A stretch of 35,273 nt of DNA. It comes from Bacteroidota bacterium. Lineage in GTDB: Bacteria; Bacteroidota; Bacteroidia; NS11-12g; UBA955. Below the pieces are notes generated by a model, which was not told the DNA's origin, did not search any database, and worked only from the letters and a program-made list of their open reading frames with translations. How positions within the stretch are numbered: position 1 is the stretch's first letter; each line of letters opens with the position of its first letter. Shown here one piece after another: positions 1-35,273 of the stretch. The stretch covers positions 1-35,273 of the forward strand of contig RGEC01000003.1 of NCBI GenBank assembly GCA_009918425.1. The letters are read 5' to 3'. The position numbers and the translations under genes are program-made.

Positions 1-1992
<1,992 letters not shown>

Positions 1993-2061
1993 TTCAAGGG
2001 TTCAAATTTCGCCTATTTTTTCTAGTAAGTTAGATAATGTGGGTAAAATGTGACCAGAATG

Positions 2062-3078
2062 CTAATCCAAAGACTTTTTGGGGAAAAGGAATGAGGAAAT
2101 ATAGGTCAACACCAAAATACAGCCCAAAACAAGCAAAGCATGAACCTCATTGAATCCCAGGTTTTGAAGTTGTTTTTGAAAAATCATCTTTACACCAATA
2201 AAAACAAGTATGAGAGACAGTCCATACTGAAGAGTACTGAGGTTTTTAATACCATGCCCGAGCAGAAAAAACAGGCTCCTCAATCCCATAATGGCAAAGA
2301 TATTTGAAAAGAAAACCAGGTAAGGATCGAGGGTTATCCCAAAAATAGCAGGCACACTATCAACGGCAAATAAAACATCTGTAAATTCTACCAGCACGAG
2401 CACAACAAATAAAATCGTTGCATAACGTTTGCCATCCTTTACCATAAAAAATTTACCATTGGGGTTCTTTTCTTCGCTGATTCTAAAAAATCGGGAAACC
2501 CATTTAAAAACACGATGATTTTCTGTGTCAATGGTATCATTATTATCTTGCGAAAAGAGCATTTTGAGACCGGTAACTATTAGAAAACCACCAAATAAAT
2601 AGATCATCCAGTGAAACTGCTGTATCATAAGTCCGCCCAAAAAAATGAAAAGAAATCTCATCAGAACGGCTCCAATAACACCCCATACCAGAATTCTCTT
2701 TTGATCAGAAAGACTGATACCGAATGAACTGAAAATAAGCAGCATAACAAATAGATTATCTACACTGAGCGAATACTCAACAAAATAGCCGGTTATATAG
2801 CTCACCAGTGCTTCTTTTGAAAAGGATTCCCGGCATTTACTTACATCATCAAATACAATAAAATTACTTTTGTATGTATCCTTGAAATTTCGGTAATCTG
2901 CTACAGAATGAAGGTTATGTAAATTGTGATGAAAGAAATAAATCACTATGGAAAACAATAGTCCTGCCGTTATCCACCCGACTGTGCGCCAAAGCGCCTG
3001 TTTGGATGTTAGTGCTTTTTGTTCTTTGCATACACCCAACCTAAAGTTTACTTTTGCATCAATTATTAAAATCAACAT
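2062..3078 (-). CDS. TerC/Alx family integral membrane protein
   Basis: This is a multi-pass inner-membrane protein of the TerC/Alx family, linked in known members to tellurite resistance, manganese export or metal loading of exported enzymes. The family motifs are clear: EYSLSVDNLFVMLLIFSSF, EFTDVLFAVDSVPAIFGIT, then SNIFAIMGLRSLFFLL. About eight hydrophobic segments are visible. The start is uncertain. The only ATG is at 3076-3078, giving MLILIIDAKVNF, which clips the first membrane helix. The track's TTG start at 3144 restores it but runs 68 bp into the S46 gene on the other strand. Between the second and third helices there is a loop (about HNLHNLHSVADYRNFKDTYKSNF) longer than in E. coli Alx as I remember it. 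The substrate is unknown. Confidence 0.9.
   Translation of the reverse strand: MLILIIDAKVNFRLGVCKEQKALTSKQALWRTVGWITAGLLFSIVIYFFHHNLHNLHSVADYRNFKDTYKSNFIVFDDVSKCRESFSKEALVSYITGYFVEYSLSVDNLFVMLLIFSSFGISLSDQKRILVWGVIGAVLMRFLFIFLGGLMIQQFHWMIYLFGGFLIVTGLKMLFSQDNNDTIDTENHRVFKWVSRFFRISEEKNPNGKFFMVKDGKRYATILFVVLVLVEFTDVLFAVDSVPAIFGITLDPYLVFFSNIFAIMGLRSLFFLLGHGIKNLSTLQYGLSLILVFIGVKMIFQKQLQNLGFNEVHALLVLGCILVLTYISSFLFPKKSLD
3025..3056 (+). promoter_or_regulatory. Bacteroidota-type promoter for the S46 peptidase gene
   Basis: TTTG (3025-3028), 20 nt, then TACTTTTG (3049-3056), a full match to TTTG-N19/20-TAnnTTTG. It lies 20 nt before the ATG at 3077, followed by an A/T-rich leader. The whole promoter sits inside the N-terminal codons of the oppositely oriented TerC-like gene. 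Confidence 0.75.
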
Positions 3079-5191
3079 GAGAAATATTACTGTAGTTGTG
3101 CTTTCCCTGCTCTGCGTAGGTTTGGTTTCTATTTCCGCCACCAAAGATGAGGGAATGTTTCCACTTAATTATCTTGATGAAAAAGCATTGCAGAATGCCG
3201 GATTGAAATTGTCAACAAAGGATTTATTCTCACCCGGTGAAGTTTCCCTGGCCAATGCATTGGTGAAAGTTGGTGGATGTTCAGGTTCCTTTATTTCTTC
3301 GGAAGGTTTAATTATCACTAATCATCACTGTGTATATGGTGGAGTCGCAGATTTAAGCACTGCAGACAATAATTATCTTGAAAATGGGTTTGTAGCCGCA
3401 GATAAAACCAAGGAATTGCCTATACAAATGCCCTGTAGGATAACCCAGTCCTTCGAAGATGTTTCTGCATTGGTTTTACAAGGTGTAACTAAAGATTTAA
3501 ATCCATCGGCCAGGGCAAAGGCAATATCAGGTAACATCAAAAAGATTCTTGAAGAAGAGAAAGTGAAAAACCCTGACCTGACAATGGAAGTTTCAGAAAT
3601 GTTTGTAGGAAAAAGCTACATGCTGTTTCGTTATCTTTTGATACCGGATGTAAGGCTGGTATTTGCGCCACCTGTCACCATAGGACAATTTGGAGGTGAT
3701 CTTGATAACTGGGAATGGCCAAGACACAATGGTGATTTTGGTATGGTGCGAGCCTATGTAGGCCCTGACGGAAAACCTGCTCCCTACAGCGAGAATAATG
3801 TTCCATTCAAACCCAAACGACACCTTAAAATAAATGCCAATGGCACCAAAGAGGGCGACTTCGTCTTTATCATGGGTTATCCGGGGCGCACCTACCGTCA
3901 CGAAAGTGCTCCATACCTGAAATTCCAGCAGGAAGTTCAGCTGCCTACCATTCAAAAATGGTATAGCTGGTATATACGGCAAATGAAAACATTGAGTGAA
4001 GGAAACGAGTCCAAGTTTCTGGCATTTGCAAAAGAGATTCAGGGGCTGGAAAATGTAGAGAAGAATTATCGGGGGAAAATGCAGGGATTGATGAGAACGG
4101 GTTTGGTTGATCAAAAAATAAACGATGAGGCTATGATGATGAAATTATCAGAAACGAAAAATGATGAGGCCATCAAACTTGCCATTCCAAAATTACAAAC
4201 CCTCTGGGCAAGAAAAACTGAACTGGCAGCTCAGCGTTACCATTACCAGTTCCTGTATAACCAATCAGGTCCATTCTATGCAGCCCAGTCAATAAGACAA
4301 TTTAAGAGCACATTTAACAAAGGCAATGCAGAGCAAAAAAAGAAAACCATTACAGCGTTTGCTGCCGCAATGCGGCAGAATTATACTGTTATTGATAAAA
4401 CCTTGGAAATTTCTGTTCTTAAGGAGCTGCTTCCAAAAATCAATGATAATCGAAAAGTTAAATTAAAAGTAAACGGGAAACTGCCCATAGCACAATGGAT
4501 TGATCAGAATTCAAAAAAAGATAAATTATTTGATACCGCCTTTGTATTTGGATTATTGCGAAACAATCCTGAAAAACTATTGAATTATCAAAGTGGCTTA
4601 ACCAAACTTTTTGATGAAGTTGAAGAAGAATCCATGCGTATAGAATATGAATGGAGCTTAATCGATCAGGAAATAAAAGCCATAATGCCTGTATACCTGG
4701 ATTTGAAGCAGGAATATAAAAATGGTCAATTTATTCCGGATGCTAACAGCACATTGCGTTTAACCTACGGATATATTAAACGATATAAGCCCAATGACGC
4801 AGAAATTCACATGCCTTACACCACACTCAAAGGGGTATTTGAAAAGGCCAATACCGCACCTGATTACCGATTGCCTTCCATTGTTGCTGATAAACTGCGA
4901 ATAAAGGATATACCCACAGTTTTTAAAGATAAAGAAACAGGAGAAGTGGCTGTGGCATTTCTATACAATCTTGATACAACGGGTGGTAACAGCGGAAGTG
5001 CCGTATTGGATGCAGATGGCAATCTGATTGGAATCAATTTTGACAGAAGCTTTACAGCCACCATCAATGATTATGCCTGGAACGATCAATACAGCCGAAG
5101 CATTGGATGCGACATACGTTACGTATTGTTTGTAGTCAAATATGTAGGCAAAGCGGATCATCTGCTGAATGAGATGGGCCTTTCTATCTGA
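3077..5191 (+). CDS. Family S46 dipeptidyl-peptidase (DPP7/DPP11 type)
   Basis: This is an exported serine exopeptidase that removes dipeptides from oligopeptides, a periplasmic amino-acid-acquisition role typical of Bacteroidota. I place the start at ATG 3077, not at the track's 2948. From 3077 the protein opens with a clean signal peptide (MRNITVVVLSLLCVGLVSISA) and sits just after a good promoter. The length is 704 residues, normal for S46. Catalytic elements are His84 (TNHHCVYG), an Asp in the DNWEWPRHNGDF stretch, and Ser639 (TTGGNSGSAV). Eighteen residues after the Ser is Arg657 (NFDRSF), the position that is Arg in Asp/Glu-specific DPP11 and Gly in DPP7. DPP11-like specificity is therefore my inference. 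It shares its start-codon bases with the TerC-like gene. Confidence 0.95.
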   Translation: MRNITVVVLSLLCVGLVSISATKDEGMFPLNYLDEKALQNAGLKLSTKDLFSPGEVSLANALVKVGGCSGSFISSEGLIITNHHCVYGGVADLSTADNNYLENGFVAADKTKELPIQMPCRITQSFEDVSALVLQGVTKDLNPSARAKAISGNIKKILEEEKVKNPDLTMEVSEMFVGKSYMLFRYLLIPDVRLVFAPPVTIGQFGGDLDNWEWPRHNGDFGMVRAYVGPDGKPAPYSENNVPFKPKRHLKINANGTKEGDFVFIMGYPGRTYRHESAPYLKFQQEVQLPTIQKWYSWYIRQMKTLSEGNESKFLAFAKEIQGLENVEKNYRGKMQGLMRTGLVDQKINDEAMMMKLSETKNDEAIKLAIPKLQTLWARKTELAAQRYHYQFLYNQSGPFYAAQSIRQFKSTFNKGNAEQKKKTITAFAAAMRQNYTVIDKTLEISVLKELLPKINDNRKVKLKVNGKLPIAQWIDQNSKKDKLFDTAFVFGLLRNNPEKLLNYQSGLTKLFDEVEEESMRIEYEWSLIDQEIKAIMPVYLDLKQEYKNGQFIPDANSTLRLTYGYIKRYKPNDAEIHMPYTTLKGVFEKANTAPDYRLPSIVADKLRIKDIPTVFKDKETGEVAVAFLYNLDTTGGNSGSAVLDADGNLIGINFDRSFTATINDYAWNDQYSRSIGCDIRYVLFVVKYVGKADHLLNEMGLSI

Positions 5192-5261
5192 TTCGAATTT
5201 ATTCTGTAACTCAGGTCACAAAGTTTTTAGTTTCTACATTTTTAATTTGCATAAAACAATT

Positions 5262-5570
5262 ATGGGATTAATATCAGCTTTATTTGGGAAGAAGGAGCCC
5301 CTTGATTTCAAAAAACTAATCAATGAAGGTGCTATCATACTGGATGTCCGTACCGTTGCAGAATTCAAAGGTGGACATATTAAAAACGCCAAAAACATTG
5401 CAGTACAAGATTTACAGTCACAGTTGAATATTTTAGATAAAAACAAAATCATCATCACATGTTGTGCATCGGGAATGCGCAGTGCTTCGGCCGCATCTAT
5501 TTTAAATAAGGCTGGATTTAGCGCCTACAATGGTGGTGGCTGGCAATCACTTCAACGCAAATTGTCATGA
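5262..5570 (+). CDS. Small rhodanese-like domain protein
   Basis: This is a single-domain rhodanese of 102 residues, a cytoplasmic sulfur-carrier or sulfurtransferase fold. It starts at ATG 5262 (MGLISALFGKKEPLDF). The track's start at 5169 would overlap the end of the S46 gene and add a non-rhodanese leader. The domain shows ILDVRTVAEFKGGHIKNAKNI, then the active loop CASGMR with Cys68 (C-X4-R), then the terminal GGWQSL. Its last codons overlap the thioredoxin start by 4 bp (ATGA), so the pair is translationally coupled. A combined sulfur or thiol-redox role is likely. The substrate is unknown. Confidence 0.9.
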   Translation: MGLISALFGKKEPLDFKKLINEGAIILDVRTVAEFKGGHIKNAKNIAVQDLQSQLNILDKNKIIITCCASGMRSASAASILNKAGFSAYNGGGWQSLQRKLS

Positions 5571-5872
5571 GCCTCAATTCATCATTTGATGCTCTGATTA
5601 GTGGAGATTTACCGGTCTTGATTGATTTTCATGCCACCTGGTGTGGACCTTGCAAAACACTGGCTCCCATTTTGGAACAAGTCAAATTGTCATTGGGAGA
5701 CGCTGTCAAAATTATTAAAATAGACATAGACAAAAACCCTTCCCTTGCCGGCAAGTTAAATATCAGTGGGGTACCTACGCTTATGCTGTATCATTCCGGC
5801 CAACTGATTTCACGAAAATCAGGTGTTTTGCCTGCTCATGAAATCATTAAAATGATACAAACCGGTAAATAA
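5567..5872 (+). CDS. Thioredoxin
   Basis: This is a 101-residue thioredoxin, a general cytoplasmic disulfide reductant. It has the canonical active site W25-C26-G27-P28-C29-K, the FHATWCGPC approach, and the cis-proline stretch GVPTLMLYHSG. No signal peptide is visible. It overlaps the rhodanese gene by 4 bp (ATGA) and is followed at once by a hairpin terminator, so rhodanese and thioredoxin end a short plus-strand unit. It could be a dedicated reductant for the rhodanese persulfide. That is inference from the coupling. Confidence 0.94.
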   Translation: MSLNSSFDALISGDLPVLIDFHATWCGPCKTLAPILEQVKLSLGDAVKIIKIDIDKNPSLAGKLNISGVPTLMLYHSGQLISRKSGVLPAHEIIKMIQTGK

Positions 5873-5899
5873 AAAAAGCATCCTGTAGGATGCTTTTTT
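5871..5899. terminator. Bidirectional intrinsic terminator between trx and rplQ
   Basis: GCATCC-TGTA-GGATGC (5878-5893) is flanked by an A-run on the left and a T-run on the right, so it works as an A/T-flanked hairpin on both strands. It lies between the convergent thioredoxin and rplQ stops and probably ends both the trx transcript and the giant ribosomal-protein transcript. Confidence 0.85.
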
Positions 5900-5917
5900 A
5901 TGTTTAAATCTGCTGAA

Positions 5918-6610
5918 TTATTCAGGTTTGTTTTCTTCTTCGCCTTCCTGGTTTTCAGGAGTGTTTTCTTGTGAGGCTTCGGTAGTTTCAGTTTCCGAAG
6001 TGGTTTCTTCAGCCGATGCAGATACTTCAGGCTGCGTTTCTTCTGATGTTTCAACTACAGTCGTTTCTTCTGTAACCACATTCTCAACAGGAGCTGCAGT
6101 TTCTTCAATCACTTCTGCTTCTACTTCTTCGGCAACAACGGGTGTAGCCTCTACAGGTACGGTAGTTTTAGCGGTGTTTGATGAAGCCTTACTGCGACCA
6201 CGACGGGTTTTCTTCGCTTCTTTCTTATCAGTTCCAAAACCCTGGAAGTATTCATTAAAATCAACCAATTCAATGAATGCCATCTCAGCATTATCACCCA
6301 TACGATTACCCACTTTTAGAATACGTGTGTAACCTCCTGGTCTGTTAGCTACTTTGGCACCTACAACGGTAAACAGCTCTTTTACTGCTTCCTTGTCTTT
6401 CAGGTAAGCAAAAACAGTTCTTTGGTTGTGTGTAGTTGCGTCTTTACCCTTGGTAATCAGGGGTTCAACATATGTCCTCAAAGCCTTGGCCTTGGCCAAA
6501 GTTGTAGTTATACGCTTATGAATTATCAGCGACGATGCCATATTTGCCATCAGCGCTTTGCGGTGAGGCGCAGTGCGTCCTAAATGGTTTACTTTTTTCC
6601 CGTGTCTCAT
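5918..6610 (-). CDS. rplQ: 50S ribosomal protein L17 with long acidic C-terminal tail
   Basis: bL17 is a large-subunit protein near the tunnel exit. Residues 1 to about 125 are canonical ([64 protein letters not shown]). A short basic linker ([13 protein letters not shown]) follows. Then comes a tail of about 75 residues made almost wholly of Glu, Thr, Ser, Val and Ala ([14 protein letters not shown]). Total length is 230, against about 127 in E. coli. It is the last gene of the cluster, 5 bp after rpoA. Confidence 0.97.
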
Positions 6611-6615
6611 TACAC

Positions 6616-7608
6616 TTAATCTTCGTTTAAGTTATACTTGGCGATTTCCATTCCGAAGTGAAGACCTTTGTCACGAACAAACTCTTCAAGTTCAGACAGG
6701 GATTTCTTACCAAAATTGCGGAATTTCAGAAGGTCATCAATGTGGTATTGTACCAATTCACCGAGAGTCTTTATTTCGGCCGCCTTCAAACAATTGTAGG
6801 CACGAACGGAAAGGTCTAGGTCGGCAAGCGGTGTTTTTAGAATTTTGCGCATTTGCAGGAACCCTTCGTCCACTTCTTCTACGGCTTTGCTAACCTTAGA
6901 TTCCGGCATAATATTCTCGTCGCTGAACAACACAAAATGCTGAATCAGGATTTTTGCAGCTTCTTTCAAGGCTTCTTCCGGGTGAATACTGCCGTCGGTT
7001 GTTACTTCCATGACCAATTTTTCATAGTCTGTGCGCTGTTCTACACGGAAGTCTTCTACGCTGTATTTAACATTTCTAATAGGCGTGAAGATACTATCGG
7101 TGGCAATTAAACCTAAAGGAGCATCCTTTACTTTGTTTTCCTCAGCAGGAACATAACCACGACCTTTACCAATGGTAAGTTCAAGCTCCAGGTTTACAGT
7201 CGGTTCAAGGTTACATAAAACAAGCTCAGGGTTAAGAATATTAAATGAGTTGGTATATCGGCCAATATCACCGGCAAGAAACTGGTCCTTGCCTTTGAGG
7301 CTGATAAAAATCTTCTCATTGTCATCGGTAGAAGAATTTGCCTTGAAACGAACCTGTTTAAGGTTAAGGATAATTTCGAGAACGTCTTCAACCACACCTT
7401 TGATCGTAGAAAACTCATGGTCAACACCCTGAATTTTTACAGATGTAATTGCATAGCCTTCAAGTGAAGAAAGCAGGATGCGGCGCATGGCATTTCCAAT
7501 AGTAACACCATAGCCTTTTTCAAGGGGTGAAAATTCAAACACACCGTGAAAATCGGTGGCTTTGTTCATTACCACCTTATTTGGTTTTTGAAAAGGAATA
7601 ACTCCCAT
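6616..7608 (-). CDS. rpoA: RNA polymerase alpha subunit
   Basis: Alpha dimerises to nucleate RNA polymerase assembly, and its C-terminal domain contacts promoter DNA and activators. The protein has 330 residues. The N-terminal domain shows [31 protein letters not shown] and [10 protein letters not shown]. The C-terminal helix-hairpin domain starts near residue 260 with [26 protein letters not shown] and ends in [13 protein letters not shown]. It lies between rpsD (23 bp upstream) and rplQ, the normal order. Confidence 0.98.
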
Positions 7609-7631
7609 TTTTTGATTTGTTTTAAAAGGTT

Positions 7632-8156
7632 TTATTTAGAGTACAATTCCACAATCAGCTGTTCTTTTATATTTTCTGGAATCTCGGAACGCTCCGGGTA
7701 GCTGATAAATTTACCGGAAAGTTCACCACCATCCCACTCAAGCCAGTTAAAGCGCTTGCGAACACTACCTGCTGCGTCAGCAATTATCTCAAGCGATTTG
7801 CTGCGCTCGCGCACTGAAACAACATCACCGCGACGTGTGGGAGCGATACCCAAACGAAATACGGTATTGTCGAGACGTGCCTCAAGGAACTTCAACAAGT
7901 TTTCACCGGTAATTCCCTTTTTGGCTGCGGCTTTTTTGAATAAGTTTCTGAACTGCTTCTCCAAAAGACCATAAGTATACTTAGCCTTCTGTTTTTCAGC
8001 CAACTGCACTGCGTATTCAGATAATTTGGGCCTTCTGCGGCTGTTGCCGTGCTGACCCGGACCATAGTTTTTCTTTTCCAACGCCTTATCGCGACCGAAA
8101 ATGGGCTCGCGGAAACGACGGGCTATTTTTGATTTTGGACCTCTGTATCTTGCCAT
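7632..8156 (-). CDS. rpsD: 30S ribosomal protein S4 with internal in-frame deletion in the S4 domain
   Basis: uS4 binds 16S rRNA early in 30S assembly. This copy has 174 residues, while Bacteroidota S4 is about 201. The N-terminus ([44 protein letters not shown]) and C-terminus ([14 protein letters not shown]) are normal. In the S4 RNA-binding domain the sequence runs [16 protein letters not shown] straight into [14 protein letters not shown]. The usual stretch of about 27 residues between them (AARQLVSH-H-TVNG--VNIPS----KP in relatives) is absent. The frame is kept and there is no stop. The junction falls between Arg109 and Gly110 (near 7829/7830). It is either a real deletion in an essential gene or an assembly error. 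Confidence 0.93.
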
Positions 8157-8181
8157 TGAATGTTATTCTTAAAAATTAAAA

Positions 8182-8565
8182 TTAAACCCTGCGACGCTTA
8201 GGTGGACGACAACCGTTGTGCGGCATAGGAGTGATATCTGTTATGGACAGAACCTCTAAACCTACAGTCTGTAAATTACGAATGGCGCTATCACGTCCGC
8301 CTCCCGGGCCTTTAACAAACACATCAACTTTACGAAGGCCTGAGTCGAACGCAGTCTTTGCACAATCCAATGATGCCATTTGGGCCGCGTAGGGGGTATT
8401 CTTTTTGGATCCTCTGAAACCCATTTTACCGGCAGAGGACCATGAAATCACCTGTCCTTCTGTATTGGTAACGGATACAATAATGTTATTGAAGGTAGCA
8501 TGAATGTGCACCTGCCCGTGGGGATCAACTTTTACTTTCTTTTTGGTTACTTTTTTGGTTGCCAT
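8182..8565 (-). CDS. rpsK: 30S ribosomal protein S11
   Basis: uS11 lines the mRNA exit site on the 30S platform. The 127-residue protein is full length, with a basic N-terminus ([13 protein letters not shown]), [15 protein letters not shown], the core [15 protein letters not shown], and the conserved ending [18 protein letters not shown]. It sits between rpsM (14 bp) and rpsD (25 bp) in the standard alpha-operon order. Confidence 0.98.
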
Positions 8566-8579
8566 TTCCCTGTCATCTA

Positions 8580-8957
8580 TTATTTAGTGGCCTTTTTCTT
8601 GCCTGCTACGGTTTTACGTTTACCCTTTCTGGTACGGGCATTGGTGCTGGTGCGCTGTCCACGAACCGGCAATCCTTTACGGTGTCTGAGACCGCGGTAA
8701 CAACCAATGTCCATGAGACGCTTAATATTGAGCTGGGTTTCACTTCTCAACTCACCTTCAGTTTTGAGGTTGTTGGTGATAAATCCACGAATCTTCGATA
8801 AATCATCGTCATCCCAGTCATTAACTTTTTTGTCGCGGCTGATTCCGGAATTATCCAGAATTCTGGCTGCAGTGCTAGGACCAATACCATAAATGTAGGT
8901 CAATCCTATAACACCTCTTTTGTTTTTGGGTAAATCTATACCTGCTATCCTGGCCAT
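8580..8957 (-). CDS. rpsM: 30S ribosomal protein S13
   Basis: uS13 sits in the 30S head and bridges to the 50S and P-site tRNA. It has 125 residues: [26 protein letters not shown] at the start, the helical region LSKIRGFI, then [26 protein letters not shown] and a Lys-rich tail. It follows rpmJ by 6 bp. Confidence 0.98.
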
Positions 8958-8963
8958 TGTCTG

Positions 8964-9080
8964 TTAACCTTGTCTTTGTTTATACTTAGGGTTCTTTTTG
9001 TTAATTACGTACACCTTACCATTGCGGCGCACAATCTTGCAGTCTACACTGCGCTTTTTTACTGAAGTTCTAACTTTCAT
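8964..9080 (-). CDS. rpmJ: 50S ribosomal protein L36, zinc-independent form
   Basis: bL36 is the smallest large-subunit protein. It is too short for the ORF track. I read it by hand from ATG 9078-9080 to TAA 8964-8966, 38 residues: [19 protein letters not shown], then [19 protein letters not shown]. The zinc form has ligands near positions 11, 14, 27 and 32-33. Here only Cys14 remains, the others being Ser, Asn and Tyr, so it should fold without zinc. It sits 4 bp after infA and 6 bp before rpsM. Confidence 0.96.
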
Positions 9081-9084
9081 ATCT

Positions 9085-9303
9085 TTACTTGTATCTGTAA
9101 GAGATCCTTCCTCTTGTTAAATCGTACGGAGACATTTCCACCTGAACCTTATCACCGGGTAGGATTCTGATATAGTGCATTCTCATTTTACCTGAAATGG
9201 TAGCAATAATTTCATGCCCATTCTGGAGCTGTACACGAAACATTGCGTTAGACAATGCTTCTGTTATAACTCCGTCTTGTTTTATGGCATCTTGCTTTGG
9301 CAT
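9085..9303 (-). CDS. infA: Translation initiation factor IF-1
   Basis: IF-1 occupies the 30S A site during initiation. The 72-residue OB-fold protein is complete: [62 protein letters not shown]. It is the first gene after a strong internal promoter that overlaps the end of secY, so it heads the infA-rpmJ-rpsM-rpsK-rpsD-rpoA-rplQ sub-operon. No map gene lies between secY and infA. Confidence 0.98.
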
Positions 9304-9316
9304 TTCAAAAGGGCTG

Positions 9317-9347
9317 CAAAAATAGTGAATTTTTTGTTAATAATCAA
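9317..9347 (-). promoter_or_regulatory. Internal promoter for infA-rplQ sub-operon
   Basis: Read on the minus strand: TTG (9345-9347), 20 nt, then TATTTTTG (9317-9324), a full Bacteroidota sigma match (TAnnTTTG). The -33 element lies in the last codons of secY (Val-Asp-Tyr-stop) and the -7 element lies 13 nt before the infA ATG. The architecture matches the rpsL promoter exactly. Confidence 0.8.
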
Positions 9348-10707
9348 CTTGAGGTGTATTGCCTGTAAAACGGCCTTTGAGACGGCCACTGCTCATCAAT
9401 CCATCGTACTTCCTCATGAGGAGATAACTGTCGATTTGTTGCAATGTATCCAGGACCACACCAACCAAAATGAGCAAACTGGTACCCCCAAAGAACTGAC
9501 TGAATTCCTGATTTACGCCAAGATTTCCGGACAATACAGGTAATACTGCAATTAGGGAAATAAAGATTGCACCGGGCAGTGTAATGCGGCTAATGATATC
9601 ATCTATAAAGTTGGCCGTCTGCTTACCCGGCTTAATACCCGGTATGAAACCGTTGTTTCTCTTCATGTCATCAGCCATCTGAACAGGGTTAAAAATTATA
9701 GCAGTATAGAAATAGGTAAATACTACAATTAAAAACACCATCAGTGCATTGTGACCGAAGCTGTTTGGATTGGTAAGGCTCATGAGCCAGCCTGGCACAC
9801 TGCTCTGATCATAAAATCCTGCAATGGTTGCGGGCAAGAATAGAATAGCCTGTGCAAAAATAATGGGCATAACACCGGCTGCCAGTATTTTGATGGGAAG
9901 ATACTGTCTTACACCACCATACTGACGATTGCCGACAACCCTTTTTGCATAATTAATGGTTATCTTTCTGGTTCCCTGAGTAAGCAATATCACTCCAAGA
10001 ATAACCAAGGCCCATACTACCAATTCAATGAGAAAGAGTATAAAACTTGCGCGTCTTCCCGCAAAAGCCAATTCAGAGAACAGTGCATTCGGAAGTCGGG
10101 CAATGATACCTACCATAATAAGCAAGGATATACCGTTACCTAGACCGCGATCGGTTATACGCTCTCCCATCCACATGGTGAACATTGTACCTGCGGTAAG
10201 AAAAATTACGTTAGTAAAGAAAAACCAGCCTTGTGTAAGGTTAGCATTTTCGCGCAAGAAGAGTAAAGCTCCCTGATATTCAGGATTTCCGGTAAGCTGA
10301 TTGAGATATCCGAAAGCCTGAACACCCGTAAATGCGATGGTAAGGATTCGGGTATACTGATTGATCTTTCTCCTTCCCTCTTCACCTTCTTTCTGCATAC
10401 GCTGAAAGGCAGGAATAGCAATTGAAACCAATTGCATGAAAATACTTGCCGATATATACGGCATTATTCCCAGTGCAAAAATCGCTCCTCTGTTCCAGGC
10501 ACCACCTGCGAAGGTGTTAATCAAGTCAAGGATATTGTTCTTATTCTGGCTGTTCATGTTAGTTTCCAGAATTGAACTGTCGATACCGGGAAGTATTACG
10601 AAGGAACCCAGACGGTATACGGCTAGCAGCAGAAAAGTATAAAGTATTCTTCTCCGAAGCTCCTCTATCGACCAGATATGTTTTAGGGTTTCAATCAGCT
10701 TTTTCAT
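9337..10707 (-). CDS. secY: Preprotein translocase subunit SecY
   Basis: SecY is the pore of the Sec translocon in the inner membrane. The 456-residue protein has ten hydrophobic segments and the family landmarks ALGIMPYISASIFMQL, GERITDRGLGNGISL, a cytoplasmic loop with NRQYGGVRQYLPIKILAAGVMP, and FIPGIKPGKQTANFID. It is complete at both ends. It follows rplO by 4 bp. Its final codons carry the -33 element of the infA promoter. Confidence 0.98.
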   Translation of the reverse strand: MKKLIETLKHIWSIEELRRRILYTFLLLAVYRLGSFVILPGIDSSILETNMNSQNKNNILDLINTFAGGAWNRGAIFALGIMPYISASIFMQLVSIAIPAFQRMQKEGEEGRRKINQYTRILTIAFTGVQAFGYLNQLTGNPEYQGALLFLRENANLTQGWFFFTNVIFLTAGTMFTMWMGERITDRGLGNGISLLIMVGIIARLPNALFSELAFAGRRASFILFLIELVVWALVILGVILLTQGTRKITINYAKRVVGNRQYGGVRQYLPIKILAAGVMPIIFAQAILFLPATIAGFYDQSSVPGWLMSLTNPNSFGHNALMVFLIVVFTYFYTAIIFNPVQMADDMKRNNGFIPGIKPGKQTANFIDDIISRITLPGAIFISLIAVLPVLSGNLGVNQEFSQFFGGTSLLILVGVVLDTLQQIDSYLLMRKYDGLMSSGRLKGRFTGNTPQVDY

Positions 10708-10711
10708 GGAA

Positions 10712-11161
10712 TCAACCTATAACGTGAACAGAGCCACCGGCCTTTTCAATGGCAGTCTTAGCGGTTTCACTAAATTTGTGTGCGTGAACCTCCACACCGG
10801 CTTTGATTTCACCGCGACCCAGAATTTTAACCATCTCGGACTTGCCAACTAGGTGCTTTTTAACAAGAAGCTCGTGATCTATTTTATTTACTTTGAGTGA
10901 ATCAGCAAGCCCCTGCAACACATCCAAGTTGATTGCAGCATATTCAACACGGTTGATATTTTTGAAACCGCCTTTTGGAATACGGCGCTGTAAGGGCATC
11001 TGACCACCTTCAAAACCAATCTTCCTGGAGTATCCTGTACGTGATTGCGCACCTTTATGACCTTTTGTTGATGTTCCGCCTCTTCCAGAGCCTTCACCAC
11101 GGCCAATTCGCTTTCTGTTTTTGGTAGAACCTGCAGCAGGTTTTAAATTACTTAAATTCAT
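10712..11161 (-). CDS. rplO: 50S ribosomal protein L15
   Basis: uL15 is a 23S rRNA-binding protein with a long extended N-terminal arm. It has 149 residues. The Gly/Arg-rich arm (KRIGRGEGSGRGGTSTKGHKGAQSR, GFEGGQMPLQRRIPKGGF) is followed by the globular domain ending GGSVHVIG. It lies 1 bp after rpmD and 4 bp before secY. Confidence 0.98.
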   Translation of the reverse strand: MNLSNLKPAAGSTKNRKRIGRGEGSGRGGTSTKGHKGAQSRTGYSRKIGFEGGQMPLQRRIPKGGFKNINRVEYAAINLDVLQGLADSLKVNKIDHELLVKKHLVGKSEMVKILGRGEIKAGVEVHAHKFSETAKTAIEKAGGSVHVIG

Positions 11162-11162
11162 G

Positions 11163-11345
11163 TTACTTGGTGTTTTCTACTTTAATAAGATGATTAACGG
11201 TGTTGATCATACCCTGAATCTGATTATTCAGTTCTATTTCAGCACTCGCATTGATTTTGCGGAGACCTAAGGCACGAAGCGTAGCTTTCTGGTTCTTGGG
11301 ATATCCGATACCGCTTTTTACCAGTGTAATTTTAACTTTTCCCAT
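11163..11345 (-). CDS. rpmD: 50S ribosomal protein L30
   Basis: uL30 is a small 50S protein. It has 60 residues (MGKVKITLVKSGIGYPKNQKATLRALGLRKI, then MINTVNHLIKVE), the standard size. It lies between rpsE (4 bp) and rplO (1 bp). Confidence 0.97.
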   Translation of the reverse strand: MGKVKITLVKSGIGYPKNQKATLRALGLRKINASAEIELNNQIQGMINTVNHLIKVENTK

Positions 11346-11349
11346 GACC

Positions 11350-11868
11350 TTATCCGTTGAATACTTTTTTAAGATTAATATTTCTCATTTTGGCCACTGC
11401 ATAAGGGTCTCTCATGGTAGTTAGGGCATCGAATGTAGCCTTAACAACGTTGTGGGGGTTTGAGGAACCTTTGGATTTGGCCAATACGTCGGTTACACCC
11501 GCACTTTCCAGCACGGCACGCATAGCACCACCGGCAATAACACCGGTACCATGTGCTGCGGGCTTAAGGAATACGCGACCTCCGCCGAATTTACCGGTCT
11601 GTTCGTGAGGAACCGTACCGTTTATTACAGGAACTTTGATGAGGTTTTTCTTTGCATCTTCAATTCCTTTGTTTACGGCGTCCATTACTTCGTTGGAGCG
11701 ACCCAAACCATGACCTACCACACCATTTCCGTCACCCACAACTACGAGGGCACTGAAACTGAAAGTACGGCCACCTTTGGTTACTTTGGCAACACGATTG
11801 ATGGAAACCACTTTTTCGGTAAGTGTCAACTCACCGGGTCTCACACGCTTATTGATATTTTCAGACAT
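11350..11868 (-). CDS. rpsE: 30S ribosomal protein S5
   Basis: uS5 helps maintain decoding accuracy and the mRNA entry channel. It has 172 residues: the N-terminal dsRNA-binding-like domain ([39 protein letters not shown]) and the C-terminal domain ([46 protein letters not shown]). It is intact, 21 bp after rplR. Confidence 0.98.
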
Positions 11869-11889
11869 TTGAATGACTTCTTTAATAAA

Positions 11890-12246
11890 TTAAAATTCCA
11901 ATCCTCCTTCGCGGGCTGCGTCTGCAAGGCTTTTTACACGTCCATGGTACAGATAACCGCCACGATCGAAAACTACAGACTTAATACCGGCTGCCATGGC
12001 TTTTTCGGCCAGTTTTTTACCTACCAAAGCAGATTTAGCTACCTTATTATCTTTTACATCCTTGATACCATCTTCAGAAGATGATGCAGAACAAAGGGTA
12101 ACTCCTTTGCTGTCATCTATGATCTGGGCGTAGATATCTTTATTGCTGCGGTATACACTGAGGCGGGGCCTTACAGTTGTTCCGCTTATACGACCGCGAA
12201 TACGGCTGCGAATTTTGCTTCTTCTTTGTGCTACTGATTTTGACAT
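11890..12246 (-). CDS. rplR: 50S ribosomal protein L18
   Basis: uL18 binds 5S rRNA in the central protuberance. It has 118 residues: a basic N-terminus ([38 protein letters not shown]), the middle [16 protein letters not shown], and the conserved end [26 protein letters not shown]. It lies 12 bp after rplF. Confidence 0.98.
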
Positions 12247-12258
12247 AACTAATTAAAA

Positions 12259-12810
12259 TTATTTGGCTGCTGATTTACCTGCCTTCTTTCTCAATACTTC
12301 ACCGGCAAACTTGATACCTTTACCCTTGTAAGGCTCAGGCTTACGGAATGAACGGATTTTAGCAGCTATCTGGCCTAAAAGCTGTTTGTCTGCACATTCC
12401 ATGGTGATGGAAGGGTTCTGACCTTTCAGCGTTTCAGTGGTAACTTTAATTTCCTTTGGGATCTCCAGCATGATGCGGTGAGAGTAACCCAGGGTAAAGT
12501 CTACCAGATTGCCCTGGTTGGATACTTTGTAACCAACACCGACCAATTCCTGTTTAACTGTGTGGCCCTGACTAACACCAACAACCATATTCTGAATCAA
12601 AGCACGGTAAAGGCCGTGCAATGCTTTATGTTGCTTGCTGTCGCTCGGGCGATTTACTGTCAGCACTCCATCGGTGATTTCAATTGTGATTTCTGTTCCG
12701 ATGTATTGCGACACTTCTCCTTTTGGACCCTTGGCAGTGATGTTTCCATTATCATTGGTAATGGTAACGCCGGCCGGGATACTGATGGGTGCTTTTCCTA
12801 CGCGTGACAT
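12259..12810 (-). CDS. rplF: 50S ribosomal protein L6
   Basis: uL6 sits near the factor-binding site of the 50S subunit. It has 183 residues: MSRVGKAPISIPAGVTI, GPKGEVSQYI, the second repeat VGVGYKVSNQGNLVDFTLGYSH, and the signature PEPYKGKGIKFAGEVLRKKAGKSAAK. It is complete and follows rpsH by 23 bp. Confidence 0.98.
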   Translation of the reverse strand: MSRVGKAPISIPAGVTITNDNGNITAKGPKGEVSQYIGTEITIEITDGVLTVNRPSDSKQHKALHGLYRALIQNMVVGVSQGHTVKQELVGVGYKVSNQGNLVDFTLGYSHRIMLEIPKEIKVTTETLKGQNPSITMECADKQLLGQIAAKIRSFRKPEPYKGKGIKFAGEVLRKKAGKSAAK

Positions 12811-12833
12811 TTTGTTTTATTGATTTATTATTA

Positions 12834-13232
12834 TTAAGATACGTAACACAATACTTCACCGCCAACATTCTGTGTGCGCGCTTCTTTGTCTGTCATTACA
12901 CCTTTTGAGGTGGTAAGAATCGCTACACCAAGACCATTCAATACACGGGGCATTGTGTCTACATTGGCATATCTGCGCAGACCCGGCGTGCTGACTCTGG
13001 ACAAACTGCGAATTGCGCTTGCCTTGGTAACGGGATCGTATTTAAGGGCTATTTTAATTACGCCCTGTTTGTTTTCTGAATCTTCGAATTTGTATTTAAG
13101 GATATATCCTTTTTCATACAAAACACGGGTGATTTCCTTTTTCAGGTTGCTGGCAGGAATTTCAACAATTCTGTGCTTCGCCTTCATGGCATTGCGCAAC
13201 CGGGTGAGAAAATCTGATATTGGATCGGTCAT
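12834..13232 (-). CDS. rpsH: 30S ribosomal protein S8
   Basis: uS8 is a primary 16S binder, and in E. coli it is the spc-operon translational repressor. It has 132 residues: MTDPISDFLTRLRNAMKAKHRIVEIPAS, YILKYKFED, and the C-terminal signature LNGLGVAILTTSKGVMTDKEAR ending GGEVLCYVS. It lies between rpsN (18 bp) and rplF. I looked for no regulatory mimic and claim none. Confidence 0.98.
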   Translation of the reverse strand: MTDPISDFLTRLRNAMKAKHRIVEIPASNLKKEITRVLYEKGYILKYKFEDSENKQGVIKIALKYDPVTKASAIRSLSRVSTPGLRRYANVDTMPRVLNGLGVAILTTSKGVMTDKEARTQNVGGEVLCYVS

Positions 13233-13250
13233 TTTATTCTTTTATTAATA

Positions 13251-13520
13251 TTACCAACTTGATTTAGTTACACCTGGAATCTTTCCGTCGCTCGCCAGTA
13301 ATCTGAACTGGTTACGGCAAATGCCGAAAGTACGGATGTAACCCCTTGGACGGCCTGTGAGTTTGCAACGATTGCGCAAACGAACGGGTGATGCATTTCT
13401 GGGAATACGCTGCAAAGCATCGTAATTTCCTTCAGCCTTAAGCGCGGCGCGTTTTTCAGCATAACGGGCCACCAGTGCCTCGCGCTTACGCTGTCTTGCC
13501 TTTATGGATTCTTTTGCCAT
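13251..13520 (-). CDS. rpsN: 30S ribosomal protein S14, long zinc-free form
   Basis: uS14 is in the 30S head. This is the 89-residue form without the CxxC zinc pairs ([31 protein letters not shown], then [27 protein letters not shown]). It lies 5 bp after rplE. Confidence 0.98.
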
Positions 13521-13525
13521 GTATA

Positions 13526-14077
13526 TTATTTACTTTTAAAGGGGAAACCCATCAGTTTCAGCAGTTCCAGACATTCCTCGTCTGTTTTGGCTGTGGTAAC
13601 GATGGTAATATCCATACCAGTGATTCTGTTAACTTTATCAATGTCAATTTCAGGGAAAATGATCTGTTCAGTAATGCCCATGTTAAAATTACCACGGCCA
13701 TCAAAACCTTTCACATTCAGGCCCTGAAAATCGCGTACGCGTGGCAATGCGATGCTGATGAGGCGATGTATAAAGTCATACATAGCTTCCTTGCGCAGGG
13801 TAACCCTTGCACCGATAGGCATATTCTCCCTTAATTTAAAGTTTGAAATAGCCTTGCGAGAGAATGTTGCCTGGGCTTTCTGACCGGATATTTTGGTCAT
13901 TTCCTCTACAGCGGCATCTACCAGTTTTTTATCATTTACTGCAGCACCCACACCTTGGTTGAGGCTAACCTTTACCAAACGGGGCATTTCCATTACATTT
14001 TTGTAACCGAATTTCTCCTTAAGAGCCGGCACTACGACTTCCTCGTAGCGGGTTTGCAGAAGTGGTTTATAGCTCAT
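13526..14077 (-). CDS. rplE: 50S ribosomal protein L5
   Basis: uL5 binds 5S rRNA and contacts P-site tRNA. It has 183 residues: [102 protein letters not shown], and the terminal [17 protein letters not shown]. It is complete and follows rplX by 11 bp. Confidence 0.98.
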
Positions 14078-14088
14078 TTTTCTAATTC

Positions 14089-14415
14089 TTATTTAATAAA
14101 TTCTCCGGTTTTGCGGGCAACTCTTTGCAGTTTGCCATCATCATTCAGCTTTCTACCGATTCGGGTTGGCTTGCCACCTACTACTACCATAAGGTTTGAA
14201 ATATGGATGGGAGCCTCAACCTTATCAATTTTACCGCTGGTATTCTGGGCAGTAGGTTTGCGGTGTTTGGTAACGATGTTCAAACCTTCTACCAAAGCGC
14301 GGTTGTCAGCTACCATAACCTTCAGGACCTTACCGGTTTTTCCTTTGTCATCCCCGGAAATCACCTTTACGGTATCTCCTTTTTTAATATGCAATTTAAC
14401 TTTTGACACTTTCAA
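14089..14415 (-). CDS. rplX: 50S ribosomal protein L24
   Basis: uL24 is an assembly initiator of the 50S subunit with a KOW motif. It has 108 residues: [43 protein letters not shown], then the [15 protein letters not shown] stretch. The start is ATG 14413-14415, 6 bp after the rplN stop. Confidence 0.98.
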
Positions 14416-14421
14416 TATTGA

Positions 14422-14790
14422 TTAAAGCACTTCTGGTGCAAGTGATACAATTTTCATGAACTGCTTGTCACGGAGTTCCCTTGCTACAGGCCCGAAAATA
14501 CGAGTACCTCTGGGTTCATCCGAAGCATTTAACAGTACACAGCTGTTCTCATCAAAACGGATATAGGATCCGTCGGGACGGCGAACTTCTTTTTTAACAC
14601 GCACAACCACCGCTTTGGATACGGCTCCTTTTTTCATACCGCCGCCAGGCATAGCGTCTTTTACGCTTACCACGATTTTGTCTCCAACTGAGGCATAACG
14701 ACGGCCTGATCCACCGAGTACGCGGATGCAGAGCACTTCGCGTGCACCGCTGTTGTCAGCTACTTTTAGTCTTGATTCCTGTTGTACCAT
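14422..14790 (-). CDS. rplN: 50S ribosomal protein L14
   Basis: uL14 forms an intersubunit bridge with 16S rRNA. It has 122 residues: [93 protein letters not shown]. It is full length, 1 bp after rpsQ. Confidence 0.98.
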
Positions 14791-14791
14791 C

Positions 14792-15052
14792 TTATTTAGC
14801 TTTTTCTACTACTTCGACCAATCTCCAACGTTTGGTTTTGCTCAAAGGACGTGTTTCCATGATGCGAACGATATCGTTTTCACCACATTGGTTGGTTTCG
14901 TCATGAGCTGTGTATTTCTTGGTCTTTTTGAAATACTTACCATATTTGGGGTGTTTCACGTTACGAACAACCGATACCACAATGGTTTTATCCATCTTGG
15001 TACTGGTTACCGTGCCGGTAATTTCTTTCCGTGAATTCCTTACTGTTTCCAT
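14792..15052 (-). CDS. rpsQ: 30S ribosomal protein S17
   Basis: uS17 is a primary 16S-binding OB-fold protein. It has 86 residues: [45 protein letters not shown], then [30 protein letters not shown]. Its ATG overlaps the rpmC stop by one base (TAATG), so the two are coupled. Confidence 0.98.
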
Positions 15053-15288
15053 TAGTTATTCTCTCCGTTATTCTTTTTCATATAAGCAGCCAACTCAGCC
15101 TGAATGCGGCGATTGTTCAATTCAGTAAGCATTCTTGCAATGTTCTTACGGGTAATTGACAACTTGTGCGGCTGTTCAATCTGAGAAACTGTATTCTGGA
15201 ACTTCATCTTCTGGTAGCGCGTACGTTCTTCTCTGTAAGCGGTCACAAGTTCCTTATTAGACATTCCTTTTACTTCTTCGTTTTTCAT
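15052..15288 (-). CDS. rpmC: 50S ribosomal protein L29
   Basis: uL29 is a helical-hairpin protein at the tunnel exit. It has 78 residues: [61 protein letters not shown] plus a short tail, a little longer than the E. coli protein. A canonical Shine-Dalgarno-like AGGAGG lies 7 nt before the ATG, formed by the last Glu-Glu codons of rplP. Confidence 0.97.
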
Positions 15289-15290
15289 AA

Positions 15291-15716
15291 TTATGCCTCC
15301 TCGGCGAAATCAGGACGTACAACAAATTTGGTGGTTACCGGCAGTTTCTGGGCAGCCAGACGCATTCCTTCTTTGGCAGTTTCCAGGGGTACACCACCCA
15401 CCTCGAACATAATGGTTCCGGGTTTTACGGTAGCAACCCAATATTCGGGAGCACCCTTACCCTTACCCATACGCACTTCAGCAGGCTTTTTGGTTACGGG
15501 TTTGTCCGGGAAAATACGGATCCAAACCTGTCCTTCACGCTTAAGATAGCGGGTAAGAGCAATACGGGCAGCTTCAATCTGACGGGCTGTGATCCAGTGA
15601 GGTTCAAGGCTTTTGAGACCGAAACTTCCGAAATCAACGCGGTGACCACGGGTTGCAACACCTTTCACACGGCCTTTCTGCTGTTTCCTATATTTGGTTC
15701 TTTTTGGGCTAAGCAT
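15291..15716 (-). CDS. rplP: 50S ribosomal protein L16
   Basis: uL16 is close to the A site and peptidyl-transferase centre. It has 141 residues: [89 protein letters not shown]. It is complete and follows rpsC by 22 bp. Confidence 0.98.
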
Positions 15717-15738
15717 CGTTTCTTTCTTTTAATCTTGA

Positions 15739-16488
15739 TTATTTACGCTTGCGGCGATCACCACCAGGACGAGGACCTCTGTCGCGGTCTCTGCCTCTGT
15801 CGTCTCTTCCTCTTGCACCGTCGCGCTTTCTTTCTGTATCCAACTGAGGTGCCAGGTCAACCTTGCCATAGATTTCACCACGGCACAGCCATACCTTGAT
15901 ACCAATTTTACCATACACGGTCTGAGCTTCTACAATAGCGTAGTCGATATTACTTCTGAGCGTGTGCAGAGGAGTACGTCCGTCTTTATACATCTCAGAA
16001 CGAGCAATTTCACCACCGTTCAAACGACCGCTGATTCTTACCTTAATTCCTTCTGCGCCCATTTTCATGCTGCTTTGAATAGCATTCTTCACGGCACGCT
16101 TGTAAGAAAAACGATTCTCGATCTGCTGGGCGATGTTCTCACCAACTAACTGCGCATCGAGCTCAGGTCTTTTGATTTCGTTGATATTGATCTGAACATC
16201 CTTACCGGTAATCTTGCGGATTTCCTCACGGATTGTATCTACTTCCTGGCCACCACGACCAATAACAATACCAGGGCGTGATGTATGAATGGTAATGGTG
16301 ATGCGCTTCAGAGTGCGCTCGATTACCACTTTGGCAATACCCCCTTTGGGTATGCGAACACGCAGATATTTGCGGATTTTTTCGTCTTCAACCAGTTTAT
16401 CACCGTAGTCTTTTCCACCATACCAGTTGGAGTCCCAACCACGAATGATTCCCAGACGCAATCCTATTGGGTTAACCTTTTGTCCCAT
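15739..16488 (-). CDS. rpsC: 30S ribosomal protein S3 with Arg/Asp/Gly-rich tail
   Basis: uS3 lines the mRNA entry tunnel and has mRNA-unwinding activity in E. coli. It has 249 residues. The KH domain shows [37 protein letters not shown], and the C-terminal domain shows [62 protein letters not shown]. After about residue 215 it ends in a charged, repetitive tail ([20 protein letters not shown]) that E. coli S3 lacks. Confidence 0.98.
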
Positions 16489-16489
16489 A

Positions 16490-16855
16490 TTAGTTATTTA
16501 CCTCACTTTTTGTTACAGTATCAATGACAATCGTTACGTGGTTGCTGCGCTTGCGCTGACGGTAACCGCGACCCTGAGGGGCAGTGCGTAGACGCTTCAT
16601 GGTTACACCACCATCCACCAGTATTGACTTTACATACAGATCGCTGTCTTCAATTCGCTCACCGGAATTGATCTGACTCCAGTTGGCTACACCGCTGCGA
16701 ATCAACTTGCTCAGAAACAAGGCATAACCTGGCTTCTGGTTCCACTGAAGGATGTTGAGAGCACGTTCTACTTTCTGACCACGTACCAAATCTGCCACCA
16801 TACGCATTTTGCGGGGTGAAAGAGGGCAGTTTCTCAAAATTGCTTTAGCTTCCAT
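16490..16855 (-). CDS. rplV: 50S ribosomal protein L22
   Basis: uL22 lines the peptide exit tunnel, and its beta-hairpin tip is a macrolide-resistance site. It has 121 residues: [32 protein letters not shown], the hairpin region [33 protein letters not shown]. It looks intact. It lies 1 bp before rpsC. Confidence 0.98.
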
Positions 16856-16873
16856 TTTGTTTCTTCTCCCTTT

Positions 16874-17131
16874 TTATTTGCTGTGACCTTTGAAAGTGCG
16901 GGTTGGAGCGAATTCGCCCAACTTATGACCTACCATGTTCTCGGTTACATAAACCGGAATGAATTTATTTCCGTTGTGCACAGCGAATGTGTGTCCCACG
17001 AAATCGGGGAGAATCATGCTGCGGCGCGACCAGGTTTTAACAACCGATTTTTTGTTACCCTCGTTAAGAACGGTAACCTTGCGCATCAACTTATAGTCTA
17101 CGAATGGGCCTTTTTTTACTGACCTTGCCAT
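16874..17131 (-). CDS. rpsS: 30S ribosomal protein S19
   Basis: uS19 forms a head complex with S13. It has 85 residues: [71 protein letters not shown]. It is complete, 12 bp after rplB. Confidence 0.98.
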
Positions 17132-17143
17132 TTTTTTTAGTTA

Positions 17144-17983
17144 TTAATTGCTGTTCCTCTTACTTTTTCTACGTTCGATAATCAGGCGGCTTGTGGCTTT
17201 CTTGGGCGCACGCGTCTTCTGACCTTGTGAATAAATCAGGTTTCTTGAACGAGCCTGACCACCTTTGTTGCGGCCTTCGCCACCACCCATCGGGTGATCA
17301 ACAGGGTTCATGGCTGTACTTCTGGTGCGGGGACGAATACCCAACCAACGGCTACGTCCGGCTTTGCCTTTGCGCAGTAAATTGTGTTCGCTGTTGCTAA
17401 CAGAACCTATTGTAGCAAGACATGCAGACAACACTTTTCTCAATTCACCTGAAGGCAATTTGATGGTTGCATATTTGTCTTCGCGACCCAGCAACTGAGC
17501 ATAAGAACCGGCACTTCTGCAGATTTTAGCTCCTTGACCGGGCGACATTTCAATGTTGTGAATCAAAGAACCCAGGGGAATTTCCGACATAGGAAGTGCG
17601 TTTCCGATTTCGGGGGGAACGCCTGGACCCTGTTCGATTTTCTGGCCTACCTTAATGCCGTTGGGGGCAATGATGTAGCGCTTTTCACCATCGGTATACT
17701 GAATCAGTGAAATGAATGCGCTGCGGTTTGGATCGTATTCTACGCTGAGAACTTCACCGGCCACACCATGATTGGCTCTTTTGAAGTCAATCATACGATA
17801 ACGGCGCTTGTGTCCGCCACCGATAAAACGCATGGTCATGCGACCCTGGTTATTTCTTCCGCCTGATTTCTTGATAGGAACAATCAGGGATTTTTCCGGC
17901 TTGTCTGTGGTGATTTCTGCAAACGAGTTTGCAATGTGAAACCGTTGACCGGGCGTTGTTGGATTTAAACGTTTAACTGCCAT
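17144..17983 (-). CDS. rplB: 50S ribosomal protein L2
   Basis: uL2 is needed for peptidyl-transferase centre formation and subunit joining. It has 279 residues: [42 protein letters not shown], the middle [20 protein letters not shown], and the C-terminal [18 protein letters not shown] loop that holds the essential His region. It is full length, 2 bp after rplW. Confidence 0.98.
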
Positions 17984-17985
17984 GA

Positions 17986-18270
17986 TCAGATGTTTTCGTA
18001 AAAGTCAATGTTGAAACCTTCTTTTAACGTCACGATGGCCTTTTTATACCCGTTGGTATAACCGGAGATCTGGCCTGTGCGTCTGTTGCGACGCATTTTC
18101 CCCCTTGCAATCATTGTGTTTACTGATGCCACTTCCACTCCATAGAAATCTTCGATGGCCTTTTTGATTTCGTCTTTGGTAGATTTTTTATCTACTACGA
18201 AACCATATTGACCACGCTTATCCATGATAGCGGTCATTTTCTCAGTAATCAACGGCTTCTTGAGTATCAT
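17986..18270 (-). CDS. rplW: 50S ribosomal protein L23
   Basis: uL23 is at the tunnel exit and docks trigger factor and SRP. It has 94 residues ([61 protein letters not shown]). Its ATG overlaps the rplD stop by 4 bp (ATGA). Confidence 0.98.
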
Positions 18271-18893
18271 TGTTTATTTGATTCTTCTAATTTGGTTAAT
18301 GCTCCTTCTGTGAGGATAAGCTTTCCGGCTTTCAAAACCTGGTAGGTATTGATATCAGCAGCCTTCATCACAGTGTTACCTTCAATATTCCTTCCGCTGA
18401 GGTATATGTTTTTGTTGGTTTCTGCAGTTACGAACAATGTGCGGGCATTGATGTTCAGTGCATTCAGGAAACCTTTGAATTCGGCAGTTTTGGGTGTTGC
18501 CATTTCAAAATCCTCAACAACAAGAATGTTATTTTCCTTAGCCTTGTAAGAAAGCGCGCTCAAACGAGCCAACTTTTTCAGTTTCTTGTTTAACTTGAAC
18601 GAGTAGTCGCGGGGACGGGGACCATGAATACGGCCACCACCCACGTAGATACCTGACTTTAAGCTACCATGACGGGCTCCGCCTGTTCCTTTTTGGCGAA
18701 ACAGCTTGCGTGTACTACGAGAAATCTCAGAACGGTCCTTGGTTTTGTGTGTACCCTGACGCTGATTTGCCTGAAACTGTTTAACATCCAGCCAGATAGC
18801 GTGATCATTGGGTTCTATTCCAAAGATATCTTTGGATAATGTAACCGTTCTTCCGGTTTCAGCACCCTGTTTGTTTAATACATTGATTTTCAT
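18267..18893 (-). CDS. rplD: 50S ribosomal protein L4
   Basis: uL4 reaches into the exit tunnel, and in E. coli it also represses the S10 operon. It has 208 residues: the N-terminal strand [20 protein letters not shown], the tunnel loop [46 protein letters not shown], and a C-terminal globular domain ending [10 protein letters not shown]. It is 4 bp overlapped by rplW and 2 bp after rplC. Confidence 0.98.
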
Positions 18894-18895
18894 GG

Positions 18896-19522
18896 TTAAC
18901 GCTCAACTATTACGGTGGAACCATTATGGCCGGGAACGGATCCCTTAACCAACAATAAATTTTGTTCAGGAACGATACGAAGCACCTGCATGTTTACGGC
19001 TTTCACGCGGCGATTGCCGGTTTGTCCTGCCATACGGATACCTTTGAAAACACGGGCAGGAAATGAACAGGCACCGATAGAACCGGGGGCACGCAGGCGG
19101 TTGTGCTGACCGTGGGTAGCTTCACCCACACCAGCAAATCCATGGCGCTTTACAACACCTTGAAATCCCTTACCCTTTGAAGTTCCGATCACATCCACAA
19201 ACTGGCCTTCTTCGAAGATGGAAACATCAAATACGTCTCCCAGTTTAGCAGCAGCTTCAGCTTCATCAGGGTTACGAAATTCTACGAAAGATTTTTTCGC
19301 ATCTGTATTGGCTTTTGCGCAGTGGCCTTTTAAGGCAGCCCCTGCATTCTTTTCTTTTTTCTCACCCCAGGCCATCTGGATCGCGCTGTATCCATCTTTT
19401 TCCTGGGTTTTAACCTGCGTTATTACACAGGGACCGGCCTCAATAACGGTGCAAGCCACCTTGCGGCCATCAGCATCAAAAATGCTGGTCATTCCGAGTT
19501 TTTTTCCAATCAATCCTTCCAT
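18896..19522 (-). CDS. rplC: 50S ribosomal protein L3
   Basis: uL3 is an early-assembly protein whose loop approaches the peptidyl-transferase centre. It has 208 residues: [100 protein letters not shown]. It has a complete start and stop, 8 bp after rpsJ. Confidence 0.98.
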
Positions 19523-19530
19523 GGTTCAAA

Positions 19531-19839
19531 TCACAATTTGATTTCAACTTCTACCCCGCTGGGCAGTTCTATTTTCATGAGGGCGTCTACGGTTTTGGTA
19601 GAGCCGTTATAAATGTCAATCAGTCTCTGATACGTGCAGTACTGAAACTGTTCACGTGCTTTCTTGTTTACGTGTGGTGAACGCAATACGGTGAATATCT
19701 TCTTGCGGGTAGGAAGAGGAACCGGTCCACTTACAACTACGTCTGTAGTGCGCACGGCCTTCACAATTTTCTCAGCGCTTTTATCCAGCAGGCTGTGATC
19801 GAAAGACTTTAATTTTATGCGAATCTTCTGGCTTAACAT
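19531..19839 (-). CDS. rpsJ: 30S ribosomal protein S10
   Basis: uS10 is a 30S head protein and NusE of antitermination complexes. It has 102 residues: [62 protein letters not shown]. It follows fusA by only 8 bp with no tuf gene between, so the str and S10 operons appear fused. Confidence 0.98.
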
Positions 19840-19847
19840 TTTCTTAA

Positions 19848-21983
19848 TTATTTACTGGCTGCACCATTAACTTTCTTCAAAACCTCGTCTGCAATGTTGC
19901 GGGGAGTTTCTGAATAGTGACTGAATTCCATACTTGAAGTAGCGCGACCTGATGTGATGGTACGAAGGGTTGTTACGTATCCAAACATTTCACTCAGCGG
20001 AACTTTAGCTTTTACCACCTGAGAACCTGCGCGCTCATCAATACCCTCGAGTTGTCCACGGCGGCGGTTAAGGTCACCCATAACATCACCGGTATTTTCA
20101 GCAGGTGTTACCACCTCCAGCTTCATGATAGGTTCCAGCAAAACCGGACCGCAATTGCGGGCAGCTTCACGGAAACCGCCTCTGGCTGCAACTTCGAATG
20201 ACAATGAGTCGGAGTCAACAGGGTGGAAAGATCCATCAAACAGACGAACTTTTATTGAGCTGATAGGATAGCCTGCCAATACACCATTTTGCATAGCAGC
20301 CTTAAATCCTTTTTCAACCGAAGGTATAAATTCACGGGGAATGGATCCACCTACAATTTCATTCACAAACTGAAGACCTTCGCCTTTGAAATCAGCATCA
20401 GCAGGGCCCAGTTCGAATTGAATATCGGCAAACTTACCACGACCACCGGTTTGCTTTTTATAAACTTCGCGGTGGGTAAAGTTGCGGGTAATGGCTTCTT
20501 TGTAAGCAACCTGAGGAGCACCCTGATTACATTCCACTTTGAACTCGCGCTTCAGTCGGTCAACGATAATTTCAAGGTGCAATTCACCCATACCGGATAC
20601 AACTGTCTGGCCTGTATCCTGATCTGTCTGAACGCGGAAAGTAGGATCTTCTTCAGCAAGTTTGGCCAGCGCAGTACTGAGCTTATCGCTGTCGGCCTGC
20701 GTTTTGGGCTCGATAGCAAGACCAATTACCGGATCAGGGAAAACCATAGATTCAAGCACGATTGGGTGCTTTTCGTCACAAAGGGTATCACCGGTTTTGA
20801 TATCTTTGAAACCTACTGCAGCACCGATATCACCGGCACCCAGAGATTCAATAGCATTTTGTTTGTTGGCATGCATCTGGAAAATACGGCTGATACGTTC
20901 TTTGTTACCACTGCGGGTATTAAGCACGTAAGAACCGGCATCCAGTTTGCCACTGTAGGCACGCATAAATGCAAGGCGACCAACATAAGGATCGGTAGCA
21001 ATTTTGAAAGCCAGCGCACTGAAAGGATCATCGTAGGAAGGCTTACGGGTAATTTCAGCCTCAGTATCGGGGTTTGTACCTTTGATGCTTTCCTTGTCAA
21101 GTGGGCTGGGCATCAATTCCATAACCAGATCCAGCATGGTTTGTACACCTTTATTTTTGAAAGACGAACCACAAACCATCGGAACAATTTTCATTTCCAG
21201 TGTAGCCTGACGGAGTGCATTGAGGATTTCTCTTTCGGTAATGCTGTTGGGATCTTCGAAGAATTTCTCCATCAAAGTTACGTCGTATTCAGAAACAGCC
21301 TCGAGCAGCTTTTCGCGCCACTCATTGGCTTCTGCTTCCATTTCGGCAGGAATGGGAACTACCTGATAGGTCATGCCTTTATCAGCCTCATTCCAGATCA
21401 TTCCGCGGTTGTTAATCAAATCAACCACACCTTTAAAATTGTCTTCAGCACCAATGGGAAGCTGCAGGGGCACTGCATTACTACCTAACATATCACGTAC
21501 CTGATTTACTACATTCAGAAAATCGGCGCCTGCGCGGTCCATTTTATTTACAAAACCGATACGGGCAACATTGTAGTTATTGGCCAGGCGCCAGTTGGTT
21601 TCTGACTGTGGTTCAACACCGTCAACTGCGCTGAACAGGAAAACCAGACCATCGAGTACGCGGAGTGAGCGGTTTACTTCTACTGTGAAGTCTACGTGAC
21701 CGGGAGTATCAATGATATTGATGTGATATTCTTTTGTATCGGCATTGGGACGTCCGTCGGTAGTAGGATAGTTCCACTTAACCGTGGTTGCTGCTGAAGT
21801 AATGGTAATACCTCTCTCCTGCTCCTGAACCATCCAGTCCATGGTGGCAGCACCATCGTGCACTTCACCAATCTTGTGGTTCACGCCCGCATAATAAAGA
21901 ATGCGTTCTGTAGTAGTGGTTTTACCGGCATCAATGTGAGCGGCAATACCGATGTTTCTTGTGTATCTAAGGTCGCGTGACAT
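19848..21983 (-). CDS. fusA: Elongation factor G
   Basis: EF-G is the GTPase that drives translocation. It has 711 residues, the family norm. The G domain has [14 protein letters not shown] near residues 15-28, the switch [10 protein letters not shown] and [10 protein letters not shown]. Domain IV and V motifs follow ([63 protein letters not shown]). The start is ATG 21981-21983, 24 bp after rpsG. The 399-residue plus-strand ORF over it is an antisense shadow. Confidence 0.98.
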
Positions 21984-22007
21984 GAATCTTCTTCTCTTCT
22001 AATTATT

Positions 22008-22478
22008 TTAAACCCTAAAATGCGAGAAAGCCTTGTTGGCTTCAGCCATTTTGTGAGTATCTTCTTTTTTCTTTACTGCGGCACCTTCACCCCTGGAAGC
22101 GGCAAGAATTTCACCGGCCAGTTTTTCTGCCATTGATTTTTCGTTGCGCTTACGGGCATAACCTATCATCCACTTCATACCCACTGCAGTGCGGCGGCGG
22201 GGAGAAACTTCGGTAGGGATCTGGAAAGTAGCACCACCAACACGGCGGGCTTTAACTTCCACGGTAGGCATTACATTATTTAAAGCCTTGCGCCAGGTTT
22301 CAAGTCCGGGCTCATCGGGAGCTTTTTTCTCAACTATTTCCAGAGCATCATAGAACAGGCTGTATGCAAGAGACTTTTTGCCATCATACATCAGGCCGTT
22401 AACGAAACGCGTTACAACGGTGTCGTTGAACTTTGGATCGGGCAGAAGAATGCGTTTTTTAGCGCGGGTTTTTCTCAT
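22008..22478 (-). CDS. rpsG: 30S ribosomal protein S7
   Basis: uS7 nucleates the 30S head, and in E. coli it represses the str operon. It has 156 residues: [88 protein letters not shown], and a tail with [17 protein letters not shown]. It lies 34 bp after rpsL. Confidence 0.98.
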
Positions 22479-22512
22479 GGTCTGTCAGGTATACCTATAT
22501 ATAGTGTTGAAC

Positions 22513-22890
22513 TTATTTTTTCTTGGGACGTTTGGTGCCATACTTGGAACGGCGCTGATTGCGGCCTTCCACACCGGCTGTATCGAGCGCACCGCGTACG
22601 ATGTGGTAACGAACACCGGGAAGATCTTTTACCCTACCGCCACGAACCAGCACGATGCTGTGTTCCTGAAGGTTGTGACCTTCACCGGGGATGTAGGCAT
22701 TCACTTCCTTGCCATTGCTCAAACGAACACGGGCAACTTTGCGAAGTGCAGAGTTAGGTTTCTTAGGCGTGGTGGTGTATACACGGGTGCAAACACCACG
22801 GCGCTGGGGGCATGAATCAAGGGCGGGCGACTTGCTCTTCCAGAGCGTCTCCTGGCGACCTTTGCGTATTAACTGTTGAATAGTAGGCAT
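22513..22890 (-). CDS. rpsL: 30S ribosomal protein S12
   Basis: uS12 is in the decoding centre and is the classic streptomycin-resistance locus. It has 125 residues: [13 protein letters not shown], then [88 protein letters not shown]. The Lys residues mutated in resistant strains (PKKPNS and RVKDLPG regions) are wild type. It is the first gene of the 17 kb ribosomal cluster, with its own promoter and an SD-like GAGGAG 5 nt before the ATG. Confidence 0.98.
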
Positions 22891-22895
22891 ACTAT

Positions 22896-22901
22896 CTCCT
22901 C
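22896..22901 (-). promoter_or_regulatory. Shine-Dalgarno-like GAGGAG before rpsL
   Basis: The minus-strand sequence GAGGAG lies 5 nt before the rpsL ATG. Most other starts in the window show only A/T-rich leaders, as usual in this phylum, so the motif stands out. Confidence 0.5.
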
Positions 22902-22912
22902 AAAAAGGGCAG

Positions 22913-22943
22913 CAAAAATACAGCTATTTTTTCGCAAAACCAA
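22913..22943 (-). promoter_or_regulatory. Main promoter of the str-S10-spc cluster
   Basis: Read on the minus strand: TTG (22941-22943), 20 nt, TATTTTTG (22913-22920). It ends 22 nt before the rpsL ATG. The spacing and -7 octamer are identical to those of the infA promoter. Confidence 0.82.
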
Positions 22944-22982
22944 CACTGTAAGTAAAATTTTCTTAATCCCCCGAAATAATAT

Positions 22983-22990
22983 TAAGTTTG
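22983..22990 (+). promoter_or_regulatory. Candidate -7 element for the sulfatase-fold gene
   Basis: TAAGTTTG matches TAnnTTTG on the plus strand, in the gap divergent from rpsL. I see no TTG at the expected -33 place (TTTTC instead), so this is tentative. It would put the transcript start after the track's ORF start. Confidence 0.4.
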
Positions 22991-23022
22991 TGTTACCAAA
23001 ACCCCAGAATTTCGCATCAGAA

Positions 23023-24930
23023 TTGAGATTGAGAAGCTTCATACAAAAAATTTTCACGTTCACTATTTTACGTCAGGCAGTTTTTGCCTTGTTGATAATG
23101 ACGCTTTCAAGGGTCTTTTGGGGGATTTTTAATCATGAAATTTTTGCAGATGCCGAAAAATCTGAAATTGTCACCGCAGTGCTTTGGGGAATATTTTTCG
23201 ACCTTCCCCTCCTCGCCTATTTCTTCCTGCCTTTGTGGATTTGGATGATTTTCCTACCCTCTCAAGCCGCAGAACGGCCCTACATATCCAGGGTTTTGAT
23301 GCTGCTGGGAACAAGTCCGATTTTGATACTTAATGGTATCGACACTGCCTACAGCCGTATTTCAGGCCGCAGAAGTGGCGTCGAGCTTTTTGACATTCTC
23401 TCCGATCCTGGCAATTCCACTGCGGGGTATATTGCAGATTACTGGCCAGCGGCTCTCCTGCTTTCATTTTTATTATTTCTCATTTATAAATATACGCCTC
23501 AGGGTGGCCTTCCTGTCTATGATGATATAAGGTCACAATGGAGAAGAGCTTTGATGGTGTTTCTTGCGTTTGTATCCATATGGATTTTCAGTGCAAGAGG
23601 CGGATTTCACCTTAAGCCGTTGTGTACACTTCACGCCGGACTTTATGTGCGGCCTGAGCTGACCTCACTAACCGTAAGCACACCTCTAAATATAATATCA
23701 ATGCCAGGCGGCGAAGAAGTGCCGGAAATCAGGTTTATGGATTTAAAGGTTGCTGAGGAAATCGTAAAACCTGTCTATTACAATAAAAACTTCACCAAAG
23801 ATGGGCGCAAACAGAATATCATTCTGATTATTGTAGAAAGCCTGGGACGTGATTACACAGGTTTTCTGAACGGAAAGGCCTACACCCCATTTCTGGATAC
23901 CTTCAGCCGACATTGTATCAATTTCAGGTATTGTTATGCCAATGGAACGCGAAGTATTGAAATGGTTCCCAGTATTTTTTGCGGTATGCCCGGTATGATC
24001 GAAACGCACTATTTAAATAGCGGATATGCCGGCAACAACATTGAAAATGCCTTTGGCGTTTTTAACAAGGCTGGTTACAGTACTGCTTTTTTTCACGGAG
24101 CGGCTAATGGTACCATGTTTTTTCAGGGATTTTTACAGCAAACCGGCAAAGTGCAGTACTTTGGGCGCGATGAGTATCCACCAAAAGACTACGAACGCGA
24201 TTATGACGGTAACTGGGGAATATTTGATGAACCATATCTGCATTATTTTCTGAAATGCTGCGACACCATGAAAAAACCATTTTTCAACGCGGTATTTACA
24301 TTATCATCGCATCATCCCTACAAGGTTCCTGCTCATCTGGACAATAAGTTTCCAAAAGGCAAGCTTCCGATTCACAAAAGCATAAGGTATACAGACTATG
24401 CTTTACAATCCTTCTTTGAAAAAGCCAGACGGTATCCCTGGTTCAACAATACTTTGTTTGTGATTACCGGAGACCATACCAGTTATGGTGAAGAAGACTA
24501 TTTCTATAGTCCCAGCGGTCATTTTGAAATCCCTTTGTTAATTTATGGGAATCAGATTAAACCTACAGTGATAGACAAAACGGTTTCGCAATGTGATATA
24601 GTGCCCGCAGTTATGCATCTTACCGGTGTCAAGGCCCAATTTTATGGATTTGGCAAAAATCCTTTCGATTCCACATACAAAGGATATAGCTTCCACAAAG
24701 AGAAAAACCTGTACTATATTATCAGATATCCCTATGCGCTTGGGATAGATGCAGACGGTACCGTTAAAGATTTTCATCTTCAATACAGAAACCGGAAAAA
24801 ACCCGTAATTCTGAAAAGAGAGGGCGCACTTTACGACTCACTGATGCTAACCTTGAAAGCTCATGTGCAGCTTTTCACACACAATGTGCGGAAAAACAAG
24901 TGGTTCATCAAACAACCCGCCGAACATTAA
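23023..24930 (+). CDS. LtaS-like sulfatase-fold membrane protein (phosphoglycerol transferase type)
   Basis: This is a membrane-anchored member of the alkaline phosphatase/sulfatase superfamily, LTA-synthase-like group. It likely acts on phospholipid head groups or glycans at the periplasmic face. The N-terminal half has about five hydrophobic helices (FALLIMTLSRVFWGIF, VLWGIFFDLPLLAYFFLPLWIW and others). The extracytoplasmic domain carries Glu272 (ESLGRDYTGF), the probable nucleophile Thr309 (NGTRSIEMVPSIFCGMPG), HHPY, and metal ligands Asp484-His485 (ITGDHTSYG). The start is uncertain. The track's ATG at 22876 overlaps rpsL and its promoter. TTG 23023 or 23029 keeps the first helix, while ATG 23098 cuts it. 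The substrate is not determinable here. Confidence 0.88.
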   Translation: MRLRSFIQKIFTFTILRQAVFALLIMTLSRVFWGIFNHEIFADAEKSEIVTAVLWGIFFDLPLLAYFFLPLWIWMIFLPSQAAERPYISRVLMLLGTSPILILNGIDTAYSRISGRRSGVELFDILSDPGNSTAGYIADYWPAALLLSFLLFLIYKYTPQGGLPVYDDIRSQWRRALMVFLAFVSIWIFSARGGFHLKPLCTLHAGLYVRPELTSLTVSTPLNIISMPGGEEVPEIRFMDLKVAEEIVKPVYYNKNFTKDGRKQNIILIIVESLGRDYTGFLNGKAYTPFLDTFSRHCINFRYCYANGTRSIEMVPSIFCGMPGMIETHYLNSGYAGNNIENAFGVFNKAGYSTAFFHGAANGTMFFQGFLQQTGKVQYFGRDEYPPKDYERDYDGNWGIFDEPYLHYFLKCCDTMKKPFFNAVFTLSSHHPYKVPAHLDNKFPKGKLPIHKSIRYTDYALQSFFEKARRYPWFNNTLFVITGDHTSYGEEDYFYSPSGHFEIPLLIYGNQIKPTVIDKTVSQCDIVPAVMHLTGVKAQFYGFGKNPFDSTYKGYSFHKEKNLYYIIRYPYALGIDADGTVKDFHLQYRNRKKPVILKREGALYDSLMLTLKAHVQLFTHNVRKNKWFIKQPAEH

Positions 24931-24969
24931 AAGCGTCTTAGTGGAACACTTTTTGATTATAAAAGCTAG

Positions 24970-26100
24970 ATGATAAAACGGATTTACACTTTTGGGATTA
25001 TTGCGATGCTTACATGCAGATTGGTCGGACAAATGACACCCAAAACCGATGGTCCTAAAATTGAATTTGCTGAAAAGCAGCATAATTTCGGAGACATTAG
25101 GGAAGATATAAAATATGCAACCCACCGATTTACATTTAAGAACCTAGGAAATAAGGACTTGTTTATCAGCACGGTGCAAACCAGCTGTGGATGTACTACA
25201 CCTGACTGGACAAGAGACACTATCAAACCCGGGCAAAGCGGTTTTGTAGATGCCAAATATGAAACAATAGGAAGAATAGGCAGTTTTCAAAAAACCATTA
25301 CTGTGTACAGCAATGCCGTAAATTTTCCGTTCGTACACCTTGATATTTCGGGAAATGTTCTGAAAGAGATAATCAAGAAAGAGCCTGAATACACTTCCCC
25401 GGGGCAAATTACCTTTACCCCACCCACCGTTAGTTTCAAGCCTCTATTCGACCACAAGGCCGATACACAAACCCTGCGCATAACCAATGGCACTTTGTAC
25501 AGCACTCAATTTAACGCATTGGAAAACCTGCCTGCATTTTGTCAGGTGATTGGCATGCCGCAAACTCTTGAGCCCAATGAAAGTGCCAAAGTGAAAATTG
25601 TGCTGGACGGCAGAAAAATCAATACTTATGGTTTTGGTGCGTTTGAAGTAGCTGTTCCTTCCGATAATGTTCTTTTCCCTTATAACGGTTTTTACGTAGC
25701 CTACGAGCGCAAGCAGTATTTCCCAAAGATGAGTGCAAAAGAACTTGCCAAAGCAGCAAAGCTATCCACAGATAAAACGGTAATTGACTTAGGAAGTGCT
25801 GAGAGCGGCGAGATTTTCAATACCCAATTTACATTTACCAATTTGGGCAAGTCAGATTTAAAACTTCATGAAATTACACCACAGTGCCCATGCGTGAAGG
25901 TTGAATATAGCAAAAATGTGTTAAAACCGGGCGAGAGCATGGCAGTAAAAATGCGGTTTGATACCGGAATCAAGCATGGGAAAAGCACACAAACCATTAA
26001 TATTATCAGCAACGACCCTACACAACCTGAAAGAAGCCTCTACCTGGTGGCGCATCTACCCGAAAGAGATAAGCCGAAATGTGCTACCTGCCCTCGGTAA
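24970..26100 (+). CDS. Exported protein with two DUF1573 domains
   Basis: This is a secreted or periplasmic protein of unknown function, 376 residues. After an N-terminal hydrophobic leader (RIYTFGIIAMLTCRLVGQ) comes one DUF1573 (Ig-like, ASH/MSP-related) domain at about 30-125 with KFTFKNLGN-type strands, C74-G-C76 and KPGQSGFVDAKYE. A middle linker domain follows, then a second DUF1573 at about 265-365 with C306-P-C308, KPGESMAVKMRFD and TINIISNDP. It ends PKCATCPR, a CxxC at the extreme C-terminus. It starts 39 bp after the sulfatase-fold gene on the same strand, so the two may be co-transcribed. Confidence 0.88.
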   Translation: MIKRIYTFGIIAMLTCRLVGQMTPKTDGPKIEFAEKQHNFGDIREDIKYATHRFTFKNLGNKDLFISTVQTSCGCTTPDWTRDTIKPGQSGFVDAKYETIGRIGSFQKTITVYSNAVNFPFVHLDISGNVLKEIIKKEPEYTSPGQITFTPPTVSFKPLFDHKADTQTLRITNGTLYSTQFNALENLPAFCQVIGMPQTLEPNESAKVKIVLDGRKINTYGFGAFEVAVPSDNVLFPYNGFYVAYERKQYFPKMSAKELAKAAKLSTDKTVIDLGSAESGEIFNTQFTFTNLGKSDLKLHEITPQCPCVKVEYSKNVLKPGESMAVKMRFDTGIKHGKSTQTINIISNDPTQPERSLYLVAHLPERDKPKCATCPR

Positions 26101-26105
26101 TTGTT

Positions 26106-26822
26106 TTAGCGCAGGTTGTGATAAACATTCTGAACATCATCATCTGATTCCAGGCGTTCTATAAGTTCCAATACTTCATTTGCCTGAGATTCTTCAAGAT
26201 CCACAAAAGAATTGGGAATATATTGCAATTCTGCACTGGCCGCCTCTATACCTAGTTCTTCCAATCCCTTCTGCATATTGCCAAAATCTGTGAAGCTGGT
26301 ATATACATAAACATCATCCTCATCTATGGCCAAATCTTCACAGCCAAAGTCTATAATTTCCAGTTCAAATTCATCGAGATCCTTGCCTTTAAGGGCTGAT
26401 TTGGATATTTTAAAGACACCTTTGCGCGTAAATACAAAATCGAGAGAACCTGTTTTGCCCAGAGCACCATCGCACTTATTGAAATGGGAACGAACATTGG
26501 CAACAGTTCGGGTATTGTTATCGGTTGCGGATTCAACCAGAATGGCTACGCCATGCGGCCCGTAGCCTTCGTATTTAATTTCCTCGTAGCCGGCGGTATC
26601 TTTATCGCTGGCACGCTTGATGGCTGCTTCCACCCTGTCTTTAGGCATATTCACGCTTTTGGCATTTTGAATAGCCATGCGCAGACGTGGATTGTAATCA
26701 GGATTTACACCGCCCTGCCTTACAGCTATGGCAATTTCTTTTCCTATGCGGGTAAATTGCTTCGCCATGCGATCAAAGCGGGCAAACATTTTGTGTTTTC
26801 GTTTTTCGAATATGCGTCCCAT
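26106..26822 (-). CDS. yebC: YebC/PmpR family protein
   Basis: This family was long annotated as a transcriptional regulator, and some members are now reported to act on the ribosome. It has 238 residues: MGRIFEKRKHKMFARFDRMAKQFTRIGKEIAIAVRQGG, PRLRMAIQNAKSVNMPKDRVEAAIKRA, YEGYGPHGVAILVESATDNNTRTVANVRSHF, GSLDFVF, and the C-terminal PNSFVDLEES. Its stop is 5 bp from the convergent DUF1573 gene. A candidate -7 element (TAATTTTG, 26831-26838) lies 8 nt upstream. Confidence 0.95.
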   Translation of the reverse strand: MGRIFEKRKHKMFARFDRMAKQFTRIGKEIAIAVRQGGVNPDYNPRLRMAIQNAKSVNMPKDRVEAAIKRASDKDTAGYEEIKYEGYGPHGVAILVESATDNNTRTVANVRSHFNKCDGALGKTGSLDFVFTRKGVFKISKSALKGKDLDEFELEIIDFGCEDLAIDEDDVYVYTSFTDFGNMQKGLEELGIEAASAELQYIPNSFVDLEESQANEVLELIERLESDDDVQNVYHNLR

Positions 26823-26830
26823 TTATTCGG

Positions 26831-26838
26831 CAAAATTA
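26831..26838 (-). promoter_or_regulatory. Candidate -7 element for yebC
   Basis: The minus-strand TAATTTTG fits TAnnTTTG and ends 8 nt before the yebC ATG. No TTG is found at the right -33 distance, so support is partial. Confidence 0.35.
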
Positions 26839-26867
26839 ATACAAGGATGTGTAAGGTAGAGAAAAAG

Positions 26868-26895
26868 AAAAGGGGAAACCCGTGTTTCCCCTTTT
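26868..26895 (-). terminator. Terminator of the TonB-receptor transcript
   Basis: A perfect 12-bp inverted repeat (AAAAGGGGAAAC / GTTTCCCCTTTT, 4-nt loop) lies 19 nt past the receptor stop. On the minus strand it is followed by CTTTTTC. It should insulate yebC from read-through. Confidence 0.88.
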
Positions 26896-26914
26896 CAAAG
26901 CGATTAACCCACAG

Positions 26915-29143
26915 TTAAAATGAGAGCCTTACTGATGCTACCAGATTTCTTCCGGGGGCTGAAATTCCGCTTGAAAAAACACGATAATTTAAATCAAGTA
27001 CATTCTCAACGGCAAAAGATGCTGCCAGATTTTTATTCACCTGCCAGCTAGCACGCAAATTGTATGTTTGCCAAGCCGGTGTTTCTCCACCTGGTGCATA
27101 CTGGGCATTATCTTCTCCGCTGGGGCTGTATTCTCGCCTGATTTTTCGGCCGTTGAACAACATAAATGCTTCCCACTGCCATTCCTCGCTTGACCAACGC
27201 AAACCCAGTCTGCCATGATCTGGCGCAATATGATCTATGGGTGTCCATAAAGCTTTCTCAGCTGACTTATAACGCCCAAAAGTACTGTTGTAATTTACAT
27301 CTGCAAATAACCCTTCTATGAGATGAATTTTTGCGGCAAAATAACCTCCTGTTACATATCCAAGAGCTGAATTACCCATTTGAAAAACAGGGGTACGCTG
27401 ACCTTCAAAATCAAAGGAATCATCACCATTATAAATACCGGGGCCATCAATCAGCAACTGGGTTATGCGGGTGTAATAACCTCCCATTTCCAGATGTATT
27501 TTCTTTCGGTCTAGGCGAAATCCAAGATCCAGGGTGCGGGTGCGCTCAGGTTTCAGGTCTTTGTTAGGAATGACCAGTTTTCTGCCGGGCACACTCTCAA
27601 ACAGTTTGGTCATATCATCCACATTTGGATTTCTGAAACCTGCAGCAAGACTGGCTTTGAAAAACAATCCGTCCCAATCCATTTTTTTGGAAAGTCCGAG
27701 GTTATAAACCGGGGCAAGACTGCTTATTTCAGCCAATTGGTAGGGTAACTTTAAAAAATTATCAGAACTAAAACTGGCATTAAGCTGATAATAAGTTAAG
27801 CGAAATCCTCCCTCGAGGATGAAATCATGGGGTTTAATGGCGTAAATGGCATTGGCGAATAAGGCAGAAGACATTGTATTAGCTCCGCCATCAGCATACC
27901 GGGTATTCTTACTGGCAGCAATCTCACCTGTTTTTACATTTTTGGTTGAGGCAGTAGACTGAACTTTATTTACAACCCATTCTGCCCCGCCCTGTATTTG
28001 AAAATCTGGCTTCACATTCACTACGAAATCGTAGTTAACGGCTGTCATTCCGACTTTATCCAGCTGTGTAAGTTCGGATTCATTCCCAAACCGCCTGGTG
28101 ACCCTTCCTACACTTGTGGTTTGGTGAGATAAAATCAGTCTGTGATTCCAGCCATCCTTTTTAGGAATCAACAAAGTGTAAGAAAAAAAATCTCTGTTTT
28201 GAGGAACGTAATTCCATGTGGCAAAGCGGAATTTTCCGGCAGAAATATCTGTAAGCCTGTCATATCTTGGCACAGCATCTGCCCTAGACAGCTGCATATT
28301 CAGCGTATGGATAAGATTTCCCGATTTTACCGAAAGCTTAGAAAACACATCATTCTGTGTGTAGGCACTTCCCAGTTGCACGTAGGGATTGTCATTCAAC
28401 AACATGGTATCTCTATTGTATATTCTGGCGCTGTAATAGCTGCGCAAGCCAAAAGTATCCCAATGTGAAAAATGTCTTTGCTGGCCCATACGAAGATTAC
28501 TGAAATCGCTGCTCGTAGTACTAAAAACCCATGCTACATTCTTTCCGCTCAATTCCATATTAACATTGGAAATTGCGGCACTGGCCGCTGACATATACCT
28601 AAAATTGGCGTTGGCACCGGCAAATCCAAAATTAGCATTCCGGAATTTAGGATCACGGGTTTTCATATATACTACCCCACCAAGGGCATCGCTGCCAAAC
28701 TGGGTAGAACCTGAACCAAAGAAAACTTCAGTTCTGTCAAGCATAAATTGATCGACAGTAATTATATCCTGTAAATGTCCTGCTCGGTATGTGGCGTTGT
28801 TCATGCGAACCCCGTCAACAACGAGTAAAACCCTACTAGATTCAAAACCACGGAGAACCGGGCTGCCACCACCCAACTGGCTTTTCTGCACAAAAACCTG
28901 TCCGGTCTGAGATAACATATCTGCCATCGTACCTTGTTGCGCAAGCTGCATCTGTCTGGCAGAAATAACTTCAATCTGACGGGTCGTATTGGCTCTGCTT
29001 GAGCCAAATCGCTGCGCTGAAACCAAAATTTCGTCCATGGTCTCCAGCTCGGCTGTGTCTTTGATTTTATTTAGTTGCTCATTCTGAGCCCTGACTGCCA
29101 TGATTAATACAAGCATGACAATCAATAATGATTGTTTTTTCAT
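26915..29143 (-). CDS. TonB-dependent outer-membrane receptor (hemoglobin/heme-type)
   Basis: This is an outer-membrane active transporter powered by TonB. It has 742 residues: signal peptide MKKQSLLIVMLVLIMAVRAQ, a TonB-box-like MDEILVSA near residue 36, then the plug (MADMLSQTGQVFVQKSQLGGGSPVLRGFESSRVLLVVDGVRMNNATYRAGHLQDI, VFFGSGSTQFGSDALGGVVYM). The 22-strand barrel ends LVASVRLSF. There is no N-terminal carboxypeptidase-like domain and no SusD partner. The plug motifs and FRNPNVDDMTKLFE with NKDLKPERT recall the hemoglobin/transferrin receptor group, so heme or iron uptake is likely but not proven. It follows an unknown membrane protein gene by 69 bp and is ended by a strong hairpin. Confidence 0.94.
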   Translation of the reverse strand: MKKQSLLIVMLVLIMAVRAQNEQLNKIKDTAELETMDEILVSAQRFGSSRANTTRQIEVISARQMQLAQQGTMADMLSQTGQVFVQKSQLGGGSPVLRGFESSRVLLVVDGVRMNNATYRAGHLQDIITVDQFMLDRTEVFFGSGSTQFGSDALGGVVYMKTRDPKFRNANFGFAGANANFRYMSAASAAISNVNMELSGKNVAWVFSTTSSDFSNLRMGQQRHFSHWDTFGLRSYYSARIYNRDTMLLNDNPYVQLGSAYTQNDVFSKLSVKSGNLIHTLNMQLSRADAVPRYDRLTDISAGKFRFATWNYVPQNRDFFSYTLLIPKKDGWNHRLILSHQTTSVGRVTRRFGNESELTQLDKVGMTAVNYDFVVNVKPDFQIQGGAEWVVNKVQSTASTKNVKTGEIAASKNTRYADGGANTMSSALFANAIYAIKPHDFILEGGFRLTYYQLNASFSSDNFLKLPYQLAEISSLAPVYNLGLSKKMDWDGLFFKASLAAGFRNPNVDDMTKLFESVPGRKLVIPNKDLKPERTRTLDLGFRLDRKKIHLEMGGYYTRITQLLIDGPGIYNGDDSFDFEGQRTPVFQMGNSALGYVTGGYFAAKIHLIEGLFADVNYNSTFGRYKSAEKALWTPIDHIAPDHGRLGLRWSSEEWQWEAFMLFNGRKIRREYSPSGEDNAQYAPGGETPAWQTYNLRASWQVNKNLAASFAVENVLDLNYRVFSSGISAPGRNLVASVRLSF

Positions 29144-29212
29144 TTTTATTTTTTTGAAAGTGAATAGAAAAGAGGAACATCAGTTAATCAGATTTTGTCG
29201 AAATCTACAACT

Positions 29213-29698
29213 TTACACTTCCGGTGGTGGAGAAAAAACGGGCACAAATGGATTTACGGTAATGTAGCAATTATAACTATTAGCAACTATGGCGTATGTC
29301 GTGGGTATTTTCAATTCAAATACATTTTCAGTAGCAATTGTTTTAATCCAGTAGGCTGTTTTGCCAGATTGGCCATGGTTTTTTTCATCTTGTTCTTCCA
29401 GCCATTTTTCTTTGGTATCATCAATTACAGTAATCAGCCAGTAAGACCCCTTGTCCGCCACGGAGATTACATCATAACGATGCCCCTTAAAATCAAACTC
29501 TACACATTTATCGGCATTGGGATAATCTTTTTTCTCAAGCCTTACTATTTCACCACTAAGTTCTTCCCATTGCCTCTCAATTTTGGAGTGAATATCGGCA
29601 CGGTGGAATGCAATAGAAATACCGTTGATAAGTGGGAAAACCGCCAGAAGGACAGCAAGCGCAAACAAATGAAATTTAAAACCTTTTGGCGATAGCAC
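29213..29698 (-). CDS. Uncharacterised membrane-anchored protein upstream of TonB receptor
   Basis: I do not recognise this protein. It has one N-terminal hydrophobic segment (HLFALAVLLAVFPLINGISIAF), a soluble region with IERQWEELSGEIVRLEKKDY, FDFKGHRYDVISVADKGSYWLITVIDDTKEKWLEEQDEKNHG, and a proline-ended C-terminus (VPVFSPPPEV). The track starts it at 29761. A near-perfect promoter at 29705-29735 lies inside that extension, so the true start is probably GTG 29698 or TTG 29668. It is the first gene of a two-gene unit with the TonB receptor. An accessory role in the same uptake system is inference only. Confidence 0.7.
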   Translation of the reverse strand: MLSPKGFKFHLFALAVLLAVFPLINGISIAFHRADIHSKIERQWEELSGEIVRLEKKDYPNADKCVEFDFKGHRYDVISVADKGSYWLITVIDDTKEKWLEEQDEKNHGQSGKTAYWIKTIATENVFELKIPTTYAIVANSYNCYITVNPFVPVFSPPPEV

Positions 29699-29704
29699 AG
29701 GTAG

Positions 29705-29735
29705 CAAAAATAATTTATTACATAACAAACACAAA
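29705..29735 (-). promoter_or_regulatory. Promoter of the unknown protein-TonB receptor unit
   Basis: Read on the minus strand: TTTG (29732-29735), 19 nt, TATTTTTG (29705-29712), an exact Bacteroidota consensus. It lies within the N-terminal extension of the track's ORF, which argues that extension is not translated. I saw no clear repressor operator beside it. Confidence 0.8.
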
Positions 29736-29769
29736 CAGTCTTGTGTAAAAAGTGACCGCAATTATTGGG

Positions 29770-29777
29770 TAACTTTG
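29770..29777 (+). promoter_or_regulatory. Candidate -7 element for thiolase gene
   Basis: TAACTTTG fits TAnnTTTG and ends 7 nt before the thiolase ATG. The nearest upstream TTG (29741) is 26 nt away, longer than usual, so the -33 part is poor. The leader would be nearly absent. Confidence 0.45.
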
Positions 29778-29784
29778 CACCAAC

Positions 29785-30984
29785 ATGCAGGAAGTTTATG
29801 TAATTGATGCTCTACGCACACCGGTGGGTAAATTTGGCGGAAGCCTTTCAGGAATTAGACCTGACGATCTGGCCGCCCATGTTATTCGTGAAATTATATC
29901 CCGAAACACAGCCATTGATTTTTCAAATACGGATGAGGTCATTTTTGGAGCAGCCAATCAGGCAGGAGAAGACAACCGCAACGTGGCACGAATGGCCTTA
30001 CTTTTGGCCGGAATGCCGGTAACTGTGCCGGGATACACGGTAAACCGTTTGTGTGCCAGTGGCTTACAAAGTATTATGAACGGCTATATGGCAATTAAAT
30101 CCGGGACTGCTGAACTAATTATCGCAGGTGGTACTGAAAGTATGACGCGTGCACCGTTTGTTATGGCCAAAGCTGAAACTGCATTTCAAAGGAGCACAGA
30201 AATTTACGACACCACCATAGGCTGGCGATTCACCAACAAAAAACTGGCAGATGCCTATTATCCCTACAGCATGGGCGAAACCGCCGAAAATGTAGCCGAG
30301 AAATACGAAATCAGCCGTGAGGATCAGGATATTTTTGCCTGCGAGTCTCAAACCAAATGGCAACAAGCACATGAGGCCGGAAAGTTCAAAGATGAAATCA
30401 GTCCGATTCCGGTGCCCGGGAAAAAGGGAGAAATTCATTATTTCGATACCGATGAGCACCCCAGACTTAGTTCTGTAGATGTGCTGGCAACATTAAAACC
30501 CGCTTTTAAGAAAGATGGAACTGTTACTGCAGGAAACAGCAGCGGAATTAATGACGGTGCGGCATGCTTGATTCTGGCTTCGGGTGATGCAATAAAAAAA
30601 TACAACCTTACTCCACTGGCACGAATCGCCGGTATTGGAGCCGCAGGGGTAGATCCTGCCATTATGGGTATTGGCCCGGTTCCGGCAACGCAGAAAGCAC
30701 TAAAACATGCCGGAATTGGTGTAAATGATTTATCGGTTGCCGAACTAAACGAAGCCTTTGCCAGTCAGGCAGTAGCCAGTATGCGCGAACTCAATATTAA
30801 TCCGGCAATTGTGAACCCAAATGGCGGCAGCATTGCGATTGGGCATCCATTGGGTGCAAGTGGAGCCCGCATCAGCACTACCCTTCTGCATGAAATGAAA
30901 AGGAATGCCACTGCCCGATATGGACTGGCAACCATGTGCATTGGTGTGGGTCAGGGCTGTGCCATTGTTTTTGAAAAAGTATAA
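29785..30984 (+). CDS. Acetyl-CoA C-acyltransferase (3-oxoadipyl-CoA thiolase-like)
   Basis: This is a thiolase that cleaves a 3-oxoacyl-CoA with CoA to release acetyl-CoA. It has 399 residues, with catalytic Cys90 (NRLCASGL), His354 (GHPLGASGAR) and Cys385 (CIGVGQG). The stretches GAANQAGEDNRNVARMALLLAGMP and YDTTIGWRF match the PcaF/PaaJ branch (beta-ketoadipate and phenylacetate pathways) as I remember it. No other gene of those pathways is in the window, so a general beta-oxidation role is not excluded. It overlaps the truA start by one base (TAATG). Confidence 0.95.
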   Translation: MQEVYVIDALRTPVGKFGGSLSGIRPDDLAAHVIREIISRNTAIDFSNTDEVIFGAANQAGEDNRNVARMALLLAGMPVTVPGYTVNRLCASGLQSIMNGYMAIKSGTAELIIAGGTESMTRAPFVMAKAETAFQRSTEIYDTTIGWRFTNKKLADAYYPYSMGETAENVAEKYEISREDQDIFACESQTKWQQAHEAGKFKDEISPIPVPGKKGEIHYFDTDEHPRLSSVDVLATLKPAFKKDGTVTAGNSSGINDGAACLILASGDAIKKYNLTPLARIAGIGAAGVDPAIMGIGPVPATQKALKHAGIGVNDLSVAELNEAFASQAVASMRELNINPAIVNPNGGSIAIGHPLGASGARISTTLLHEMKRNATARYGLATMCIGVGQGCAIVFEKV

Positions 30985-31751
30985 TGCGTTATTTTCTGGA
31001 ACTGGCTTACAACGGAACTGATTTTGGCGGCTGGCAAAAACAGGACGAGGTGGTTAGTATCCAGGCTGTTTTGGAAAGTAAATTATCTCTTATTCTCAGA
31101 CAGCCTGCTGAAGTATACGGTTGTGGCCGCACCGACACCGGTGTTCACGCCACCTACTTCACAGCCCATTTTGATACAGATGCTGAGGTACCCGCAAATC
31201 TGGTTTACCGCCTCAATGGAATGTTGCCAAAAACCATATCCGTATTTCAATGCCGTCAGGTGACAGACGAACTGCACGCCAGGTTTTCAGCTATTGCCAG
31301 AACCTACCGCTATTATATCACACATGCACGCAATCCTTTCACGCATCAAACTTCCTTTTATTCACCTTTCAAACCCAACATTGAACTGATGAACAAGGCC
31401 GCTGAAATGCTTTTATCTCACACAGAGTACCGATGCTTTTGCAAAGGCAAAGCACCCGGCGGCAGCTACAAATGTGTTGTATCAGAAGCAGAGTGGTGCG
31501 AGACCGAAGATGGACTTGTTTTTAAGGTAACCGCCAACCGGTTTTTACGCAGTATGGTGCGTAGTATGGTAGGGACTATGCTGAAACTGGGATTAGGCAA
31601 AATGACCCTGGACCAATTTTGTGAGTTGTTACAATCCGGGAACCGCAATATGGCAGGAAAATCAGCACCCCCGCAAGGTTTATACCTTGTTGATGTAGTT
31701 TATCCCAATTTCGAAAAAGCAACGAGCCTTATTCAGCCCCCAGTCGCTTGA
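30984..31751 (+). CDS. truA: tRNA pseudouridine(38-40) synthase TruA
   Basis: TruA makes pseudouridine at positions 38-40 of the tRNA anticodon stem-loop. It has 255 residues: MRYFLELAYNGTDFGGWQKQ, the catalytic Asp51 in CGRTDTGVHA, then ARFSAIARTYRYYI, and FLRSMVRSMVGTMLKLGLGKM. It starts at the last base of the thiolase stop and so is translationally coupled to it. Its last 23 bp overlap the tail of the giant minus-strand gene. Confidence 0.97.
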   Translation: MRYFLELAYNGTDFGGWQKQDEVVSIQAVLESKLSLILRQPAEVYGCGRTDTGVHATYFTAHFDTDAEVPANLVYRLNGMLPKTISVFQCRQVTDELHARFSAIARTYRYYITHARNPFTHQTSFYSPFKPNIELMNKAAEMLLSHTEYRCFCKGKAPGGSYKCVVSEAEWCETEDGLVFKVTANRFLRSMVRSMVGTMLKLGLGKMTLDQFCELLQSGNRNMAGKSAPPQGLYLVDVVYPNFEKATSLIQPPVA

Positions 31752-34700
31752 GGAAACGTTCTACCTGCTTTGGTGTAGCCTGTTTAACGTAGAAGTCTTC
31801 TACCTTAAGTTTATCGGCTGTATTTAAAAGTATTTCATTGAGCTTCATGTCACTGCTTAGGATATTGGCAACGGTCTTGGTAAGGTTGATATAGATCCAT
31901 TCATTGCCACCGAAATCAAAATAGATATACATATTTTCCCCGCCTCTCTTATGTTCCAGTAGCATGGTGGTTTTAATATCCTTATTGATAGGGGTACCTG
32001 CAAACGAAGCCACACTTACGTTATCGTTGCAATACATACCACGGTATTTGCTATCCCACCTGAAGGTAGCATCACTTAAAACCAGGGTGTATTCAGCTTC
32101 ATCCTTGCCACTTAGTTCACCATTCTTTTCTATATTTTTTATAATGTTTTTGGCAGTTTTGTCCTCTGCCACCATTTCACCCAGTGCATTTTTAAAGAAC
32201 TCGGTATTGATGTTAACAGAAGCACCACTGCTGGTCTGAAAGAGTTCTTTCAATCTGGCGACATAATCTTTATGCAAAGGAAAATCCAGCATCATGGCAA
32301 GATTGAAAACAAAACTGCTGTCGCCTTCCTTCAGATCCGCAGTTCCTGCATTTTTAAATTTAATATTAGTGCTCTCCAAACCAAAATCGAGCGGTCCCTC
32401 GGCATGTACAGTATGGTTTTTCTCATTTAGCTGAATAAAGCTTCCTTTAAGTCCATCATTCAGCAATTTATCCTTGCTACCTGCGAAAAAGCTCTGTTTT
32501 TCATGATCATAATAGAAAATGCCGGTATCGTTGGTTACATCTGGATCGCTGTAGCGACGTTTCCAGCTGAAAAACAAAGGATAAACATGGCTGCTGTCAT
32601 TGGCCACAAAAAGGCCCACATACTGTTTTTTATTGTCCTTGTCGCGAGGATCCTGCACATTGATAATTACATTTTTTGGATCTACCCTATCACTATAGCG
32701 AAGCCAGGCCGAAGGCAGAATATTTTTAAAGGTATGCAAAGGTTTAACATACCCTGTAAATTGCAGGTTTTGCTCCGTACTTAAAATCTGTGCGAAACCT
32801 TTATATCCGATTTTCGTATCGAGTGTAAAGTTCTGGGATTCGTCAATTTTGCCCCAGCCTTCAATATTTCTGCTGCGGTTTACCACAACACTATCCAGGA
32901 AAAACTCCTGTCGTTTGCCCAATTTGTTGACGTACTGATAATAACCTGATCCACGCATTTTGTTTTTACCGTATATCTTCAATCTGCTTCGGTAAATTTC
33001 GTGATACTTGTCAATTCGATTGGCGATCAACCTTGCACTGTCCACAATATCCATATCTCCATTTTCACGAATGGTAACTTTTCCATCTTTCAATATAACC
33101 CTGCTGTCTGCTACATCAATGAACGGAATTTGCTGAACGTTTAAAGTGTAATCTTTCAGGTTATAAATCCCCCGAACACCGGAAAATCTGAGGCTATCCT
33201 GAGTAGGATTTGTGCTTTGCCACAGAGGTTGTTTTCCTGCCATTGCCGCACCCATTTTTGCCTCAATGGTTTTACCATTCATATCCCAGCGGTAGTCATT
33301 CAGGTTTGTTACATAACTGTTATAAGGGAAACGCGTTTCTGAACCGGCTTTGTTGGTAGTAAATGCACCCACGCGTGTGTTAAAATCCATGGTACCCTTA
33401 ATGTCTTTGGTCTCGAAAGCCACTTTCGTACTGTCAGCACCGTAAATAGACAGGTTGGCCTTATCTGCACTGGTTTTATTGGGTGCAAAGGTCATTTCTT
33501 CACTGCTGAATTTGGCTTCGGGCCAAGAAAGGGTTCCGTTGCCGGTTAACTTAGATGGCTTTTGTGTTATGGTCCCAATAAAGTCATATTCAGATTTAAA
33601 CACCTTGATAGGTGTGGGACCATTGGTAATATTGAACTTATCGTGGTAGGGTGTCCATTCCAGATTTGCGTTGGCCGCATACACCTGAGGATAAAGAGTC
33701 GATTGGGGCAAATCATATGATTCAACAGTTCCTTTTGCTGACTTCGGCAGGAGTAAAATCCGTTGAAATTTGGTGGTAGATCCATTAAAGGCAATATTTC
33801 CCTGTTCTCCGTATAGCCCCCGCTCACTCAGATTCATAATCATTTCACCCTGTCCTTTGCCTCTGTACATGCTGTAGCCGCCCGGAGGTGTAGGCTTTAC
33901 AAATCCAAGTGAATAATCAGGCTGTATATACACATAATGGCGAAATTCAGGAAATATCCCATCGCTTTTAAATAGGCCATCGAAACGCAAACCAGCTATG
34001 GTAAAATTATCCAGACTATCTATTGTAAAAGGATCAATAACAAATTTAAATGTTTCGGCTTTGTACTGACCTCCGTGAATTGAAGGTTTATCATACAAAA
34101 CTTCAGATCCCTTTAGGGCTTTGAAAATCGGATATTCTGGGTAATTAACCAGACCTGATTTATTATTCGGCTTATCGATAAAGATAGTTCCGTTTATATT
34201 TCTGAGAACACTTTTAATAGGTATTAGGGATCGCCCGGTACTATCAGGAAAATATAGCCTCAGACTATCAATTATATCCGATTGCACCAAAAAATTACCG
34301 TAATCAAATTCAAATTTTTTACCAAAGAAATCAAACCGTCCTGCACGAACCATACCACCAAAACGCAGCCTGCGATTTTTCAGCAGCGTAACTTGCTGTT
34401 CATAGGGAACCACAACTACATTCTGAGAATCAGAGAAGAAAAATTTTTGTACCCCTTCAATATTCATTTCATTGCTCAACAGATTAAGGGTCATGTTGCT
34501 GCGTTTACCAATCAGTGATGAAAGCCTTATCACATCATAGTCGCGGTTTTTTTCATGACTCTGCACCCAACGAAACAGTTTAGTGCGAAACATGGCTGAA
34601 TCCTGTTCGGGGTAATATGTTAAAAAACCTGCATCGTGCAACTCTATAAAAGGTGATCGCAGATGTTCGGGCTGCATTTTACAGAAGTCGGCATAATCCG

Positions 34701-35273
34701 AAAGTGAAAACTTCATCCTTTTATCGGCACTATAGTAGGAACGCATTTCTTTTTTACGCGCCTGCAATGCCTTTATTTTTTGATCGATAAGAGGCTTATC
34801 TTCAGGCTTATTTTTCCCAATCAGCACTTTAAGCTCTTTTTCCATTGCCTGTGCAACCGGGTCTTCGGGCATGCGGTTATAAAATGCATATAAATTGTTC
34901 AGGGGATTGGAACTTAATGATCCCTGAATTCGGGCATAAAGCATTTCCTTATAAAAATCAGCGCTAGACAGTTTGGCATCCTGATCATTATTGACGTTAT
35001 CAAAATCAATGAACGGTTCATCCAGTTTCCACCGAATCTGTTGGGCATCAATATCTACTTTATGGTAATCATCATAAAAAGGCGCCCTCATCAATCCGTC
35101 TGTACCGCGGTTAATCACGAGTTTATTCTCTTCAAACTGAAAATTAACTTCAACTGAGGGATGCGTTATAAATGAGCTATCCACGTAAATTGTCATTGAT
35201 GCATTCTTGCTGGCTGCTGCACCATTGGCTATTTTAAAAGTTTTGCTCTTTAGGGTAACACGTTTTTGGTTTT
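31729..35273 (-). CDS. Giant uncharacterised protein, partial (N-terminus beyond window)
   Basis: I do not recognise this family. The track shows 1155 residues from ATG 35196, but the frame stays open upstream to the window edge (NQKRVTLKSKTFKIANGAAASKNAS before that Met), so the real start is outside. The visible 1180 or so residues have no signal peptide, no membrane helix and no catalytic motif that I can name. The middle and C-terminus look beta-rich with many Tyr/Asp/Asn/Gly turns (ERGLYGEQGNIAFNGSTTKF, FTGYVKPLHTF). Near the N-terminal end there is a charged helical stretch (KELKVLIGKNKPEDKPLIDQKIKALQARKKEMRSY). It ends KQVERFLKRLGAE. A large cell-envelope protein is a guess from composition. 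Confidence 0.85.
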   Translation of the reverse strand, partial: NQKRVTLKSKTFKIANGAAASKNASMTIYVDSSFITHPSVEVNFQFEENKLVINRGTDGLMRAPFYDDYHKVDIDAQQIRWKLDEPFIDFDNVNNDQDAKLSSADFYKEMLYARIQGSLSSNPLNNLYAFYNRMPEDPVAQAMEKELKVLIGKNKPEDKPLIDQKIKALQARKKEMRSYYSADKRMKFSLSDYADFCKMQPEHLRSPFIELHDAGFLTYYPEQDSAMFRTKLFRWVQSHEKNRDYDVIRLSSLIGKRSNMTLNLLSNEMNIEGVQKFFFSDSQNVVVVPYEQQVTLLKNRRLRFGGMVRAGRFDFFGKKFEFDYGNFLVQSDIIDSLRLYFPDSTGRSLIPIKSVLRNINGTIFIDKPNNKSGLVNYPEYPIFKALKGSEVLYDKPSIHGGQYKAETFKFVIDPFTIDSLDNFTIAGLRFDGLFKSDGIFPEFRHYVYIQPDYSLGFVKPTPPGGYSMYRGKGQGEMIMNLSERGLYGEQGNIAFNGSTTKFQRILLLPKSAKGTVESYDLPQSTLYPQVYAANANLEWTPYHDKFNITNGPTPIKVFKSEYDFIGTITQKPSKLTGNGTLSWPEAKFSSEEMTFAPNKTSADKANLSIYGADSTKVAFETKDIKGTMDFNTRVGAFTTNKAGSETRFPYNSYVTNLNDYRWDMNGKTIEAKMGAAMAGKQPLWQSTNPTQDSLRFSGVRGIYNLKDYTLNVQQIPFIDVADSRVILKDGKVTIRENGDMDIVDSARLIANRIDKYHEIYRSRLKIYGKNKMRGSGYYQYVNKLGKRQEFFLDSVVVNRSRNIEGWGKIDESQNFTLDTKIGYKGFAQILSTEQNLQFTGYVKPLHTFKNILPSAWLRYSDRVDPKNVIINVQDPRDKDNKKQYVGLFVANDSSHVYPLFFSWKRRYSDPDVTNDTGIFYYDHEKQSFFAGSKDKLLNDGLKGSFIQLNEKNHTVHAEGPLDFGLESTNIKFKNAGTADLKEGDSSFVFNLAMMLDFPLHKDYVARLKELFQTSSGASVNINTEFFKNALGEMVAEDKTAKNIIKNIEKNGELSGKDEAEYTLVLSDATFRWDSKYRGMYCNDNVSVASFAGTPINKDIKTTMLLEHKRGGENMYIYFDFGGNEWIYINLTKTVANILSSDMKLNEILLNTADKLKVEDFYVKQATPKQVERFLKRLGAE

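Follow-up and report, generated by a model that had tools for sequence, protein, structure and literature searches.

Can a bacterium dispense with the core of the RNA-binding domain of ribosomal protein S4? The question is raised by the window analysed here, a stretch of 35,273 nucleotides (positions 1 to 35,273 of contig RGEC01000003.1) from the draft assembly GCA_009918425.1 of a Bacteroidota bacterium. Its minus strand carries rpsD at window 7632-8156; the gene encodes an S4 (uS4) of 174 aa and was identified from its open reading frame and translation and from matches to NCBIfam NF003717, TIGR01017 and PF00163. Compared with six genomes of the same genus, this gene is exactly 81 bp (27 codons) short in the DNA alignment, with no further difference in length. 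The lost codons fall between TRR and GDVV, and the sibling S4 proteins are 201 aa long. The junction is at about window 7828-7831 on the minus strand, as located by the DNA alignment and by a split alignment with three tied positions, and the gap recurs identically when G002, G005 or G006 serves as the comparison. A sequence-only reading of this DNA had reported an in-frame loss of about 27 residues and a length of 174 against about 201, and both observations are borne out. It had also placed the loss in the RNA-binding core. Indeed, PF01479, the S4 RNA-binding domain, has no Pfam match in the assembled protein, whereas the protein of the sibling G003 scores 64.2 bits, and the 27 absent residues hold most of this domain.

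What remains of the protein is readily recognized as bacterial S4. The S4/S9 N-terminal domain PF00163 is present (102 bits), NF003717 is passed with 202.2 bits at a cut-off of 116, and TIGR01017 is just passed (177.9 against 177.2). The neighbours are also those of a bacterial rpsD: the order is rpsM, rpsK, rpsD, rpoA, rplQ, and rpsD lies between rpsK and rpoA as in the siblings, colinear with G003. Among the 174 shared codons, 60 differ from G003 synonymously and 2 nonsynonymously, the retained residues thus showing two amino-acid differences from the G003 protein; the 27 missing residues with most of PF01479 are the difference that sets the assembled S4 apart. Judging from these codons, constraint on the retained part appears unaltered, and its codon differences look like those of an intact gene. 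This argues against an S4 long deprived of its RNA-binding core, in which more change would be expected.

The missing segment is otherwise conserved wherever it could be compared. We found rpsD in 54 of the 57 relatives searched. In 53 of these 54, the assembled S4, used as the query, matches as two pieces that flank the lost segment, within an open frame of at least 200 aa; the exception is G038, in which rpsD is split over contig ends. Moreover, the segment is present in each of the 80 GTDB loci fetched and is nowhere broken there by a gap of 10 or more, and S4 chains from solved ribosomes can be aligned with the S4 of G003 over its whole length. An alignment of S4 from close relatives was one of the checks named in the sequence-only reading, and it places the segment in the siblings as well as in the 80 GTDB loci. 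The same reading had named a second rpsD copy as one of the things that a shortened S4 might call for. Our search of the bacterium's own draft genome, in contigs of 3 kb and above, found no second rpsD, nor did the missing segment turn up elsewhere in it. Theoretically, the shortened gene could be real and an intact rpsD could lie in unassembled sequence or in contigs below 3 kb, since the draft (422 contigs, 2.38 Mb, 4.6% contamination) is 96.9% complete and was searched in its contigs of 3 kb and above. However, the relatives have a single rpsD, the siblings carry it at this same place, and a second copy would leave ten other gaps, described below, without explanation. We give this possibility hardly any weight.

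A compensating change in the rRNA, also raised in the sequence-only reading, deserves closer attention. The sole 16S rRNA gene found in the draft, at 3897-4560 of contig C85 (L038, G000:C85), is cut short by the contig end and interrupted by a gap at 4219-4220. Relative to the complete 16S rRNA of G003, 176 bp are missing between CTGGTACTGA and CTAACTTCGTGCC; G006 does not have this gap. Judging by where the standard primer sites 338 and 515 lie, we take the gap to correspond to about E. coli 326-506. It would then reach from the end of helix 13 across helix 17 into the first bases of helix 18, and presumably removes part of helix 18 and of the 530-loop pseudoknot. Helix 18 and this pseudoknot are required for decoding. 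The gap takes out part of the S4 binding region, including helices bound by S4. S4 is essential, and 30S assembly is nucleated by it where five helices of the 16S 5' domain meet in a five-way junction (PMC10931766).

At first, the 176-bp gap seemed to support a compensating change, and the two losses together, one on each side of a single contact, give the observation its most striking form. They also count against an artefact, since a genuine joint change would be expected to show just such an in-frame gap in rpsD and a 16S gap in the S4 binding region. One could therefore suppose a real deletion with a remodelled 30S, in which S4 lost its RNA-binding core, 16S rRNA lost much of the region bound by S4 (about E. 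coli 326-506), and the two losses compensate for each other. Both gaps are present as assembled, the searches yielded a single rpsD and a single 16S rRNA, and S4 nucleates assembly at a five-way junction of the affected 16S domain. Several observations speak against this. On either side of its gap, the 16S rRNA hardly differs from the complete gene of the sibling (99.4% over the right-hand 341 bp, and 120 of 120 bases around the junction identical to G003). A part of the rRNA that decoding needs would be gone, and the protein affected is an essential one whose retained part has kept its constraint. Finally, like gaps are spread over the part of the genome surveyed; they strike unrelated genes, most of them are out of frame, and the loss in 16S rRNA belongs to this genome-wide pattern. 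The compensating rRNA change is accordingly not upheld. The chance of a real, remodelled 30S seems to us very slim, and slimmer still is that of an entire Bacteroidota lineage with a 30S subunit from which the core of the S4 RNA-binding domain is missing, along with much of the five-way-junction region of 16S rRNA to which S4 binds.

One part of the wider pattern lies on the same contig as rpsD. The sequence-only reading had called everything else in S4 and in the 31 neighbouring translation genes normal. This is true of the ribosomal cluster, but the contig as a whole is not free of other losses. A second clean gap, of 107 bp, is located at window 3023-3030 (about 3026); a gene for a TerC/Alx-family membrane protein thereby loses its start codon and roughly 27 codons at its beginning, and the remainder of this gene occupies roughly window 2062-3026 on the minus strand. 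The deleted segment is present in G003, G002, G005 and G006.

A separate observation on this contig concerns window 5187-5603, where about 396 bp are present that are missing at the corresponding place in G003. The edges of this stretch are not clean, and a small rhodanese-like open reading frame (5169-5570, named by eye) sits in it.

As a further test of the double loss in S4 and 16S rRNA, fetched stretches of the bacterium's own genome were compared with G003, which gave 235 kb of alignable sequence at 80% mean identity; clean gaps of at least 40 bp were counted. There were 11 clean deletions and no clean insertions in the bacterium's own assembly, an asymmetry with a two-sided probability of about 0.001 under equal odds, and this count speaks against a real loss of the RNA-binding core. 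By the same procedure, G002, G005 and G006, three other members of the genus, gave neither deletions nor insertions against G003 in about 70 kb together, a small control for which a rate of one per 21 kb predicts about 3 events. The deletions measure 54, 74, 81, 93, 104, 107, 124, 176, 199, 204 and 419 bp. Four of the 11 lengths are divisible by 3, which is the chance level, and the remaining seven are not. Besides those in rpsD, the TerC gene and 16S rRNA, the survey located eight further gaps (54-419 bp relative to G003): at 6474 and 10137 of L152 (G000:C14), 1637 and 3290 of G000:C105, 2906 of C120, 1692 of C15, 5897 of C7 and 33642 of C1. Several of these break conserved genes such as greA, which has lost its C-terminal end, and the frame is shifted in a Fic-family gene, a histidine kinase gene and a 1312-aa gene. 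The rpsD and TerC gaps are not found in G002, G005 or G006, while the other eight were polarised by the integrity of the genes in G003 only. No Ns, whether from scaffold gaps or masking, occur inside the contigs read.

Deletions could also be real if the genome were deletion-prone or decaying, as in a symbiont, or if the consensus had taken up the sequence of a minor strain. An excess of deletions over insertions is likewise a product of decay. Nevertheless, small frameshifts and stops should be numerous as well in a decaying genome, whereas most mapped genes are unbroken: a screen built on mechanical open reading frames, which makes some of its flags spurious, flagged 25 of the 177 mapped G003 genes and left 152 without a flag, and several of the 25 are gaps already counted. 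This indicates that the genome is not in general decay. Its size of 2.38 Mb is on a par with the 1.9-2.5 Mb of the siblings, and the gaps strike greA and also rpsD and 16S rRNA, two genes that are retained during genome decay. Real deletions of this kind thus have only a slim chance.

The assembly does carry the gap in rpsD, no other genome compared shares it, and ten similar gaps accompany it. Many clean gaps that ignore both gene and frame lead us to read the shortening of S4 as an assembly error, and we consider it very probable that the 27-residue loss is an artefact of a draft assembly of the metagenome type, the cause being inferred from the assembled sequence. The assembly would silently have dropped short stretches, of about 50-420 bp, at many places in the contigs. 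One such dropout would have fallen in rpsD and, being by chance 81 bp long, left the frame open. Chimeric reads, contig joining without overlap and the resolution of strain bubbles are candidates for the failing step. The numbers fit: at roughly one gap per 21 kb in the surveyed part, a genome of 2.4 Mb would hold about 110 gaps, and with this many one would expect some hits among the ribosomal genes, of which there are roughly 60, a third of the hits staying in frame. The sequence-only reading had offered an assembly collapse as its alternative, and in the broad sense of an assembly error this is supported. Collapse of a repeat is ruled out, as a long direct repeat is absent at the segment ends: the junctions share 0-6 bp over the surveyed gaps, with 2 bp at rpsD and 0 bp at 16S rRNA. 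The gaps resemble the assembly errors known from metagenome contigs (misjoins and erroneous insertions or deletions; metaMIC, PMC9661791) in the clean loss at many unrelated places and in being confined to one assembly. Tools of the metaMIC type diagnose such errors by read depth and insert size, whereas here they were judged from the assembled sequence. The living organism itself most likely makes an S4 of the usual 201 aa, and its 16S rRNA is most likely normal as well.

The observations call for caution with this draft, which scores 96.9% for completeness and 4.6% for contamination. In the part surveyed, a stretch of about 50-420 bp is nevertheless gone roughly every 21 kb, with no N to mark the place. 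The losses in rpsD and 16S rRNA jointly mimic a co-deletion of protein and RNA in the ribosome, and absences of domains or frameshifts that are confined to this genome deserve distrust. For the biology of the organism, the shortened S4 is almost certainly without import: the bacterium probably has an ordinary S4.
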